Shown piece after piece: positions 1-64,000 of a DNA stretch of 64,000 nt. Positions within the stretch are counted from its first letter, which is position 1, and every line of letters starts with the position of its first letter. The stretch is from a virus, in IMG/VR virus record IMGVR_UViG_3300030202_001666, positions 1-64,000 of that record, one strand, 5' to 3'. The translations under genes and the position numbers were made by a program. The notes under the pieces are model-generated. The model made no database searches. It saw only the letters and a program-made list of their open reading frames with translations, and was not told the origin of the DNA.

Positions 1-415
1 CATCTTCATCGTAAGTTATTTGAGATGGTGTAACACCAGATTCTTTTTCATCGTATTGGACATCCTCCGTTATGGTTGCAACACCTTCTTGTGGTGTTAT
101 GTCTGAAGTTATTTCTTCATCATCTGTAACAGCTAAACCTCCAAGGGCAGAACCAAATAAATTACCCTCTGTTCCTACTCTTTGAGTTTCAGTTTGTACA
201 ACTTCTTCTTGCATTCCACCTGTTGGTGTTGAAGTAAATCCAACTTGCTCTTTGAATGTAGCAATATCTGGAATATCGAAATGTTCAGACATACTTTCTC
301 GGAAGCGATCAAGTTTCGCTTCGTCCTGCATGTCTACTACAAATTGTTCGAATGGAGGTAAATCGAATATGGTGGTAGCAGAATCATATAATTGTTGTAG
401 TACTTCTTCATTCAT
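1..415 (-). CDS. N-terminal part of a large protein, probably the giant ejection protein (runs off left edge)
   Basis: Read from the ATG at 413-415, this frame stays open for 138 codons to base 1 with no stop. The protein starts MNEEVLQQLY and carries FEQFVVDMQDE and HFDIPDIATFKEQVGF, followed by an acidic, Thr/Glu-rich linker. It begins two bases after the stop of the gp15-like gene, so it is the next gene of the ejection cluster. Position 1 is the first base of a codon whose other two bases would be supplied in frame by the right end of the window, where a giant frame is open to base 64000. I infer it is the N-terminus of that giant. The N-terminal pattern resembles, from memory, large polyvalent phage proteins. 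Existence of the gene is near certain; the join is inference. Confidence 0.8.
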   Translation of the reverse strand, partial: MNEEVLQQLYDSATTIFDLPPFEQFVVDMQDEAKLDRFRESMSEHFDIPDIATFKEQVGFTSTPTGGMQEEVVQTETQRVGTEGNLFGSALGGLAVTDDEEITSDITPQEGVATITEDVQYDEKESGVTPSQITYDED

Positions 416-417
416 AT

Positions 418-2616
418 TTAGTATGCTGATGGTTTACCACCTTTACGGTTAGCTAATTCTGTATTTCTTTTATTTATAATATCTTGAGCTGCTTCGGCTA
501 ACATCTGATCCAGTTTCACATATGTCAAATCAGAGTTTAATTTTATATCTGTAACTCCTGGTAAAGATAATTTTTTACCTTTGTATGTAACCACAAGATT
601 TCCTGTTTTGCCATCAACTTCTATTTTAGCATTCTTTCTAATAGATGAAGGCATATAAGCCTTAAAGACTTTATTTACTGCACCATCCATTTCTTTCTTC
701 CTTGTTCCAGTTCCACTAAAGAAATAGAATTCTAAATTGTCCGCAGTTCTACCAGTATCTGCTTGTAAAGAAGCTACTCCTGTTACGGTTGGCATTTTAT
801 CTCCTTGTGCTCTAATGATAGGATCACCAGCACCTTTAATAGTGTAAGGTGTTCTGGATGAATATGCTATTGCATCTTCACTTGAGTAAGTAGTTGGAAT
901 ACCATTTGCTTTTGCATCTGTAACTTGTTGATCTGTTACTTGAATGTTAGCACCAGCACTTCTAATTTCTGCTGGCGTTGGTTGGTAGTCAGCTAACTCT
1001 TTATCAACTTGATCTTGTGTTTTAGTACCAGCAAGAACTTCAGCTTCTAATTTCTTTTTCATTTCAGCAATCAGATTTGCTTTAGCACTTTCATTCTTAA
1101 TGTTAGTTTTTATTTCAGCATCTGACATGTTTCGTGTATTGATAGTATACTGTTTAGTTTTTTCAAACTCAGCAGTTATATCATCAAAACTCATTGGCTT
1201 ACCTTGAGAGTCTGTACCAGGGGTAACTAATTGGAATACTTCTCTTGATAAATCTTTTGTACTTCTAATCTTACCATTAGTATCTTTTCTATTAACTTGT
1301 TCTCTTCTACCACTTTGGTATTCAATAATTATTTGATCACCAATTCTTTTAATAGAATCAATCATTTCATCTGGGTTATTTTTACCAGCGTTAAGTTGTT
1401 GTATACCAGCCGCACTTGCACTTAGGTAATCACTCATATCACCTGCAATAATATCATTAACTCTTTGTAGATAACCGATACCTTCATTAACAGATTCATT
1501 TTGTGCTATGGTTGCTGAATTTGCTTGAGGGAAACTTACACCTCCAGATATCTTAGTTATCTTATCCATTTGGTTATCGAATGCAGTATCACTAAAACCA
1601 CGTACAGTCTTTTCCATAAACTCTCTATCGTTAGGAATAAACTTTGGTGGATAAGAATTAGCATCAACTTGAATCCAATACTTTAAATCTTTACCAGGAT
1701 TATTTTTCTTAAACTCTTCCTCAGATTGAGCAAAAGCAAATTGCCCATCCATTTGTGCCGCGGCATTAGATAAAACCTCATCATCATAATTAAATTTAGA
1801 CTCAAACAATTGATTTTTCATTTCATCAAATCTATCTTTGTTTCTTCTTACATCTTCAACAGAAACATTATAAACACCTTCCATTCCGTTTACTTCAGTA
1901 GTAGCCGGGAATGATGTTATCAACTGCATCATTTGATCTTTGTATGTAGCAGTCTGTTCAACTATATCTGCGTTACTTCTATCGTATTGGTATTTAGACC
2001 TATTGTTTGCGTAACTGGCAGGAAGGTAAGATTCTGGGCTATCTTTATAAGATGGCATATTTCCATTTTCATCTAACCTTACTATGTATGCAGTATTAGT
2101 ACCTGGGTCCATCCAGTTTACTGTACCATTTAAATTATTAAAGCCTTGATTTGACTCTTGAAGATATGTTTCAGATGCACTTGCACTATTGTCTTGTTGT
2201 CTTTTAACTGCATTATCAGTGTACTCTTGTGCACTCTTGGCCATTATACCAAACTGAGACATCTGATCTTTGGCTTTCTGCATTAATTGACGAAACTTTT
2301 CTGGTGGTATTCTACCATCCTTCATAAGTTTCTGTTGCATTAACAAGTTCTTTTTTAAGTTAGAAGCCATTTCTAAAACACTATCGCTAAATGTTTTATC
2401 AGCGTTTAGTTCTATTTCAGCTACCTTCGTAAATAAAGCATTAGACTCTTCGTCTAATTTTTTCTTTTTATTAGCTTTTTCTTCTTCAATTCCATCAAAA
2501 GTTTTTTGTAAATCTTTACCAATTTGCCCCCATTGAATACGGGATGCACTATCACGTGGTTGGTAAATAGAATACAAATCTGGATTGACTGTATTTAATG
2601 TAGGTTTTTCTGCCAT
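418..2616 (-). CDS. Probable internal virion (ejection) protein, T7 gp15-like by position and size
   Basis: Soluble 732-residue protein rich in Gln, Asn, Lys and Ser, with helical, coiled-coil-prone stretches at roughly residues 35-145 and 500-570 and no signal peptide or membrane segment. No catalytic motif is recognised. Its place in the order (GNAT-like 136 aa, hydrophobic-start 204 aa, this, then a giant) and its length match T7 gp13, gp14, gp15 and gp16 (known lengths about 138, 196, 747 and 1318). In T7, gp15 forms the periplasmic tunnel of the DNA ejectosome. The role here is inferred from order and length, not from sequence identity. It lies 11 bases after the 204-aa gene and 2 bases before the next start. 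Confidence 0.8.
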   Translation of the reverse strand: MAEKPTLNTVNPDLYSIYQPRDSASRIQWGQIGKDLQKTFDGIEEEKANKKKKLDEESNALFTKVAEIELNADKTFSDSVLEMASNLKKNLLMQQKLMKDGRIPPEKFRQLMQKAKDQMSQFGIMAKSAQEYTDNAVKRQQDNSASASETYLQESNQGFNNLNGTVNWMDPGTNTAYIVRLDENGNMPSYKDSPESYLPASYANNRSKYQYDRSNADIVEQTATYKDQMMQLITSFPATTEVNGMEGVYNVSVEDVRRNKDRFDEMKNQLFESKFNYDDEVLSNAAAQMDGQFAFAQSEEEFKKNNPGKDLKYWIQVDANSYPPKFIPNDREFMEKTVRGFSDTAFDNQMDKITKISGGVSFPQANSATIAQNESVNEGIGYLQRVNDIIAGDMSDYLSASAAGIQQLNAGKNNPDEMIDSIKRIGDQIIIEYQSGRREQVNRKDTNGKIRSTKDLSREVFQLVTPGTDSQGKPMSFDDITAEFEKTKQYTINTRNMSDAEIKTNIKNESAKANLIAEMKKKLEAEVLAGTKTQDQVDKELADYQPTPAEIRSAGANIQVTDQQVTDAKANGIPTTYSSEDAIAYSSRTPYTIKGAGDPIIRAQGDKMPTVTGVASLQADTGRTADNLEFYFFSGTGTRKKEMDGAVNKVFKAYMPSSIRKNAKIEVDGKTGNLVVTYKGKKLSLPGVTDIKLNSDLTYVKLDQMLAEAAQDIINKRNTELANRKGGKPSAY

Positions 2617-2627
2617 GTATTTTTATT

Positions 2628-3242
2628 TTAGCTTCCTGTTCCGTATATGCTCTTGAACATTTCCATTTCATCAGCGGATAACTCACCTTTCTTAGCTTTA
2701 TATAAAGCAGATGCTTTACCAGCTTCAGATGCAAATGCTCCAACTCCTTCAAAACCAGCCTTCATTGATTCAGCTTGTGCGGTCAACATATCTTTTTCTC
2801 TCATCGCTTCGTCTTTTGCTGCACCTACATCCATACCAATAAGTTGTTGTTTTACATTTTCTTTAGCTTGGACTTTCATTTGAGCATTTTCATACAAGTC
2901 TTGTTGCATACCAAGTCTTATCTTGTTAGCATTTTCTGATGCTTCCATTCCAACTTTACCTATACCTGCCGCTAAACTTCTTGCGTCACCTTCTTGTAAT
3001 GCTTGAATTGATTGTTGTTGGTTTGCCATGTTTTGCTCGTACTGTTGTCCAAATGCTTCTAAAGGAACATTTAAACCTTCGAAGAAATTTTGTTGAGCAT
3101 CTTTTCGAGCTTGATCCATTAATCTTTTAGATTCTTGTCTTGCCTTGTCTGCGGCTTTTTTTTGTTTTGCTGCTTGGCTAAAAGACATACCCGCTTGAGC
3201 CACTCCAACACCTGCTCCTATTATTGCTGTTGCTGCTGCCAT
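2628..3242 (-). CDS. Internal virion protein, T7 gp14-like
   Basis: 204 residues. The N-terminus is a small-residue hydrophobic stretch (ATAIIGAGVGVAQAG, residues about 4-18). A Lys/Gln/Ala coiled coil of the type AAKQKKAADKARQ follows, then further helical heptads up to a more polar C-terminus. This is the usual look of gp14-like ejection proteins, which insert in the outer membrane during T7 infection. It follows the GNAT-like gene by one base and precedes the gp15-like gene. Size is close to T7 gp14 (196 aa). Function is from family resemblance and gene order. Confidence 0.75.
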   Translation of the reverse strand: MAAATAIIGAGVGVAQAGMSFSQAAKQKKAADKARQESKRLMDQARKDAQQNFFEGLNVPLEAFGQQYEQNMANQQQSIQALQEGDARSLAAGIGKVGMEASENANKIRLGMQQDLYENAQMKVQAKENVKQQLIGMDVGAAKDEAMREKDMLTAQAESMKAGFEGVGAFASEAGKASALYKAKKGELSADEMEMFKSIYGTGS

Positions 3243-3243
3243 A

Positions 3244-3654
3244 TTATAATTTTTTTATTAATTCAGTTGTATATGAAGAAGCCTCTTCATATCCTTGTTC
3301 TTTGTATACATTAATTAAAGATTTATTTTTTACCAAAGCATACATAAATTTTTTGTCCAGATTTATAGCCTTTTCTTCTAATGCTAATAATAATAAACCT
3401 ATCGCCACTTTTCTTTTATACTTATCTTTATAATCAAAATTAGATATTATCCAATCTGCCCACGCTACTCCAGAGTTAGTATTATACAAAAATCCAGCTA
3501 CTATTGGTGTTTCTTCTTCATAAACCATATAGCCTCCTGTACCATTTTCTGGTAAAAAGTTTTTGGGAGGGGGTGTCCAACGCCACGTTTTCCACCAACC
3601 ACACAAAATCTCTTCGTAATCTTGTTCTTTAAGTGGTAATAAATTTAATTTCAT
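3244..3654 (-). CDS. GNAT-fold acetyltransferase-like protein, T7 gp13-like position
   Basis: 136 residues. The pattern is that of a short GNAT protein: a mid-protein strand pair (GGYMVYEEETPIVAGFLY, residues about 41-58), then WADWIISNF, an amphipathic helix beginning KRKVAIGLLLLALEEKA (about 80-96), and a final NKSLINVYKEQGYEE segment typical of the GNAT C-terminal half. The canonical acetyl-CoA loop R/QxxGxG/A is not clear, so activity may be lost. Similar acyltransferase-like genes precede internal virion proteins in T7-like and pelagiphage genomes. A TATCTTTG box lies just upstream. Confidence 0.7.
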   Translation of the reverse strand: MKLNLLPLKEQDYEEILCGWWKTWRWTPPPKNFLPENGTGGYMVYEEETPIVAGFLYNTNSGVAWADWIISNFDYKDKYKRKVAIGLLLLALEEKAINLDKKFMYALVKNKSLINVYKEQGYEEASSYTTELIKKL

Positions 3655-3661
3655 TTACCAA

Positions 3662-3669
3662 CAAAGATA
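3662..3669 (-). promoter_or_regulatory. Candidate promoter -7 box (TATCTTTG)
   Basis: On the minus strand the sequence reads TATCTTTG, a full match to the Bacteroidota -7 consensus TAnnTTTG, in the 23-bp gap upstream of the GNAT-like gene. No clear TTG -33 element is seen at the right distance, so this could be weak or fortuitous. Confidence 0.4.
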
Positions 3670-3677
3670 ATAAATTT

Positions 3678-4505
3678 TTATGGATAACTTTTCATCACAC
3701 TACTACCCACGGAATATATCTCAACTGGATCAGTAGAATCGTTTGAAAGTTTGAATTGTAGATAGTACCCACGTGCACCATGAGATTCTGCAACAGCGTC
3801 TTTAATATACATTATAAACTGCCCAGTAGTAGGAACAGTAGTTCCAACTCCAGTGGTATCTATTGTAATACTATAAGCTCCAGGAGTATTAACTACTAAT
3901 GTTACAACCCCAGCTAATATAGGGGCAGTCGTAGTAACACCACCTGCAACAGTTGCGGCATAAACTGAATCACCTTGGCTTATTATTGAGCCAACTGGCA
4001 CATCAAATGTTATTTGAGTAGCTGCGGCAGGTTGCCCACCAGCCACTGTTCCTACACCAATACCATTAGCTGATCTTTGTGCCCAGTTAACTGTACCGTC
4101 ATTAGTACGTAAAAACGAAAACCACTCACCCTCTTTTTCTATAAAATAAGTTTCTAACATAGAAGAAGGAGAACCATCAGTTAAGTCTGTAAATAATTCT
4201 AATGCAGCCCAACGTGCTTGAGATGTATCGGCTACTGTTGTATTAGACTCATATGATAAAGTTTTGAATAATTTTATATCTTCAGTAGGTGTTGGATTTA
4301 AAGCACTGGTTATAGTAGATGCCGTGTATTGCCCATAATATGTGTTACGTAAATTATTAGTGTTATGTCTAAATACATTTCCACCACTAAAAGTATATAA
4401 ATAACTATTCATACCTTGAATATATTCTGGTATATACGAATAAAATGATGGCCAACCATTAAATGGCTCTCCTACTGAATATGTTAATGTATACGCTGTT
4501 GACAT
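3678..4505 (-). CDS. Tail protein with GWPSFYSYIPEYIQGMNSYL motif
   Basis: 275 residues, beta-rich. Residues about 17-49 carry a signature (GWPSF.SY.PEY..G.NSYLYTF.GG...RHN) that I recognise from the ends of large tail or nozzle proteins of Bacteroidota podoviruses, where it usually reads like WTSFxSFxPExxxxxNNxxYTFxxGxLWxHN. Here it is a separate gene. The middle is Thr/Val-rich beta sandwich-like sequence (VGTVAGGQPAAATQITFDVP). It follows the 316-aa tail-tip protein by 10 bases. It is probably part of the distal tail. The exact function is unknown. Confidence 0.65.
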   Translation of the reverse strand: MSTAYTLTYSVGEPFNGWPSFYSYIPEYIQGMNSYLYTFSGGNVFRHNTNNLRNTYYGQYTASTITSALNPTPTEDIKLFKTLSYESNTTVADTSQARWAALELFTDLTDGSPSSMLETYFIEKEGEWFSFLRTNDGTVNWAQRSANGIGVGTVAGGQPAAATQITFDVPVGSIISQGDSVYAATVAGGVTTTAPILAGVVTLVVNTPGAYSITIDTTGVGTTVPTTGQFIMYIKDAVAESHGARGYYLQFKLSNDSTDPVEIYSVGSSVMKSYP

Positions 4506-4515
4506 AATTAATTAT

Positions 4516-5466
4516 TTAAGGACATGTTCCTATTTGTACTATTACTCCATTTGTATCTACTTCGATAAATTGTGTTGCACTGATACTATAAAATCCTGCC
4601 CCAACTGGAGTTACTCCATTTGAATCTTGAAACACCCAATCATATAAACCTGGGTTTCCAGCAGAACCATTTACTGGAGCATTGAAAATTGGGCTACCAG
4701 TTGTAGGTAAATTACACGCACCTGTAGATGTTAATGAAACATTTGATGCGGCAAAAGCAATCAACGATGTAGGACAAACTACTGATATAGTCCACCCTGT
4801 ACTATTACAAGGTCCTTCTATAACAAATGTTACATTTTCTGGTGTTGTGTTTGGTTTTGGAACTACCATGATAGTACCCCCAGGTTGACCTGCAGTTAAA
4901 CTCACGCCACCCGCAGCTTGATTTGCATAAGGTCCTAACGTAACTGGAGTTCCTTGATTTACAAATTGATTAGTTCCTGAATCATATACAAATGATGCTC
5001 CACTGGTTGTTAAACCATTACTTCCATTAGCATTAGTTAGTTGTAGATTACAACCACCTCCAGTAGATATTGTTCCAATAACCCCTTGTAAATATCCATA
5101 GTTTGGTGAAGAGTATTCAGAAGCACTAACGCCATCGTATGTCCAAGTACATTTATCTGGAACAGACGCTGGGTTAAATGTTACTAAAGCAGCTCCAATA
5201 GAATTTCCTAAGTTCATTGTAACGGTATACTGTCCAGTTCCCCCAGAGCCACTAACACCACTACCACACGGTACTGTACATGTGTCGCATGGTAAAGCTG
5301 CTAATAACGTAGGGTTTGTAGGACCACCAATCAATTGTCTAACAATTCCACTTTGTCCATAATATCCGTTTGGTGCAGCAGTTGTTAACGCAGCGTCAGT
5401 ATATAACATACTTGCGTTAGCAAAACTAACTCCATCAAAATAATAATTTCCTAAAACTCCTGCCAT
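4516..5466 (-). CDS. Tail-tip/fibre-like protein sharing a module with the nozzle protein
   Basis: 316 residues, Gly/Thr/Asn/Cys-rich, beta-structured, with no signal peptide. The N-terminus (NYYFDGVSFANASMLYTDAA then GYY) and the C-terminus (VFQDSNGVTPVGAGFY then FIEVDTNGVIVQIGTC) are copies of one short module. The C-terminal copy closely matches the last residues of the upstream 1574-aa protein (GFYRYQNGFIEVNTQGIVTQ). Several CxxC pairs lie at about residues 60-67. It lies between the nozzle and another tail gene. Receptor attachment is plausible but unproven. Confidence 0.6.
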   Translation of the reverse strand: MAGVLGNYYFDGVSFANASMLYTDAALTTAAPNGYYGQSGIVRQLIGGPTNPTLLAALPCDTCTVPCGSGVSGSGGTGQYTVTMNLGNSIGAALVTFNPASVPDKCTWTYDGVSASEYSSPNYGYLQGVIGTISTGGGCNLQLTNANGSNGLTTSGASFVYDSGTNQFVNQGTPVTLGPYANQAAGGVSLTAGQPGGTIMVVPKPNTTPENVTFVIEGPCNSTGWTISVVCPTSLIAFAASNVSLTSTGACNLPTTGSPIFNAPVNGSAGNPGLYDWVFQDSNGVTPVGAGFYSISATQFIEVDTNGVIVQIGTCP

Positions 5467-5475
5467 ATTACAAAT

Positions 5476-8400
5476 TTAACAATTTCCTACTTGTGTTACT
5501 ATACCTTGCGTGTTTACCTCTATAAAACCATTTTGGTATCTGTAAAAACCTTGAGTTAAATAGGTAGTCGGATCGCAATCCGTTGATGAATACACTATAC
5601 TTCCAACCACTGGATACGTTGTTGTTGGGTTTGTATTCAAGAAATAATATGTGTATGATAATGGTTGTACACATGCGTCAGCACTTGTTTGTTGAACAGC
5701 ACCACTCTGATATGATGTACAAGTAAATGTACAATCACAACAAGCATCAACCGCACTACTTGCATCATAACATAATTGTTGTACTGTAGTAACTCTAAAA
5801 TCATATACTAAATATAAATACGCTTTATTGATAGGAATACTAAACGCTGGTGTCGTAGATGGTGTTATTGTTCCTCTATATATATCTTGCCCAGGGTTAG
5901 TTATTAACGAGTTACCAATTATGTTTGGAGCAGCAGAAGAAACTATTGTTTGAATATCTGCTACAGTATTAGAATAAGCTGTATTACTTGATAAATAACT
6001 TAATTTATATGGTTTTGCAGTTACATCAAAATCGTCTGAACCTATCTTAGCCGTCCCAATAAAAAAGTCTACACTATCATAAGGAAATACACCAATCGAT
6101 CTAACACCAGATTGAGAATCAAATAGACTTGCTACTTCCGAAGAAGTTCCAAATTCTACCCCTGTACTTGCAACTGGGCTTATGTGTATTGAATTATTCC
6201 ACCCATATTCTGCATGAATAAATTGCCCTGCATCTACTGAAGAATTTAAAACAACTTGTACTACGTTAATAGTTGTTTCTGTTGGACAGTTACCTACAAT
6301 TGAATAAGAAGCCGTTTGACCACTTGCAGGTGTTACAGTTATAACTGCATTTGTAGGCGTGTTTAGATTTTTATTAATCTCTAACACTCCTGTTTGATTT
6401 GTTAAAGTAACAGGTGTACTTGCAGTTCCATTCCAAATTCCAGTAACCGTGACAGTTCCTGTTGCGACAACAGTTACCGTTACAGATGCTTCTATAACAA
6501 GTCCAAAATCTATTTCAAAACTTCTTGCCGAAGTCTGCCCATTAAACTCTAAAGTAGTACCACACGGTATCGGTGGGGTTGGAAAAGGTACTGGTGTAGT
6601 ATTGGTTGATAAAACATATTCACCCATATAAGGATCAAATCCTCCTAATTTTTGTGTTGTTAGTTGAGTGATAAATGTATCTCTAAACCACGATCTCATA
6701 CCTGTTTCAGATATTACTTCTAACGAATCATTATTTCTTGAAGTACCTCTTAATTTTAATACAGCTAATCTTTTAGTGTCTGTAAAAAACATATCATAAC
6801 CGTAAGAAGCAAAACTTTCTGGATTAAAACTAATACCGTACTCTTCTATTCTGGCTATTTGCGTTCCTAATATTTCTGGTACTGATGATATAACACCACC
6901 TCCAGTTGAATCGCTTATTAAATTTTTACTTGCTAAAACGTATGTTATTCTATCTTCGTGAAGAACTAAAATATCTGTTTCTCTTGAGTGCATTTTCATA
7001 ATAGGTCCGAAAGACTGCTCACACTCTTTATAGTTTGCTAATCCTAAATTAAATTCATTAAGATTATTTACACCAGATGTACTACTAAATACACCACTAT
7101 AAGTCATATCTGCAAATCTATCTGCTTCCTTATAGTTTTGATTTGAAGCTGCTAAAGTTCTTTGACCTAACACCACTGATTTAGAAGCTAAACCATCTTT
7201 TATTTTATAGCTTTCAACACCGTTTCCAAACGTATAACAATCCATAAAATTTAATGTGGCGAATGCATTTTGCGTAGCCGTTTGGTTTATATCACCATCG
7301 GCTGTTCCAGTTTGATGAAACCCATTTGTTATATCATACATCTCTGATGCATCATAAAACAATTCTGAGTTAGCATCGGCTGGTTCAGATTCAAAAACAA
7401 TTAAATTATTTGCACGAGTTACTACTATTTCTAATCTAACAAAAGAGTCAGAGTCTTTAGCTGGCCACTGGTGTTTACATCCTTTTATACCAGAACGAAT
7501 AGATAAATATAATGGTTTAGTAGTATCAATAGTCCCCGTATAACCTGCCTGCCAAAATTGCCAACGTGGATTCCAATTAACACACGTTACACCCGCAGCA
7601 CTTGTAGCAATTGTAGAAACAAAGACAGAATCTCCAACACTTCCTTCAGTAACTACTCCAGTGTTTGGATCAATATTATCTCCAACAAACCAATCATACA
7701 TAGTAGGATAGTCAGCAGATGAAACAAATTGTTTTTCAAATACATATTTTTTACCATTACATCCACAACATCTATCCTGTCTACCATACACGGCTTTTAT
7801 ATATATTATACTCCCAGCAGGAACATCATAAACAGTATCGACTGCACCATCTGTAACAAATACCGGGTAGTTGACTTGTGGTTTACAATATGATTCACTA
7901 TCACTATTATATTCTTCTCTACCTCGTTCAACTACTGCGTCATCTGGTATAGTAATATTAAAGTTTTGAGCTTTAATAATCATGTATAAACCTGGTAATT
8001 GAAATGTTCCAGTACCTAATTCATTAGTAGTAGCTAAAAAGTCTTCTGCCTCTGCACTTACATCTAACACTTCACATGTAGTCAACGACTGTACTGCTCC
8101 ATTAACATCACGCTTTACAATTAGCGTTTGTCCTTTTGTTACTTTATTTTGATTATCACCTTCTAATCTAAAGTATATATTATTGTTACTTGGTCTTACA
8201 TAGAAAAAGTTAGAATATATAGTTTCATATCCACCCTTACTTGGCTTTAATACAAACTTATATTTTGTTGCCCATGATGGAGGTCTACTGCTTATATTAA
8301 CCTGAACTCTGTTTTGTCTTTCACTGTTTTGTGGTGGAACAAATACTGTATTATATTCTGATACTAATACGGTTGATGCTCTTGCAAATTTATCCATATA

Positions 8401-10200
8401 AACTATTCCGAGTTCATAATCTCTATTGCTATGTAAAGAACTTATATCAGCATCAGATGTAAAGTTAGCTGTTGCAACTTCAACTCTAAAATACTCAAAT
8501 AAATCTGTTGTTACTAATGGATCATTTGTGTTTCTAAAATTCATTGCTAAAGGTTGAAAACCAACCTGGCTTGAACCTGGTGTTGTAACAAACCTAAAAC
8601 CTTGTTGAGCAGTAGGATCAGTTAAACTACTGTTATATTTAGCCCATCCTGCACAGTTAGTAGGTATTGACAATGCACAGTTGAAGGTATCGGTTACAGA
8701 TGAACCACTTGAACATGTCGCTATTGGTTGAAAGTTTGAATTAATAACCGTACCCATAGCTGCAGCAAAAGATGGGCTGGAACACATATCGTAAACACTG
8801 GCAAAATCTTGTGGCAGTCTATACGATAAAGGCACTGTAACATCACCATTACTAAATGTAGGTGCATAACAAGGATCAGCCGTGTCCCCATTTATTTGAT
8901 CTGAAGTCAATCTAAAATTGATTCCAATTGTTGCATCTTTTTTTAACTTATTTTCAATTGCAGAAAAATCAAAAGTAGCTAACGAATTTGAAACAACTAC
9001 ATTACTACCAGATATTGTGTATGTAATACCAGTAGTTAATACTGCGTTTTCTAATGCTTCAAAGTCAATAACTTTTGATTGTAAACTTGCTTGATAATCA
9101 ATAGATATTTGACTACCAGAACTATTGGTTATGTCGTATTGATCTACGTAATTAGCATACATTAATCTATTTCCTTGAATAGTTTGTGCTAAGGCAGTTC
9201 TGGGAACATTATCATACAAACGCAATAATTCATCTTGTCCTAAGACCGTATATACTTTACTATTAGTAAAATTAAAATGTTGTGTACTGTCATTTGCCCA
9301 CCCATAATCATCTTTATTAAAACGTTCAATAACAAAAATATTATTTGTATTTGAATCTTTATATAATAAGTCAACCGCTATAACTCTCGCAGGTCCAGTG
9401 TTAAAAGAAACACGTGCCGTGTTGTATTGGTTTTGCATACCAGCATTAACGTAGTTATTTGTATCAAAACGAAATGCTTGTGGTTGAAAAGCTGGCACAG
9501 TAAATAATGAGGTAGCACTATACTCATTATCTGCATATCTATATCTATAAGCAAATGATATAAATCTGTCTACCAAGTAATTTTCTTCTCCTGGAACATT
9601 CAAAAGCTCAACCTCTGGTGTTGGTAAGGTGTCTGTACTTTCAAATCCCGGTGGCTTTAAAATTACATTAATATCTTCTTCTACAATTTGATCAGTGTAT
9701 GGAGCTCCAGTTAAAGGATCAGGGTAATTTCTATTTACATTTATTTTTCGTGGTGGATTAAAATCGTCAGTAAAAAACAACATTCCTTCTATTAAATCTA
9801 CACCAGTAATTAAATAAGAAAGATTAAAATTTAAAACTGAAGTTGATACCACGTGCATTGTAACACCAGTGGTTTGTGTGTTATAAGAAATTATAGCATC
9901 TAATCTACCACCACCTACAGCAGCATTACTTGGATCATGTACAAACCAATATATAGTTTCGTGTATACCATCAGCTAAACTTCCAATACAAGTAGCGGCA
10001 GATGAAAAAGCAACATTGTTCCATGTTATGGTAGTCATTTGCTCGTTACCCTTTGAGTTTTCAACCGCACCTATTTCCGTGGTTTCAGTTGCACCCACAC
10101 GAACATTCATCGCATCGATGTACTCTCCGGGAGGAAGAAGCCTTTCGTCTATCGACTTATTCATTCTCCCCTTGTTAAAGTTGGTAGTTAAAATTGGCAT
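5476..10200 (-). CDS. Large tail nozzle/muzzle (stabilisation) protein, T7 gp12-like
   Basis: 1574 residues. The N-terminus NFNKGRMNKSIDERLLPPGE followed by YIDAMNVRVG is the hallmark of nozzle/stabilisation proteins (T7 gp12, crAss-like muzzle protein), in which beta-propeller blades form the distal tail tube. Later segments (for example SFAYRYRYADNEYSATS, about residues 215-231, and MKMHSRETDILVLHEDRITYV) fit the same family. Beta-sandwich additions and Cys-rich spacers occupy the C-terminal third, and the end shares a module with the next gene. It lies one base after the connector gene and 9 bases before the tail-tip gene. Much longer than T7 gp12 (about 794 aa), as is usual in Bacteroidota podoviruses. 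Confidence 0.85.
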   Translation of the reverse strand: MPILTTNFNKGRMNKSIDERLLPPGEYIDAMNVRVGATETTEIGAVENSKGNEQMTTITWNNVAFSSAATCIGSLADGIHETIYWFVHDPSNAAVGGGRLDAIISYNTQTTGVTMHVVSTSVLNFNLSYLITGVDLIEGMLFFTDDFNPPRKINVNRNYPDPLTGAPYTDQIVEEDINVILKPPGFESTDTLPTPEVELLNVPGEENYLVDRFISFAYRYRYADNEYSATSLFTVPAFQPQAFRFDTNNYVNAGMQNQYNTARVSFNTGPARVIAVDLLYKDSNTNNIFVIERFNKDDYGWANDSTQHFNFTNSKVYTVLGQDELLRLYDNVPRTALAQTIQGNRLMYANYVDQYDITNSSGSQISIDYQASLQSKVIDFEALENAVLTTGITYTISGSNVVVSNSLATFDFSAIENKLKKDATIGINFRLTSDQINGDTADPCYAPTFSNGDVTVPLSYRLPQDFASVYDMCSSPSFAAAMGTVINSNFQPIATCSSGSSVTDTFNCALSIPTNCAGWAKYNSSLTDPTAQQGFRFVTTPGSSQVGFQPLAMNFRNTNDPLVTTDLFEYFRVEVATANFTSDADISSLHSNRDYELGIVYMDKFARASTVLVSEYNTVFVPPQNSERQNRVQVNISSRPPSWATKYKFVLKPSKGGYETIYSNFFYVRPSNNNIYFRLEGDNQNKVTKGQTLIVKRDVNGAVQSLTTCEVLDVSAEAEDFLATTNELGTGTFQLPGLYMIIKAQNFNITIPDDAVVERGREEYNSDSESYCKPQVNYPVFVTDGAVDTVYDVPAGSIIYIKAVYGRQDRCCGCNGKKYVFEKQFVSSADYPTMYDWFVGDNIDPNTGVVTEGSVGDSVFVSTIATSAAGVTCVNWNPRWQFWQAGYTGTIDTTKPLYLSIRSGIKGCKHQWPAKDSDSFVRLEIVVTRANNLIVFESEPADANSELFYDASEMYDITNGFHQTGTADGDINQTATQNAFATLNFMDCYTFGNGVESYKIKDGLASKSVVLGQRTLAASNQNYKEADRFADMTYSGVFSSTSGVNNLNEFNLGLANYKECEQSFGPIMKMHSRETDILVLHEDRITYVLASKNLISDSTGGGVISSVPEILGTQIARIEEYGISFNPESFASYGYDMFFTDTKRLAVLKLRGTSRNNDSLEVISETGMRSWFRDTFITQLTTQKLGGFDPYMGEYVLSTNTTPVPFPTPPIPCGTTLEFNGQTSARSFEIDFGLVIEASVTVTVVATGTVTVTGIWNGTASTPVTLTNQTGVLEINKNLNTPTNAVITVTPASGQTASYSIVGNCPTETTINVVQVVLNSSVDAGQFIHAEYGWNNSIHISPVASTGVEFGTSSEVASLFDSQSGVRSIGVFPYDSVDFFIGTAKIGSDDFDVTAKPYKLSYLSSNTAYSNTVADIQTIVSSAAPNIIGNSLITNPGQDIYRGTITPSTTPAFSIPINKAYLYLVYDFRVTTVQQLCYDASSAVDACCDCTFTCTSYQSGAVQQTSADACVQPLSYTYYFLNTNPTTTYPVVGSIVYSSTDCDPTTYLTQGFYRYQNGFIEVNTQGIVTQVGNC

Positions 10201-10201
10201 A

Positions 10202-11116
10202 CTATTTTATCCATTTATCCTGCCCTCTTAAATTCATTAAGAGTCTTCCAGGATGTATATTACTTAATCTTAATTTTGCATTTCTTAATAAAGATGATTT
10301 ATCTTTACGTGCTCTATTTACTATATATTCTTGTACTCCCAGTCTGCCATTTAAAATTGAAAATTTTATGTATGCATAAATAAATTCTTCAAATAATTTA
10401 TTTACACTAATTTGTGAATCATTACCTTGCTCCATACCATCAGAGACATATTCTAAAACTATAGAATCAGTTGCAGATGCAGAACTAAAATTAATAACCC
10501 CACCTTTTTTATCTATTTTAAATGTTGGATTAACATTAGCAGTTTCTGTATTTAATCCAAAACGTGAACCGATTTGATAGTCAAAATACCAACACCCATC
10601 TAAACAATAACCTGGTTGGTCATTAAATGGACTATGGTCATTTAAATATATACCACGTGTGGCTTTTGATAAATCTACTTCAGAATCTTGAGGGCTTAAC
10701 GCATTACCGTCTTGGTCAAAAAGTATATTAGAGTTGTTGTCTTGTAAGTATGCACTTGCCCAGTTTGTTTGAATGTTTTCAGATAATGGATATAATATAC
10801 CATCTCTGTATACTGATATTCTCACCCAATTTACAAAATCAGATGGTAGTATATATCTGTAGTTTGCATCTATATCAATTTGCAATATTTTAATTTCTTT
10901 CATTGCATCATAATTCAATTCTTGAATTCCTCTTTTTGCATGAAAAAGAACTTGATATCGATTTATATTATTTACTAATTCGTGATTACCTGCATACATC
11001 AACATAAAATTATTTACTATGTCTTGTAATGACACATACTGGTACGAACCCCAGTTTTGATTTGTGGGACTGTTTCCGTTGTTTTGGTAATATTCAAATT
11101 GTGTTATATAAGCCAT
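10202..11116 (-). CDS. Head-tail connector / ring protein (T7 gp11-like role)
   Basis: 304 residues. The C-terminal signature (FIYAYIKFSILNGRLGVQEY, VNRARKDKSSLLRNAKLRL and RGQDKWIK at the extreme C-terminus) is typical, from memory, of ring or adaptor proteins in crAss-like and flavobacterial podoviruses. The N-terminal half is a helix-rich adaptor domain with LFHAKRGIQELNYD. It is flanked by another ring protein and the nozzle protein with 1-base gaps, implying translational coupling. It should sit between portal and nozzle in the virion. Confidence 0.75.
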   Translation of the reverse strand: MAYITQFEYYQNNGNSPTNQNWGSYQYVSLQDIVNNFMLMYAGNHELVNNINRYQVLFHAKRGIQELNYDAMKEIKILQIDIDANYRYILPSDFVNWVRISVYRDGILYPLSENIQTNWASAYLQDNNSNILFDQDGNALSPQDSEVDLSKATRGIYLNDHSPFNDQPGYCLDGCWYFDYQIGSRFGLNTETANVNPTFKIDKKGGVINFSSASATDSIVLEYVSDGMEQGNDSQISVNKLFEEFIYAYIKFSILNGRLGVQEYIVNRARKDKSSLLRNAKLRLSNIHPGRLLMNLRGQDKWIK

Positions 11117-11117
11117 A

Positions 11118-12113
11118 TTATGATGTTTCTTGCGTTTCGTTTATTTCTTCTTGTTGTCCAAATTTAAACACATCTTCTTCCCTTATTTCAATTCCAACGT
11201 ATTGACAAATCTTAGCTATTAAACCTGGTTCGTCAGATACTGGTAATTCAAAGTTTTGATAACTCGTAGAAGCAGCATTAAATAAAGGCTCACCAGATTG
11301 TAATGATGTGTAAGTCCATTGAGGTGGCAAGGGATATCTTATATACTGTACTCTTATCGCATATTGTTGAACAATAGTTGAAGGATACACCTCAACAGTA
11401 TTTCCAATTACAGCGTTAGGTGTTGCCACATTACTACTTGCTCCACCTAAAACATACGCAGGGTATTGTGATGTTGGAGCTGTTAAATTTGAACTTGTTA
11501 ATAAAAACAATTTATTTTGATTTACTCTTTCTACTTCCGTTATATTAGTTGCACTATATATACTGTAGGCATCATTAAGATTCATTATGTTTGCACTCAA
11601 TGATAAAGTATCTGCACTATCTACAGCCGTTACATAAGCCTGATCACCAGTAGTGGTGTTTACAACTAAACTCCCTATTGGTGGGTTAATCATAGTAGAA
11701 GGTGTAGAAACAAATGTTTTAGTATTGTCGGTTAATTTAAATGCACCTACTAAAGTATTTGTGCCAGTAAATAATGAAGTTGGATAATAATATAATTTAT
11801 TAATTAAATAATAATCTGCAGGTAATTGATATCTATTCCTTGTCCCTTGATCTATTGGTAATTGAGTTAAAAATGCGTCTGCCGAAAAACTATCAATAAC
11901 TTCTTCTAAATTTTTTACTATATCAGCATAACCAGTACCAGAAGTTCTTGCGTTTTCTCTATTTATCCAGTTATTATATTGATAAAAATAATCCTCAAAT
12001 ATATCCATTTGAGCTTGTTGACAATACAAGTTAAAATCTTGTGGACTTATATACCCATAATTGTTCTTATTAGCAATAGCTAATACGGTATTTCTTACAT
12101 CGTTAATCGGCAT
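11118..12113 (-). CDS. Ring/collar (tail connector) protein
   Basis: 331 residues. The N-terminus NKNNYGYISPQDFNLYCQQA followed by QMDIFEDYF is a recurring signature of ring or collar proteins in Bacteroidota podoviruses. A beta insertion near residues 135-180 (GSLVVNTTTGDQAYVTAVDS, LSLSANIMNLNDAYSIY) is a copy of a module also found in the 175-aa protein at 34.3-34.8 kb. The C-terminus is acidic and Gln/Glu-rich. Probably docks on the portal. It is the first gene after a terminator-like hairpin and has its own TATCTTTG box, so it may start a tail transcript. Confidence 0.72.
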   Translation of the reverse strand: MPINDVRNTVLAIANKNNYGYISPQDFNLYCQQAQMDIFEDYFYQYNNWINRENARTSGTGYADIVKNLEEVIDSFSADAFLTQLPIDQGTRNRYQLPADYYLINKLYYYPTSLFTGTNTLVGAFKLTDNTKTFVSTPSTMINPPIGSLVVNTTTGDQAYVTAVDSADTLSLSANIMNLNDAYSIYSATNITEVERVNQNKLFLLTSSNLTAPTSQYPAYVLGGASSNVATPNAVIGNTVEVYPSTIVQQYAIRVQYIRYPLPPQWTYTSLQSGEPLFNAASTSYQNFELPVSDEPGLIAKICQYVGIEIREEDVFKFGQQEEINETQETS

Positions 12114-12129
12114 AATAAAAATCTTTTTA

Positions 12130-12137
12130 CAAAGATA
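12130..12137 (-). promoter_or_regulatory. Candidate promoter -7 box for the tail genes (TATCTTTG)
   Basis: Minus-strand TATCTTTG, a full match to TAnnTTTG, 17 bases before the start of the ring protein and directly downstream of a terminator-like hairpin. No TTG -33 element is visible because the hairpin occupies that position. Confidence 0.4.
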
Positions 12138-12139
12138 AC

Positions 12140-12173
12140 AAAAAAAAAGAGGCTACTTTTTTTTGTAACCTCT
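12140..12173 (-). terminator. Rho-independent terminator after the capsid-side genes
   Basis: On the minus strand AGAGGTTAC pairs with GTAGCCTCT (9 bp, one G-U) around an 8-base A loop, followed by a run of eight Ts. It lies after the 107-aa gene and before the ring protein. It probably separates a high-level capsid transcript from the tail transcript. Confidence 0.75.
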
Positions 12174-12197
12174 TCTTAATTTCTAATAAGTAAAGAC

Positions 12198-12521
12198 TTA
12201 CGAATTAGGCACTACAATTGAGAATACAATACCTGAGATTGTAACAGCTCCACCAGCCGCATCTTCTAAGCCACTAAGACTTACTTGAATTGAAGGGTGT
12301 TGCCAACTCTGTTGAAGTGATTCTAAAACATAGTCTTGAAACTTGTTTCTTACATCTTCATTGTTCGCTGCCATTACTTCATGAGTAACAGTTGCTATTG
12401 CACCAGATTGATAGTGAAATACACAAGTAGACGTAGAAGCCTGCTCGATCATTACTAAACCATCTAATGCTACCAATTGATTAGCTTCATTTAGAACTGG
12501 AATACTTAAAAACTTTTGCAT
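12198..12521 (-). CDS. Small conserved virion-associated protein of unknown function
   Basis: 107 residues: MQKFLSIPV, then LDGLVMIEQASTSTCVFHYQ, a helix (NEDVRNKFQDYVLESLQQSW) and a beta C-terminus. Proteins beginning with an IPV...DGLVMIEQAST pattern occur near capsid genes of Bacteroidota phages, to my recollection. It has its own well-formed promoter and is closed by a strong terminator, suggesting abundant expression, perhaps as a head decoration or minor virion protein. The function is not established. Confidence 0.7.
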   Translation of the reverse strand: MQKFLSIPVLNEANQLVALDGLVMIEQASTSTCVFHYQSGAIATVTHEVMAANNEDVRNKFQDYVLESLQQSWQHPSIQVSLSGLEDAAGGAVTISGIVFSIVVPNS

Positions 12522-12561
12522 AGTTAAAAAATTTAAGGGTTATGTGAGAAAATACTCGAAA

Positions 12562-12593
12562 CAAAGATAATGTTATTTTTCCTTATCTTTCAA
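12562..12593 (-). promoter_or_regulatory. Bacteroidota-type promoter upstream of the 107-aa gene
   Basis: Minus strand: TTG (12591-12593), a 21-bp spacer, then TATCTTTG (12562-12569). This fits the consensus TTG-N17-23-TAnnTTTG. It overlaps the 3' end of the 252-aa gene and lies 40 bases before the ATG of the 107-aa gene. Best formed promoter of the late block. Confidence 0.55.
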
Positions 12594-13331
12594 GCGTTTC
12601 TTCAAAGCCTTAAATGTCTCTATACCATCCTCTGATTGGAAATAAGAAGCTAAAATAAAATTAGCATCTTCACCAAAAGGAACAGTTAAAATTTTCTTTT
12701 TATTCTTAGGTAAGTTAAAATACACATCACGTTGATTATTTCTAAACATTATAAAACCTGCGTCAAAAAACTTATATACATCATCTTGTAATTCTAACAT
12801 AGGATCATTTAATGTCTCTAAAAAATCTTCTGGCTCTTGTTTAGCATACAATAAGATATCTCTTTTTATTTCGGTGGTAGACATTTTATCTACACCTGAA
12901 CCTAATAAAATTCTGGATACTGAAAGCATTTTATCTAAACTTAATCCTTTAGCAACTATCTGTGCTTCTAATGATAACTCTACTACCTCTAATTCTTCAG
13001 CAGCATCTCTTGCGGCATTTACTTCTTCAAACACACTACCATTTTGTGGGTGTAAGTGTAAAAACTTTTGTAACACTTGATTGTTTTTCGGAACAAACAA
13101 AACACCGTCTTCAAAGACAATTGGCTCTAAAATAGCATTACCATCTTGCTCATCTTCAAATGGAGATTTTTGATTTCTTGCGTAACGCAAAGGTTTATTA
13201 ACGCCTTCGGTTTCATCGAAATGTAATAAAGGATATCGTGAGGAGTTTCGAGAAGCCAACATATAAGATAATGGGGCTACCTCTCTTTTTAGTCTGTAGA
13301 ATTTATCTACAAATTCTTTTGATTTTTTCAT
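12573..13331 (-). CDS. Conserved phage structural-region protein, function unknown
   Basis: 252 residues, helical and charged. It contains FLHLHPQNGSVFEEV (about residues 89-103), LGSGVDKMSTTEIKRDILLYA (about 142-162) and, near the C-terminus, KKKILTVPFGEDANFILASY. I recall similar proteins beside capsid genes in other marine phages, with no known role. It follows the major capsid gene after a strong hairpin and precedes the 107-aa gene. No enzyme motif seen. Confidence 0.65.
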   Translation of the reverse strand: MKKSKEFVDKFYRLKREVAPLSYMLASRNSSRYPLLHFDETEGVNKPLRYARNQKSPFEDEQDGNAILEPIVFEDGVLFVPKNNQVLQKFLHLHPQNGSVFEEVNAARDAAEELEVVELSLEAQIVAKGLSLDKMLSVSRILLGSGVDKMSTTEIKRDILLYAKQEPEDFLETLNDPMLELQDDVYKFFDAGFIMFRNNQRDVYFNLPKNKKKILTVPFGEDANFILASYFQSEDGIETFKALKKRLKDKEK

Positions 13332-13369
13332 TGTAATATAATTTAATTTAATTTAAAATTTATAATAAC

Positions 13370-13394
13370 AAGGGGGGAGATAAACTCCCCCTTT
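13370..13394 (-). terminator. Strong GC hairpin downstream of the major capsid gene
   Basis: GGGGGAG and CTCCCCC form a perfect 7-bp stem around ATAAA, extended by a G-T and two A-T pairs. It starts 15 bases after the capsid stop. The T tract after it is weak, so it may be a partial terminator or an mRNA-stabilising 3' hairpin that raises capsid output. Confidence 0.5.
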
Positions 13395-13408
13395 ATTATT
13401 GAGTAATA

Positions 13409-14884
13409 TTAATTCTGGAATAAGAAGAAGTTGTTTGCACCTAAAGTACATACAGCTCTCTCACTCAAGAAGTTTACTTCCATTGCATCAAGATCAGAAG
13501 TTCTTGCACCACCAGCAGAACCAGTAATCCAAGTTTTGTATCTTCTGTCTTCTGTTTCAGAAGCTCTATATCTAACGTGTAAGAATGGTCTCTTTGCGTT
13601 CTTACCTAAGATTTGGTCATAAACTGTAGTTGAACCAGCAGGAACTAAAAGTCCATTTACTGCACCACCTACAACATCACCTCTCATAGTAACATCGTTT
13701 AAGTATTTCCAATCTGACTTGTAGAAGTCATAACCTCTTCTGAATCCAGTGAATCCAAGATTTAAAGCCATTTCTTCATCATTGTCAAATAAACCATATG
13801 AAGTACCACCAGCTCCGTAAGAGTTTTGTGCTGCTAACATATCGTCAATATCAAATGAGAATTCTCTATTTACAAAAATAACATTTTCTTCAATAGAACC
13901 TTGCTTATCAAGTCTTTGGATAATGCTATCAAATTGAGATAATACTTGTGGGTTTCCACCGCCCCAAACATTTCCTCTTAATCCAACAACATAGAATATA
14001 CCATCTGAACCATTTAAGTTTGCAGCAGATAATCCAGCACCAACTCCTTGTAAGAAGTCTCCAGCACCAGAAGTTGCGTCTGCAGGTACTGCTTCAATCA
14101 TTGCAGTCTCAAGATAATCTTCAAATCTTAATCTTGTTTCATGCTCAGATTTTAAATACCATAGGTATCCAGATGCACCGTTCTCAGTAGTTACTTCAAC
14201 CCATCCAATTTGAGCCATATCAGAACCAGAAACAGAATACTTGTCTTTGATTATAATTGGCTTGTTATCGAAAATAAAGTCATCAGCTTCTAAAGAACCT
14301 ACCATTCCATTAGTTCCTTTGTTAAATTCAGAACCATATACAAAAATATCACAAGCTACACCAGCAGCTACTGCTTGTCCACCCGCTTCATAATAAGCGA
14401 TTGAAACTTGGTTTACACCTGTTCCAGCAACAGCGTCACTTGGACCAGCTATTACAATACCTTTGTTAGATAACGTTGATCCAGCAGTTTTGTCAGAAAT
14501 CATTACTGTTTGTCCTACTCTTAGAGCAGCAGTATTAGGAGTTCCAGCTAATGCAGGATTAAAGTTAGTAAGGTTGTTAGGTATAGTCCAAATTGCATTT
14601 CTTGTTGCAGCTCCAGCTCCAGCAGCAGATGTACAGTTTAGATATTTAGTATGTAATCTTCCTTGTTCTGCCCATTTGATAAGGTCAGAATTAGAAGGCA
14701 TTTCTGCTCCAACCATTCTTAGGAAGGAAGCAATTGTACGATTGCCATATCTCTCAAACTCTTTTTCATATGTATCAGGTAAGTACTGATTCAAGAAATC
14801 AAAGTCGTTGATATAATTTGTAGACAACGGTACTTGTTGGCTACTTGGTTGCAAATCAAAACCAGGGGTTACATTTACACTCAT
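13409..14884 (-). CDS. Major capsid protein (HK97-fold expected)
   Basis: 491 residues. The N-terminus (NDFDFLNQYLPDTYEKEFER, then YGNRTIASFLRMVGAE and LIKWAEQGRLHTKYL) and the long beta-rich body match major capsid proteins of crAss-like and flavobacterial podoviruses. The ending VNFLSERAVCTLGANNFFLF is compatible. It follows the acidic scaffold and portal genes in the standard order TerL-portal-scaffold-capsid. A GC hairpin follows its stop. The identification is strong from context plus sequence; the fold is inferred. Confidence 0.88.
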   Translation of the reverse strand: MSVNVTPGFDLQPSSQQVPLSTNYINDFDFLNQYLPDTYEKEFERYGNRTIASFLRMVGAEMPSNSDLIKWAEQGRLHTKYLNCTSAAGAGAATRNAIWTIPNNLTNFNPALAGTPNTAALRVGQTVMISDKTAGSTLSNKGIVIAGPSDAVAGTGVNQVSIAYYEAGGQAVAAGVACDIFVYGSEFNKGTNGMVGSLEADDFIFDNKPIIIKDKYSVSGSDMAQIGWVEVTTENGASGYLWYLKSEHETRLRFEDYLETAMIEAVPADATSGAGDFLQGVGAGLSAANLNGSDGIFYVVGLRGNVWGGGNPQVLSQFDSIIQRLDKQGSIEENVIFVNREFSFDIDDMLAAQNSYGAGGTSYGLFDNDEEMALNLGFTGFRRGYDFYKSDWKYLNDVTMRGDVVGGAVNGLLVPAGSTTVYDQILGKNAKRPFLHVRYRASETEDRRYKTWITGSAGGARTSDLDAMEVNFLSERAVCTLGANNFFLFQN

Positions 14885-14906
14885 AATTAATAATTTTTAA
14901 TAGTTT

Positions 14907-16064
14907 TTAACTTTTTTTAATACTTCTAATTTTGAGTCCTCTTCCACTACTATCTGATCTACTTTGTACGTTTTTAATTTTAAGACCATCTTTATTAAAT
15001 GATCTTGGTGCTTGTCTAACCTCCATATTAATGTTTTTTGATTTCTTAGTAACATTATCTACAGCATTAGAAACACCTTGTTCGTAAAAATAACGAGCAA
15101 ACTTCTCAGGGTTCATCGCCACGGCTAACGCCTTATGGTAATTGACAGCATCATTAACTAAGCCAGTTTCTTTATCAAGAAAAGATGTCAGAAAATTATT
15201 GACATCTGACTGCTTGTTTCTTAGTTCTTCTGTCGTCCCTGGTTTATAAGTAAGATTTAAATCGTCACTAATATTAAATTCAAAACCTTTGAATTCTTTA
15301 TTAAACACATCTTGTGTTTGCGTTTGGAAATAATCATATCTTTTCTTATTTGCTTCAGCAACAGTTTTAGATTCCTCAATATAACTTTTATAAGCATTAA
15401 GATTTTTTTCTTGATCTTCGGATAACCCACCCCCACTTGACTCAAGAGGAATTTTATATTTATCTTTTTGTTCATTCAAAAATTTCTTTGCTTTCGCAAG
15501 TTCACGCTTTTTAGCTAATTTAATTTTCTTAACATCTTTAGGTTCATCTAATTCTTCGTCATAACTAAACTTATCTTCGATAATATCTCTTATGTCTTCA
15601 GAATCTAAACCTTCTTCAGTGTTTTGATAATAATTAGCCAGTACATCGTCATCGTCCATAGAATCATAATCTTTTTGTAAATTATAAAAATCATTAATTC
15701 CACGTCCAGTTTCCTGTTTGTACTTTAAATACGCTGAAACATCTTCTGGTAAATCAGGGTTTGCCTCTTTTTCCGCAAACAATTCATCAACAGAATTTAT
15801 TTCTTTGTCATATCTTTTTTTAATAAAAGAAAGAACGTCTTCATCACTTAACTCTGATGAGGGAGTTTTATCTTCAGATGAAACAGTTTTAGCTTCATCA
15901 TTATCTGTTTTAACTTCTGGCTTTTCTGAAGTTGAGGTGTTAACCTTTTCTATGTTTGAATCAGAGTCTTGTTGTGATTCATTATGTTTGTTTAACAACT
16001 CTTGTTCTACTTCAGCTTTTGATTTATTGTCGTAGCCTTCGACAGCTTTTACTTTTATTTCCAT
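14907..16064 (-). CDS. Capsid scaffolding protein
   Basis: 385 residues, very acidic in the N-terminal 190 (runs of Asp, Glu and Ser, for example QKDYDSMDDDDVLANYYQ), with a Lys-rich helical centre (IKLAKKRELAKAKKFLNEQK) and a basic C-terminus (GRGLKIRSIKKS). That charge layout, with a basic capsid-binding tail, is typical of scaffold proteins. Position between portal and major capsid protein agrees. No protease motif is seen, so the scaffold is probably expelled or cleaved by another factor. Confidence 0.75.
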   Translation of the reverse strand: MEIKVKAVEGYDNKSKAEVEQELLNKHNESQQDSDSNIEKVNTSTSEKPEVKTDNDEAKTVSSEDKTPSSELSDEDVLSFIKKRYDKEINSVDELFAEKEANPDLPEDVSAYLKYKQETGRGINDFYNLQKDYDSMDDDDVLANYYQNTEEGLDSEDIRDIIEDKFSYDEELDEPKDVKKIKLAKKRELAKAKKFLNEQKDKYKIPLESSGGGLSEDQEKNLNAYKSYIEESKTVAEANKKRYDYFQTQTQDVFNKEFKGFEFNISDDLNLTYKPGTTEELRNKQSDVNNFLTSFLDKETGLVNDAVNYHKALAVAMNPEKFARYFYEQGVSNAVDNVTKKSKNINMEVRQAPRSFNKDGLKIKNVQSRSDSSGRGLKIRSIKKS

Positions 16065-16081
16065 TTGATTTAATTTTTATA

Positions 16082-16089
16082 CAAAGTTA
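16082..16089 (-). promoter_or_regulatory. Candidate promoter -7 box (TAACTTTG)
   Basis: Minus-strand TAACTTTG in the 51-bp gap between portal and scaffold genes, 18 bases before the scaffold start. It matches TAnnTTTG. It could boost scaffold and capsid over portal. No -33 box identified. Confidence 0.38.
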
Positions 16090-16115
16090 ATACTTAATTT
16101 AATATATTTTTTAGC

Positions 16116-18551
16116 CTATCTTGGATCGAACTCAGCTAAGTCAAAACCATCTAAACTATCCTCATTAGATTCAAAATTTATAGCTGGTAAATCTCTTTTC
16201 TTTTGTTCAATCATTTTAGATGTTTGAGTGGATTGTTGACTAATCCTATCATCTTTAGCTTTTTCTCTTTCATTTTCTCGCTTCTGTAAACCTTGTTGTT
16301 CTACACCCTTTATTTGCATTTGGTATTGGAACTCCTCAGCCATCAATTGAGCTTTCAACTGAGCTTCTGTTTGAAGTTTTTGTATTTCAAATTCTATTTC
16401 AGTTTGTTTCAACTGCATTTTTCCTTGAAGCTCTTGTTGAGTTTTTTGCATTTCCATTTGAGCTGCAGCTTGTTGGGCTTCCATTTGTTGTTGTGCCTGC
16501 ATTTGTTGTTGCTGCATCATTTGTTGTTGCTCTGCTTCTTGTTTCTTCTTACGTTTTAATTTAAGAAGTTGATTAGCCATTTTTAAATTATGAACCTCTC
16601 TAATATCAATAGCATCCTCTAAGCTAATGTCTTTTTGAGATAATGCCATTTGAATATTTTGTTCAAGCATTTGTTTTTCTTCTTCATCTGGTGACATTTC
16701 AATAAATATCCCAAAATCATACATATATAAATCTTTTATATCTTCTAATATCTTTAAATTATATTTACCAATCTGCATAGCAAATTCATCTTTGAAGTCT
16801 GCATATTCTAAAATATCCGCAGTTCTAATTGATAAACATTCTGCCATTGTTCTGGCTATATATAAACTTGCATCTAATATATGACGGGTAGCTACGTTAG
16901 AATTTAAAGCAGCTAACTTTTGTACACCAACTAACGAATAAGGATCAGGTTTAGAACCATCTCTTGCCTCATTCAATCCAGTCACTTGCCTAATCATATC
17001 TAAATAATGATTATAATTACCAATAAGCATTTGTAATTTTCCAGCACCACTATTTGCAGTTAACTGAGTTATAGGAACTTTAGCGTTATTGAATTCACCA
17101 TCTTGCGTAAAACTTCTACCTACAACGCTACCTGTTTGAAAATATAATCTTAATGCATCTTCAGGGTTATAAGCATTTCCAGTACCTAAGTCTACTTCAT
17201 TTAGCCCATCAGCATCTATAAATACACCATCAGGAACTACACGTGAAACAACTTGTTGAATTTTTAAATGTGTTACTTGAATTAAATCTGCAAAAGGAAT
17301 CATTCTCCTTGTTAATGATTCAAACATTCCTTTATAGTTTCTTGGGCCACATGCAACATAATTTGGCATAGCATATTGACTTGCTGATTTTGGACGAACC
17401 ATATTTTCTGCTAATTTCCATTGCAACATAATATTAGTACCCATAACCATTACACCATCATACCAAACATCAATTCTTTTTTCTACCCTTTCAAATTTAC
17501 CTTCTTCTTGCATTTGATCAGGTGGATTAAATTCATCATCCTTTTGCACTGTTCTAAATGTACCATCTGCCATTTCCTTTTTTTTGTAAACAAAGGAATT
17601 AGATGATTTATAATTAAAATATAGAAGAGTTGCAGTGTCTCTATGAAACATACTGTTTTGATAAAACTGAGCATTATTATAATAGTCATACCAAGATTGA
17701 CTATATTTAGAAATCTCTTCTAAATCTTCATTAGTTAAATCTGGATCAATTTTTATAAGTTCAGTTATTGGAACAGTTTTTATTTCACCCCAGTAAAAAC
17801 AATCTTTAAAGTACGGATCTTCTGTGTAACTATATACTACATTGGCAGGATCTACATAATCAATTGTAACACCTTGCCCAGGTAAAAACATATGTTTTGC
17901 TATTCCTAAACCTAAAGTAGCGATATCATAGTCAATACGTTTACGGGTATCTTGATAATGATTTTCTGCAAGTAAAGTATTTATTGCTTCTTCTTCAGCA
18001 ATTTCTACCGCAGGTTTATATTTCATATTCATAAATAACTCCAACTCGTCACTGGTTTCAGGAAGTTGTTCTTCAGGAATCATAAATGTATCAATACCAA
18101 AATCTTTTGTCATTTGCTGTAAAATAGGTTTAGCTATCATATCAGCTTCTACCATTTCTTGAAATTGATTTCTTTTTTCAGCAGATAAAACATCTTGTGC
18201 GTATGCTTTTACTTTAAAAAGTCTATCAGACATTCCGTTCACAACGATGTCTATAAATTTTGGTATGATAGGAACAGGTGTCCAGTCTAAGTTTAAATAA
18301 CTTAAATCACCATCTACGGCAATTTCATTTTTATATTTTGCTATGGACTGTTCTCCACGTGCATACAATCGTAATCTATTGAAGTCTGCCCATTGATTAT
18401 AAAACCTACAAGAGCCGCCATCTTTTCTGAACCATTCATATTGTATTGCTTGACCTACTTGCAGACCAAATTCCATTGTGCCTTTTGTAGAATCTGAGAC
18501 AAATTGATCTGGAAATGCAGCAGTCTTAATGTTTATATTTACTTGCTTCAT
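16116..18551 (-). CDS. Portal protein
   Basis: 811 residues. Features of a large portal: N-terminal FRKDGGSCRFYNQWADFNRL region, WTPVPIIPKFIDIVVNGMSD (about residues 91-110), FADLIQVTHLKIQQVVSRVV in the middle, and AALNSNVATRHILDASLYIA. The C-terminal 130 residues are a Gln/Met-rich coiled coil (QQQMMQQQQMQAQQQMEAQQ) like barrel and crown extensions. The start ATG overlaps the terminase stop in ATGA (18548-18551), showing coupling. Position between TerL and scaffold is standard. Confidence 0.88.
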   Translation of the reverse strand: MKQVNINIKTAAFPDQFVSDSTKGTMEFGLQVGQAIQYEWFRKDGGSCRFYNQWADFNRLRLYARGEQSIAKYKNEIAVDGDLSYLNLDWTPVPIIPKFIDIVVNGMSDRLFKVKAYAQDVLSAEKRNQFQEMVEADMIAKPILQQMTKDFGIDTFMIPEEQLPETSDELELFMNMKYKPAVEIAEEEAINTLLAENHYQDTRKRIDYDIATLGLGIAKHMFLPGQGVTIDYVDPANVVYSYTEDPYFKDCFYWGEIKTVPITELIKIDPDLTNEDLEEISKYSQSWYDYYNNAQFYQNSMFHRDTATLLYFNYKSSNSFVYKKKEMADGTFRTVQKDDEFNPPDQMQEEGKFERVEKRIDVWYDGVMVMGTNIMLQWKLAENMVRPKSASQYAMPNYVACGPRNYKGMFESLTRRMIPFADLIQVTHLKIQQVVSRVVPDGVFIDADGLNEVDLGTGNAYNPEDALRLYFQTGSVVGRSFTQDGEFNNAKVPITQLTANSGAGKLQMLIGNYNHYLDMIRQVTGLNEARDGSKPDPYSLVGVQKLAALNSNVATRHILDASLYIARTMAECLSIRTADILEYADFKDEFAMQIGKYNLKILEDIKDLYMYDFGIFIEMSPDEEEKQMLEQNIQMALSQKDISLEDAIDIREVHNLKMANQLLKLKRKKKQEAEQQQMMQQQQMQAQQQMEAQQAAAQMEMQKTQQELQGKMQLKQTEIEFEIQKLQTEAQLKAQLMAEEFQYQMQIKGVEQQGLQKRENEREKAKDDRISQQSTQTSKMIEQKKRDLPAINFESNEDSLDGFDLAEFDPR

Positions 18552-20791
18552 CTATTAAGTAGTTGACTAACTGAGTTCTTGTTATTATATCTCGCAAAGT
18601 TAATGCTTATTTTTGATTTTTCTTTAGTCGGTGTGTAAAGGTGCTTTTGGTTAGCCATAACAGCTAAACCCGAGCTAATTGCAGCATCAAACTTTGTTCG
18701 ATTAGATATATCAAACTTTGCCCAATCCTCCAAAGTTCTTTGAAATGGCATCACACCCATGTCGTCTTGTTGTCTATATGTGCCCTCCATATCTAATCCT
18801 ATATGTTTTTCTATGTATGATTCTATTGCTGAAGCATGTGCTTGTTTTACATCTTCAGATGAGTTTGGAATACCACCAAGTTCTCTTTCGGTTTTTGATA
18901 ATTTATTAAAAGTTTTATCAGGGCGATTCATACTAAACCCTCGATATCCTCTATTTTTAAAATGATATAATAATCTTGGCTTATTGTTTTCCACCAAAAT
19001 AGGCATACCATAAAATACACACGCCATTAAAACTTCTTCAAAAAATATTTCTGCGGTTTGTGGACGTGCTATGTATTCTAAAAAAAATTGGTTGCTTGGA
19101 AAATTATCCATATTAAATTTGGATAACCCATGCAGAGAACCATTAGAACCACTACCAACAACTACACCAGATATGTCATAAGAGTCACAACCAAATGAAC
19201 CTAAATGTTCATTACCAGGATACTTACGTCCATTCTTAACTATTACTTTATTTTGTAAGTTTTTTTCTGGTATATAAGATACAAAAAATCTACCTCTTGA
19301 GTTTGGACTCCATATTACTTTAGAATCTTGGATACCATTTTCCCAACTAAATGAACCTTGAGTAAGATGTTGTTTAATTATTAAACTATCATTATAGTCT
19401 ATTTGTTGATATATTTTTGTAAGATTAAATAATGATTGCTTACTTTCATCTCTAAATGCATGAGATTCAGAACGAGGAAACTGTCTGTAATATTCATTAA
19501 GTGCATCAGGATCATTAGCCAAGGACTCAACTTCGTTTTCCCAATAATCAATAGCACCTATATTAATGGGTTCATTGTCAATACCTACTACATTTAAATC
19601 TTTACCTTTTAAAACGGGCATTCCATATTTATCTATAAATCCTTCCATATTCCATTCCATAGGAATAAATAAATTATATAACCCACTTTTTGTTTGCCCA
19701 TTCTGATTTCTTTTGAAAGTGTCAGAATCATAAAATAATTTTTTAAAATTATTACCTCCTTTATCTAAAGCATTAGAAGTTGAACCCATCATGCATTTAC
19801 CTATAATTTTACTTCCTAATCTTAGACAAGTTTTTGTAACACGCCAGTTGTTAAGAATGTTTTCAGGGCGTTCCCATTTACCACTTTCATCGTGCAATAG
19901 TAATTGTAGTTTTTCACCATCATAAGAGTTATCAGAAGTATTCTTCCAGTCAATAGTAGTATCAAGTCCTTCTAATTCTTCCTCTCCTATATCATACATA
20001 TTTTTTTTAGTAATCTTAGAAGCTGGAACTCTAAAAGCTAATTCTGTTTTAGGTTTATCCATACCATCTTGAATAGGTTTAAAAAAGAATGGATAATTGT
20101 TTGAGATAGGAACAACTTTATCTGTAAACATTTTTTTTGCATCAGAACCAGTTTTAGATAAAATACCGATACGAGAATCTTTTGTTATAGTTGCCTTATT
20201 TACTCCTTCAGCTGAACTCATAAAAGAAAATCCAGATCGTCTTATTTTTAAATAACACATACCAAAACTTCTTTTATCAACTTTACAAGCCTCCCAATAT
20301 AAAAAGAAAATACGATTTGCTTCTCTAAAATCTGGATGTCCTACATCAATCTTAGTCCATTGTAAATACATATAATGTGTGCCAGTAATATACGTAGGCA
20401 CTCCATTGTTTAAAAACCAATGTCCGTTTTCTCTTCTGTTAAATTCTTCTTCTATGTAATCAACCCACTTATTTTTAAAAGTAGGAGTGGTTTCATGCCA
20501 TTGAAAAATACTTTGAATCCTTTTTAATTCTTTTGGATAATCTTTTGCCTTCCAATATTGATTATGGCGTTTTAATTTTGAGGTAAGTTTTGGAGTAGAT
20601 GGAACAGCAATATTTAAATTGTTTACTGAATAAATATCACCTATAGTTCCGTTTTGTGAGATAACAATAATATCATACTTTTCATTATAACCTGGCGTCC
20701 AAGATTTAGCTTTGTTTTTTTTTAACAAAACTGATTTAGGTATAATTATTTTGTTTAACCTATAAAAACTATTTTGATCTTGACTCTGCAA
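18548..20791 (-). CDS. terL: Terminase large subunit
   Basis: 747 residues. Packaging ATPase: Walker-A-like KIRRSGFSFM (residues about 182-191; the usual Lys of the P-loop is replaced by Phe), Walker B LQLLLHDE (295-302), coupling motif GKCMMGSTSN (331-340). The nuclease domain has an acidic FGCDSYD (D536) and ILVENN (E601), expected for the RNase H-like fold. Long N-terminal extension as in crAss-like and flavobacterial terminases. Overlaps portal by 4 bases and the small upstream gene by 23. Confidence 0.9.
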   Translation of the reverse strand: MQSQDQNSFYRLNKIIIPKSVLLKKNKAKSWTPGYNEKYDIIVISQNGTIGDIYSVNNLNIAVPSTPKLTSKLKRHNQYWKAKDYPKELKRIQSIFQWHETTPTFKNKWVDYIEEEFNRRENGHWFLNNGVPTYITGTHYMYLQWTKIDVGHPDFREANRIFFLYWEACKVDKRSFGMCYLKIRRSGFSFMSSAEGVNKATITKDSRIGILSKTGSDAKKMFTDKVVPISNNYPFFFKPIQDGMDKPKTELAFRVPASKITKKNMYDIGEEELEGLDTTIDWKNTSDNSYDGEKLQLLLHDESGKWERPENILNNWRVTKTCLRLGSKIIGKCMMGSTSNALDKGGNNFKKLFYDSDTFKRNQNGQTKSGLYNLFIPMEWNMEGFIDKYGMPVLKGKDLNVVGIDNEPINIGAIDYWENEVESLANDPDALNEYYRQFPRSESHAFRDESKQSLFNLTKIYQQIDYNDSLIIKQHLTQGSFSWENGIQDSKVIWSPNSRGRFFVSYIPEKNLQNKVIVKNGRKYPGNEHLGSFGCDSYDISGVVVGSGSNGSLHGLSKFNMDNFPSNQFFLEYIARPQTAEIFFEEVLMACVFYGMPILVENNKPRLLYHFKNRGYRGFSMNRPDKTFNKLSKTERELGGIPNSSEDVKQAHASAIESYIEKHIGLDMEGTYRQQDDMGVMPFQRTLEDWAKFDISNRTKFDAAISSGLAVMANQKHLYTPTKEKSKISINFARYNNKNSVSQLLNR

Positions 20792-21044
20792 ATCCTTTTG
20801 GGGTTTTATTATTAACTATTGTTCCTCCTTCCAATATTTGCTTTTCATCTTCAATTCTTTTTAATATTTCAAACGCATCAAATATTGCTAACTTTTTTGT
20901 AGCTGCAGCATTCTTTAATCTATCTGCCGCCAACTCATCATCTTTCTGTGGTTTTATTATTTCTTCTTTAGCTACTTTAATAAGTTGACGAACAGCTCTT
21001 TCGCCAGCTCTAATTATTTCTAATTTAATTTCTTTAGTGTCCAT
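20769..21044 (-). CDS. Small helical protein upstream of TerL, candidate small terminase subunit
   Basis: 91 residues, all helical: MDTKEIKLEIIRAGERAVRQ, then ADRLKNAAATKKLAIFDAFE and a charged tail. This gene directly precedes and overlaps TerL by 23 bases. A protein with a KNAAATKK.AIFDAFEIL motif is a frequent TerL neighbour in Bacteroidota phages in my recollection. No helix-turn-helix is evident. TerS identity is inferred only from place and size. Confidence 0.6.
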   Translation of the reverse strand: MDTKEIKLEIIRAGERAVRQLIKVAKEEIIKPQKDDELAADRLKNAAATKKLAIFDAFEILKRIEDEKQILEGGTIVNNKTPKGFAESRSK

Positions 21045-21510
21045 TTTTTAATTTTAAAAACATAACTTGAACCAATCTTGCATTATCACCTTCACCAAAA
21101 TTATGAAAACAATTTCTTGAATGCTTTATATGTGAAGGAAAAATAAAAACTGAATTATACTTTGCTTTACATACAAGTATCTCTTTATTATCTTCATCGT
21201 ATAATGTTGTTCCATATTCACTGGGATACTTTTTATTTAAATATATTATGGCAGTGTAATCTCCATGCATATCATCCTTATGAATAAAATTAGGTTCTTC
21301 TTGACCTAAAACAGACATCCTTGCAAAACTCAAAACAAGTTCAGCATTTATTAAGGACTCAATAGATTTTGCTACATCATCCCTTTCTAACTTTTGTACA
21401 TTTTTAAAAACATTAACACCATCATTAAAATCTTCAAATCCTTTTTTTTTTAAAGACGATACATACTCGTCTGGATTACTATAAACATCTGTTAAAAACA
21501 TTGTTGTCAT
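21034..21510 (-). CDS. 2-oxoglutarate/Fe(II)-dependent oxygenase
   Basis: 158 residues. A cupin-like core with iron ligands H77-x-D79 (FIHKDDM) and a distal His in FPSHIKHSR (H127 or H130), and R145 in NARLVQVMF as likely 2-oxoglutarate anchor. The layout DYTAIIYLN, then YGTTLYDED, then VFIFPSHIKHS is that of prolyl-4-hydroxylase-like / DUF6445 proteins. Expected to hydroxylate a protein or nucleotide; substrate unknown. It overlaps the GroES-like gene upstream by 4 bases (ATGA-type) and the TerL-proximal gene by 11, so it is expressed with packaging genes. Confidence 0.75.
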   Translation of the reverse strand: MTTMFLTDVYSNPDEYVSSLKKKGFEDFNDGVNVFKNVQKLERDDVAKSIESLINAELVLSFARMSVLGQEEPNFIHKDDMHGDYTAIIYLNKKYPSEYGTTLYDEDNKEILVCKAKYNSVFIFPSHIKHSRNCFHNFGEGDNARLVQVMFLKLKNGH

Positions 21511-22073
21511 AATACCATCGTTATATTATTAGTAAACATACGATACAAAACCTCATCATCTATTATAAACTCATATTCTGATTCTGGTTGAAAAGAAATA
21601 GTATCTCCAATTTTTAAACCTAAATCTTCTAATTGTTTATTTATATATTTTATTTCACCCATCAAAGGCTCTACGCTTCCTCCTTTTTTTAAAAAAGAAT
21701 CTTTCTTAGGAATAGGTTTTATAAAACAATATTTATCATATCCTCTCCATTCATCATCTCTTTTATATAAATAAAATTGATCTGGATCGATAAAAAATAA
21801 ATCTTCTCTAAAAAAACTTTTACCACTTTTTCTTCTACCATACATATCGTTATAAAATTTAAATACGTTATGGTGAACAACTAATGTATCTCCTTCTTTT
21901 ACTTCGCCTTTATAATTAATTGGCAATGATATAACTTTAGCAAATCTATTAGATGCTTTGTGGTTTTCTTCTGAAGTACTGGTAATAAAATCTATACCAC
22001 CTATTTTAGTTGTATTATTGTACCTTCTGTTATCCAAAGGTTTAACAATAAAAGAATAGGGAGACTGCATCAA
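21507..22073 (-). CDS. GroES-like co-chaperonin domain protein
   Basis: 188 residues. The N-terminal part follows the GroES pattern: SFIVKPLDNRRYNNTTKIGG, a glycine/serine-rich loop, RFAKVISLPINYKGEVKEGD, then TLVVHHNVFKFY. The later part adds about 90 residues with a second beta segment (IGDTISFQPESEYEFIIDDE). Known phage cases such as T4 gp31 replace GroES to fold the capsid protein. This one lies in the head-gene cluster and is separate from the short GroES next to GroEL. Start chosen at the ATG overlapping the 74-aa gene by 4 bases. Moderate certainty. Confidence 0.62.
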   Translation of the reverse strand: MMQSPYSFIVKPLDNRRYNNTTKIGGIDFITSTSEENHKASNRFAKVISLPINYKGEVKEGDTLVVHHNVFKFYNDMYGRRKSGKSFFREDLFFIDPDQFYLYKRDDEWRGYDKYCFIKPIPKKDSFLKKGGSVEPLMGEIKYINKQLEDLGLKIGDTISFQPESEYEFIIDDEVLYRMFTNNITMVL

Positions 22074-22294
22074 AAGTTTATATTATACTCTAAAGATATT
22101 GGGAGGGTTAATTTAAATTCTTTCCAAAGTAAAATCTCTTCACCTTGTTGTATCCAGATTTTATAGGATTTATCTTTTGCGTCTTCTTGAATTAAGTGAA
22201 TAGCGTATTTACCTCCTAATACTTCTTGTCCAACTATATAGTGCATAGCCCCAGACTTATAGTCTGCACCTATGGAAATCTTTCTTATGTCCAT
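22070..22294 (-). CDS. Small conserved phage protein, unknown function
   Basis: 74 residues: MDIRKISIGADYKSGAMHYI, VGQEVLGGKYAIHLI, then a short beta C-terminus. It looks like a compact beta protein. Closely similar short proteins, with the same IRKISIG.DYKSGAMHY start, are common in Bacteroidota phages as I recall, with no assigned role. It overlaps the GroES-like gene by 4 bases. Confidence 0.7.
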   Translation of the reverse strand: MDIRKISIGADYKSGAMHYIVGQEVLGGKYAIHLIQEDAKDKSYKIWIQQGEEILLWKEFKLTLPISLEYNINF

Positions 22295-22304
22295 TTAATT
22301 TAAA

Positions 22305-22853
22305 TTAAAAGTTTGGCCCTAAATCTAATACTCTATATAGAATATTAAAATATGCAGTTCCATTACCTTGAGTTACAGTTCCTGGTTGTGCTAATGTTAA
22401 AGCAGCATCATCTGGAACATCATAAAACGTACCTACTGTATTGCCAAGGTGTAATGCTTGATCAGTTGCCATATTGAAACCAGGGAATGAACCACTTGAA
22501 GGAACAATTGTAATTCCAGAAGCAGCACCAGCAATTTGTATTGTTGAAGGCAAACTAAAATCATAAGCCACAGTTCCTGCATCCATATAGAACATTATTT
22601 CTAATATGTTTAAAACTTTACCTTTCCCTGGACTATCTATTAAATTAATAGTTTGAGAAGGAAGATTTAATAATTTTGCAGAATTAACCTCAACATGAGC
22701 AGCCAGCATTGTGCTACCAAATAAACCTTGCAGTGCTCCTAATGTACAAGATTTTGTTTTTAACTGATTTTCTTTGTCAGTTAAGATAACATAATCATTA
22801 ACATCAGGGTTAACTATTTGTGGATACGCTGAGGTGTTGCTTATTTTTGCCAT
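22305..22853 (-). CDS. Virion-associated beta protein with MAKIS N-terminal module
   Basis: 182 residues. N-terminus MAKISNTSAYPQIVNPDVND followed by YVILTDKENQLKTKSCTLGA is the same kind of short attachment module as in the 244-aa protein at 29.3-30.1 kb (MARISTYVNDTNVVGADKWI then TKNFTAQDV). The rest is beta sandwich-like. Probably a minor virion or fibre-associated protein. Stop and next start overlap by one base. Confidence 0.6.
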   Translation of the reverse strand: MAKISNTSAYPQIVNPDVNDYVILTDKENQLKTKSCTLGALQGLFGSTMLAAHVEVNSAKLLNLPSQTINLIDSPGKGKVLNILEIMFYMDAGTVAYDFSLPSTIQIAGAASGITIVPSSGSFPGFNMATDQALHLGNTVGTFYDVPDDAALTLAQPGTVTQGNGTAYFNILYRVLDLGPNF

Positions 22854-23110
22854 TATTTTTCTTCTTTTATTTCTTCTTCTTCTGGTGGATCTTTAACTTC
22901 ACCAGTTTGTAAATCTATTATTGCATTTTTTCCGTAAACTTTCGTCAACTCATCTTCCGATACTCTGAAGTCGGCTCTAATTCCTTCAATACTTTTCCAT
23001 TGTGCAAAGGCTTGAAGTACTGCGTCTGCTAAGGAAAGTTTTGCATTCACAAACTTTTGATTAAGTCCTTGAATGTTTTCTAATTCTTCTTTTTTTAATT
23101 TTTTTGACAT
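22853..23110 (-). CDS. Small coiled-coil acidic protein
   Basis: 85 residues: basic coil at the start (MSKKLKKEELENIQGLNQKF), helical centre, and acidic tail (DPPEEEEIKEEK). The segment VYGKNAIIDLQTGEVKD (about residues 59-75) resembles small proteins frequent in Bacteroidota phages. Function unknown. A TATATTTG box lies about 30 bases upstream. Confidence 0.65.
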   Translation of the reverse strand: MSKKLKKEELENIQGLNQKFVNAKLSLADAVLQAFAQWKSIEGIRADFRVSEDELTKVYGKNAIIDLQTGEVKDPPEEEEIKEEK

Positions 23111-23140
23111 TTCATTTAATTTTAATTGTTATACTTAGTA

Positions 23141-23148
23141 CAAATATA
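23141..23148 (-). promoter_or_regulatory. Candidate promoter -7 box (TATATTTG)
   Basis: Minus-strand TATATTTG in the 55-bp gap between the 103-aa and 85-aa genes, 30 bases before the latter. It matches TAnnTTTG; no convincing -33 element. It would drive the packaging-proximal operon. Confidence 0.42.
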
Positions 23149-23165
23149 GTAAATTAATCCCACTA

Positions 23166-23477
23166 TTAATTTGAAAACAACAACTCTTCATCGTTGTCTG
23201 CTTTTTGTTCTGCTACATGTGTTTCACATATAGATACAATTCTATCAGTATCATTTTTAATCCAACCTAATACGGTATCTTTAAATGCATCCGAATCTTC
23301 CCATTCAACAAAATTATCTTTATCAAAAGTTAGATTACTAAAGCCACCCATTGAGTGAGCAAATTCACCATCTGCCGATTCTACTACCCAATGAACTTCT
23401 TGAATCACATGATCCTTTCCTTCAAAAGTTTTTAATGCTTTTAAAGATATTATTTTTACATTACTTACTATTGCCAT
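23166..23477 (-). CDS. Small virion-region protein, function unknown
   Basis: 103 residues: VIQEVHWVVESADGEFAHSM then a segment ending in VLGWIKNDTDRI. The EVHWvv...DGe.a.s.G pattern resembles short proteins found beside fibre genes in cyanophages and other marine phages (DUF7936-like in my recollection). It lies between the small coil gene and the repeat fibre. No catalytic residues recognised. Confidence 0.6.
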   Translation of the reverse strand: MAIVSNVKIISLKALKTFEGKDHVIQEVHWVVESADGEFAHSMGGFSNLTFDKDNFVEWEDSDAFKDTVLGWIKNDTDRIVSICETHVAEQKADNDEELLFSN

Positions 23478-23490
23478 AATTATTAATTTA

Positions 23491-26400
23491 TTAAGTTACA
23501 GTTGTGTCTACATTATTTACAAATCCTGCAGTTACATTTATTTTTAAATATTCTATTCTTATATACCAGTCCATAGTGGCATTACTTATATTAGAAGCAG
23601 TTTTAAATCTTAAAGGTTGGTTTTTTAAACCATCCCACCTTACATTTGGATTTTCATTAATAGTAGGAAGTGGTACGGGTCTGCCCCAAAACCACTCATT
23701 TGCAGCACCACAAACTCCACCCGCCATAACAGCTATAATTCTTCTCGATGCTTGTGCACAATTTCCACTGGTACAAAAATAAAATGAAGCACCATTAGTC
23801 GTTCCAGTAGTCCATCCAGTACCAGGTTGTCCAGTGCCTCTATACATAAATATATTTGTTGGCCAAAGGACACTATTAGCTCCTGGTGCGGCTATAAGTA
23901 TTTTACCACTATCACCATGAGCATCATTTAAAGCTGAAGCAGATAGTTTTACTGTTACTATTCTTTTGTCTTGTACTACTTTACCACCACTTCCAAATGC
24001 AGCACTAAACTTAGGTTGGTTTGCTGCGTCAGTTATACCAAAGTAATTTCCAGAAGAACCACCATAATTACCCATCTTAACATACTTACCACCTGCAGCG
24101 CCATTACCATCAACATATAAATTTTGTTCTGAAGTGTTTCCAACATTTAATTGGTTTCTAACCCTCATCGTTCCATTAACATCGAATGCAGCACCTGGGC
24201 TCGTTGTTCTAAATCCAACTTTTCGATTAGTAGTATCTAAATATAATGTTGAATTATTAGAAGCATCAAGACCTAATTGTATCACACTTCCAGTATCTGA
24301 TATTTCAGAATTACCTATTGCAGAAGAGCTACTCCATTTAGAGAGGAAGTTAGTAGTTCCACTTCCAGTAACTCCACCACCACTTCCACTTGATGCGGCA
24401 GTTATTCTACCTTTAGCGTCTACAGTTATATTTGCATTTGTAAATGAACCTACATTGGAATTAACCGTAGCCATAGTTAAAATTACTGACTGACCAAGTT
24501 GTGCAGTACCACTAACATCACCTCCACCAGCAGAAAATTGCCAACCACCAACAAAGTCATAGATTTGATCTCCTGTTGCAAGTTTAGAACCACCATTAGT
24601 TACAGCGGCAGTGTCAGCACTTATAGTTGGTGAAGTCCCACCTGAAGAAAGTATTGGTGCAGTTGCACCTACACTCGTTACTGTACCAGTGTTAGTTGTA
24701 TATCCAGCTCCATTTGTAAGCTGGTTATTGTTTGTAATACCATTATTAATAGTTATAGTATTACTTGATCTTGATGTAGTAATGTTAGTACCTCCAGCAA
24801 TATCTACAGTTTCACCATTTGTAATAGAGGTTGAGCCTCCTGAATCTCCTTGTAAATTCCAACTCGACATAGAACCACCTGAAGATGTTACATACCCCGC
24901 ATCATTAGTCCACTGCGAAATATTTCCACTTTTATTAGTAAAAGTTTGTGTATTAGAAGCGGTAGTTGTTCCAGTGTTAGTAGTATAGCCAGCACCATTA
25001 GTAAGTTGAGTATTGTTTGTTATCTCATTATTTATGGTTATAGTGTTGCCAGATCGAGCTGTATTTATATTCGTTCCTCCCGCAAAATCTACTGTCTCAG
25101 CATCATCAATAGTAGCTGTCCCGCCATTATCAGCTGTAGCTTTCCAATTAGACATAGAGCCAGCTGAAGTTAAATACCCAGAATCGTTTGTCCATTGTGA
25201 TATGTTACCAGACTTGTTTGTAAATGTTTGGGTGTTACTTGCTGTAGTTGTTCCAGTGTTGGTTGTATATCCAGCCCCATTAGTTAATTGGTTGTTGTTT
25301 GTTACACCATTAGTTATAGTAATTTTATTTCCACTACGAGCTGTAGTTATATTTGTTCCACCTTCAAAATCAACAGTTTCATTACTTGTGATACTTGTTG
25401 AACCACCAGAATCTGCCGTCAAATTCCAATTTGTCATACCTGCACCTGAAGATGTTATATATCCAGAATCGTTAGTCCACTGAGAAATGTTTCCAGACTT
25501 ATTAGTAAATGTCTGCGTATTAGAAGCTGTTGTAGTACCAGTGTTGGTAGTGTAACCTGCTCCATTAGTAAGCTGATTGTTATTTGTTATCTCACAATTT
25601 ATAGTTATTGTGTTACCTGATCGAGCAGTGTTTACAGCTGTACCACCTGCAAAATCAACTGTTTCTGCATTATCAATTTGTGCTGTACCACCATTGTCGG
25701 CAGTAGCATTCCAACTTGACATTGTTCCACTCCCCGCGATTGCAGCATCAATAGCTGTTTGTATTTGACTACCTAAAGCTAACTTTGATGAGCCACTACT
25801 TACAGCGGCAGTATCTACACTAACAGTTGGTGTTGCTCCTGCAGTTACTTGAACTGGTGCAGTCCCACTTACATTAGTTACTCCTGAACTGGTTACATAA
25901 CCTTGACCGTTTGTTAATTGATTATTGTTTGTTATACCGTTATTTATAGTAACGGTTGCTCCAGATCGTACTGTTGTAATATTAGTTCCCCCAGCTATAT
26001 CTACTGTCTCAGCGTTTGAAATAGTTTCGCTTCCCCCACTATCTGCCGTTAGAGTCCAACTTGACATTGAGCCAGAAGGGTGAGCATCAACATATGCTTT
26101 ATTAGCTGCATCAGTAGAAGCACTTACAGTATCTATACCTTGTATTCTACCATTACCACTAAATGTAATATCATCTACTAAACTTATTCCACTTCCTTGT
26201 ACATCAAGGTCGCCAGATAATGTTGTTGTTCCACCTCCAGTTTGTGTTACAGCATTTTGAAATGTTGTTACACCAGTAAATGTTTTGTTACCAACTATGG
26301 TTTGATTAGTAGTTGTACGAACTATACCTGCATCAGAAGCGAATTGGGACTTTGTTCTTTTTTGTACTACGCCATTAGCATCTAATCCCCAAAATTGAGT

Positions 26401-26958
26401 AATTGGACTTGAGCCTAAAGTACCAGTAAATTTTAATGTATTTGCTTTAGAAACAATTGCACTGTCTTGGATTTGGAGGTATGTATCCCCCATAACCAAT
26501 ATGTCAACATTTTCTACTAAATCATCTTGAGCAACATCACCTAATTGTAGGTTATGTCCACTGGCAAGAGGGGCGGAGTAAGTAACGTTATTAAATCCAA
26601 TAACATCTACCGCGGTAGTAGTGCCTGGGGCATCCATCTTTATAAGTCTACCTTCTATATCAAGATAGTTTCCTACAGTTAGATAGCCACCTTGAACAAT
26701 TACATTTTGTGTATATGATGTAGGAGCTCCGAAATAAACAGTACCACCTGAAGTAGTTCCGTTGTTAATCATCAAAAGATGTGAAGATCCAGATTCGTTT
26801 ACAAATATCTGTCCTTTATTCGCATTTAAACTATCATATAAACTGATAGCATTTTGTCGAATTTTGGAATAACTGGCAGTACCGCTTCCTACGATTAATT
26901 CTGCCTGTACTTGAAGATCATCATTAATGTTTCCATCTGATAAAAATTGTATTGCCAT
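23491..26958 (-). CDS. Tail fibre with five ~90-residue repeats
   Basis: 1155 residues, low in Cys, rich in Asn, Thr, Ser and Gly. N-terminus MAIQFLSDGNINDDLQVQAE is shared in kind with the next fibre (MAIQFLNALNIDG). The middle holds five tandem repeats built on M[ST].W...D.GG, ETVD.[AE]GGTN..T.RS, TNNNQLTNG.GY and QWTND.GY. The C-terminal region (VGFRTTSPGAAFDVNGTMRV, then NQLNVGNT) is typical of fibre stalks, and the last 150 residues probably form the tip domain. No intramolecular chaperone motif seen. Probably a trimeric host-recognition fibre. Confidence 0.75.
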   Translation of the reverse strand: MAIQFLSDGNINDDLQVQAELIVGSGTASYSKIRQNAISLYDSLNANKGQIFVNESGSSHLLMINNGTTSGGTVYFGAPTSYTQNVIVQGGYLTVGNYLDIEGRLIKMDAPGTTTAVDVIGFNNVTYSAPLASGHNLQLGDVAQDDLVENVDILVMGDTYLQIQDSAIVSKANTLKFTGTLGSSPITQFWGLDANGVVQKRTKSQFASDAGIVRTTTNQTIVGNKTFTGVTTFQNAVTQTGGGTTTLSGDLDVQGSGISLVDDITFSGNGRIQGIDTVSASTDAANKAYVDAHPSGSMSSWTLTADSGGSETISNAETVDIAGGTNITTVRSGATVTINNGITNNNQLTNGQGYVTSSGVTNVSGTAPVQVTAGATPTVSVDTAAVSSGSSKLALGSQIQTAIDAAIAGSGTMSSWNATADNGGTAQIDNAETVDFAGGTAVNTARSGNTITINCEITNNNQLTNGAGYTTNTGTTTASNTQTFTNKSGNISQWTNDSGYITSSGAGMTNWNLTADSGGSTSITSNETVDFEGGTNITTARSGNKITITNGVTNNNQLTNGAGYTTNTGTTTASNTQTFTNKSGNISQWTNDSGYLTSAGSMSNWKATADNGGTATIDDAETVDFAGGTNINTARSGNTITINNEITNNTQLTNGAGYTTNTGTTTASNTQTFTNKSGNISQWTNDAGYVTSSGGSMSSWNLQGDSGGSTSITNGETVDIAGGTNITTSRSSNTITINNGITNNNQLTNGAGYTTNTGTVTSVGATAPILSSGGTSPTISADTAAVTNGGSKLATGDQIYDFVGGWQFSAGGGDVSGTAQLGQSVILTMATVNSNVGSFTNANITVDAKGRITAASSGSGGGVTGSGTTNFLSKWSSSSAIGNSEISDTGSVIQLGLDASNNSTLYLDTTNRKVGFRTTSPGAAFDVNGTMRVRNQLNVGNTSEQNLYVDGNGAAGGKYVKMGNYGGSSGNYFGITDAANQPKFSAAFGSGGKVVQDKRIVTVKLSASALNDAHGDSGKILIAAPGANSVLWPTNIFMYRGTGQPGTGWTTGTTNGASFYFCTSGNCAQASRRIIAVMAGGVCGAANEWFWGRPVPLPTINENPNVRWDGLKNQPLRFKTASNISNATMDWYIRIEYLKINVTAGFVNNVDTTVT
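24545..26066 (-). repeat. Coding repeats in the long fibre (five units, ~90 codons)
   Basis: Five units begin with MSSW, MSSW, MTNW, MSNW and MSSW. The protein repeats are nearly identical over segments such as QTFTNKSGNISQWTND, but the DNA copies differ at many synonymous third positions (compare 24696-24730, 24980-25015, 25262-25300, 25547-25585). This makes long perfect DNA repeats rare. Confidence 0.8.
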
Positions 26959-26970
26959 ACTAAATTAAAT

Positions 26971-29313
26971 TTATGACACCTTCGTAATCAATATTCTTAT
27001 TGAATTTGCACCAGGTGCTGTTGTAAACTTGACTGTAACTTGAGCAGCTGTGTTTCTTTCTACATCTGCATAAACAGTCTCATAAGAAGTTAAGTCATAA
27101 AGTTGAACCATTACATCTCTTGTAGCTAAACCATGGTTTACTGCAATCGAAGTTGCTCCTCCTATATCTGCTGCATATTGTTCGTTAGAAGCTATACATG
27201 TGCTAACCGCAGTACAGAAGTCACTAACTTGTGATGCTGTGATATCAATATCTTGTTCAGATGCTGCCGTTGTTATACCGTCATCATCAAGAGTAAGTGA
27301 TACTGTTTTTGATGCTGATCCATAACTACCACTGGTGCTTCGAGTAATTAACTGCACCCAACCATTTGAACTAACAGTAAAGTTATCATTGTCAAATCCT
27401 GCAACACCTTTAGTGGTTGCTCCATCAGTTGCACCAGATCCTGCAATACTTTGTCCAGATTGTACAATAGTAAATAATGAGTTTGCTGGATTACTATTTG
27501 CAGCAATAGCTGTATTAGCAAAAATTAAATCTCCTGGTTCTAAAGCTGTACCTAATTGAGTTCCTGCAACTGTTACTGCATAGAAATCTCCTAATGCAGT
27601 AGCAATGTTACTTGCTCCATTAATAGCTCCATTTGGTGACAAGTCAGTTGTTTGACCTGTACTTGCATTATATCCTCCTCTAAATAAACTCGAGCCTGAT
27701 ACTAAAGCCTCTACTTGTCCTAAATTCACACCATCAGTAGCATTCGAACCGTTTGCTACATTTGTTAGTACTTGTGATCCAATACTTAATGCGGCGGTTG
27801 GTGCTCCAAAGTCATTCAAGTGAGCATCAGATACATATATTTTTTGATTTATTTGATTATTTGAATCATAATAAACAAGCATGTCTGTATCTGGATCATC
27901 AAATGCACTTGCAGTTTGAATTTTAGCAAGATCTAAATTAACTTTTAAAATATCTGTATTAGTTCCTACAGTAGCAATACCAGCTTGTGCCGCATCTTGT
28001 GCTTGTCCTTCAATAGTTGCTGTATTAGTTGAGCCAATTGTTTGGTTTGTACCAGAATTTCCAGCTAATGTCCATGATCCGTAATTGTCTGCACCTATAT
28101 ATGTTTTTAATTGTGATGCTGTAACTCTTACTACAGCAGTAGCCGCAGATGATGCATTTATATCTTGTAATAGTATTAAATCACCATCAGCTATTGTAAC
28201 CGAAGCACCAGAAGTTGCGTCTGCAATAATTCCTGTTGCAGAATAATCAACAGCCACTGTAGCAGTTTCACCCGCTGTAGTTACTTTAATACCAGAGCCT
28301 TGGTTTATAGTTGTTATTGGATCAATGTAAGTTTTAAGATCACTAAGAGATATTTGCTTGTTTTTTGTTGCATCTAAATCATAGATTAAAAGCAAATCAC
28401 CATCAGCTCCAGTGCCTAATGAGGTTTGACCTACTATATCTACACCGACCTCAGGGATTGGTCCACTTTGATTAGCTATTGTAATACCCAGTTTAGCGTC
28501 AGCAGTAGAAGGGATTACAGATGTAACATCTCCTTGGGGTGCAGCTGCTAAAAGATTAGCAACTGTAATTTTTTTGTTTGTTGTAGTATCTAAATCATAA
28601 ATAAGAAGCGAATCACCAGTGGCTGCGGTAGCTAAAGCTGTTTGTCCTACAATATCAAGACCTACTTTAGGAATAGGTCCAGTACCACTGGTAACTTTAA
28701 TACCTAATTCTTCACTAACAGTTGCTGCCCCAACTTCAGTAATATCTCCTTGTGGTGCTAAATCAGCAATGCTTTGAGCAGTTACTTTTTTAATAGCGTT
28801 GGCATCATTAACATCTGCGATAGCAATAAAATCGTTAGCAGCTACAGTCCCCGCAGTAAAACTACCAATAGGGAATCCTATTTCAAGAGTATCAGTGTTT
28901 TTACCTTCTGTAGTAATACCAAAGACTCCACTAAATGTAGCAGTGTCGCCATCATCTATATCTTGATTAGTTCCAGTGTCACCAGCAAGAACCCATTTAG
29001 TATAGCTACTTCCTGAAGCAGAAATTGTAATTGTTCCATCAGGATTAGAAACTGTAGATACACCTGATCCACCTACAAGTGAAAGAGTTTCACCGTTTGT
29101 TATTGTGGTAGTTGCGGTATTAGTGTCGGCAGAAACGGTAAAGCTACTCATTGTGCCCGCACCTATGTCTGTTAAGATTTCAGCTTTTGTTCTTCTTTCA
29201 ATTAATCCTGATGTTGATACTAATATACCATCATATCCATCGTTAGCATCAGCGTTAATTGTTGCGGTTACTGTACCATCTATATTAAGTGCGTTTAAAA
29301 ATTGTATTGCCAT
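26971..29313 (-). CDS. Second tail fibre / virion fibre protein with internal repeats
   Basis: 780 residues, Ala/Thr/Asp-rich. It starts MAIQFLNALNIDGTV like the adjacent fibre, followed by ATINADANDGYDGILVS and a TKAEILTDIG segment. At least two repeats of about 75 residues follow the pattern GP.P.VG.DIVGQT.L.T...GD.LLIYDLD and end LLAAAPQGDV or similar. The C-terminus (NHGLATRDVMVQLYDL then VTVKFTTAPGANSIRILITK) is a beta-sandwich tip module seen in many marine phage fibres. Probably assembles with the 1155-aa fibre. Confidence 0.7.
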   Translation of the reverse strand: MAIQFLNALNIDGTVTATINADANDGYDGILVSTSGLIERRTKAEILTDIGAGTMSSFTVSADTNTATTTITNGETLSLVGGSGVSTVSNPDGTITISASGSSYTKWVLAGDTGTNQDIDDGDTATFSGVFGITTEGKNTDTLEIGFPIGSFTAGTVAANDFIAIADVNDANAIKKVTAQSIADLAPQGDITEVGAATVSEELGIKVTSGTGPIPKVGLDIVGQTALATAATGDSLLIYDLDTTTNKKITVANLLAAAPQGDVTSVIPSTADAKLGITIANQSGPIPEVGVDIVGQTSLGTGADGDLLLIYDLDATKNKQISLSDLKTYIDPITTINQGSGIKVTTAGETATVAVDYSATGIIADATSGASVTIADGDLILLQDINASSAATAVVRVTASQLKTYIGADNYGSWTLAGNSGTNQTIGSTNTATIEGQAQDAAQAGIATVGTNTDILKVNLDLAKIQTASAFDDPDTDMLVYYDSNNQINQKIYVSDAHLNDFGAPTAALSIGSQVLTNVANGSNATDGVNLGQVEALVSGSSLFRGGYNASTGQTTDLSPNGAINGASNIATALGDFYAVTVAGTQLGTALEPGDLIFANTAIAANSNPANSLFTIVQSGQSIAGSGATDGATTKGVAGFDNDNFTVSSNGWVQLITRSTSGSYGSASKTVSLTLDDDGITTAASEQDIDITASQVSDFCTAVSTCIASNEQYAADIGGATSIAVNHGLATRDVMVQLYDLTSYETVYADVERNTAAQVTVKFTTAPGANSIRILITKVS

Positions 29314-29329
29314 TTCTTTTTTATTTTTT

Positions 29330-30064
29330 TTAGTTAAATATTGCTACGCCAGTAAAATTACTTGTAAAATCTAATCGTACCTGGCTCACATTTAAATACG
29401 TTACTTTGCATTCAATCTCTTCAGTAGGTGCTGCGGTCGTCCCTAAACTTACACTTACGGATGGAAATTTATTTAGTCCGTGTGTCACCGTGTAACTATT
29501 GTTTCCAGTGAGTTGGGCACTTACTTCATTCTTATCCCCGCTACCACTACTATGATTTAGCAAAGATATAAAATAATCTTTATCTTCATTTAAGCTACCG
29601 TTACCCGCAACGTAAGTTAAATTCACTTCCCAAAACAACGGTTCACCCCCTTTAACATTGGCAGCCGTCCATGTGTATATAGCCCAATTTGTAATGTCAT
29701 CACACTGGGTAAGTAATACTTGAGAACCTACCAATGGTGAGGTATACCAAGTTGATACATTTAATGACAACCCACCTTGATTTTCTGCATACTGACTAAA
29801 AACAAGTTGAGTTATTCCAGATAATGATTGTGATACTGCTCCACCTCCAGGAAGAGTAATACTCATAGCTGGGCGTAACCCTACACCTTTTGTACTATAT
29901 TGATATCTCAATAGTTGAGATTCTGCCCCTACTTTATTTATAAAGTTAGCGACATCTTGAGCTGTAAAGTTTTTGGTTTGAAAATCGTTTTGAGAATCCG
30001 ATCCAATCCACTTATCAGCACCAACGACATTAGTATCATTAACGTATGTACTTATTCTTGCCAT
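29330..30064 (-). CDS. Virion/fibre protein with MARIS attachment module and beta tip
   Basis: 244 residues. The N-terminus MARISTYVNDTNVVGADKWI plus GSDSQNDFQTKNFTAQDVAN is a module I recognise at the start of many Bacteroidota phage fibre-like proteins. The C-terminus (TVTHGLNKFPSVSVSLGTT, then VRLDFTSNFTGVAIF) is related in pattern to the tip of the 780-aa fibre. The gene lies between fibre and holin-like gene. Probably a short fibre or fibre-anchoring protein. Confidence 0.65.
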   Translation of the reverse strand: MARISTYVNDTNVVGADKWIGSDSQNDFQTKNFTAQDVANFINKVGAESQLLRYQYSTKGVGLRPAMSITLPGGGAVSQSLSGITQLVFSQYAENQGGLSLNVSTWYTSPLVGSQVLLTQCDDITNWAIYTWTAANVKGGEPLFWEVNLTYVAGNGSLNEDKDYFISLLNHSSGSGDKNEVSAQLTGNNSYTVTHGLNKFPSVSVSLGTTAAPTEEIECKVTYLNVSQVRLDFTSNFTGVAIFN

Positions 30065-30067
30065 TAA

Positions 30068-30472
30068 TTATTTTTTTATTGATTTGCCTTTTTCATAACT
30101 ACGTCCTCCGAAATATGCCGCGGTAATTGTAATAAGCAACATTTTCAAAAGTTCCTTCCATTCATCATCAACTGCAAAGTTAATAAATCCTGAGTCAATA
30201 AAGATAAGCACAACTGTGGATACAAATAAAAAAATTAAGGTTAGAGGTCTTACTGATTTTGACAACTTATTGTCCGATGCCATATCTGACTTCCACCTCT
30301 CAGTAACATTTTTTTGTTGCTCAGATTCTGCTTGTATAAAAATCTGAGTCATCTCTTTTTCAAACTGAGCCTTCTCATCTTTGGTTCTAACAAACTTATC
30401 TACCACGTTGGTTAGTTTATCTGCTACACCACCTGCAGCTCCTCCAAATATTTTAGCTAAAATTTCTTTCAT
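30068..30472 (-). CDS. Holin-like protein (GTA-type 3TM holin family)
   Basis: 134 residues. Cytosolic N-terminus with amphipathic coil, then RWKSDMASDNKLSKSVRPLT, followed by LIFLFVSTVVLIFIDSGFI (first membrane segment, about residues 78-96) and LLKMLLITITAAYFGGRSYE (second, about 108-127). The W..D...D..LSK..RP.....L motif is the signature of the GTA-type holin family. Ends basic. Expected to permeabilise the inner membrane at lysis. The peptidase lies about 1.5 kb further upstream in the same operon. Confidence 0.75.
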   Translation of the reverse strand: MKEILAKIFGGAAGGVADKLTNVVDKFVRTKDEKAQFEKEMTQIFIQAESEQQKNVTERWKSDMASDNKLSKSVRPLTLIFLFVSTVVLIFIDSGFINFAVDDEWKELLKMLLITITAAYFGGRSYEKGKSIKK

Positions 30473-30476
30473 AATA

Positions 30477-30758
30477 TTAACATTTCCATCTTCTTCGAGC
30501 TTGTCTTATTCTCGAATTAGGGTTATTTCTTGTTTTTGCACTACTTCTTTTTAACTGACCTAAACTTCTTGCACAATAAGACTTACGTCTTTTAGCAGAT
30601 TTAGAACCTTTTTTTACTTTACCAGTAACAGCTCCTTTTAATTTTGAACCAGGATTAGCACGTCTATACGCAGCTATTCCTTTCTTGGTCATTCCAGCTC
30701 CAGATTTTGTAGGTCGATAGTTTGCACCTTTTCCTTTTGTGGTTCTTCTTATTGCCAT
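30477..30758 (-). CDS. Small basic phage protein, DUF6321-like
   Basis: 93 residues, about a third Lys or Arg. Conserved core KSGAGMTKKGIAAYRRANPG, then SKLKGAVTGKVKKGSKSAKR and RKSYCARSLGQLKR, ending in RIRQARRRWKC. This G[ML]T.KG.AAYRR.NPGSKL pattern is widespread in marine phages (DUF6321 in my recollection) with unknown role. First of the sixteen basic genes in coordinate order. Overlaps the next gene by one base. Confidence 0.75.
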   Translation of the reverse strand: MAIRRTTKGKGANYRPTKSGAGMTKKGIAAYRRANPGSKLKGAVTGKVKKGSKSAKRRKSYCARSLGQLKRSSAKTRNNPNSRIRQARRRWKC

Positions 30759-30988
30759 TATCTTACGCCTTTTACATTTCTAACAAACTGTTTTCCTTTA
30801 GCTCCTTCTCTTTTCTTTTTTTTTGCAGTAGCTCTAAGTTTACTTTTTGATAATCTTCTGGCTTTTGCTAATGGCAAACATCTATCTGGGTTCTTCTTGT
30901 TTTTAGAAGTACCACACTTGCCTTTGATTTTTCCATCAGTGCCTATTCGAACCCAATTCTGTTCACGCCATTTTTTTAATTCACCCAC
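30758..30988 (-). CDS. Small basic phage protein, DUF5872-like
   Basis: 76 residues: LKKWREQNWVRIGTDGKIKG, KCGTSKNKKNPDRCLPLAKA, then RRLSKSKLRATAKKKKREG. The LKKWf...W..I...GK...CG....K.P.C.P..KA.... pattern is found in many phage small proteins (DUF5872 in my recollection). The paired Cys could bind metal. One-base overlaps on both sides indicate coupled translation. Confidence 0.72.
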   Translation of the reverse strand: MGELKKWREQNWVRIGTDGKIKGKCGTSKNKKNPDRCLPLAKARRLSKSKLRATAKKKKREGAKGKQFVRNVKGVR

Positions 30989-31194
30989 TACTTTTTCTTT
31001 TTCTTTTTTCTATTACTCATTTTGTTTAAGGCAACTTTCTTTGCAACTTTTTTAAAAACTTTTTTACCAATTTGAACAATGCCTTTACCCGCACCTCCGA
31101 CCAGTCCTAAACTACCAGAAGCTCCATATCTTTTTTTATGAGAAGCTGGAACAGGTAATATTTTACCTTTCGATTTTTTTTTAGGATACGCCAT
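30988..31194 (-). CDS. Small Lys-rich protein
   Basis: 68 residues: MAYPKKKSKGKILPVPASHK, a glycine-rich centre (LGLVGGAGKGIVQIG), then KKVFKKVAKKVALNK and a poly-Lys end. Strongly basic with an amphipathic glycine centre, suggesting nucleic-acid or membrane contact. One-base overlaps with neighbours. Not recognised beyond the class. Confidence 0.6.
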   Translation of the reverse strand: MAYPKKKSKGKILPVPASHKKRYGASGSLGLVGGAGKGIVQIGKKVFKKVAKKVALNKMSNRKKKKKK

Positions 31195-31451
31195 TATTTG
31201 TTTGTTTTTATCTTAGTGCCTTTTGGTGTTTTTAATCCTTTTTTATTTTTTTGATAAAAACTAATTCTTGAATCTTTTTCAGCTTGAGCTTGTCTTCTTT
31301 TTCTTTTTTTACCAAGAACATTAGAAACATAAATACTATCACCTTTTGTTTTAGGTCTTCTCAAGCCGTACTCTTTAGTTATTCTTTTTATTTTAGAAGC
31401 ACTAACAGATATTGGTTTTCTATGTGAACCGCCTTTACTTAATTTGCTCAT
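31194..31451 (-). CDS. Small Lys/Arg-rich protein
   Basis: 85 residues: MSKLSKGGSHRKPISVSASK, IKRITKEYGLRRPKTKGDSI, then YVSNVLGKKRKRRQAQAEKD and a Lys-rich end. Highly basic, no hydrophobic segment. Part of the array of coupled small genes; the stop overlaps the next start by one base and its start overlaps the 54-aa gene by 4. Function unknown. Confidence 0.6.
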   Translation of the reverse strand: MSKLSKGGSHRKPISVSASKIKRITKEYGLRRPKTKGDSIYVSNVLGKKRKRRQAQAEKDSRISFYQKNKKGLKTPKGTKIKTNK

Positions 31452-31612
31452 TTTTTCTTTTTGTTTTTCATTTTTGCACCAGCTATTCTATCAGCCTTTG
31501 TGATGCCTGGGTTATTATCAATGCCAGCTTTTACACTTAACATACCAAACTTATCAATGTCTCGGTTTTTAAAACCTACACTATTATAATCTACTTTTTT
31601 ATTTTTTGCCAT
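31448..31612 (-). CDS. Small basic protein (54 aa)
   Basis: I start it at the ATG 31610-31612 (MAKNKKVDYNSVGFKNRDID) because that gives a compact protein (KFGMLSVKAGIDNNPGITKA, DRIAGAKMKNKKKK) and the longer frame upstream overlaps the next gene without good sequence. Its first 14 bases overlap the end of the 50-aa gene. Basic tail. Unknown function. Confidence 0.6.
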   Translation of the reverse strand: MAKNKKVDYNSVGFKNRDIDKFGMLSVKAGIDNNPGITKADRIAGAKMKNKKKK

Positions 31613-31751
31613 AATTAGGATCTTTACAATATTTACTTGCCGCCATATTTGCATAAGCTGACGGATACTTATCAAATGTTCTTTTAGCCCAAGCAATTCC
31701 CGCTGGACAAATTTTGTTTCCTTTTTTCTTTGCTCTACCTTTTTTTGCCAT
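31599..31751 (-). CDS. Small phage protein (50 aa) with YPSAYANM motif
   Basis: Read from the ATG at 31749-31751 to a TAA at 31599-31601: MAKKGRAKKKGNKICPAGIA, WAKRTFDKYPSAYANMAASK, then YCKDPNYGKK. The CP.GIAWAKR.FD.YPSAYANM.ASK pattern is a widely shared phage small-protein motif that I recognise. It overlaps the downstream gene by 14 bases in another frame and the upstream gene by 17. Two conserved Cys. Function unknown. Confidence 0.72.
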   Translation of the reverse strand: MAKKGRAKKKGNKICPAGIAWAKRTFDKYPSAYANMAASKYCKDPNYGKK

Positions 31752-31968
31752 TACTTTTCTTTTTTTTAATTATACTTTTGCTTTTCTTTTTTGCATTTTT
31801 CATAAATGACTTCTGGTTTTTTCTAACTTTTCCACCAGATCTTTTCTGTCCTTCTTTATAAAAACCGTATAAAGTACTTGCTACTCCAATAGGACCGGCA
31901 CGTTTAACTACTCTTGTTGCAACCTTTTTCGCCACAGCTTTTGCTAAACCTTTTTTATTTACTGGCAT
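31735..31968 (-). CDS. Small Lys-rich protein (77 aa)
   Basis: MPVNKKGLAKAVAKKVATRV, then VKRAGPIGVASTLYGFYKEG and a run of Lys and Ser to the end (KKKSKSIIKKKKSNGKKR). The N-terminal amphipathic helix is histone H1-like in composition. Its stop is 17 bases inside the next gene; its start overlaps the M15 peptidase stop by one base. Function unknown. Confidence 0.6.
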   Translation of the reverse strand: MPVNKKGLAKAVAKKVATRVVKRAGPIGVASTLYGFYKEGQKRSGGKVRKNQKSFMKNAKKKSKSIIKKKKSNGKKR

Positions 31969-32426
31969 TATATAATTTTATATTTAGTTTTACCTTCTTC
32001 TTTATATGCTTTCAAACATCTATTTCTATTCTCTTCTTCAGATACATACGAAACATGAATCCAATTAGGAGATACATCTGTACCAAACTCCCATATAAGC
32101 TGATCAAAGTTTAAATTATCTTTAATCCAGTGATACATCTCAGCATTGGTTTTGTAGTTATATACATCATCCAAATCTAAAGCCTGTCCTTTACAATGCT
32201 GACTGGAAGCTACCCCACCAATAGATTCATTCAAAGCTACCGATCTGAAAAACGAGTTAACTTTAATCGGTCCTCCTACCCATTCTCTCAACGGTTCAAA
32301 TATTTTTTCTGCCGTTACTTTCATTACTTCAACTTGTGAAGAATTAGGGGTGTTGTCTATTCCTTTTCTTTTAGCGGTGTTAGAATGAATAGCTTCTGCA
32401 TAAGTAATATGTTGACTTATTTTCAT
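31968..32426 (-). CDS. Peptidoglycan peptidase, M15 family (endolysin)
   Basis: 152 residues. The zinc-site motif SQHCKGQALDLDD (H77, D84) and WIHVSY (H124) match the SxHxxGxAxD and HxS/W signatures of the M15 D-Ala-D-Ala carboxypeptidase-like family. Also FFRSVALNESIGG (about residues 59-71). No signal peptide, so it needs the holin-like protein for export. It ends one base into the 77-aa gene and overlaps the barrel gene by 4 bases. Likely cuts cell-wall peptides at lysis. Confidence 0.85.
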   Translation of the reverse strand: MKISQHITYAEAIHSNTAKRKGIDNTPNSSQVEVMKVTAEKIFEPLREWVGGPIKVNSFFRSVALNESIGGVASSQHCKGQALDLDDVYNYKTNAEMYHWIKDNLNFDQLIWEFGTDVSPNWIHVSYVSEEENRNRCLKAYKEEGKTKYKII

Positions 32427-33664
32427 AATTCAAGGTTAATTCCAAATGTTGATTTATATAATTCTGTATCCCAAAACTTAGTATACTCTCCTTCAATAAA
32501 AATACCTAACTTAGAAGTTAGATTCCAACCGAACATTAGTCCGAATTGCATATCATCCCACTGTTCAAGTTTAGAGTCTGGTTTTAATCCTCCCTTACCC
32601 CAATTGTTTCTATTTAAATAACTAACTGATTCATCTCCTTTAAAATAAGTGTGATATGGAAGAATATAATTTGCATAAGCATGACACCAGAATTTATCAG
32701 TATAAGTATAATAATCAAATCCGACAATAGGGGCGTATTCAGCAAAAGCATCTAATAAATCCCATTGTTCATTATTGTATTGTAGCATTAAATCTCCAAA
32801 GACTGTATTTCTAAACTCTAAATCACTATCAGCAACTATATTTCCATCTCCATCAATCCAATACCAGTCATATGTATTGTTGCCAAACTCGTCTTGTTGT
32901 GAATAATATATGTCATCGTAGCCATATAAAAAACCTAACTCATACCAGTAATTAACAGGATATTCTTCACCATTTATAATTTCTGTTTCATTTAACCATA
33001 TTTCAATAGGATTATATCCATAAGCAGTTTGATGTGTACGTGCAATAATTCCAGCAGATATACTAAACTTTTTTCCTATTGGCAACCTTGCTCTTGCTTC
33101 TGCACTTTGATATTTAAATCCTACATTACCCTCTTCTCTGGATTCGATTTTAGCAATGTGATACTTACCCGTATGCCTAAGAAAGTAACGGTGATTTGAA
33201 AACACCTCACCTCGTTGTCTTTCTTTTTCAAAGTGAAACAAATACTCCCAACCATTTACAGCTGCCGTGGGAGCTGATAGTGCTACATTAGTTTCTGTTC
33301 CGTCATAGAAAGGCTTCTCTCTATTTTCATAGTCGAATCTTGCGATTCTCCTAATCCCAATTCCAAGTCTGTAATCGTGAGGAAAATATTCGGTAACATC
33401 AATAACTGTAGGTATATCATATAATCCTCCGTCTTCTGGAGGTCTAACAAAATAATCTTTTCTGGAAGTTTCATATGCATTTGAAATATCACCAGCTACA
33501 TATAGAGTTCCGTATTTAAAAAAATCTTTATAGATGTTTTTAAAAAAATTTTTTGTTTTATACTTTTTTACAATTTTGTTTTCTTGTTCTTTATCAAAAT
33601 CTATAACTTGAGTTTTAACATCAAAACACGTAAACAAAAAAATAATTAATAATATATATCTCAT
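32423..33664 (-). CDS. Secreted beta-barrel-like outer-membrane protein
   Basis: 413 residues. N-terminal signal peptide (MRYILLIIFLFTCFDVKTQ). The body alternates aromatic, polar and glycine residues in strand-like segments (FKYGTLYVAGDIS, YRLGIGIRRIARFDYEN, SISAGIIARTHQTAYGY, LGIFIEGEYTKFW), ending in FGINLEL, the look of an outer-membrane barrel. Many Tyr and Trp. The gene is coupled to the M15 peptidase (4-base overlap) and follows the 112-aa exported protein. Could permeabilise or mask the outer membrane, or block superinfection. Function unknown; localisation inferred. Confidence 0.65.
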   Translation of the reverse strand: MRYILLIIFLFTCFDVKTQVIDFDKEQENKIVKKYKTKNFFKNIYKDFFKYGTLYVAGDISNAYETSRKDYFVRPPEDGGLYDIPTVIDVTEYFPHDYRLGIGIRRIARFDYENREKPFYDGTETNVALSAPTAAVNGWEYLFHFEKERQRGEVFSNHRYFLRHTGKYHIAKIESREEGNVGFKYQSAEARARLPIGKKFSISAGIIARTHQTAYGYNPIEIWLNETEIINGEEYPVNYWYELGFLYGYDDIYYSQQDEFGNNTYDWYWIDGDGNIVADSDLEFRNTVFGDLMLQYNNEQWDLLDAFAEYAPIVGFDYYTYTDKFWCHAYANYILPYHTYFKGDESVSYLNRNNWGKGGLKPDSKLEQWDDMQFGLMFGWNLTSKLGIFIEGEYTKFWDTELYKSTFGINLEL

Positions 33665-34003
33665 TTAAAATTTATCTTTAACTAATTTGTCTATTTCTTT
33701 TTGGATTAACTTTATAGAACCTTCAGGTAACTTCAAAGTTATATCACTCTCTACCTTTACTATAAGTTTTCTATTTTGATATAAACAAACAGTAGGTAAA
33801 AATTTTATTTTTTCCTTTTCAAAAATTTTAGGATGTTCCGATAAAGCTAAACGTAATAAGTCTGCTCCTTCTAATTTGCTAATATCTATTTCGTTAGCCT
33901 TAACGAAATCGGCAGAGTATTGTACAACAACAATACCGTCTTTATATGATTGAGCAAACGAAAGGGTTGGTATTAATAGTAATATAATAAACCATAGTCT
34001 CAT
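33665..34003 (-). CDS. Exported thioredoxin-fold-like protein without CxxC
   Basis: 112 residues. Signal peptide MRLWFIILLLIPTLSFAQ with cleavage expected after SFA. The mature part begins YKDGIVVVQYSADFVKANEI and later has IKFLPTVCLYQNRK, a strand plus LPT that would be the cis-Pro of a thioredoxin fold, then EIDKLVKDKF. The expected CxxC active site after the first strand is absent, leaving one Cys after the cis-Pro. Coupled to the membrane-coil gene (4-base overlap). Probably periplasmic; binding rather than redox role inferred. Confidence 0.6.
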   Translation of the reverse strand: MRLWFIILLLIPTLSFAQSYKDGIVVVQYSADFVKANEIDISKLEGADLLRLALSEHPKIFEKEKIKFLPTVCLYQNRKLIVKVESDITLKLPEGSIKLIQKEIDKLVKDKF

Positions 34004-34284
34004 CGTTCTTTTGTTATTTCGAAAATCCGATCCTCTAATTTACTTAGAGTTTCTTTCATTTCTTTTACATCTTCCTGAGTTGTCATAATAGCATCACGTA
34101 TTATTTGATCCTTATAAGTGAACTCAGTTTTAGTAACTTCTGGTTTTGGCATTTCCATTGCTTTCGCAATGTCAGCTTGAAGTACGAAATACATACTACA
34201 TAGGGAGACAGTAAAGCCTACGATCATTGAGATTGTTTTTAAATCTAATGTAACTTTTGTGTCTTGTCCTATTTCTTGTGCCAT
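34000..34284 (-). CDS. Membrane-anchored coiled-coil protein, candidate spanin-like lysis accessory
   Basis: 94 residues. One membrane segment (ISMIVGFTVSLCSMYFVLQ, about residues 18-36) after a short cytosolic start, then a proline-broken coil (KPEVTKTEFTYKDQIIRDAI and EDVKEMKETLSKLEDRIFEI). The layout is that of inner-membrane spanins or holin accessories. Neighbours are exported proteins and an endolysin. The family is common in flavobacterial phages in my recollection. Exact role unknown. Confidence 0.6.
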   Translation of the reverse strand: MAQEIGQDTKVTLDLKTISMIVGFTVSLCSMYFVLQADIAKAMEMPKPEVTKTEFTYKDQIIRDAIMTTQEDVKEMKETLSKLEDRIFEITKER

Positions 34285-34285
34285 T

Positions 34286-34813
34286 TTACCAGATTGCTAT
34301 ACAGTTATTATCGGCTACGTCAGTTGTTCCAGTTGCAAATAATTGAGTTATTTGTAAAGGAAGATACTCACCTACTGGAAAAGAACTAAATGTTATTATA
34401 CTTCCAGCTACAGTTTTTACTTTTACGTCTACTCTTAATGTAGATGCATCATTAGAGCCTACATATAATAAACACCCTTCAGAACCATTAATTCTTTGAG
34501 AACCATTTGGACCTCCCATAAAGATTAAGTAAACATCATTGGGTGCGTTTTTAAATATGTCTGCACTAAGACTAAGAATAGTTGAACTGTCTACAGCAGT
34601 TACTGTAGCAGAAAAACCTGTTGCGGTATTATACACTATATCCCCAATACTCACTCCAGTAAAGTCAGCTGCAACTGCAACTAATTTACCTGCCGAGTCT
34701 GCGGAGTTAGGTCCAGTAAGGTTTGGTAATCCAGGGACTGGAATTGGAATTGTGTCACTGGCTATCACTTCAAGTGCTAATCCAGTATTGACGGTTATTT
34801 TTGGGTATGCCAT
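34286..34813 (-). CDS. Beta-rich virion protein sharing a module with the ring protein
   Basis: 175 residues, beta-structured. The segment IGDIVYNTATGFSATVTAVD, then SSTILSLSADIFKNAPNDVY and LIF, is a copy of the module in the 331-aa ring protein (GSLVVNTTTGDQAYVTAVDS, LSLSANIMNLNDAYSIY). The rest (GPNGSQRINGSEGCLLYVGS) is also beta. Could be a head decoration or minor tail protein. Not otherwise recognised. Confidence 0.6.
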   Translation of the reverse strand: MAYPKITVNTGLALEVIASDTIPIPVPGLPNLTGPNSADSAGKLVAVAADFTGVSIGDIVYNTATGFSATVTAVDSSTILSLSADIFKNAPNDVYLIFMGGPNGSQRINGSEGCLLYVGSNDASTLRVDVKVKTVAGSIITFSSFPVGEYLPLQITQLFATGTTDVADNNCIAIW

Positions 34814-34842
34814 TTTTTTTAATTTAGAGGGTTAAAAATCTC

Positions 34843-35001
34843 TTATCTTTTGTATGGAAACATTCTATTGAGTGAATCCCTACGTTCATTGCATCCGCAA
34901 TTACCTTTAGTAACTTTGTCTACAACTTTTTTTATGCCAGTTGCTTTCGTGAATTTTTCTACTGTATCACCGAAACCTCTGGAAACTCTGGTTCTTTTCA
35001 T
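34843..35001 (-). CDS. Small phage protein (52 aa) with DTVEKFTKATGIKK motif
   Basis: ATG at 34999-35001 to TAA at 34843-34845. Sequence: MKRTRVSRGFGDTVEKFTKA, TGIKKVVDKVTKGNCGCNER, then RDSLNRMFPYKR. The GdTVEK.TKATGIKK.VDKVT.G.CGC..R...LN..FP pattern is a small protein I recognise from many Bacteroidota phages, with a CGC metal-site candidate. Its start overlaps the 46-aa gene in ATGA. Function unknown. Confidence 0.72.
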   Translation of the reverse strand: MKRTRVSRGFGDTVEKFTKATGIKKVVDKVTKGNCGCNERRDSLNRMFPYKR

Positions 35002-35138
35002 TTTTTACAAATACATTCTGCCACAGGGCATTCGTTAACATCTACTATTAATTTGGATACTAATAAGTTCCACTTGCATAGAAATTTACACCATGCTTTT
35101 TGTATCCAATATCCTATCTTTACAAAAAATTTTCCCAT
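34998..35138 (-). CDS. Small Cys-containing protein (46 aa)
   Basis: ATG at 35136-35138 to TGA at 34998-35000: MGKFFVKIGYWIQKAWCKFL, CKWNLLVSKLIVDVNECPVA, then ECICKK. An aromatic amphipathic N-terminal helix and five Cys (WCKFLCKW, ECPVAECICK). It abuts the 61-aa gene (next base) and overlaps the 52-aa gene by 4 bases. Possibly membrane-associated or zinc-binding. Confidence 0.6.
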   Translation of the reverse strand: MGKFFVKIGYWIQKAWCKFLCKWNLLVSKLIVDVNECPVAECICKK

Positions 35139-35324
35139 TTATTTTTTTAATTTATTTAAATCAGGAGGCAACCTATCTATTCTTCTCGGAATATACGGCA
35201 TTTCAATATGTGAAGGTGTCGCTTTTATTTCCGTAGGCTTATTCTCCTTTTTTGCTTTTATTATACTTTCTTTTTTTGCAACTACCTTTTTTTTAGGTGT
35301 TGCTTTTTTTTTGCTTTTTGCCAT
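35139..35324 (-). CDS. Small Lys-rich protein (61 aa)
   Basis: MAKSKKKATPKKKVVAKKES, then IIKAKKENKPTEIKATPSHI and a proline-rich end (PYIPRRIDRLPPDLNKLKK). The N-terminal half is histone H1-tail-like. Immediately followed by the next start. Unknown function. Confidence 0.62.
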   Translation of the reverse strand: MAKSKKKATPKKKVVAKKESIIKAKKENKPTEIKATPSHIEMPYIPRRIDRLPPDLNKLKK

Positions 35325-35339
35325 TTAATTTAAATTTAA

Positions 35340-35501
35340 TTACTTTCTTTTTGCCTTACCCTTTACTCTTTTGAGTTTTGGGTTTTTTCTTTTAGCCTTG
35401 GCACTTGCTTTTCTTGAAGCCGAAGCTAAAATAGCTGAGGCTGCTTTTTTGGAGTATCCTCCTTTTCTTGCAATTTTGGCTGCTACTTTTTTAAAACTCA
35501 T
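35340..35501 (-). CDS. Small basic phage protein (53 aa), KVAAKIARKGGYS family
   Basis: ATG at 35499-35501 to TAA at 35340-35342: MSFKKVAAKIARKGGYSKKA, ASAILASASRKASAKAKRKN, then PKLKRVKGKAKRK. The pattern FxKVA.KIARK.G.S...A.AILASASRKAS..AKR.NP.L is one I recognise as very common in phages. Its amphipathic helix plus basic tail suggests nucleic-acid contact; no role established. Confidence 0.75.
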   Translation of the reverse strand: MSFKKVAAKIARKGGYSKKAASAILASASRKASAKAKRKNPKLKRVKGKAKRK

Positions 35502-35504
35502 AGC

Positions 35505-35705
35505 TTATTTTCTAAAACTGTGCTTATGAATCTTTTGTACGTGTCTGTAAGACATTCCTTTGTCAGCACCATATGCGTGTCCGTATTTTTTCTTGGACAT
35601 TGCTTTGCTTTCGTCTCTTCTATCTTTGAAAGATTGAGAGTGTTTTCCTTTATGTCTTCCACCTAATGATTCGTCAAGACGTGAGTTATAACCTTGCTTT
35701 TTCAT
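35505..35705 (-). CDS. Small basic phage protein (66 aa), YNSRLDESLG family
   Basis: MKKQGYNSRLDESLGGRHKG, KHSQSFKDRRDESKAMSKKK, then YGHAYGADKGMSYRHVQKIH. The MK..GYNSRLDESLG.R..GK...S...RRDES pattern is a widespread short phage protein. His-rich end. It follows a 60-bp gap with a TATCTTTG box, so it may start a small transcript. Confidence 0.72.
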   Translation of the reverse strand: MKKQGYNSRLDESLGGRHKGKHSQSFKDRRDESKAMSKKKYGHAYGADKGMSYRHVQKIHKHSFRK

Positions 35706-35735
35706 AATTTAAAATTTGTTAATTAATAATAAGAA

Positions 35736-35743
35736 CAAAGATA
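35736..35743 (-). promoter_or_regulatory. Candidate promoter -7 box (TATCTTTG)
   Basis: Minus-strand TATCTTTG, matching TAnnTTTG, in the gap between the 105-aa and 66-aa basic genes, 31 bases before the 66-aa start. No -33 TTG at the right spacing. Confidence 0.4.
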
Positions 35744-35764
35744 ATAATAAAAATATATTATTAT

Positions 35765-36082
35765 TTAGTTCCATCTGCCATCAAACTCTCTACGTTTTTG
35801 TCCACGTATAGAATCTAATTTTTTCTTATAGGCTCTTTTTTCTTTTCTTTTACGTAAAGCCTTTTTAATAATACTTTCCTTTTTCTTTTTCGGTTTAGTT
35901 TTTTTAGTAGTGCTTAACTTTTTAGGACCAAGACTTTTCATCTTAGCCATGCTCTTAACTTTTCCTGCACCAGAAGGTTTGGTTCTGGATTTGGATTTGC
36001 TTACTTTCTTTTTTCTACCTAAAGCATTAACCGAAACAAAAGTTTCGTTTTTCTTTAACAATTTATTTTTTCTGTCTGGCAT
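35765..36082 (-). CDS. Small Lys-rich protein (105 aa)
   Basis: MPDRKNKLLKKNETFVSVNA, then a low-complexity Lys/Ser/Thr stretch (KPSGAGKVKSMAKMKSLGPK, KKTKPKKKKESIIKKALRKR) and YKKKLDSIRGQKRREFDGRW. Histone-tail-like composition. One-base overlap with the 78-aa gene. Function unknown. Confidence 0.6.
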   Translation of the reverse strand: MPDRKNKLLKKNETFVSVNALGRKKKVSKSKSRTKPSGAGKVKSMAKMKSLGPKKLSTTKKTKPKKKKESIIKKALRKRKEKRAYKKKLDSIRGQKRREFDGRWN

Positions 36083-36318
36083 TAGTTTCTTCTTCTTCTT
36101 CTTCTTCCTCTTCCAGAAGATGGATTAACTGCACATCCTACAACCTTACGGCCTCTGTATATTCTGTTCTTACGAGAACAACCTCTTGCTTTGCCTTCAA
36201 GTTTTCTGGCTTTATCAAGTTTGCGTTCCATTTTTTTGATCTTACCTTTGCCTCTGGCCTTATTAGCTTGATCGTACTTTTTATCTGCTCTACGCATTAA
36301 CCTTTCGTATCTTGGCAT
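36082..36318 (-). CDS. Small Arg-rich protein (78 aa)
   Basis: MPRYERLMRRADKKYDQANK, then ARGKGKIKKMERKLDKARKL, EGKARGCSRKNRIYRGRK, and a C-terminal run of Arg (GRGRRRRRRN). The only protein of the array that is Arg- rather than Lys-dominated at its end, which resembles protamine. Two Cys. Function unknown. Confidence 0.6.
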   Translation of the reverse strand: MPRYERLMRRADKKYDQANKARGKGKIKKMERKLDKARKLEGKARGCSRKNRIYRGRKVVGCAVNPSSGRGRRRRRRN

Positions 36319-36324
36319 AATTTT

Positions 36325-36612
36325 TTATTTTTTTAGTTTTCTACTTGCTTTACTTATTTTTCTTTTAGCAGCAACTCTTTTTCTTGCCGCAGATTTATAA
36401 AGTCGATTAATTTCGGAAACCTTCTTTCTGTCAGAAACAGAAAGTCCTTTTAATTTTTTAGTTCGGAGCACCTCGTATTTTTTTGCACCAAGTTTCTTTT
36501 TAAGCTGTGAAGCTAATGTATTTCTTTTAATATCTTTTTTGTCAGCCTTCATAGATTTTCTACTTGCTGCGTTTAATTTACGAACTGCTTTTTTTGTTTT
36601 ATGTCCTGGCAT
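36325..36612 (-). CDS. Small basic helical protein (95 aa)
   Basis: MPGHKTKKAVRKLNAASRKS, MKADKKDIKRNTLASQLKKK, LGAKKYEVLRTKKLKGLSVS and a basic end. Helix-forming with regular Lys and Arg; looks like a nucleic-acid binding or ribosomal-protein-like fold but no family is recognised. One-base overlap with the 121-aa gene. Confidence 0.6.
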   Translation of the reverse strand: MPGHKTKKAVRKLNAASRKSMKADKKDIKRNTLASQLKKKLGAKKYEVLRTKKLKGLSVSDRKKVSEINRLYKSAARKRVAAKRKISKASRKLKK

Positions 36613-36977
36613 TATGATCTTTTTTTACGTTTTGGATAACTTCTTTTTGCTGTAACTGCTTTAGCTACATTCTGTATTCCTTTAGCTGCTTTACTTACAC
36701 TGCCTTTTTTAATTGCACTGTATGTAGACGCGGCTGCCGTGGCTATCTTGCCCAGCTTACTTCCTTTGATTCTGTCTACTTTCTTTTTAACTTTAGCGGC
36801 TGCTTTTTTAACTTTACCTACAGCTCTACCTGATCCTGTCTTGCCAGTCTTAATAATTTTACCAGCTCTTTTGGATAAACGTGCAGCTTTATTAGCTTTA
36901 CCTTTAACTGCTGCTTTTGTAGTTTTTTTTCTTAGTTTGCTTAACCTGCGTTTAGCGGCTTTTGTCATTGTCGGCAT
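36612..36977 (-). CDS. Histone H1-like basic protein (121 aa)
   Basis: MPTMTKAAKRRLSKLRKKTT, KAAVKGKANKAARLSKRAGK, then VGKVKKAAAKVKKKVDRIKG and AKAVTAKRSYPKRKKRS. The Ala/Lys repeats (KAAAK, KAVTAK) resemble H1 C-terminal domains and bacterial HctA/HctB-type condensers in composition only. Longest basic protein of the array. Function inferred as DNA binding. Confidence 0.6.
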   Translation of the reverse strand: MPTMTKAAKRRLSKLRKKTTKAAVKGKANKAARLSKRAGKIIKTGKTGSGRAVGKVKKAAAKVKKKVDRIKGSKLGKIATAAASTYSAIKKGSVSKAAKGIQNVAKAVTAKRSYPKRKKRS

Positions 36978-36978
36978 A

Positions 36979-37086
36979 TTAGTATTTTTTAGATTTTACT
37001 TTCTTACCTACTTTCTTAGCGTAACTTTTTGCAGCTTTTTTTCCTTTAGCTGTATACGAAAACTTTTTCTTTCCTACTTGCGGCAT
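36979..37086 (-). CDS. Tiny basic phage protein (35 aa), PYTAKGKKAAK type
   Basis: ATG at 37084-37086 to TAA at 36979-36981: MPQVGKKKFSYTAKGKKAAK, then SYAKKVGKKVKSKKY. The MP.VGKKKF.YT..GKKAAK.YAKK.GKKV pattern recurs in many phages. One base from the next gene. First gene of the array in transcription order, downstream of a TATCTTTG box. Confidence 0.7.
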   Translation of the reverse strand: MPQVGKKKFSYTAKGKKAAKSYAKKVGKKVKSKKY

Positions 37087-37104
37087 GATATTTTTATTTT
37101 AAGT

Positions 37105-37112
37105 TATATTTG
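37105..37112 (+). promoter_or_regulatory. Candidate forward promoter -7 box (TATATTTG)
   Basis: Plus-strand TATATTTG matching TAnnTTTG, 25 bases before the start of the lone forward wHTH gene. Together with the opposed box at 37116-37123 it makes the 50-bp gap look like a divergent promoter. Confidence 0.45.
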
Positions 37113-37115
37113 TAA

Positions 37116-37123
37116 CAAAGATA
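37116..37123 (-). promoter_or_regulatory. Candidate promoter -7 box for the basic-protein array (TATCTTTG)
   Basis: Minus-strand TATCTTTG, 30 bases before the start of the 35-aa gene. Same octamer as at four other late gaps. No -33 element seen. Confidence 0.45.
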
Positions 37124-37136
37124 CAAATTAATTCTA

Positions 37137-37601
37137 ATGAAATTTAAAGGCGTAACAAACCGATCAAGGACCTCACGCACAAAACCTAATCACGATTATT
37201 TAAAATACTGGCGTGTCATAAGGTACTGGGTAAAAGCTAAATACAAGTTAGGCACTCCAGAACTTGAAATGCTTTTGTTTCTATACAGTGAACAAATTTT
37301 TAATAAAAGCCAATTCAAACATTATGAAGAATTAATGTCTTGGGATATAAAAAGATTTAATTATTTACTAAAAGAAGATTGGATACATGTATGGAGAAAG
37401 CGTAAAGGAAATGAAACAACTTTATATGAATTAACGTATAAAGGAAAAAGAGTAATCAATACTATTTATAAAAAATTAAATGGTGAAGAGATTGCCGAGA
37501 CCTCAACAAATAATCCCCTATTTAGATTCGATGCTTCCTATATGGATAAAGTTTATAGGAATATGATTGTAGAAATGAATCAAGAAATCAAACAACAATA
37601 A
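37137..37601 (+). CDS. Winged-helix (MarR-like) DNA-binding protein, likely transcription regulator
   Basis: 154 residues. DYLKYWRVIRYWVKAKYKLG, TPELEMLLFLYSEQIFNKSQ (helical scaffold), a recognition-helix candidate WDIKRFNYLLKEDWIHVWRK, and a wing RKGNETTLYELTYKGKRVIN (about residues 85-105). The family recurs in Bacteroidota phages in my recollection. It is the only forward gene inside the reverse late block and has its own promoter box. Its 3' end overlaps the GroES gene by 14 bases in the opposite direction, so the two transcripts interfere. Possible late-gene regulator. Confidence 0.7.
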   Translation: MKFKGVTNRSRTSRTKPNHDYLKYWRVIRYWVKAKYKLGTPELEMLLFLYSEQIFNKSQFKHYEELMSWDIKRFNYLLKEDWIHVWRKRKGNETTLYELTYKGKRVINTIYKKLNGEEIAETSTNNPLFRFDASYMDKVYRNMIVEMNQEIKQQ

Positions 37602-37845
37602 CTACGTTTCTTTCTTCTATTATTGTAAATGTTTCATCTTCTATTAGCATAGAATGTCCAGATGATTTGTCATAGTAAATAGTGTCACCTTCTTTAATTA
37701 CTTCAACTCTATTACCTGGATTAATTACTTTACCCTTGTGGTATCTAAAAGATTCAACATCTGCACTGGATAATAAAAGTCCAGAATCCGTTTTGTACTC
37801 TTCGTTTATTTTTTTAATTACTATGTATTTACCTATTGCCTGCAT
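37588..37845 (-). CDS. groES: Co-chaperonin GroES
   Basis: 85 residues, slightly shorter than the usual 95-100. GroES pattern: MQAIGKYIVIKKINEEYKTD (first strand), SGLLLSSADVESFRYHKGKV (mobile loop at about 20-30 with hydrophobic LLL), INPGNRVEVIKEGDTIYYDK and MLIEDETFTIIEERNVVIVV. It would cap a GroEL ring at the mobile loop. Lies three genes downstream of the phage groEL. The 3' end overlaps the forward wHTH gene. Family assignment strong. Confidence 0.82.
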   Translation of the reverse strand: MQAIGKYIVIKKINEEYKTDSGLLLSSADVESFRYHKGKVINPGNRVEVIKEGDTIYYDKSSGHSMLIEDETFTIIEERNVVIVV

Positions 37846-38035
37846 GTCTTCTATCTAATTCTTTTTTTATAACTGATTTTTTTCTTTTATAAGATGGGTT
37901 AGTATAATATTTTTCCAGTTCTTCTGTAGATGTACTGGCAATAGTATAATGTTTCCATCTCCACTTCTGCATCATCCTACCATTTGCATCTCTTTGGTAT
38001 TCTTTAGTGCTTGGCTTTAATTTAGGAGACGACAT
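37829..38035 (-). CDS. Small basic conserved phage protein
   Basis: 68 residues: MSSPKLKPSTKEYQRDANGR, MMQKWRWKHYTIASTSTEEL, then YYTNPSYKRKKSVIKKELDR. A KLKP.TKEY.RD.....KW.WKHY...STSTEEL.....NPSYKRKK pattern common in Bacteroidota phages as I recall. Overlaps GroES start by 17 bases and the 42-aa gene by 14. Function unknown. Confidence 0.65.
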   Translation of the reverse strand: MSSPKLKPSTKEYQRDANGRMMQKWRWKHYTIASTSTEELEKYYTNPSYKRKKSVIKKELDRRHAGNR

Positions 38036-38150
38036 TTTTTTCTTTGTATTTAATTATTCTATATCCTCTGGACTCTAAATACTTTATGTACTCATCTTCT
38101 TTTTCTTTTTCTTTTCTGAAAGAACAAAATATTTCATTGTAAATTGGCAT
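38022..38150 (-). CDS. Small charged protein (42 aa)
   Basis: ATG at 38148-38150 to TAA at 38022-38024: MPIYNEIFCSFRKEKEKEDE, YIKYLESRGYRIIKYKEKN. It lies 5 bases after GroEL and overlaps the next start, so it is in the operon. Looks like a short helix plus strand. Not recognised. Confidence 0.5.
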   Translation of the reverse strand: MPIYNEIFCSFRKEKEKEDEYIKYLESRGYRIIKYKEKNVVS

Positions 38151-38155
38151 AACTT

Positions 38156-39781
38156 TTATTTTTTAGTTTCTTCTCTATTTCCAATACGTGCATGTGTAAC
38201 AATTGCGTTAGTGCTTAGTATTGTTGTTGCTACAGAAACTGCATTAATAAGTGCATTCTTTGTAACCTTTAATGGATCAATGATTCCCATTTTGAACATA
38301 TCTCCATACTCTTCGTTCTTAACATCATAACCGTAGTTCTTTGTTCCGTAAGGACCTACGCCTAAATTTAATGTTACTGACTCAATATCTTTTCCTGCAT
38401 TAATTAATATTTGGTGCAGTGGTGATCTTATTGCTTCACATATTATATCTACTGCTGCATTGTAATCTTCATTGTCTGATCTATCTGCATCTAAGTCAAC
38501 AGCTATTTTCCATAATGCTAATCCACCCCCAGGTATTATACCTTCTTCAAGAGCTGAACGAACAGCACACACCGAGTCATCGACTCGGTCAAATTTTTCT
38601 TTTTGTTCAACGTCAGAGTTTCCACCTACATATATACAACCGATAGCTCCAGCTAAACTTGCTATTCTTTGATTTATAAATTCAATCTCTGCTGGTCCAG
38701 TACAATTACTTTGGTATTCCTTCAGTTCTTGAATACGATTATCAATCTCTTCAGTTAGTGCAGCGTGTTTGATAATAACAGATGAGTTCTTTCCTACTAT
38801 TATTTTATCTGCGTATCCAAGATCAGATGGTTGTATTAAACTTAAATCGTCCCCAGTTTTTTCTGAATAGTATTTTGCTCCAACAGATATTGCAATGTCT
38901 TGCATTAGTTCATGTTGTTTATATCCGAAGTTAGGAGGGATGATGTTACACAACTTTAATCCGTTTCGCATAACATTCGCGGCTAAAGTATTTATAACAT
39001 TAGTGGAACACGTTCCAATAATTAATAGCTTTTGGTTTTTTTGAATGATTGGTTTTAAAACATTTTCGATTTGTAGTATGTTACTAATCTCAGTATCACA
39101 AACTAATACTTTCACATCTTCCAATATACATTCGTCTTTACGTTGGTTATTTATAAATAGGTTTGAAGTGTAACCTCTATCAATTCTAATTCCGTTTGTT
39201 ACTTCCGCGTATGTCTCGGCATTCATAGATTTTTCTACAGTAACAATTCCACTATGACCAACACGGTTGTATGCATCAGAAATAATCTTACCAATTTCTT
39301 TATCACCGTTGGCAGATATAGAAGCAACATCTAATAGTCGAGACTTAGTAATCTTCTTTGATTGTTTTTTTAATTTCGCTAATACTTCCTGGGTTAATTT
39401 ATTTATATGTTTTATAACTTCAGTAACATTATGTTTTGGTTTTAAAATTTTATCCCCAGCTTTAATAATGTTTTCAGTTAACACAATTGCAGTAGTCGTT
39501 CCATCACCCGCAACATTGGCAGTACGAAGTGCTGCATCCTTCATCATTTGGATTGCTAAGTTTTCTACGGCATCATCTAAGTATACCGAGTGTGCAACTG
39601 TGACTCCGTCTTTAGTAATTGTTATTCCCGCTAAGTGATCTGTGGATTCTATTAGTACAGTTTTCCCGCGTGGGCCGAGTGTACTCTTTACGGCTTTAGA
39701 AATTTTAGAGATTCCTGAAATTAATTTTTCTCGCCCTTCCTTACCGAAGTCGAGATTCTTTGGTATATATCCTTGTGACAT
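38156..39781 (-). CDS. groEL: Chaperonin GroEL
   Basis: 541 residues, full length for GroEL. Nucleotide site: TLGPRGK (34-40), TKDG (56-59, equivalent to E. coli D52), AGDGTTTA (91-98, D87 equivalent) and RVDDSVCAVRSALEEGIIPG (D398 equivalent present). GroES/substrate-binding apical segment: RGYTSNLFIN where E. coli has RGYLSPYFIN, so one of the aromatic contact residues is replaced by Leu. The C-terminal GGM tail is missing; it ends HARIGNREETKK. Active ATPase expected. Has its own TATATTTG promoter. Few phages carry a full GroEL. Confidence 0.95.
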   Translation of the reverse strand: MSQGYIPKNLDFGKEGREKLISGISKISKAVKSTLGPRGKTVLIESTDHLAGITITKDGVTVAHSVYLDDAVENLAIQMMKDAALRTANVAGDGTTTAIVLTENIIKAGDKILKPKHNVTEVIKHINKLTQEVLAKLKKQSKKITKSRLLDVASISANGDKEIGKIISDAYNRVGHSGIVTVEKSMNAETYAEVTNGIRIDRGYTSNLFINNQRKDECILEDVKVLVCDTEISNILQIENVLKPIIQKNQKLLIIGTCSTNVINTLAANVMRNGLKLCNIIPPNFGYKQHELMQDIAISVGAKYYSEKTGDDLSLIQPSDLGYADKIIVGKNSSVIIKHAALTEEIDNRIQELKEYQSNCTGPAEIEFINQRIASLAGAIGCIYVGGNSDVEQKEKFDRVDDSVCAVRSALEEGIIPGGGLALWKIAVDLDADRSDNEDYNAAVDIICEAIRSPLHQILINAGKDIESVTLNLGVGPYGTKNYGYDVKNEEYGDMFKMGIIDPLKVTKNALINAVSVATTILSTNAIVTHARIGNREETKK

Positions 39782-39810
39782 TATAGTGAAATTAATTTAA
39801 ATTAGTTAAG

Positions 39811-39818
39811 CAAATATA
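39811..39818 (-). promoter_or_regulatory. Candidate promoter -7 box for groEL (TATATTTG)
   Basis: Minus-strand TATATTTG in the groEL leader, 29 bases before its ATG, matching TAnnTTTG. It sits downstream of a terminator (40038-40067), which isolates it from the gene above. No TTG -33 seen. Confidence 0.45.
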
Positions 39819-39930
39819 TAAAATATAATTTACTCTTTGTGTTTGTTATGTTTGTTTTTTTTTATTTATATAGATATATATATTTATTAACACATATATA
39901 TATTTATCCCTACTCTTTTTATTATTAAAA

Positions 39931-39945
39931 TGAGCATTTTGAACA
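39931..39945 (+). promoter_or_regulatory. Paired TGARCA site (TGAGCA-TTT-TGAACA)
   Basis: Two TGARCA half-repeats with a 9-bp period. The same arrangement occurs at 48186-48200 (TGAACA-TTT-TGAACA) and inverted at 48096-48110 (TGAGCA-CAA-TGAACA). All three lie in intergenic regions. Possible iteron or repressor site. Confidence 0.4.
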
Positions 39946-40003
39946 TAAATAAAATAAAGTATTGATTATCAGTTATTTAACTTGTGTTCGTTTTAAATAA
40001 AAT

Positions 40004-40019
40004 AAACACAACTGTGTTT
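40004..40019. promoter_or_regulatory. Perfect inverted repeat AAACACA-AC-TGTGTTT
   Basis: Seven-bp arms with a 2-bp spacer in the AT-rich control region. The symmetry suggests a dimeric DNA-binding protein site. Upstream sequence AAATAAAATAAACACAA recurs before the primase gene at about 48.25 kb. Confidence 0.4.
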
Positions 40020-40037
40020 GATACAAACATTAATTAC

Positions 40038-40067
40038 AAAAAAAAAGGAAGCTCAACATGAACCTCC
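40038..40067 (-). terminator. Rho-independent terminator before groEL
   Basis: On the minus strand GGAGGTTCA pairs with TGAGCTTCC (9 bp with two G-U) around a TGT loop, followed by at least nine Ts. It ends the transcript of the 71-aa gene and separates it from groEL. Confidence 0.7.
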
Positions 40068-40105
40068 TCTTTTCGCATGATCAAAACAGAACAATCGGGA
40101 AAGTT

Positions 40106-40321
40106 TTAAAACTCGTAAATATCTTTGTCACCATCCATTCGCATCTTGGCTCTTTCGATACCATCTGCTATACAGTCGATCTTGTATTGTTTTTTCATTT
40201 GCTGTCTATACATAGCAGCTTGTTCAATACCAGACTTACCTGGTGCAAGTTGATAGTTTACCAGTCTGCCGTCTTTGATGTATAATCCATCGCTAACTTG
40301 AAATGCTTTTTTTAGTGCCAT
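40106..40321 (-). CDS. Small conserved-looking protein (71 aa)
   Basis: MALKKAFQVSDGLYIKDGRL, VNYQLAPGKSGIEQAAMYRQ, then QMKKQYKIDCIADGIERAKM. A-rich start region typical of Bacteroidota. First gene of the leftward block, followed by a terminator, so it is probably transcribed alone. An imperfect TATCTTTA box lies upstream (40336-40343 region). Not recognised. Confidence 0.6.
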   Translation of the reverse strand: MALKKAFQVSDGLYIKDGRLVNYQLAPGKSGIEQAAMYRQQMKKQYKIDCIADGIERAKMRMDGDKDIYEF

Positions 40322-40574
40322 AGTTTTTATTTTTTGTAAAGATAATAAATTTTTTTCAGATATGTTGGGGTTGAGGGTTATGGGGGGTTATACGTTGCAC
40401 ACCCCTAAAACTAAAATCGATTTTTTTTTCGCCTTCGAGAACATTTCCAAATTTTTTTTGCAGATTTTTTCAGAATTTAGGAGGGGGTACACCTATCCTC
40501 CTTGCCTTCCCTCTTGATATGTATATGCATTGCTCTTATCGTTTGTTATATGTGTAGAATAGTACGTTAAAATG

Positions 40575-40600
40575 TACCTTCCCCCACATACCTTCCCCCA
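40575..40600. repeat. Direct repeat TACCTTCCCCCA x2
   Basis: TACCTTCCCCCA at 40575-40586 and 40589-40600, separated by CA. Strand-asymmetric C runs in an AT-rich genome. A related CTTGCCTTCCCTC lies at about 40501. Possible origin or protein-binding element. Confidence 0.5.
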
Positions 40601-40781
40601 ATAAAAGTAAAGAGAGACAGAGAGACATCTCTTAACCCCTCAACGAGTCCACCAAATAGTAAACGTTTCACCCTCAAAATATGTACGTGTTTGTAATGAC
40701 ATAATCCACTGATCCCCAGGTTAATAGCAAAGAGAAAAATCGCAGCTTTTGGAGTGCAAATAGTCATCTGACGAGAAGGCG

Positions 40782-40813
40782 TTTGCATATGTGATAAATT
40801 ATACGTAAATTAG
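40782..40813 (+). promoter_or_regulatory. Candidate early promoter (TTTG-N20-TAAATTAG)
   Basis: TTTG at 40782-40785, a 20-bp spacer, and TAAATTAG at 40806-40813, one mismatch from TAnnTTTG. It lies 30 bases before the first early gene. Spacing fits Bacteroidota promoters. Confidence 0.42.
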
Positions 40814-40842
40814 CATTATATTAATAATTAAATAATAATAAA

Positions 40843-41190
40843 ATGAACACAAAAAACACGTTAGAAATAACACAAAATCAAACAAGCGTTAAACACGCAA
40901 ATGACTATGCATTCGTTGAATCAGAAGCTATCATCAAATTCAATTATTACGCTAACAATTTTCACTATGATTTCATCCAATTAGTTTGGGGTGAGGATAC
41001 AAGTTTATCCAACCACCTACAATCAAAGTGGGATGTATTAGTGTCACAATTGACTAATGCAAGAAAAGAGTCAGACAATAGATTCGTAACGAATTTAACT
41101 GGAACGACTTTGTTCTACAAGTTCTATATGATGCTTGATACCTACAACAAGTACAAATTAAATAACTTTATTCTTAACTCTAAAATTTAA
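40843..41190 (+). CDS. First early gene, hypothetical protein
   Basis: 115 residues: MNTKNTLEITQNQTSVKHAN, then AIIKFNYYANNFHYDFIQLV, WGEDTSLSNHLQSKWDVLV and LFYKFYMMLDTYNKYKLNNF. Helical, aromatic, no recognisable family. Being first after the early promoter it may be a host-takeover protein; this is inference from position only. A TGAACA overlaps its start codon. Confidence 0.65.
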   Translation: MNTKNTLEITQNQTSVKHANDYAFVESEAIIKFNYYANNFHYDFIQLVWGEDTSLSNHLQSKWDVLVSQLTNARKESDNRFVTNLTGTTLFYKFYMMLDTYNKYKLNNFILNSKI

Positions 41191-41195
41191 TAATT

Positions 41196-41762
41196 ATGAA
41201 AACTATAAAACACACAATATTCAAACAATTATCAGTAAACTTCGGTTTCCAAAAATTCACTCGTAGAGATATCCAAAAAGCAATTTGGATTGCTCAAAAC
41301 AAGGACATCAAAACATTCGTGCTCAGACAAGGTTACTACGCAATCAATATTCAAAACTGGGTAGAGTATGAAAAACTACTTGAAAGAGTAGGAAGAGGAG
41401 TGTATGTGTTAACAGATAACGGATATAGATTCGGTAAAGGCACATATAAACAAGGCGTAAAACTCATCCGTAAAATCAATCAAGACAGAAAGGATGCGAG
41501 AGCAAAAGCGAGAGAGGAACGTAACAATCTACCTCACATTAAACACGCAAAACAATTTCAACATTTCGTTGGAAAGACAATTGTTTCTGTGAGATATGCA
41601 ACTCCAATTGAATGTTCAGAATTAGGTTGGAACAAATCGCCAATTGTATTTCACTTGTCAGATGGTACAACTATGTTTCCTCAATGCGATGATGAAGGAA
41701 ATGATGGTGGTGCAATGGCAATCCAAAAATTCAACGAATGGGATGTAGCATACACGATTTAG
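41196..41762 (+). CDS. Early protein with winged-helix-like N-terminus, unknown function
   Basis: 188 residues. N-terminal FGFQKFTRRDIQKAIWIAQN plus GRGVYVLTDNGYRFGKGTYK is a helix-turn-strand pattern of a winged helix. A basic linker (NQDRKDARAKAREERNNLPH) follows. The C-terminal GKTIVSVRYATPIECSELGW then VFHLSDGTTMFPQCDDEGND is a separate small domain that I recall at the end of other phage proteins. May bind DNA. Confidence 0.6.
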   Translation: MKTIKHTIFKQLSVNFGFQKFTRRDIQKAIWIAQNKDIKTFVLRQGYYAINIQNWVEYEKLLERVGRGVYVLTDNGYRFGKGTYKQGVKLIRKINQDRKDARAKAREERNNLPHIKHAKQFQHFVGKTIVSVRYATPIECSELGWNKSPIVFHLSDGTTMFPQCDDEGNDGGAMAIQKFNEWDVAYTI

Positions 41763-41788
41763 TTAACTGATGATTCCTTAAGGATGAA

Positions 41789-41804
41789 ACGCACTTCGGT
41801 GCGT
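41789..41804 (+). terminator. Stable UUCG hairpin (ACGCAC-TTCG-GTGCGT)
   Basis: Six-bp stem closed by a C(UUCG)G tetraloop, one of the most stable RNA hairpins, between two early genes. A CCTTAAGG palindrome precedes it. No T run follows, so it is probably an mRNA-processing or stability element rather than a full terminator. Confidence 0.5.
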
Positions 41805-41837
41805 ATTAACTTAATAATAATTAAAAACAATACAATT

Positions 41838-42317
41838 ATGGGACAATATTTTAAAGTCGTAAACAAAACCAAGAAAGAGTATTTATCTCCTTACACTTTC
41901 GGTAATGGTGCAAAAATGTGGGAGATAGTTGCAAGTGGCAAAGGAGTTCTACAAGGACTCGGATTATTACTTGCCGAAGGACACTACATTGATGGTGATG
42001 AAACTCCAACGCATAAATCTCTAATAGGTAGATGGGTTGGTGATTCAATAACTATGGTTGGTGATTATGCTAAGAGTGAATTGTATCACAAATGTGAGAA
42101 GTCACCTTACAAAGACATCTCAATGGATGTAGCGAGAGAGTTGTACAAAGACTCTTGGATTGGTAATCAAAAGAGAAAGTATTGTAAAGAACACGGAACT
42201 CAATGGTTCTTTGGTGATGAAAAAGATTTGATGTTGGAACTATTTCCACTTGAATGTCACGAAGGTGATTTGAGACAGAAGTTTGACTTTGTTGAAAAAG
42301 AACAATCTGATGAGTAA
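41838..42317 (+). CDS. Conserved hypothetical protein (MGQYFKVVN type)
   Basis: 159 residues from the ATG at 41838; an upstream ATG at 41784 lies before the hairpin and gives poor sequence. Pattern MGQYFKVVNKTKKEYLSPYT, LGLLLAEGHYIDGDETPTHK, then IGRWVGDSITMVGDYAKSEL. The GQYxKxVN...GRW.GD.I...GDY pattern recurs in phage and bacterial hypotheticals, function unknown. Confidence 0.68.
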   Translation: MGQYFKVVNKTKKEYLSPYTFGNGAKMWEIVASGKGVLQGLGLLLAEGHYIDGDETPTHKSLIGRWVGDSITMVGDYAKSELYHKCEKSPYKDISMDVARELYKDSWIGNQKRKYCKEHGTQWFFGDEKDLMLELFPLECHEGDLRQKFDFVEKEQSDE

Positions 42318-42336
42318 AGGTTTAAACACCTACGAA

Positions 42337-42356
42337 ACTCCCATTGATTTGGGAGT
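42337..42356 (+). terminator. Hairpin ACTCCCA-TTGATT-TGGGAGT
   Basis: Perfect 7-bp stem, then AATTGTTTAAT, between the MGQYF gene and the next. A weak intrinsic terminator or attenuator on the plus strand. Confidence 0.5.
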
Positions 42357-42382
42357 AATTGTTTAATATAAAATATAATAAA

Positions 42383-42832
42383 ATGAAACACATTGAAACG
42401 CTTAAAGAACAACTTGATATAGTTGTGAATAAAGCATACACGGAAATCCTTGATGATTATCCTACTGACCAACGAGAGCAACTACCTCATAGTTTTGAAG
42501 AGTTGCACGAACAATGCGATGCAAATGAATACATCGCAGATTACATCGCAGATTTGACTGGTGACATAGGTAATTATTTAATCTCTGAAATTAATATACG
42601 ACTCAAAGCTGAGGATAGATCCAAATATAAACGGACAACAAAGCAAGTGATAGCAGAACAACAAGCTATCAATAGAAAGCTAAGGGATAAAGAAAATCCA
42701 GGAGAAGAAAAGATGGATTTAATAGAAGCAATCAGATATGAATTGAAAGAGTATGGTTGGGATTGTCAAACATCTAATCCACCAAGTCCATTTGAATTCA
42801 TTAGAAAAATAGATAACATAATAAATAAATAA
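42383..42832 (+). CDS. Hypothetical helical early protein
   Basis: 149 residues from the ATG at 42383, preceded by an A/T-rich leader. MKHIETLKEQLDIVVNKAYT, then HEQCDANEYIADYIADLTGD and a charged helix (TTKQVIAEQQAINRKLRDKE). No motif recognised. Just before a conserved 65-aa gene. Confidence 0.6.
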   Translation: MKHIETLKEQLDIVVNKAYTEILDDYPTDQREQLPHSFEELHEQCDANEYIADYIADLTGDIGNYLISEINIRLKAEDRSKYKRTTKQVIAEQQAINRKLRDKENPGEEKMDLIEAIRYELKEYGWDCQTSNPPSPFEFIRKIDNIINK

Positions 42833-42833
42833 T

Positions 42834-43031
42834 ATGGCAAATTTAAGTTATTGCAGATTTCAAAATACTGCACGAGATTTAAGTGATTGCGTTGAAGCAA
42901 TCGACAATCACGAAATTGACATTGAAACAATTAGTGATAGTGAAATAGAAGGACTACGTTGCTTACTGATTCTGGCAAGGGAAGTTCTGGATAGAGAAAC
43001 AGAAATAGAATCAATAATCGAAAACACATAA
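42834..43031 (+). CDS. Small conserved phage protein (MANLSYCRF)
   Basis: 65 residues: MANLSYCRFQNTARDLSDCV, then EAIDNHEIDIETISDSEIEG and a helical end. The MANLSYCRFQNT..DL.DC pattern is found in many phages. Function unknown. One base after the previous gene. Confidence 0.7.
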   Translation: MANLSYCRFQNTARDLSDCVEAIDNHEIDIETISDSEIEGLRCLLILAREVLDRETEIESIIENT

Positions 43032-43033
43032 TT

Positions 43034-43156
43034 ATGAAAGATATGATTAAGTATATTAAAGAGAATCCGACTGATGCACTTTGCGACATCGCATTCCTTT
43101 TAATATTAGGGCTTATATTTTATGTAAGCATTTGGACATTCTGTCCTTGTCCTTAA
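43034..43156 (+). CDS. Small single-span membrane protein (40 aa)
   Basis: ATG at 43034-43036: MKDMIKYIKENPTDALCDIA, then FLLILGLIFYVSIWTFCPCP. The second half is one membrane helix with a Cys-Pro-Cys-Pro end. Two bases after the previous gene, so coupled. Could act at the host membrane. Not recognised. Confidence 0.6.
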   Translation: MKDMIKYIKENPTDALCDIAFLLILGLIFYVSIWTFCPCP

Positions 43157-43220
43157 CGATATTCGTTAAACACCCTCGCCTCCTCTCATTAATTTGTTAG
43201 GGGGTTTTGGTGGTAGAGGG
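43153..43220 (+). terminator. Terminator-like element with GGGGTTTTGGTGG tail
   Basis: A TTAACGA-TAT-TCGTTAA hairpin (43153-43169), then a C-rich stretch and GGGGTTTTGGTGGTAGAGGG (43201-43220). The last 20-mer recurs with one change at 44673-44692, where it follows a clear hairpin. Probably a partial terminator. Confidence 0.45.
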
Positions 43221-43250
43221 CTATTCCTCGCACAATTAAAATTAAATAAA

Positions 43251-43430
43251 ATGATAACAGAAACTTTAAAACAATTTTTAAAAGATGATTTAGTAAAATT
43301 AGATTATCATACAAACGAACTAATAGATAATCTAATAGTAAGAGGTGTTGATCAAGAATTTAAAAAAGATATTGAACAAATACAACAAATTCTTAACTAT
43401 TGGCATCAACACTTAAAAAATATAAAATAA
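43251..43430 (+). CDS. Small helical protein (59 aa)
   Basis: ATG at 43251 chosen since the 57 bases before it in frame are the terminator-like element. MITETLKQFLKDDLVKLDYH, then TNELIDNLIVRGVDQEFKKD and a helical end. Not recognised. Confidence 0.55.
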   Translation: MITETLKQFLKDDLVKLDYHTNELIDNLIVRGVDQEFKKDIEQIQQILNYWHQHLKNIK

Positions 43431-43445
43431 TTAAATTAAATAGAT

Positions 43446-44114
43446 ATGAAAATTTTAGAACTATTCAGTGGTTCACGTAGTTTAGGAAAATCGGCAGAAG
43501 CAAGAGGACACAAAGTGTTTTCCTCAGATTTCCAGGAGTTCCCAAACACCGATTATGTTGTAGACATTTTAGAGTTCAATCCAAAGAAAGTTCCGTTCAA
43601 AAGAGTGGATATGATTTGGGCATCACCACCTTGTGAAAGTTTCAGTGTTGCTTCAATTGGAAGACATTGGATTAAAGGTGAAGTGTTTACACCAAAAACT
43701 GACAATGCAAAATTAGGTATTCAATTACTAATGAAAACTATGGAGTTGATTGAGTACTATAAAAAGAAAAATCCAAACCTAATTTGGTACGTGGAAAACC
43801 CACGTGGAAAAATGAGAAAATCTCCTCACTGGTCAGAAATAGAACATAAATTAAATGGGGTTACTTACTGCCAATATGGTGACACAAGAATGAAACCAAC
43901 AGACATTTGGAATAATAATCCTATGTGGATTTCACGACCAATGTGTAAGAACGGAAGCCCTTGTCATACTCCAGCTCCACGTGGATCTTCGACTGGGACT
44001 CAAGGAATTAAGTCCTATTATGACAAGAGTAAAATCCCATCAGAACTTTGTGATGAGGTAATTGAAGCGACAGAAAGATTGTATAATCGTGTCTATTTAT
44101 ATGACACATTTTAA
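43446..44114 (+). CDS. Small C5-cytosine methyltransferase-like protein
   Basis: 222 residues. Motif I ILELFSGSRSLGKSAEARGH (3-22), SAM-site SSD (26-28), catalytic motif IV ASPPCESFSVAS (59-70; Cys63) and ENPRGKMRKSP (117-127). The target-recognition part is very short and the C-terminal motifs IX-X are not evident. A phage family of compact methylases. Cys is present, so it may be active. Host-defence evasion is the likely use. Confidence 0.78.
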   Translation: MKILELFSGSRSLGKSAEARGHKVFSSDFQEFPNTDYVVDILEFNPKKVPFKRVDMIWASPPCESFSVASIGRHWIKGEVFTPKTDNAKLGIQLLMKTMELIEYYKKKNPNLIWYVENPRGKMRKSPHWSEIEHKLNGVTYCQYGDTRMKPTDIWNNNPMWISRPMCKNGSPCHTPAPRGSSTGTQGIKSYYDKSKIPSELCDEVIEATERLYNRVYLYDTF

Positions 44115-44126
44115 AATAATAACAAC

Positions 44127-44324
44127 ATGAAAATAATAAATGAAACAAACGTTAAACGCAAAAAATATATAGTAGAATTTTGGTTTCTACATTTTATTGG
44201 TGATGAAGATTGTGGCTACGACTATGACCGAGTTGAAGTTGAAGCCATCAGTCCACGCCAAGCGATTCTCAAAGCTGAACAATTAGCTCCCAGGGGTGCT
44301 AAAAAATTTGAGATCGTGGAGTAA
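44127..44324 (+). CDS. Small hypothetical protein (65 aa)
   Basis: MKIINETNVKRKKYIVEFWF, LHFIGDEDCGYDYDRVEVEA, then RQAILKAEQLAPRGAKKFEI. Looks like a compact beta-alpha-beta protein. No family recognised. Follows the small methylase by 12 bases. Confidence 0.6.
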   Translation: MKIINETNVKRKKYIVEFWFLHFIGDEDCGYDYDRVEVEAISPRQAILKAEQLAPRGAKKFEIVE

Positions 44325-44351
44325 TGATTAGGAATTATCAATAAAATTATA

Positions 44352-44359
44352 TAAATTTG
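44352..44359 (+). promoter_or_regulatory. Candidate promoter -7 box (TAAATTTG)
   Basis: TAAATTTG matches TAnnTTTG in the 67-bp gap before the acidic 78-aa gene, 33 bases from its ATG. No obvious TTG -33. Confidence 0.4.
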
Positions 44360-44391
44360 TACAATAATTAAATAAACTTAAATTAAATAAT

Positions 44392-44628
44392 ATGGCATAC
44401 AATGAAGAGTGGCGACTTAACGCAAGAGACAGAGATGAAAATGAAAATGAAGACATAATGATGCAATATCATAGTATGGTTTTCAGTAAATTTTTAGAAT
44501 CTATGACTAACCCAAAGCCAGACAGCTCTGGTAAACCACCAAAAGATACTGAAGAAGAAGAAGACAAAGACAAGACAATCCCTTGGGGAAAAAATGGGGA
44601 AGAACCACCCCTCTTTATTGGTTCGTAA
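44392..44628 (+). CDS. Small acidic protein (78 aa)
   Basis: MAYNEEWRLNARDRDENENE, helix DIMMQYHSMVFSKFLES, then a Pro/Glu/Asp-rich tail (KDTEEEEDKDKTIPWGKNGE). Acidic DNA-mimic or anti-defence character is possible from composition, but no family is recognised. Followed by a good terminator. Confidence 0.58.
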   Translation: MAYNEEWRLNARDRDENENEDIMMQYHSMVFSKFLESMTNPKPDSSGKPPKDTEEEEDKDKTIPWGKNGEEPPLFIGS

Positions 44629-44654
44629 TAATTGTGTGTTTTGTTTGTCCAAGA

Positions 44655-44680
44655 CCTCACTATGAAAATAGTGGGGTTTT
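44655..44680 (+). terminator. Rho-independent terminator with GAAA loop
   Basis: CCTCACTAT-GAAA-ATAGTGGGG (9-bp stem, one G-U, GNRA loop) followed by TTTT and then GGTGGTAGGGGG. Lies after the acidic 78-aa gene. Confidence 0.65.
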
Positions 44681-44717
44681 GGTGGTAGGGGGTGGAAGGT
44701 AATAGTACCTAAAATTA

Positions 44718-44927
44718 ATGGGTGAAAGACATCCTAATATTAAATGTTACCACCCCCAAAAATTTAAACTTATGTTAAGAACAACTGAAGTAAAAATAAT
44801 AACCGATAAGACAAAAGTTAATCCTTATGGTTTACATTATCTGTATGATGATATTGTAGTGTGGCATGAATCAGAAAGTGCCAGGTCAAAGAAAATTTCT
44901 GAAGAACGTTTAAAAATAGTATTATGA
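44718..44927 (+). CDS. Small hypothetical protein (69 aa)
   Basis: MGERHPNIKCYHPQKFKLML, then RTTEVKIITDKTKVNPYGLH and a helical end. An alternative start at 44772 (MLRTTEVKII) would give 51 aa with a more usual A/T-rich leader. Stop overlaps the next start in ATGA. Not recognised. Confidence 0.5.
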   Translation: MGERHPNIKCYHPQKFKLMLRTTEVKIITDKTKVNPYGLHYLYDDIVVWHESESARSKKISEERLKIVL

Positions 44928-45031
44928 ATCAAGGTCGAAGCCCTAAACAACAAAAAACAAATGAGCAGATGGCTTTTATGAGTTTCTGTGGTTTGTTTAT
45001 ATGTATAATTTATTTAATTTTAACGCAATGA
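44924..45031 (+). CDS. Tiny membrane protein (35 aa)
   Basis: ATG at 44924-44926: MNQGRSPKQQKTNEQMAFMS, then FCGLFICIIYLILTQ, one membrane span after a polar start. Overlaps both neighbours by 4 bases (ATGA on each side), strong sign of translational coupling. Function unknown. Confidence 0.6.
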   Translation: MNQGRSPKQQKTNEQMAFMSFCGLFICIIYLILTQ

Positions 45032-45456
45032 AAAACGAGAAAAGTAAATATTATTATGATACTGAAAGAAACAAATCATATGAGTGGGTTACAACTGCAA
45101 CGGATGGTGAGTTTGGTAAATTAGTTGAAAAAACTAACTCAAGATCAACGATAGAAGTTATTGATGCAGTTACCCTGGAAGTCTCAGATTTGCTTAAAAA
45201 AAAGAATAAAGATTATGGCGACACTGCCAACAATCCACCACAAATTTTTAGTAAACTAACTGCAAAAGAAGGAATCTTGGCACGTATAGATGATAAGCTG
45301 AGTAGAATAAAAAAAATTGGATTTGATAATCCAACAGATTCTGAAGATACTTTAAAGGATCTTATTGGATATCTTATATTATTAAAAGTACAAATAGAAA
45401 AAGAAAAGGACGTGATTCGTAAAAGAATTATCGACTCTAAACCTAAAATTAAATGA
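45028..45456 (+). CDS. Nucleotide modification-associated domain 1 (DUF1599, MazG-like) protein
   Basis: 142 residues from the ATG at 45028, coupled to the tiny membrane gene. Family core: KKNKDYGDTANNPPQIFS (about residues 58-75), ILARIDDKLSRIKK, and EDTLKDLIGYLILLKVQIEK with conserved D and E for metal. The Nmad1 family is associated with nucleotide modification or pool control in phages. Stop/start overlaps DnaA-like gene by 4 bases. Confidence 0.75.
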   Translation: MKNEKSKYYYDTERNKSYEWVTTATDGEFGKLVEKTNSRSTIEVIDAVTLEVSDLLKKKNKDYGDTANNPPQIFSKLTAKEGILARIDDKLSRIKKIGFDNPTDSEDTLKDLIGYLILLKVQIEKEKDVIRKRIIDSKPKIK

Positions 45457-45755
45457 AGAAAACAATATTTGACGAGTACGCAACAAAGGTTGCAAAAAAG
45501 TTTCACGTAGAATTGGATAGCATTTTTGAAAAATCTAAGCGTAGACATTTAGTTGACGCAAGACAAATGCTTTACCTTCTATGTATGGAGAGACCAATAA
45601 GAGTATCTTACATAAAACATTATCTTCAAGAATATGGATATGATGTTTCTCACTCTACTATTTTATATGGATATAAAAAAGCACGTGAGCAAGTGGGACA
45701 AGATCCAGAATTTAAAGAAATTTATAACGAATTAAAAACAACTCTTGAATTATAA
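45453..45755 (+). CDS. Stand-alone DnaA domain IV-like protein
   Basis: 100 residues. SKRRHLVDARQMLYLLCMER (28-47) then YIKHYLQEYGYDVSHSTILY (53-72) follows the DnaA domain IV pattern (R..L..AR...YL... and H.T). AAA+ and other DnaA domains are absent. May bind DnaA-box-like sites, compete with host DnaA or recruit it. A second such protein lies at 53.7-54.2 kb. Assignment from motif. Confidence 0.68.
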   Translation: MKKTIFDEYATKVAKKFHVELDSIFEKSKRRHLVDARQMLYLLCMERPIRVSYIKHYLQEYGYDVSHSTILYGYKKAREQVGQDPEFKEIYNELKTTLEL

Positions 45756-46173
45756 AAAGTATACACTTCCAGACATTTGGGAACAAGCATATAAAGACAC
45801 GCAGTCTATTAAAAATGTTATGTCTAAAGGTATTTCCATAATTGGAGCTGGAGTAAAAATGCAAAAATTCAAAGAGCATATAGAGATATTCAATATGAAT
45901 AAAGGTGGCGATTATTTTAAACCCCTGGACGATGATGAGCTGGACCTATTTTTAGAGAGTGGATGGAAAGTTGGAACTATTAATTTAGCAATATCTAATT
46001 GTAAACATAAATTAGAATTGATAGAAAAAAAAATTCAAAACGAAGTCAACACTCGTAAAAATGATAAGCATATTCAGAATCTAAAAAATCGTAGGGAAAG
46101 TATTATGTTAAAGTATACTGACCACAAATCAAAATTAAATCAAGTTAAATCTAAAATCAAAACAAATGAGTAA
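45745..46173 (+). CDS. Coiled-coil hypothetical protein
   Basis: 142 residues if started at the TTG 45745, which overlaps the previous gene by 11 bases; no earlier ATG fits and the next Met is at residue about 26. N-terminus NYKKYTLPDIWEQAYKD, then a region ending FLESGWKVGTINLAISN and a long coil (IEKKIQNEVNTRKNDKHIQN). Function unknown; precedes the annealase. Confidence 0.55.
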   Translation: MNYKKYTLPDIWEQAYKDTQSIKNVMSKGISIIGAGVKMQKFKEHIEIFNMNKGGDYFKPLDDDELDLFLESGWKVGTINLAISNCKHKLELIEKKIQNEVNTRKNDKHIQNLKNRRESIMLKYTDHKSKLNQVKSKIKTNE

Positions 46174-46774
46174 AACAAATGAAAATTCCTTTGTGAAACT
46201 TTCAAAAGTTGAAATCAAAGGTAAGATAGAGAAGAAGGGAAACTTCGACTATCTTTCGTGGGCTACTGCATGGACACTCTTGCAAGTAGAATACCCAGGA
46301 TCACAACGTAAAATTTATAAGAGACACTTCGAAAACGGAGATATCCTTAATTATTTTGACGATGGTAAAACGTGTTGGGTTAGTGTTGGTATAGTTGTTA
46401 ATGGCGTTGAGCATATTGATGAACTACCTATTACTGATTTCCGTAACACTCCAATCAGAGTTGAAAAGGTCACGTCTTTTGATGTTAACACTACAATTCA
46501 AAGAGCAACTGCAAAAGCAATTGCTATGCATGGATTAGGTTTACAATTATGGGTTGGTGAAGACATTGTTAATGTTACATCTCCAGCTCCTAAGTTGCCA
46601 GAAAAAGAAAAGATAGTATTAGAAATTAATACTCCTAATTGGGAAAGAGTTTTAAGTTACATCGCTAAGAACAAAGCTGACGGATTAGAAAAGATTGTCA
46701 AGGCGTTGGAACAAAAATATCAAATAAAAGCCCAAGTAAAAAAGGCAATATCTAACGCATTGAAAGATGAGTAG
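46166..46774 (+). CDS. Single-strand annealing protein, Sak3/DUF1071 type
   Basis: 202 residues. NFDYLSWATAWTLLQVEYPG (26-45), KTCWVSVGIVVNGVEHIDEL, then TSFDVNTTIQRATAKAIAMH and GLGLQLWVGED are the family hallmarks of DUF1071 annealases. Its C-terminal helix likely contacts a partner. It overlaps the PD-(D/E)XK exonuclease gene by 8 bases; together they form a Red-like recombination pair. Confidence 0.8.
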   Translation: MSKTNENSFVKLSKVEIKGKIEKKGNFDYLSWATAWTLLQVEYPGSQRKIYKRHFENGDILNYFDDGKTCWVSVGIVVNGVEHIDELPITDFRNTPIRVEKVTSFDVNTTIQRATAKAIAMHGLGLQLWVGEDIVNVTSPAPKLPEKEKIVLEINTPNWERVLSYIAKNKADGLEKIVKALEQKYQIKAQVKKAISNALKDE

Positions 46775-47513
46775 TGCGTTAGATACAACTGATAAGGCAG
46801 TTGAAAAATTAAAGGATGATAAGTTATACTATGGTGACTATGGTAAACAATATTTATCTAATTCAGATATTATATACTTATTAAAAAATCCTACTCAATT
46901 TAGAGTACCTCAACTCACGACAAAACCTATGTTAGAAGGATCTTACTTTCATACTTTAATGTTAGAACCAGAGAAGCAAAAAGACTTTACAATAGTTGAT
47001 GTTGCTTCACGATCCACAAAGGCATACAAAGAATTATGTTCGCCTGGAGATATTTTATTGCTTCAAAAAGAAGCAGATAAAATACAAGAAATGGCGAGAG
47101 TTATGCAAGGTAGGTTAGAGCTGTACGATTTAATATATGATGAGGGAAATCAGTTTGAAGTTCCTATGGTTACGCAAATAATGGGTAACGCTTGGAAAGG
47201 TAAAGCTGACATCATACATAAAGATTATATTATTGATATTAAGACCAGCTCTGACATCGATAAATTTATGTATTCCTCTAAGACTTGGAATTATGATTCC
47301 CAGGCGTACATCTATCAACGCATGTTCAATAAACCTATGTTGTTTATAGTGATTTGTAAAACATCTAATCGATTAGGAATGTTTGATTGTTCTGCCGACT
47401 TTATTAAAGGTGGGCAAAACAAAGTAGAGAAAGCAACCGAAATATATAATAAATTTTTTAGCGATGAAAAAACTGAAGACATTAATAACTACATTCATAA
47501 GCAAACTCTGTAA
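46767..47513 (+). CDS. PD-(D/E)XK exonuclease of the recombination pair
   Basis: 248 residues. LLKNPTQFRVPQLTTKPMLE then GSYFHTLMLEPEK (about 58-70), and catalytic core KGKADIIHKDYIIDIKTSSD (D148, D157, K159), the YqaJ/RecE-like arrangement. SQAYIYQRMF follows. Expected to resect DNA for the adjacent annealase, probably 5' to 3'. Start overlaps the annealase stop region. Confidence 0.8.
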   Translation: MSSALDTTDKAVEKLKDDKLYYGDYGKQYLSNSDIIYLLKNPTQFRVPQLTTKPMLEGSYFHTLMLEPEKQKDFTIVDVASRSTKAYKELCSPGDILLLQKEADKIQEMARVMQGRLELYDLIYDEGNQFEVPMVTQIMGNAWKGKADIIHKDYIIDIKTSSDIDKFMYSSKTWNYDSQAYIYQRMFNKPMLFIVICKTSNRLGMFDCSADFIKGGQNKVEKATEIYNKFFSDEKTEDINNYIHKQTL

Positions 47514-47646
47514 AAAGTTTGGAATGCGAGTGAATGCAAACGTATTGTGGATGGAAGTTCCAAGCATCTGCAATTGTAGAGCTGATAAAGATGAAATTAT
47601 CATGACTACTATTGAACATTTGGAACATAAAATTAAAATTAAGTAA
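47464..47646 (+). CDS. Small protein overlapping the exonuclease end (tentative)
   Basis: 60 residues from 47464, overlapping the previous gene by 50 bases; an alternative start at 47524 gives MRVNANVLWMEVPSICNCRA with 40 residues and no long overlap. Two CxC cysteines. The overlap length equals that at 53686-53735, so it is not unusual here. Existence moderately likely; function unknown. Confidence 0.42.
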   Translation: MKKLKTLITTFISKLCKKFGMRVNANVLWMEVPSICNCRADKDEIIMTTIEHLEHKIKIK

Positions 47647-47650
47647 TATT

Positions 47651-47932
47651 ATGAGTGATCAAGTAAGAAAACCTGGAAACTTTGTCCTATTTAAAAATGA
47701 TTATAAAGAAAAAGATAATCAACCAGACTACAAATCTCCTACAAAAGAAGGTAAGAGAGGTTTGGATTTGGAAGGCAAAGAAATCGAGGTGGCTTGTTGG
47801 GTAAACAAGTCTAAAGATGGCGTGAGTTATATGAGTTGCCAAATTCAATACCCACAAAACAAAACAACAGAAGATACAGCTCCAGTGGAGGAAACTCCAG
47901 TAGCAGCAGTTGATCCTGATTTACCCTTTTAA
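47651..47932 (+). CDS. SSB-like small DNA-binding protein with DPDLPF tail
   Basis: 93 residues from the ATG at 47651. N-terminal NFVLFKNDYKEKDNQPDYKS, then GLDLEGKEIEVACWVNKSKD and YMSCQIQYPQ. The C-terminus is an acidic linker ending DPDLPF, the hallmark of SSB tails that recruit replication partners. The small beta body resembles DUF736-like proteins. Beside the annealase-exonuclease pair and the primase. SSB role inferred. Confidence 0.6.
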   Translation: MSDQVRKPGNFVLFKNDYKEKDNQPDYKSPTKEGKRGLDLEGKEIEVACWVNKSKDGVSYMSCQIQYPQNKTTEDTAPVEETPVAAVDPDLPF

Positions 47933-47933
47933 A

Positions 47934-48039
47934 ATGTTGGTGCGAGTAGCTTAATAGGTTCATCGAAGGTTTGGGATAGACGTTTTACGAAATCTCCTAA
48001 TAGAATAAAACTATGAACACGTAAGTGAATAACCAACAT
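47934..48039 (+). ncRNA. Candidate structured RNA / leader in the 336-bp gap
   Basis: A perfect 8-bp closing helix ATGTTGGT/ACCAACAT encloses about 90 bases. Inside, GTTCAT (47958-47963) can pair with ATGAAC (48013-48018) and CGT/ACG closes a TTT loop. It resembles a tRNA in size (tRNA-like start TAGCTTAATAGG) but has no T-arm or CCA end. Could be a leader or small RNA for the primase operon. No known family matched. Confidence 0.3.
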
Positions 48040-48049
48040 CACATTAGTT

Positions 48050-48087
48050 TGGGGGCAGAGAGAATTCACATCTTACATTAGCCCCCA
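48050..48087 (+). other. TGGGGGC/GCCCCCA hairpin
   Basis: Seven-bp GC-rich stem with a 24-base loop, flanked by ACATTAG direct repeats (48041-48047 and 48075-48081). Stands out in the AT-rich intergenic region. Possible terminator or processing structure. Confidence 0.45.
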
Positions 48088-48095
48088 TTCTTTTG

Positions 48096-48110
48096 TGTTC
48101 ATTGTGCTCA
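48096..48110 (-). promoter_or_regulatory. Paired TGARCA site, inverted orientation
   Basis: Reads TGAGCA-CAA-TGAACA on the minus strand. It faces the direct-orientation copy at 48186-48200 about 80 bp away. Sixteen to eighteen bases around it match the 39.93 kb copy closely. Confidence 0.4.
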
Positions 48111-48185
48111 TTTTGGCAAAGATTTAAGTTTATATAAAAATTTATTTTATTTTATTTTTTTCTATATATATAATTATACTTATTT

Positions 48186-48200
48186 TGAACATTTTGAACA
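48186..48200 (+). promoter_or_regulatory. Paired TGAACA site (TGAACA-TTT-TGAACA)
   Basis: Perfect 9-bp-phased repeat followed by an A-rich tract, about 70 bases before the primase-helicase start. The same A-rich tail follows the copy at 39931-39945. Confidence 0.42.
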
Positions 48201-48268
48201 CAAAAAAAAATAAATACTTTAAAATCAGAGTATTGAGTAGAAATTAACTTAAATAAAATAAACACAAA

Positions 48269-50677
48269 ATGAACATAACAATATTCAAAGACATCAAAGA
48301 TACTTCACAACCATTCTACAGACCGGTGGAGGTTATCTTAAAAAGAATACAAGAGGGTGCATCTAAAGATCTTGTAAAAAAAATCAGAAGTTCTAATGAC
48401 AAAAGCCAAAGAAGTAAATACAAACAAAGTTTACCAGCTATTTGTTTTTCTGGAACATTTACCAAGCGTAATGATAATTCTATTAATGAGCATAGTGGAT
48501 TAATATGTTTAGATTTTGATGGCTACCCATCAAACAAAGAAATGCTACAAGAAAAAGAACGATTAGCAAAAAACAATTATGTATATAGTGCATTTATTTC
48601 ACCAAGTGGTAACGGAATTAAAGCACTTGTAAAGATTCCTGGAAACCCAGATATGCATAAAACTTATTTTAAAAGTTTAGAAAAACATTTTAATTCAAAT
48701 TATTTTGACAAGACTTCTAAAAATTTATCACGTGTGTGTTATGAATCTTATGATCCATTAATACATATTAATGAAACTTCAAGTTTATGGGATAAGGTTG
48801 AAGAGCAAGAATACCAGGAGGTTATAAGAAATGTGGACCTTCCAACTTTGCCGGTCACAGATGAAAATAAAATAGTTGAGATACTTGTTAAGTGGTGGGA
48901 AAAAAAATATCCAATGAATGAAGGTGAACGAAATCATAATACATATGTACTTGCATCTGCCTTTAATGATTTTGGAATAAACCAAACATTAGCAGAGTAT
49001 ATTCTTAATAATTATAAGTCAAGAAACTTTACACAAGCTGAGATAAAAAGAACAATACAATCTGCATATGCAAACGTTCAAAATTTTGGTACGAAATATT
49101 ATGAGGATGAAGAGAAGGTAAACTTAATAAAGCACAAATTAAAGCGTGGCGTATCAAAAAAAGAAATCCGATCTCAATTAACAGAGTCGAACATCGAGGT
49201 CGGAGTAGTAGAAAACGTTATCAACCGACTCGAAGAAGAGCAATCAAATCATAAATTCTGGACTAAGACAGAGAAAGGAACTATTAAGATTGTACATATA
49301 TTATTCAAACACTTTTTAGAAGAAAACGGATTCTACAAATTTAATCCAGTTGGTAGTAAGAATTATATTTTTGTAAGGGTGACTAATAATTTAATTGATC
49401 ACACTTCAGAAAAAGAAATAAAAGATTTTATTTTAAATTATTTATTAGACATAGATGATTTAAGTGTATATAATTATTTTGCAGAAAACACAAGATATTT
49501 TAGAGAAGAGTTTCTCACTCTTTTATCTTCAATTGATGTTTATTTTATTGAAGACAATAAGAACACGTCTTACTTATATTATAGAAACGGAGCTGTAAAG
49601 ATTACATATGGTGAAGTTAAAATTATAGACTACCTGGACATAGGTGGTTATGTATGGAAGGATCATGTAATTGATAGAGACTTTGACAAGTGTGAAAGTA
49701 TTGAGTGTGATTATAAAACATTTATAGAAAACATTTGTGGAAAAAATGAAAGTAGAGTTAAGTCTATGCGTTCCACAATAGGTTACCTATTGCATGGTTG
49801 GAAGAACTTATCTTATAGTCCAGCAGTAATATTGAATGATGAAGTTATCTCAGACTTTCCTCAAGGTGGATCAGGTAAGGGTTTGTATATGAATGCTTTG
49901 GCACATATGAAGAAACTGGTTGTAATTGATGGCAAGTCTTTTAACTTTGAGAAATCATTTGCATATCAATTAGTTTCTGCCGACACTCAGATATTATGTT
50001 TTGACGATGTAAAAAAACATTTTGATTTTGAAAGATTATTTAGTGTTGTAACTGAAGGTCTAACCCTGGAAAAGAAAAACAAAGATGCAATTAAGATTCC
50101 ATTTAGTAAAAGTCCTAAAGTATCTATAACAACAAACTATGCTATTAAAGGAAAAGGTAATTCATTTGAAAGAAGGAAGTGGGAGTTGGAGTTGGCTCAT
50201 TACTATACTAAAGACTTTACACCGTTAGAGGAGTTTGGTAAGTTAATGTTTGGTGAGTGGACAGATGATGAATGGTGTCAGTTTGACAACTATATGATTG
50301 AGTGTTTACAATTGTATTTAGAGCATGGATTAATTAAGAGTGACTTTGTTAACTTAAAAATTAGACAATTATCTGCCGAAAGTTGTCATGAGTTTATTGA
50401 GTGGTGTGGAATAATAGGAGGAACTAAAAATGAAAAACTTGTGCTCGGTCAAAAATTATACAAGAACGATTTGTATTTAGACTTTGTGGATGAGAATCCA
50501 GACTTTGCACCCAAGGCCAAAATGACTGTGTCAAGAACTAAATTTAATAAATGGTTGTTAGCTTATTCGGAATATGAATATGGTTGTTTACCAGAAGAAG
50601 GAAGAGATGGTCCTGGAAAGTGGTTAAGGTTTAGAAACAAACAAGCATTAGAATTACAAACTGATTTTGAATTTTAA
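48269..50677 (+). CDS. Primase-helicase (BT4734/VirE-like N-domain plus P-loop helicase)
   Basis: 802 residues. N-terminal BT4734-like domain: FSGTFTKRNDNSINEHSGLI then LDFDG (81-85) and SAFISPSGNGIKALVKI (about 107-123). A PriCT-like helical part (EGERNHNTYVLASAFNDFG) follows. C-terminal P-loop: GGSGKG (K537), Walker B ILCFDDV (575-581), sensor TTN and arginine-rich RRKWELE. It would unwind and prime phage DNA in place of a dedicated polymerase-linked set. Preceded by a 336-bp control gap. Confidence 0.82.
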   Translation: MNITIFKDIKDTSQPFYRPVEVILKRIQEGASKDLVKKIRSSNDKSQRSKYKQSLPAICFSGTFTKRNDNSINEHSGLICLDFDGYPSNKEMLQEKERLAKNNYVYSAFISPSGNGIKALVKIPGNPDMHKTYFKSLEKHFNSNYFDKTSKNLSRVCYESYDPLIHINETSSLWDKVEEQEYQEVIRNVDLPTLPVTDENKIVEILVKWWEKKYPMNEGERNHNTYVLASAFNDFGINQTLAEYILNNYKSRNFTQAEIKRTIQSAYANVQNFGTKYYEDEEKVNLIKHKLKRGVSKKEIRSQLTESNIEVGVVENVINRLEEEQSNHKFWTKTEKGTIKIVHILFKHFLEENGFYKFNPVGSKNYIFVRVTNNLIDHTSEKEIKDFILNYLLDIDDLSVYNYFAENTRYFREEFLTLLSSIDVYFIEDNKNTSYLYYRNGAVKITYGEVKIIDYLDIGGYVWKDHVIDRDFDKCESIECDYKTFIENICGKNESRVKSMRSTIGYLLHGWKNLSYSPAVILNDEVISDFPQGGSGKGLYMNALAHMKKLVVIDGKSFNFEKSFAYQLVSADTQILCFDDVKKHFDFERLFSVVTEGLTLEKKNKDAIKIPFSKSPKVSITTNYAIKGKGNSFERRKWELELAHYYTKDFTPLEEFGKLMFGEWTDDEWCQFDNYMIECLQLYLEHGLIKSDFVNLKIRQLSAESCHEFIEWCGIIGGTKNEKLVLGQKLYKNDLYLDFVDENPDFAPKAKMTVSRTKFNKWLLAYSEYEYGCLPEEGRDGPGKWLRFRNKQALELQTDFEF

Positions 50678-50680
50678 ATT

Positions 50681-51934
50681 ATGAAAAACATAACAGTATT
50701 AGATTTGTTTTCAGGTATAGGAGGTTTTCATTTGGGCTTAGAGAAAGCTGGATACAAAGTGAAATCTTATTATTCTGAAATAGATAAACACGCAATAGCA
50801 GTATATAAAAATAACTTTAAAAATAGTAAATATGTCGGATCAATTACAGATGTTCGAGGAGAACAACTACCAAAAATACACGCTATCACCTTTGGAAGCC
50901 CTTGCCAAGACTTTAGTGTTGCTGGAAATCGTCAAGGGATGGGAGGACAACGATCAAGCCTTATCCTTGAAGCCATTAGACTCATTGATGAGTGCAGACC
51001 AAGAGTTTTTATCTGGGAAAATGTTAAAGGAACGTTCAGCTCAAACTCTGGCGAAGATTTTGCGTCAATCCTCCAAGCCTTTACCAACATTGGGGGCTAT
51101 CGACTTGAATGGCAATTGTGTAATACAGCGTGGCTACTACCCCAAAATAGAGAGAGAGTGTACCTTGTCGGATATTCTGCAAAAACCAAACGAAATTGGA
51201 AAGGAATTTTTCCTCTCAGAATCAGCCCACAAACGACTACAACAGTATCAGAAGGACACGCCCAAGTAAGTAATTTTTCACCAAGAGAGTTTGGCTTCAA
51301 AGATACTTCACCAGCTTTATTGTCCAGGGATTATAAAGATCCTAAGATTGTTAAGGCTGCCGACTATAGAAATGATGAGGGTTTAAGAATAAGAGAAAAT
51401 GGTGACACGCCTTGCCTATCAGCACGTAGGCACAGTGAGAAAGATATTAGTACTATGCCACCTTTAATTGTTTCTGGTGCATTACGTACACACCCTCGGA
51501 CTTCATCTAATGACAAGAACAGAGTGAAACGTTTAGAGACTCGAACTGATGATATATCAAATGCAGTCACCACACACCCATTAGATAGTGTAGTTGTAAA
51601 TAGTTTAAACGAAAATCAACAGAACAAAATGGATAAATTAAATGTTGATCCTTCGGTCAGTGGAACTTTAACTGAAGCTATTGGTAGAGGTGGTTCTTCA
51701 GGAGAATATTTATCTATGCTTAAAAAAAATCAAATAAATACTGGAGATGTAAGAAGGTTAACACCAGTTGAATGTGAAAGACTTCAAGGATTTCCAGATG
51801 ACTGGACACTTGAAGGAGATTATGATGGTGAGATAAAACCAGTAAGTAATACGCAAAGATATAAGATGTGTGGTAATGCTGTAACTGTAGATGTTGTGGC
51901 TGCCGTAGCCAAAAGAATAAAACCAATTTTATGA
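50681..51934 (+). CDS. DNA cytosine-5 methyltransferase
   Basis: 417 residues, complete. Motif I VLDLFSGIGGFHLGLEKAGY (6-25), motif IV FGSPCQDFSVAG (71-82; Cys75), motif VI ENVKG (113-117), motif VIII LLPQNRERVYLVG (152-164), a target-recognition region, motif IX PVECERLQGFPDDW, motif X MCGNAVTVDVVAAV near the end. Expected to protect phage DNA from restriction or mark it. No restriction endonuclease neighbour. Contains a second long frame (50832-51269). Confidence 0.92.
   Translation: MKNITVLDLFSGIGGFHLGLEKAGYKVKSYYSEIDKHAIAVYKNNFKNSKYVGSITDVRGEQLPKIHAITFGSPCQDFSVAGNRQGMGGQRSSLILEAIRLIDECRPRVFIWENVKGTFSSNSGEDFASILQAFTNIGGYRLEWQLCNTAWLLPQNRERVYLVGYSAKTKRNWKGIFPLRISPQTTTTVSEGHAQVSNFSPREFGFKDTSPALLSRDYKDPKIVKAADYRNDEGLRIRENGDTPCLSARRHSEKDISTMPPLIVSGALRTHPRTSSNDKNRVKRLETRTDDISNAVTTHPLDSVVVNSLNENQQNKMDKLNVDPSVSGTLTEAIGRGGSSGEYLSMLKKNQINTGDVRRLTPVECERLQGFPDDWTLEGDYDGEIKPVSNTQRYKMCGNAVTVDVVAAVAKRIKPIL
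50832..51269 (+). CDS. Overlapping reading frame inside the methyltransferase (145 aa)
   Basis: Open for 145 codons in the +1 frame relative to the methylase, with an A/T-rich leader before ATG. Protein: MSDQLQMFEENNYQKYTLSP, LEALAKTLVLLEIVKGWEDN, then ECTLSDILQKPNEIGKEFFL and a helical end. The ECTLSDIL...KEFFLS segment has the shape of a conserved motif I recall from frames annotated near phage methylases. No stop in 438 bases of AT-rich DNA is unlikely by chance. Could be an overprinted gene or a remnant of a frame-shifted domain. Confidence 0.45.
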   Translation: MSDQLQMFEENNYQKYTLSPLEALAKTLVLLEIVKGWEDNDQALSLKPLDSLMSADQEFLSGKMLKERSAQTLAKILRQSSKPLPTLGAIDLNGNCVIQRGYYPKIERECTLSDILQKPNEIGKEFFLSESAHKRLQQYQKDTPK

Positions 51935-53160
51935 AGCTAAGAGATTATCAACAACAGATAGTAAATGAAGGCTTACCTATACTTAAAAAAGATAAATTTT
52001 TGTATCTTGCCCTTGAGGTTAGAACGGGTAAGACACTTACGAGTTTGAGTATGAGTAACCTCTTACCTGTATCTAATCTTTTGTTTCTTACTAAGAAGAA
52101 AGCCATAAGTAGTATAGAAAAAGACTACAAACTTTTATCTCCTTCATACAATATTACCGTTATTAATTACGAGTCGGTTCATAAAATACCTTTAAAAGGA
52201 TACGACATGATAATCCTGGACGAAGCACATTGTCTGGGTGCATATCCTAAAGCAAGTAAAAGAGCAAAGCAGGTCAGAACTTTAATATCCAATAATGATT
52301 GTTATGTAATTCTATTGTCTGGAACTCCTACTCCAGAATCTTACAGTCAAATGTACCATCAAGTATATGGTATACCTAACAATCCATTTGCTCGTTACAA
52401 AAACTTTTATAGATTTTGTGATCACTATGTAGATGTTCAAATAAAACCAATTGGTGGCATACCACATAAAGATTACAGTAGAGGGCTCGAAGATATTATT
52501 TATAAAATGAAACCATATACAATATCATATACACAAAAAGAAGCTGGGTTCAAAGTAGAAACCACAGAAGAAATATGTTATGTTGATTTGTGTGATTCAG
52601 TATTAGATTTAATTAAAAGACTAAAAAAAGATAGAGTAATACAAGGAAGAGATGAAGTTATCCTTGCTGACACTGGAGTAAAGTTGATGTCTAAATCTCA
52701 TCAGTTATATTCTGGTACAGTAAAATTTGAAAGTGGTAAGTCTCAAGTTTTCTGCACTGCCAAAGGAAATTTTATATATGATAAGTTTAAAGGAAAAAAA
52801 ATCGCTATCTTTTATAAGTTTAAAGCTGAGTTAGAAGCACTTCAAGAGTCTTACAATGGTAATCTTTGTACAACTTTAGAAGAATTTAATTCAACAGATA
52901 AAAATATTGCTCTGCAAATTGTCAGTGGAAGAGAGGGGATTAGTTTGGAAGCTGCCCAGGCGTTGGTTTATTATAATATAGATTTCTCAGCGACTTCTTA
53001 CTGGCAAAGCAGAGATAGAATGACAACTAAAAATAGATTGTATAATAAAATTTATTGGATATTCTCAAGAAACGGAATTGAAAAACAAATTTATAAAGCT
53101 GTAGTTAAGAAAAAAGACTACACCCTAAATCATTTTCGTAGGGATTTATTAGATTTGTAG
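51931..53160 (+). CDS. SNF2-family DEAD/DEAH-type helicase/translocase
   Basis: 409 residues. Walker A VRTGKT (30-35), motif II LDEAH (96-100), motif III LLSGTPTPES (128-137), motif V GREGISLEAAQALVYY, motif VI SYWQSRDRM. A compact phage SNF2 helicase. It starts by overlapping the methylase stop (ATGA) and is followed by a VRR-NUC nuclease one base later, so the two probably work together in repair, recombination or anti-host DNA processing. Confidence 0.85.
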   Translation: MKLRDYQQQIVNEGLPILKKDKFLYLALEVRTGKTLTSLSMSNLLPVSNLLFLTKKKAISSIEKDYKLLSPSYNITVINYESVHKIPLKGYDMIILDEAHCLGAYPKASKRAKQVRTLISNNDCYVILLSGTPTPESYSQMYHQVYGIPNNPFARYKNFYRFCDHYVDVQIKPIGGIPHKDYSRGLEDIIYKMKPYTISYTQKEAGFKVETTEEICYVDLCDSVLDLIKRLKKDRVIQGRDEVILADTGVKLMSKSHQLYSGTVKFESGKSQVFCTAKGNFIYDKFKGKKIAIFYKFKAELEALQESYNGNLCTTLEEFNSTDKNIALQIVSGREGISLEAAQALVYYNIDFSATSYWQSRDRMTTKNRLYNKIYWIFSRNGIEKQIYKAVVKKKDYTLNHFRRDLLDL

Positions 53161-53161
53161 T

Positions 53162-53401
53162 ATGACTGAGCAACAAATCCAAGCTAAAAGAATTAAAGAA
53201 TTGGAGGATGAAGGATACTATGTTATCAAACTTATCAAAACAAATAAAAACGGTATACCCGATCTTATTGGCATTCCGAGAGACTCCAATGTCTTATTTT
53301 CGGAGATTAAAAAAGTCCGTGGTAAAGTATCTGCCCTTCAAAAATATAGGATAGAAGAATTAAAAGATCATGGAATCAAGACTGAAATATACAGAGGATA
53401 A
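53162..53401 (+). CDS. VRR-NUC domain nuclease
   Basis: 79 residues. PD-(D/E)XK core: KTNKNGIPDLIGIP (D34) and VLFSEIKKVRGKVSALQKYR (E48, K50), then a C-terminal helix. Single-domain VRR-NUC proteins act on branched or flap DNA. Overlaps the next gene by 32 bases. Pairs with the SNF2 helicase by position, as in other phages and in Fan1-like fusions. Confidence 0.85.
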   Translation: MTEQQIQAKRIKELEDEGYYVIKLIKTNKNGIPDLIGIPRDSNVLFSEIKKVRGKVSALQKYRIEELKDHGIKTEIYRG

Positions 53402-53735
53402 ATTTTATGACATGGAAGATGATTTCATGGATTTTTTTCATTCATGCAATCCATTTCTGGCATTTAAAATTGCACAATATTTAGATAGATATTTAAAAGT
53501 TGTTCCTAACAACCAGAATATTACTCAAATTAGAGCTGGTGTAGTTAGGTATGAAGGTGAGTCTGTATTTTTTGCAGTAGAAATAGTAAAGATACCTGGT
53601 TTACTTATGAGTCTATCTGATATAGATTTAATCAGTGCCGATGAGTATTTAGATTTAAGGAATATGAATTATTATATTAAAACCAATGACGAAAACCCTT
53701 ACTACGTTAACCCAGATAGTTTGCTCAACGTTTGA
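53370..53735 (+). CDS. Hypothetical protein (121 aa)
   Basis: MESRLKYTEDKFYDMEDDFM, DFFHSCNPFLAFKIAQYLDR, then EGESVFFAVEIVKIPGLLMS and an acidic end. Begins inside the VRR-NUC gene (32-base overlap) and ends inside the DnaA-like gene (50-base overlap). No family recognised. Confidence 0.55.
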   Translation: MESRLKYTEDKFYDMEDDFMDFFHSCNPFLAFKIAQYLDRYLKVVPNNQNITQIRAGVVRYEGESVFFAVEIVKIPGLLMSLSDIDLISADEYLDLRNMNYYIKTNDENPYYVNPDSLLNV

Positions 53736-54153
53736 CATAGAAGAAATCAACACCATTTCTCGGAAAACAAAATTTATTTACGCAAGAGCTATTCTATATT
53801 CATTGATGCGTAATCATTTATTTATGACATACCAAGCAATTGGCAGAGTGTTTGATAAAAACCATGCCACAATTATACACGCTACAAAAGAGTTACCTTT
53901 TATGTTGAAGTATGATAAAGAGCTGGATAGAAAATACCAAAAAATTATAGCAGAATGGTTGGGTGATGACGTAGAAGAGGCTCAAACCCCTGAATTAGTG
54001 CGAAAAAATTTGGAAAATGAAATAAATTTCCTAAATTTGGAAATATTGAGACTTAAAAAACAAGTCCAATCGCAAAAGTCAATCATAGAGCAATTTAAAA
54101 AATCTAAAGAAACTGCCGGGAAACAGTCATTTAGAAATTGGATTAATCTGTAA
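53686..54153 (+). CDS. Second DnaA domain IV-like protein with coiled-coil tail
   Basis: 155 residues from the ATG at 53686. SRKTKFIYARAILYSLMRNH (25-44), LFMTYQAIGRVFDKNHATII (45-64) and HATKEL match DnaA domain IV (helix-turn-helix with DH.T signature, here NHATI). A coiled coil (LENEINFLNLEILRLKKQVQ) follows, probably for dimerisation. Along with the 100-aa protein it may target origins. Strong resemblance to DnaA_C. Confidence 0.72.
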   Translation: MTKTLTTLTQIVCSTFDIEEINTISRKTKFIYARAILYSLMRNHLFMTYQAIGRVFDKNHATIIHATKELPFMLKYDKELDRKYQKIIAEWLGDDVEEAQTPELVRKNLENEINFLNLEILRLKKQVQSQKSIIEQFKKSKETAGKQSFRNWINL

Positions 54154-54159
54154 AAAAAA

Positions 54160-54372
54160 ATGGTTGACAATTCTGAACGTACTAATAGAGTTTCTTCAGA
54201 TGATACACAAACGATAGCTCACATAAATCATGTGACTAACGGGCTTCACAACCTTACTAACGATCTCTACGAAGACTTGATGGAAAGAGATCATGAAAAA
54301 GCAAAAGTAAAAGCAACTAACATTTGTAAATTAATGTCCGAACTAATACATAGTCTCACGGATGAAATATAA
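54160..54372 (+). CDS. Small helical protein (70 aa)
   Basis: MVDNSERTNRVSSDDTQTIA, then HINHVTNGLHNLTNDLYEDL and helical end (ICKLMSELIHSLTDEI). Overlaps the metallophosphoesterase by 11 bases. Not recognised. Confidence 0.58.
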   Translation: MVDNSERTNRVSSDDTQTIAHINHVTNGLHNLTNDLYEDLMERDHEKAKVKATNICKLMSELIHSLTDEI

Positions 54373-55087
54373 CATAGACGAAATAAGACCAAGGCTTTCT
54401 GGTAACAAACGTAAAGCGTTTGAAAATTTAAATAAAAAAGAAAGACGAATTTTAATCATAGGAGATTTACATGCTCCCTTTGTTTTAGATGGATATTTAG
54501 AACACTGCCAAGATGTTTATGCTAAATACAACTGTAATCAAGTTATTTTTATTGGTGACATACTGGACAATCACGCCTTCTCATATCATGAGCCTGATCC
54601 AGATGGCTTATCACCTGGATCGGAATTAGTAATGGCAAAGAAGTTTGTAAAGGAATGGTATAATGCATTTCCAAAAGCTGATGTTTTAATTGGAAATCAT
54701 GATCGTATGGCTTCTCGTAAGGCGATGACTGGGGGTGTACCTTCGGCATGGATACGATCCTACAACGATGTCTTAGGCACTCCTAAATGGAATTGGGTTG
54801 AAACTATAGTGTATGATAATGTGTTATACGAGCATGGTGAAGGAGGTCAAGCAAAGACAAAAGCTAAAAATAATATGATGTCAAGCGTGTGCGGTCACAT
54901 TCATACTGAAGCATATGTACAATGGTTTGTCGGTAAAAGGTTTCGAGTGTTTGGAATGCAAGTAGGGTGTGGTGTAGATGCAAAAACTTATGCGGCTGCT
55001 TATGCTAAAAATTTTAAAAAACAAGCAATTGGATGTGGTGTCGTGGTTGGAGGGCATACAGCTATAAATTGTTTAATGGAGTTATGA
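54362..55087 (+). CDS. Calcineurin-like metallophosphoesterase
   Basis: 241 residues. Complete signature: GDLHAP (34-39), GDILDNH (65-71), GNHDRM (111-116), YEHGEGG, CGHIHTEAY (178-186). Hydrolyses phosphodiesters or phosphoproteins; phage members often act as nucleases or phosphatases. Likely metal pair Mn/Fe. Coupled to the 35-aa gene by ATGA. Confidence 0.85.
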   Translation: MKYNIDEIRPRLSGNKRKAFENLNKKERRILIIGDLHAPFVLDGYLEHCQDVYAKYNCNQVIFIGDILDNHAFSYHEPDPDGLSPGSELVMAKKFVKEWYNAFPKADVLIGNHDRMASRKAMTGGVPSAWIRSYNDVLGTPKWNWVETIVYDNVLYEHGEGGQAKTKAKNNMMSSVCGHIHTEAYVQWFVGKRFRVFGMQVGCGVDAKTYAAAYAKNFKKQAIGCGVVVGGHTAINCLMEL

Positions 55088-55191
55088 CCTCAAAAGAAAT
55101 AATTAAAAAGATAATTAAATTAAAACTCGAGTATCCACAAACACAAGAGATTAAAAAAAAGATATATCAACTTCAACAACAACTTAAATGA
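55084..55191 (+). CDS. Tiny helical protein (35 aa)
   Basis: ATG at 55084-55086: MTSKEIIKKIIKLKLEYPQT, then QEIKKKIYQLQQQLK. Amphipathic helices rich in Lys and Ile. It overlaps both neighbours by 4 bases (ATGA each side), so coupling supports it. Unknown function. Confidence 0.5.
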   Translation: MTSKEIIKKIIKLKLEYPQTQEIKKKIYQLQQQLK

Positions 55192-55514
55192 ATAAACCAT
55201 TAGTAGTATCTCTTCATAAATTTGCAGAAACAGTAGCCAAAAGATTTTCAAAACCAAACCGAGAAGGTAACTATAAAGCTGAGACTTTTAGTGTTTATGA
55301 AGTTATACCAACTTCAGATCAAACTGCCGTAGTATTTTTTAAAAAATCTACAAAAAAATTAGGTATGGCTTTTTTTTATTATATCAATAGAGGTTCTTCT
55401 ATGGGTTGGAAATATTTTTTTCCTACAGATTCACACGTGGTAGGCATGATGGCAACGCACTTCTATAAGTTAGAAGTGGAAAGATATAATATGTCTAAAA
55501 ACTTTGGAAATTAA
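55188..55514 (+). CDS. Hypothetical early protein, last of the forward block
   Basis: 108 residues: MNKPLVVSLHKFAETVAKRF, then FSVYEVIPTSDQTAVVFFKK and FFYYINRGSSMGWKYFFPTD. Alpha/beta, with the NRGSSMGWKYFFPTDSH pattern I recall from other Bacteroidota phages. The end overlaps the convergent 93-aa gene by 20 bases. Confidence 0.65.
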   Translation: MNKPLVVSLHKFAETVAKRFSKPNREGNYKAETFSVYEVIPTSDQTAVVFFKKSTKKLGMAFFYYINRGSSMGWKYFFPTDSHVVGMMATHFYKLEVERYNMSKNFGN

Positions 55515-55776
55515 TTAGTAATTTTGCAACCGTTTTTGAATCTCTAAGTTCTTTACAGATTTCATACTGCTCTACTGAATTAAAATACTCTATCAAAATA
55601 TCATATACATCATCCTCCATTGGAATATATTTTCTGGTAGGATTAAAAATAAAAGCACAACCTAAATCTTTTTCAAGTAGTTCTTCATGAGACGATTTAC
55701 CTGTCAACACTAAATAGCTATTATACATACAAGTGTACTCATCAAAATCTTCTATGTCGTAACTCTTCATTTTCAT
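55495..55776 (-). CDS. Hypothetical protein at the end of the late transcript
   Basis: 93 residues: MKMKSYDIEDFDEYTCMYNS, then YLVLTGKSSHEELLEKDLGC and EQYEICKELRDSKTVAKLLI. Starts with a 4-base overlap of the giant gene stop, so it is translated after it. Convergent with the early block. Function unknown. Confidence 0.62.
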   Translation of the reverse strand: MKMKSYDIEDFDEYTCMYNSYLVLTGKSSHEELLEKDLGCAFIFNPTRKYIPMEDDVYDILIEYFNSVEQYEICKELRDSKTVAKLLINFQSF

Positions 55777-58700
55777 TGGTTAAAATAATATTCATCCATT
55801 TCTTTTCTGTACTCTCTTTCTAATCTTTCCTGTTCCTCTTCAGCTTCTCTTATTTCATCTGCGTACTCTAATTCATACTGTTGCTCTTCTCTAAGCATTT
55901 GATCATACTCTTCCGGGAAGTATCTCTGTAATTCTCTTCTGGTTAAGTTAGGTGATTTTGGTTTCTTAGTTCTTTGTTGAGGTCCTGATTGTATATAGTC
56001 ACTGAAACTAAATAGTTTTAGTATAGCATCACCCATATCCTCTGGACCTTCTGCTAATGCCATATAGTTGTCAAGTAATCTTTTTAGTTGAGGTCCTGGT
56101 ATACCAGTTAAGGTTGTTAGTTCTAAATAAAATCTTGTTGTATACTCTTGTTTTTTAATAGGATCTTTTGTTTTATTAGCTTGACTATACAATCTACTCA
56201 TATTTGCAGCTTGTTCAATCACTGGTAAACTTGAAGGAGTTGCCGCCCAATATTTACCAGTTGCAGTATCTTTTGCAATATTTAATAAATCACCAATAAT
56301 AAATAATGCATTTAAGTTACCCATAAAACCAGCTAAGACTAACTCTTCTTTATCATCATCTCTTCTGTCTCTAAGTAAACCTGGAGCACCTAAACTTACA
56401 TATCTAAATAAGGTTGGCATAATAAAGTGATAAACCATAAGTGTTCTTAAATTTTGCCAATATGTTCCTTTACCTTGTTTATTTCCACTTCTCAGTTTTC
56501 TGTAAAAATTACGTGCAGCAATTATCTCTCTTCTTAAATACTGTTTAGGAGTTGTTAAGAACATATTAAATGCTCTTTGGTATACATTTCCAGTTTGGAA
56601 ATAATCCTTGTCTTGTAAATCGTAAGACTGCTGAGTTCTTAAAGTATCTTGCTCAAATCTTTTTATTGCATAATCAATTGCATCTTGTTCCGTAGCGTTT
56701 TCATTTTCCGATAAGTATTGAGCTTTATAAAATCTATAATTAGGTAAACCTCCTAACATAATAGCACCTTTATCACCAAGCATCGTGAATGACATTAGAG
56801 TATTTACAAATTGATTTTGCACTTCTCTATTAAAAACTTTTTGCACAATATTATTTTGTGCATCCATTTCTTTGAAATTTCTATCTTGATATGTCTCAAT
56901 CACACGTGTGATAGGTTTGCCGTATCTATCTTGTAACACGACAGAATTATCCATTATTTCTCTTAAGTCAGCTTTCCATTCTGTTGGATTCATAGCTGCA
57001 TACTTAATCCAGTTATCATATCCAATATCATTTCCATATGTAACAAAGGAAGTCATCTGTTTTAATATAAGAGTTGGATTAAAACCTAACCTTGAAAGTA
57101 AGAATGTATTGTTGAAGAAGTTAATAAATCCTGCGTCTTTTTGATTTTTAGCACCTTTGTTTGCAATCTTAGTTATCTGATCGTTTATATATTTATTTAT
57201 ATTGTTACCAAATCTTTCTGCAATAACTTCTTTAACTGCCGAATCACTAAATACTTTATTGATATCTCTGATAGGAATAGCATAAGCAGCAAAGTATTCC
57301 ATATCCCTGGTGTAATTTAACAATGCATCCACAGCATTTGTTTGTCTTATCGGTGAAATGTTTTCTTGTCTGAATTTTGTACTGGCTGCACTTACATTAG
57401 TAATCCAAGTTTTATTTTCAGAAGAAGCTAATAAATCCACACCAGTAATATCTTCGCCATCTCTATATAATCTACCTGCATAGTATTGATTCCACGGCAT
57501 GTCGGCTCTGTAAACTTTTTGATATGTTTTATTATAATGCTCGTACTGAGCTGGGTAGAATTCTTGTACCATCCAATCACCTAATGTCACTAACTTATCA
57601 TCCAACTTTTCTTCTAACTCAGCTTTAATTCTTGAAGCATATTCTCCTTTGTTGCCGAACTTATTATCTTTTGTTTTTTTAAACTCTTGATTTAAGTAAG
57701 CCAATACACCACTAAAATTAGTAGGCTCGAAGGTAGCTTCAAAAGAACCTTCTAATGACGGATCAAGCCCTTGGTTTCTAAAATATAATATTTCGTTTTG
57801 CGATAACATTTTAGTATTCTCATTCATCTCTTTATATATCGCATTAAGTAAAACTTCTTTTTCTCCAGACTCCATAGTCTTATCAGCCTTTACTCTGGCT
57901 TCTTCTTTTTCTAAAATATCTTGCTTGGCTTGACTGATAACAATAGCTTCAGTAACATTACTGTTTCTTCTATTGAATTTAGTCCATCTCTTTCCGTAAA
58001 GTTCAGTCATCTTCATACTGAACCCTAATTCATGTCTTAACATTCTACCTTTGTAAATTCTTGAAGCCTTTCTTATTTCATTTGATACCATCTCTTGCGA
58101 AAATCCTCCAAATAATTCCCCAGTTGATAAGGATATTCTGTCCATTAAACCAGCTAAATCTTCTGCCGATCCAAACACATATCTTTCAGCAGCTTTGATA
58201 TTTTCTTTTACTCCAAGTGCTAATCTTTTTGTTACACTAATAGGTTTTATTTTACCTCTTGTAGCGTCTATTTTAATTTTATTTTTTAACTCTCTAAATT
58301 TTGCCAGAATATCACCTTGGGTAATATTTGTTACACCTTCATCTTTTAGTTCTTGTTCTGGATCAATAGACACACCCATTTCTTTTAACATTTTTAGTGT
58401 GTTGTTCATATACTTGGTGGAGTCTCTTAAAAGTTCTAACTGTAAACCAGTTATACCCATTGACTGAAGTTGCGATAAGCCAAATAAAATTTGTTCATAT
58501 GCATTTGTTTTCTTCCCATTGTTTTGTTCCATGGATAAAGTGTTGTTGTAAGCAACTGCCATTCCTAAATCTGCCACTTCTTGTGCTTCTTCTGGTGTCA
58601 ATGTTCTATTGACTTCAGTTTTTACACCACCTATACTTATGGTTTCTTTTTCTAAAGCCTCAATCTTAGCTAATAGTTTTGAATTGACTTCGTCTATTTC

Positions 58701-61700
58701 GTTTTGACTAATCTCTTTTGGTAACTGTATTGTTCCTTTTCTTCCTTTCTTACCAGGCACATAACCTATTATATTTTCCTGAATAGAATTAATTCTATCT
58801 TTAATTGCTTTAGTAATACTTGTTCCTTTTAATCTACCAGATTGTACAGTCTCGTAACTTCTATTTAATATATCTAATATATTATTATTCAATTGTTTAT
58901 TAGTAATTGTAGTTGCTACATCTGTAACCTCCTTAACAACTGCTTCAAAATTTTCTTCAGTGACCGCATTGATTTTATCTATCAGTGCAATGACTTGGCT
59001 TTTTGTGTAAAGTTCTCTTGGTATAACACTTCGAATATATTGTCTAAGTTTTCTTTGAATTCTTTTACCTTCTTTTTGACTCCACTTCATCTCTCTGATA
59101 TTCTTATTTAAATTTAAAATACGTTGTCCATTTCTGGCAGATGTATCTGGAGATAAATAATTAAGCAAATCTACTTCAAGTGCTTGTTGTTGTGCAGTCT
59201 TTCTTGAGCCCTTTGTTCCTAAGTTTTTATACTCTGGAGTAGTGTACATAAACTCTATAGTTTCATTGACTAAATCCTCATTACTTTTTTTATTTTTTCT
59301 TTTTCTATTGTTAGCTTTTACCAACTTCTTATAGTGATCATTCAATTTATTTATAAATGCTACACCTTTTTTTAAACCACCTTCTACGTTTGCAAAACTT
59401 TTAGGAAATATATTAAACAAATCAGTGTCAAACTTCAATGCGTCTGCAATTTCTTTAGCCTTGAATCCTCTTCTTCTTAAATAATATTTTATAGCAGAGT
59501 CTTTGAAACCAGCTTCTCTTCCTCTCATTACAATATCCATTGCTTCATTTTCTGCATCCATCTTTTGGAATTTACCTCTTCTTGATGGATCTTTAGGCTT
59601 CAACATTCCACCTCTTGGTTTCAATACATATACACCGCCACCTTGTCCGTACTGATTTACTTTTGCTCTCTTAACTTTATAACCAGGAGATATAGCATCA
59701 AACTCTTTCTGTAAGTATCTCATATCAGCAAACTTACTATAGAACCCATTGACATCCATTTGTGTTTGTTCTAAGAGCTGATCTATTGTTTTTTGTTCTT
59801 TACCCTTTCTTGTTTCGGTTTGTGGCTTAGACTTCTTCTTTTGACTTTCTATGTTTCTTATACCACTACCGTATGGAGCTATAACTTGTGATGCTTGAGC
59901 ACCCATTAATACTTTTCCATACTTAGCTTTCATTGATGCAGGTAGTAAAAAGTATGCGTTCACTAATTTATTTGGAACACCAACTACCTCACCTAATATA
60001 TCATTTGTATATGTTGAATGATTAGATTGTTGACCTGCTCCTGTTGGTTTTAGAACCAACATAATATCATTCATTTTAAAATTATTGTCTTTGTAGAAAC
60101 CGTCACGTAAAGATTCTAAATCTACAAAAGCATCTGAGTCTTTAAGTAATTTATGTAGTTCAGTGTTAGGTGTTTGCTCTGAAGCAACAATACCAGCTAA
60201 GAATTGTTTTCTAACTTTGTTTGATTTTGCATTTCTTATTGCATCCCAACTATCATACTTAGCTAAAGTTTCTCTAATAACTTTGAGTGGAGGTTTAGCA
60301 AAGTTGCTTACACTATTTTTAAATTCTTCAAAACTTCCTAACTTAGAAATAAATAAATCATAAACTTTTTTATTAGCTAACTTACTTGCAGTAGGCGAAC
60401 CACTCACTATAAATATATAGTCAGCTTCTTCTGAGTTCTTTGCTAATGCAGACTCACTCATACCACTTGCCCAAATAATATTCTTTTGTTGATGTTCTGG
60501 AACAAAAGCATAGCTTGGTCCTCCATCTATTGAGACTCCATCTACTGTTCCTATGCCTAACTGATCAGCCATCCAGAACCATACCTTTTGTTTTTTCTTA
60601 GCTATGTCTTCAATTAAAGCATCGATATCTAATTCACTTGCTGGAGTAATTAATGAATTAGAATATGTTCCATCGAAACTAACCTTTTGTTCTTTACCTT
60701 CTTTTCTTTCATCAACTATTGTAGTTGGATTACCGATCGGTGATGTCCCCATCTCATCCATTTCAGCATTTATATCTTCAATTATTTGAACATCTTCTTG
60801 TAATATCTCTTCACCTCTTCTTAGTTTTCCAGCTACTGTATTTAAGAAATCTATTACTGCTTCATCTGATTTACTAAGTTGTTCAGAGAATGGACTTGGT
60901 ACTCCAATTCTATTTAAGAATCTATTGATTAAATCAATTACTTTATTTTTAGTTGGCTTTGTTAACGTCTTATATTCAGAAGCTAATATTCCAAACAGTT
61001 CTGAAACTGCTTCTTCGTTTTGCTCTTCGCTTTCATACTGTTGAGTAAAAGAATTTATTCTTTGTTGTAAGTTTCCTTCCTTTGGAAGTACTTTATTTAA
61101 ACTAACTAACATTCTACCAAACACTTTATTTGCTGCGGCATCAGTCTTTATTAACTGATTAGCCATTGCGTGTACAGCCTCATGAAAAGGAGTAGACTTA
61201 GAAGCTGTTTGCATGTTTATATGTATGGTTTCCGTATCTGGATTAAAATAACCACGTCCCTCTTTACCTGTGGTTTTTTTAAATAACTCTGAGTTATCAT
61301 GAATTACTATTCTAACTTTAGGAAATAATTTATTTATTGCACTTGCAGCTTTCTTTGCGTTTTTAATTATTGTAGTTTGCAAATTAGCATCCACATCGGA
61401 TACTTGCTTTCCTTTATTTCTACTTATGTTAGGGGAAATAATTTCATTAGTGTCTTGCGTTTCATCAAAGAAGGCATCTATATCTTCTTTGGTTTCTTGA
61501 CTTACTTCCTCTTGCGTTTCATCCTGGACTTCAGGTGACTCGGTTTGCGTGTCGATCCCTTCCGTACTTTGTTGGGAAGATTCAGATTCGGATACGCTTT
61601 CTCCCACCTGGCTGCCACTTTCGGTAGATTCTTGTGCATCCACTTTCGTTGTGCTTGACTTTTGAAGGGCATCTTGTTTTATTTTAATTTGTTCTGGGGT

Positions 61701-64000
61701 GGGATTTTCCACACCCTCTTTTTTAAGCTCATTTATTGCATCCTCTTCGGTTACCATTTGTGGTATACCTTCTTGCTCTCTTTTTAGGTTAGCTTGGTTC
61801 TGAGCTTGTTTACTTCCAATCTCACCTAATTGCATTTTAATTATCTCTAACTCTGTTTGTTTTTCTTTATAAGAACCAAGGTCCTTATCCATCCCATCCA
61901 TTTCAGTTTCTAATCTTTTCTTTCTAAAGATTAACTGAAGAGCTTCTTTCTTTTGAGATTTACTCAAATCAGTAGCCATATCTAAATCCATAGAAGCTGA
62001 ACGTAAAACATTAAATTGTTCTAATTTACTTTTAGCTTCTGCCTTACTCATTTCACCTTGAGCTACTGCTAAATCTAATTTAGTTTTGTAACCCTCGACA
62101 AATGTGTCGTCATTCTTCATTGAGTCAAACAACTCTATCATTTCATCATCGATGATTATAGAATTATCTTTTCCATAAATACCATTAATTATACCACCAG
62201 GAGTTGCTAAAGCAAAACCACCTACTGCTTCGGCAGCAGCAGCGTGTCCTAATTGTTTGAAATATTCAGCAGACCAACGATCTGGATTCTTAAACATCTC
62301 TTTACCTTTAATGGCGTTGTAAATATTTTTTCCTTCTATATCTGTAAGTTCTTGCAAGAATCCAGTCTCAGCTTCGGCAAGAGCCGCGGGTACAACAGCA
62401 CTACCAAATCTATAAACACCAGACTGTCCAACTGCTCTTGTCATTTTATTGTCCATTATATTTACTACAGCTCTTCTAAACATCGCTGGAGTTGCTCCTT
62501 TAGGTAGTTTAGCTAATGCTTGTGTAGTAATACTTTGAATGAACTGCGTACCAGATGTTCCAGAAAGTAAATTTCTAAAACCTAAAGTTTCTAAGATACC
62601 AGATGTTATTGCTAATGGTAATACTATTGCTTTCTTTTCTCCTTCAGTTACCCATTCAAACTCTGGATTAGCTTCCATTTGTTCGTTAAGTTTATCTGCA
62701 TGTAGTAAAGACATTGCTATTAAAGATGATTGGCGGTATCCGTCTGTAGCCCAGTTCTTAATTGACTGACCTATTCTTTGAAACATCTTTTTGTCTTTAT
62801 TAGAAACCTTGACCTTGCCTTTTCTTTTTATTGCTTGATATATCATAGGTATCAAAGCTGGAAGGGATTCAGCAGCTCCATAAAGTCCAGTAGCTATAAT
62901 ACTGTCATCCATTTGTGCTTGTATACGTTCTTCGCTAACGCCAGCGCCAATTAAGTTTTGTAAACGATCCCTTGACTTAGATTTTAAATCTTTTTTTCTT
63001 GCTTTTATTTTTTGATCTCCTACTAAAGAATCTATTTCTTCAAAAACATTTAACGCACCAAATACCCTTGGAGCATCTACCCAACCATCTTCTTCTATAC
63101 TCCACACTTGTGGTTCATTGTATTTTACTCTTGGTTGATCTATTCCTAATATAGAAGACGAGCCATAATCATACCTAACACCTTTACTTATATCATAAAC
63201 ACCTTTAGGAAGTTTACTTAAACGTGTATCATTTTTTGATACCACATGTCTATCAAATATATTGCCTTGTAATTGATTTTCTAAAGCATATTTTTGGGCT
63301 TCTTCCATTGTAGTAAAAACAAAATCACCTTCTTCTTCTCTACTTTTTTTTCTTTCTTCTTTTATTTTTAAAGTTTCTAACCATTGTGCAAATCCCTCTT
63401 CACTTTCTTTAGCATAATCTGGAACATCAATTCCTTTATAACCTTCATAAACTCTGATAAACTCAAGTCTATATTCTTCATCAGTCATACCGTAATCATT
63501 ACCAGAAAAACCTTGAGCCAGTTTGTAAAAAGCCTCTATTCCTGTTCCTCCTAAAGTGCTTATAGCAGAATCAAAATATCCTATAAACTTATCATACATA
63601 CCACCAACAAAAGTACCTACTGCTGTTCCTTCATTTTGTTTGAAACGAAGATGGTTTCCCACTGCAATATCTACATCTTTAGCGTTGTCAGAAAAAGTTT
63701 TATACTCATCAGTTAGTTTATTCTCAAGTTGTTTTAAATATCTACCCTCTTCAATCTCAGCTTGGTATGCTGCTTGAAATTCTGGATCATCATAATAACT
63801 CGAAGGAGCATTAGAAAACTTTAACATATTTTGTTCGTGCTTTTGTTTACGTTCAAAAAATGCTTTTTGTCTTCTGACTAAATCGGCAGAGCTTTTTCTA
63901 ATTAAATTAATATCATTGATACGTGCTTGAGAACTAAAGTATTTTTTTTTAGAAGCATCGTATTGTTCTGACATCCTCTGCATGATAGAAGAGTCTTGGT
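55773..64000 (-). CDS. Giant polyvalent / ejection protein (T7 gp16-like place), open at right edge
   Basis: At least 2736 residues from the ATG at 63981-63983, but the frame is open to base 64000, so the true start is beyond the window. Seen: N-terminal helical region; hydrophobic IVLPLAITSGILETLGFRNL (about 450-470); acidic Ser/Glu-rich linker (about 790-850); zincin motif STPFHEAVHAMANQ (H934, E935, H938); a region near 1100-1350 with KVWFWMADQLGIG and a NHSTY segment; long Lys-rich helices; hydrophobic C-terminal part (LRTLMVYHFIMPTLFRYVSL) and an acidic coil end. Such multi-domain proteins are injected with DNA. T7 gp16-like place and the left-edge gene suggest they are one protein. Confidence 0.85.
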   Translation of the reverse strand, partial: QDSSIMQRMSEQYDASKKKYFSSQARINDINLIRKSSADLVRRQKAFFERKQKHEQNMLKFSNAPSSYYDDPEFQAAYQAEIEEGRYLKQLENKLTDEYKTFSDNAKDVDIAVGNHLRFKQNEGTAVGTFVGGMYDKFIGYFDSAISTLGGTGIEAFYKLAQGFSGNDYGMTDEEYRLEFIRVYEGYKGIDVPDYAKESEEGFAQWLETLKIKEERKKSREEEGDFVFTTMEEAQKYALENQLQGNIFDRHVVSKNDTRLSKLPKGVYDISKGVRYDYGSSSILGIDQPRVKYNEPQVWSIEEDGWVDAPRVFGALNVFEEIDSLVGDQKIKARKKDLKSKSRDRLQNLIGAGVSEERIQAQMDDSIIATGLYGAAESLPALIPMIYQAIKRKGKVKVSNKDKKMFQRIGQSIKNWATDGYRQSSLIAMSLLHADKLNEQMEANPEFEWVTEGEKKAIVLPLAITSGILETLGFRNLLSGTSGTQFIQSITTQALAKLPKGATPAMFRRAVVNIMDNKMTRAVGQSGVYRFGSAVVPAALAEAETGFLQELTDIEGKNIYNAIKGKEMFKNPDRWSAEYFKQLGHAAAAEAVGGFALATPGGIINGIYGKDNSIIIDDEMIELFDSMKNDDTFVEGYKTKLDLAVAQGEMSKAEAKSKLEQFNVLRSASMDLDMATDLSKSQKKEALQLIFRKKRLETEMDGMDKDLGSYKEKQTELEIIKMQLGEIGSKQAQNQANLKREQEGIPQMVTEEDAINELKKEGVENPTPEQIKIKQDALQKSSTTKVDAQESTESGSQVGESVSESESSQQSTEGIDTQTESPEVQDETQEEVSQETKEDIDAFFDETQDTNEIISPNISRNKGKQVSDVDANLQTTIIKNAKKAASAINKLFPKVRIVIHDNSELFKKTTGKEGRGYFNPDTETIHINMQTASKSTPFHEAVHAMANQLIKTDAAANKVFGRMLVSLNKVLPKEGNLQQRINSFTQQYESEEQNEEAVSELFGILASEYKTLTKPTKNKVIDLINRFLNRIGVPSPFSEQLSKSDEAVIDFLNTVAGKLRRGEEILQEDVQIIEDINAEMDEMGTSPIGNPTTIVDERKEGKEQKVSFDGTYSNSLITPASELDIDALIEDIAKKKQKVWFWMADQLGIGTVDGVSIDGGPSYAFVPEHQQKNIIWASGMSESALAKNSEEADYIFIVSGSPTASKLANKKVYDLFISKLGSFEEFKNSVSNFAKPPLKVIRETLAKYDSWDAIRNAKSNKVRKQFLAGIVASEQTPNTELHKLLKDSDAFVDLESLRDGFYKDNNFKMNDIMLVLKPTGAGQQSNHSTYTNDILGEVVGVPNKLVNAYFLLPASMKAKYGKVLMGAQASQVIAPYGSGIRNIESQKKKSKPQTETRKGKEQKTIDQLLEQTQMDVNGFYSKFADMRYLQKEFDAISPGYKVKRAKVNQYGQGGGVYVLKPRGGMLKPKDPSRRGKFQKMDAENEAMDIVMRGREAGFKDSAIKYYLRRRGFKAKEIADALKFDTDLFNIFPKSFANVEGGLKKGVAFINKLNDHYKKLVKANNRKRKNKKSNEDLVNETIEFMYTTPEYKNLGTKGSRKTAQQQALEVDLLNYLSPDTSARNGQRILNLNKNIREMKWSQKEGKRIQRKLRQYIRSVIPRELYTKSQVIALIDKINAVTEENFEAVVKEVTDVATTITNKQLNNNILDILNRSYETVQSGRLKGTSITKAIKDRINSIQENIIGYVPGKKGRKGTIQLPKEISQNEIDEVNSKLLAKIEALEKETISIGGVKTEVNRTLTPEEAQEVADLGMAVAYNNTLSMEQNNGKKTNAYEQILFGLSQLQSMGITGLQLELLRDSTKYMNNTLKMLKEMGVSIDPEQELKDEGVTNITQGDILAKFRELKNKIKIDATRGKIKPISVTKRLALGVKENIKAAERYVFGSAEDLAGLMDRISLSTGELFGGFSQEMVSNEIRKASRIYKGRMLRHELGFSMKMTELYGKRWTKFNRRNSNVTEAIVISQAKQDILEKEEARVKADKTMESGEKEVLLNAIYKEMNENTKMLSQNEILYFRNQGLDPSLEGSFEATFEPTNFSGVLAYLNQEFKKTKDNKFGNKGEYASRIKAELEEKLDDKLVTLGDWMVQEFYPAQYEHYNKTYQKVYRADMPWNQYYAGRLYRDGEDITGVDLLASSENKTWITNVSAASTKFRQENISPIRQTNAVDALLNYTRDMEYFAAYAIPIRDINKVFSDSAVKEVIAERFGNNINKYINDQITKIANKGAKNQKDAGFINFFNNTFLLSRLGFNPTLILKQMTSFVTYGNDIGYDNWIKYAAMNPTEWKADLREIMDNSVVLQDRYGKPITRVIETYQDRNFKEMDAQNNIVQKVFNREVQNQFVNTLMSFTMLGDKGAIMLGGLPNYRFYKAQYLSENENATEQDAIDYAIKRFEQDTLRTQQSYDLQDKDYFQTGNVYQRAFNMFLTTPKQYLRREIIAARNFYRKLRSGNKQGKGTYWQNLRTLMVYHFIMPTLFRYVSLGAPGLLRDRRDDDKEELVLAGFMGNLNALFIIGDLLNIAKDTATGKYWAATPSSLPVIEQAANMSRLYSQANKTKDPIKKQEYTTRFYLELTTLTGIPGPQLKRLLDNYMALAEGPEDMGDAILKLFSFSDYIQSGPQQRTKKPKSPNLTRRELQRYFPEEYDQMLREEQQYELEYADEIREAEEEQERLEREYRKEMDEYYFNQ

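Follow-up and report, generated by a model that had tools for sequence, protein, structure and literature searches.

Phage groEL and groES genes and a predicted double-length co-chaperonin in a clade of podovirus-like phages

The window analyzed here, i.e. positions 1-64000 of a 64,392-base IMG/VR virus record, encodes groEL, groES and a second, double-length co-chaperonin, three conserved genes that are under purifying selection as judged from sequence comparison (dN/dS about 0.1 for GroEL versus L004 and less than 0.1 for both co-chaperonins). From the presence and conservation of these genes, the residue changes in their products and the predicted folds, we consider it rather probable that the phage possesses a self-contained folding system for its late virion proteins, probably with a single-ring GroEL and a weak-binding lid. 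The double-length lid gene and the apparent loss of ring-ring contacts are less expected than the groEL/groES pair itself.

The chaperonin genes and their phage

GroEL, the only Cpn60 of the record, matches Cpn60_TCP1 (PF00118) with 205.6 bits over profile positions 1-487 of 490, and is assigned to phrog_5725 in PHROGs (460.7 bits, E 1.3e-137). The catalytic set is present, namely D52 (TKDG), D87 (AGDGTTTA), the D398 equivalent (RVDD), G32, P33, T89-91, G414-416 and D495, and it is invariant in 58 non-redundant relatives except for the second glycine of GGG (52/58). Clade members also retain the interdomain positions D155-R395 and R197-E386(D). This protein, a group I chaperonin subunit, has the full-length Cpn60 architecture and the ATPase residues (D52, D87, T89-91, D398 and G32) of that group. 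The GGM repeat is absent and the C-terminus reads HARIGNREETKK; a GGM tail is common in GroEL and inessential for group I membership. For GroES, the Cpn10 match (PF00166) reaches 43.9 bits against a cut-off of 21.1, and PHROGs also places it in the groES family. The first-pass annotation had described a 541-aa GroEL with intact nucleotide-site residues but no GGM tail, and an 85-aa GroES, forming a complete phage-owned pair in the late block. All of this is borne out, the two genes heading a minus-strand block that contains virion genes. Between them lie short frames of doubtful standing, and in relatives the groEL-groES gap varies from an overlap up to 490 bases.

Features of the chaperonin loci in the window
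Feature	Position	Strand	Basis
Second co-chaperonin, predicted Cpn20-like tandem GroES fold, 187-188 aa	21507..22073	-	phrog_13932, AF2
Basic Lys/Arg-rich proteins	36612-36977, 36325-36612, 36082-36318, 35765-36082	-	sequence composition
groES, 85-aa single-domain co-chaperonin, short roof segment, SGLLLS mobile loop	37588..37845	-	Pfam PF00166, AF2
GroES mobile loop KTDSGLLLS, residues 18-26	37768..37794	-	clade conservation
groEL, 541-aa group I chaperonin subunit	38156..39781	-	Pfam PF00118, PHROGs
Equatorial segment, GroEL residues 456-468, degenerate R452/E461/S463/V464 contacts (H, D, E, S here)	38378..38416	-	alignment
Apical helices H and I, GroEL residues 234-272; L234E, V263A, V264A equivalents	38966..39082	-	alignment
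YTSNLF, GroEL residues 204-209, equivalent of E. coli YLSPYF; Y203 to L, P202 to N	39155..39172	-	alignment
TATATTTG, Bacteroidota-type -7 promoter box of groEL	39811..39818	-	TAnnTTTG conservation upstream of groEL

The terminase, portal and capsid-region genes, the last encoding a protein at 13409-14884, have matches in 85-89 phage records, nearly all of them from phages of Flavobacterium, Cellulophaga, Maribacter or Tenacibaculum, and the nearest record by these genes is MW202828.1 (ctfjg026). The window belongs to a large clade of podovirus-like phages of about 60 kb; the named relatives have flavobacterial hosts. The window phage is marine and probably has a flavobacterial host, too. The 37137-37601 gene (plus strand), convergent with the end of groES, shows a weak PHROG match to a transcriptional regulator; a gene at the same place in MW202828.1 is annotated as a repressor. 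From groES to the virion genes, a series of small, strongly basic Lys/Arg-rich proteins is encoded at 35765-36977 (minus strand), which are perhaps DNA-condensing. A 2736-aa frame at 55773-63983 (minus strand) has no PHROGs match at E 0.001.

The promoter box proposed earlier for groEL also gained support. TATATTTG ends 29 nt 5' of the start codon. Of 62 distinct upstream regions from relatives, 59 carry TAnnTTTG, the Bacteroidota -7 box, no more than 100 nt ahead of groEL, while random 100-nt stretches of these loci contain it in 8% of cases. In the examples listed for relatives, it lies 27-40 nt from groEL. We accept the box on its conservation upstream of groEL alone and not on window-wide counts, which are near chance (114 matches versus 104 expected); a sigma-70 scan of the groEL/groES region gave nothing better than shuffles. 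Such a box is in keeping with the flavobacteria that the named relatives infect.

GroEL surfaces and the two co-chaperonins

The apical groove was compared, in E. coli numbering, between 58 non-redundant clade members and 77 cellular GroELs. The first-pass annotation had reported SNLF in place of SPYF and saw in it a hint at a specialized client or partner. The alignment confirms this replacement, Y203 being changed in 58/58 (L in 47 and M in 11, versus Y in all 77 cellular sequences) and P202 to N in 36/58, and the change is larger than noted. Position 234 is E in every clade member, versus L66/V6/I3/M2 in cells, and the helix H segment is ungapped, so that L234E is no alignment slip. V263 and V264 are each replaced by A in 57/58 (V in 77/77 and 75/77 cellular GroELs, respectively), and E238 to K, A241 to I and E257 to N are each found in 57/58. 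Cellular GroELs are near-invariant at most of these changed positions. Other groove positions are kept in the clade: Y199 (Y54/W4), F204, L237 and V or I at 259. The groove residues, as listed in PMC7289027, contact both substrate and GroES. That the replacements are fixed in the clade points to an altered partner rather than to drift. L234E and V263A/V264A could weaken GroES binding until the lid goes unused.

A second altered surface, overlooked in the first-pass annotation, is the ring-ring interface. At the eight positions considered (105, 108, 109, 434, 452, 461, 463 and 464), the mean clade entropy is 2.80. Control columns of like cellular entropy average 0.97 (sd 0.30), and in 20,000 draws of such columns the value was never reached; the outcome was the same when the controls were limited to polar or to equatorial columns. 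Among 520 columns, R452 shows the largest excess of entropy, with 14 different residues in the clade and none but R in the 77 cellular GroELs. A possible salt-bridge pair of R/K452 with D/E461 is present in 11/58 clade members versus 77/77 in cells, and a hydrophobic residue at 464, Ala included, in 0/58 versus 77/77. This is a strong hint, not proof, that the bacterial ring-ring contacts have lost constraint, the controls being matched on entropy and not on surface exposure. Because R452 is hypervariable and position 464 never hydrophobic, we predict that the window GroEL probably acts as a single ring; a double ring held through contacts other than the known ones is also compatible with these losses. 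Four of the eight sites are mutated in the engineered single-ring GroEL, a variant with which GroES I25L or I25F reportedly functions in E. coli (PMC5575113).

The mobile loop is among the most conserved stretches of clade GroES. In 64 non-redundant clade loops its tripeptide is LLL (49), ILL (11), LIL (3) or LVL (1), hence starting with L in 53 of them, versus I in most cells. An L-first loop would agree with a weaker lid suited to a single ring. The AF2 model (pLDDT 89.1) has GroES/Cpn10 as best PDB matches (Z 11.6), and the protein combines a Cpn10 domain (Pfam 43.9 bits) with a hydrophobic mobile-loop tripeptide (SGLLLS). T4 gp31 was considered as the nearest co-chaperonin fold and rejected, its match being poorer (Z 8.8). 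The roof segment is 7-8 residues by pattern, whereas cells mostly have 12 or 17. A gp31-like loss of the roof is only moderate, as Bacteroidota GroES is already short.

The second co-chaperonin gene was missed in the first-pass annotation. It is a 188-aa frame with its first ATG at 22070, separated from the terminase by two small genes, and PHROGs assigns it to co-chaperonin GroES (phrog_13932, E 6.8e-24); it has no Pfam match. Relatives occur in 405 IMG/VR stretches and 85 phage records, and our profile A3 detects the gene in 18 of the 20 records searched, window included. The AF2 model (pLDDT 80.4) resembles best, over model residues 1-187, the PDB chain 7ekq_R, Chlamydomonas Cpn20 (Z 10.5, 157 residues), versus Z of at most 8.3 for single-domain GroES, and the BFVD model of phi18:3 cpn10 concurs with a tandem fold (TM 0.81). 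Profile comparison recognizes the C-terminal half as GroES (97%) but gives the N-terminal half a probability of just 16-26%. The N-terminal GroES-like domain went undetected in Pfam and profile searches and is suggested only by the predicted fold. A PDB sequence search with profile A3 gave no matches. The GroES-like gene near the terminase in crAss cr111_1 is short and does not match profile A3. The part of the literature searched yielded no report of a phage tandem co-chaperonin.

The mobile-loop sequences of the tandem protein are degenerate in the window's clade. The Pachyviridae phi13:2 (L174) and phi19:3 (L176) encode a small GroES and a long tandem protein but no GroEL, and in phi13:2 the C-terminal half of the tandem protein scores as Cpn10 (E 2.8e-8), with loop-like motifs in both halves (KTESGLEL and SLIYIPEDNREK). 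The loops look canonical in both phages, which is expected if binding to host GroEL is required. Canonical loops in GroEL-free phages, and degenerate ones where the phage has its own GroEL, may thus form a pattern, drawn from few lineages. The gene content of the two phages suggests that related families either went through a stage with GroES alone or lost GroEL.

Distribution, origin and likeness to known systems

Phage GroEL had been described at first as uncommon and the pair as rarer still. This view is not supported, given the 271 records with GroEL relatives in one phage collection, at least 424 IMG/VR stretches encoding them, and pairs already annotated in Elemovirus (adjacent genes; 68 records with a GroES match) and in Cellulophaga phi38:1 (Callevirus, one gene between the two). 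At least two of the 271 records, labeled Acinetobacter phage, are bacterial chromosome. One of them, L088 (CAKLQH020000021.1, "Acinetobacter phage MD-2021a"), has groS-groL amid pckG, dgkA and acrB genes and is a bacterial chromosome contig filed as phage. Of the 80 nearest IMG/VR loci, 79 have groES downstream of groEL; the remaining one is truncated within groEL. To avoid selection by GroEL itself, long contigs were also taken via the portal or second co-chaperonin gene: all 13 contigs of at least 56 kb encode GroEL, as does one of four contigs of 50-54 kb, the other three of which may be fragments. Both genes have been reported in Maribacter phage Panino (PMC11590407), and Nishimura et al. 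counted 36 marine Bacteroidetes phage genomes with GroEL (PMC5332604). That some phages have both GroEL and GroES is also stated in PMC7185714, which cites Marine et al. 2017. The phage groEL/groES pair is therefore a known and widespread kind, annotated or reported in the cultured Elemovirus, phi38:1 and Panino as well as in MW202828.1, and not a new one.

Elemovirus, Callevirus (phi38:1) and Panino are podovirus-like flavophages that have groEL and groES together, as in the window; their portal, terminase and capsid-region genes are homologous to those of the window, and Elemovirus and phi38:1 also have a GroES-domain gene near the terminase. Their GroELs are about 36-38% identical to that of the window and have their own groove residues, Elemovirus keeping L234. 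MW202828.1 (Podoviridae sp. ctfjg026, Manatee Spring) belongs to the window's clade (GroEL 54%, portal 69% and terminase 72% identity) on a more distant branch, with the same groEL-groES-convergent regulator order and the tandem gene annotated as hypothetical. The giant phages EL, OBP and AR9 also encode GroEL-like proteins. Those of OBP and AR9 are single rings (PMC9598537), that of EL forms ATP-sensitive double rings (PMC7185714), and all three function without a co-chaperonin. Unlike them, the window GroEL has an ordinary group I score, an adjacent GroES gene and a second co-chaperonin. T4 gp31 is a phage co-chaperonin without roof loops that is required for folding of the capsid protein (PMC6318259); it works with host GroEL, and the window GroES is closer to cellular GroES. 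Chloroplast Cpn20 has two GroES-like domains head to tail, in a system that also contains single-domain Cpn10 (PMC5780408), but its identity with the phage tandem protein is only about 13%, and the N-terminal domain of the latter is unrecognizable by sequence. Mitochondrial Hsp60-Hsp10, co-chaperonin-dependent and with active single-ring forms (PMC7174398), differs from the window GroEL in origin and groove residues.

In the careful tree, the GroELs of the window and its relatives form one phage clade with support 100/100 on a stem of 1.84 changes per column. The first-pass annotation had named a phage clade distinct from hosts as support and tight clustering inside one host species as the finding that would speak against it; the former is seen and the latter is not. 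The best 80 cellular matches listed, from genome contigs, are 36-39% identical to the window GroEL. The phage clade has the order groEL-groES, while groES comes before groEL in the cellular loci examined. Recent acquisition of the groE operon from a host, or mis-assembly of bacterial sequence into the phage contig, has precedents elsewhere, i.e. the GroEL of SJC03, which nests in Bacteroidales, and the chromosome contig labeled Acinetobacter phage; the GroEL of pv27 joins E. coli. Nothing found here favors such an event, and the single clade, the identity of at most 39% to the cellular GroELs found and the gene order make it so improbable that we regard it as ruled out. By sequence, the window pair is a long-diverged phage version. 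In a quick tree the Elemovirus and phi38:1 GroELs join the window's clade; long branches meet there, and we therefore claim no common origin.

Proposed mechanism and alternatives

The phage encodes a group I chaperonin system of its own, which has been passed down within the large podovirus-like clade. GroEL would be made once the late block switches on, as a heptamer acting as a single ring, and late virion proteins, most likely the capsid protein and other large structural proteins, would bind in a groove re-patterned for a narrower client set. The lid would bind through its LLL mobile loop, and less tightly than usual, because a tight lid on a ring that has no partner ring would lock the cycle. 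It may be a mixed ring, e.g. three double-length subunits and one single-length subunit giving seven domains, for which the chloroplast co-chaperonins provide a precedent. The outcome would be a folding chamber independent of host GroEL.

A conventional double-ring GroEL/GroES with a drifted surface, host-like and adding folding capacity during the burst, would account for the intact ATPase residues, the coverage of the whole Cpn60 profile and the normal predicted fold of GroES. We judge it unlikely, as the ring-ring positions are less constrained far beyond matched columns and the fixed groove substitutions are not simple drift. Less likely again, the phage GroEL could mix with or poison host GroEL, as a means of host takeover and without folding virion proteins. 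The re-patterned groove and the conserved interdomain positions could permit mixed rings, but the identity to cellular GroEL is low (at most 39% among the matches listed), and every near-complete contig checked has the gene, together with its own GroES, at the start of the late block. As for the 188-aa protein, it is possible, if not our preferred reading, that it is a head-morphogenesis or packaging protein with an incidental GroES-like barrel. Its gene lies near the terminase and portal, a position kept in phages of several families, and its mobile-loop sequences are degenerate in the window's clade; against this stand the Cpn10-scoring C-terminal half and the loop-like motifs in both halves of the protein of GroEL-less phi13:2.

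We propose only tentatively the complete combination, i.e. a single-ring group I chaperonin with a chloroplast-like mixed single/tandem GroES lid and a virion-specialized groove in a common marine phage lineage. If true, this chaperonin architecture would be one so far undescribed in viruses. The clade, which is deep and well sampled, illustrates what a chaperonin with probably few clients retains and loses, with the ATPase kept, the groove rewired, the ring-ring contacts released and the double lid retained. It could also show, in a natural setting, if one ring closed by a weak lid is enough for GroES-dependent folding, which has so far been studied in E. coli mutants and mitochondrial Hsp60. 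The isolated relatives, Elemovirus, phi38:1 and Panino, make the general question testable. The GroEL of one relative is expressed, as phi38:1 GroEL peptides were detected in infected cells; the protein was found in methylated form both there and in the free-virion sample (PMC13288928).
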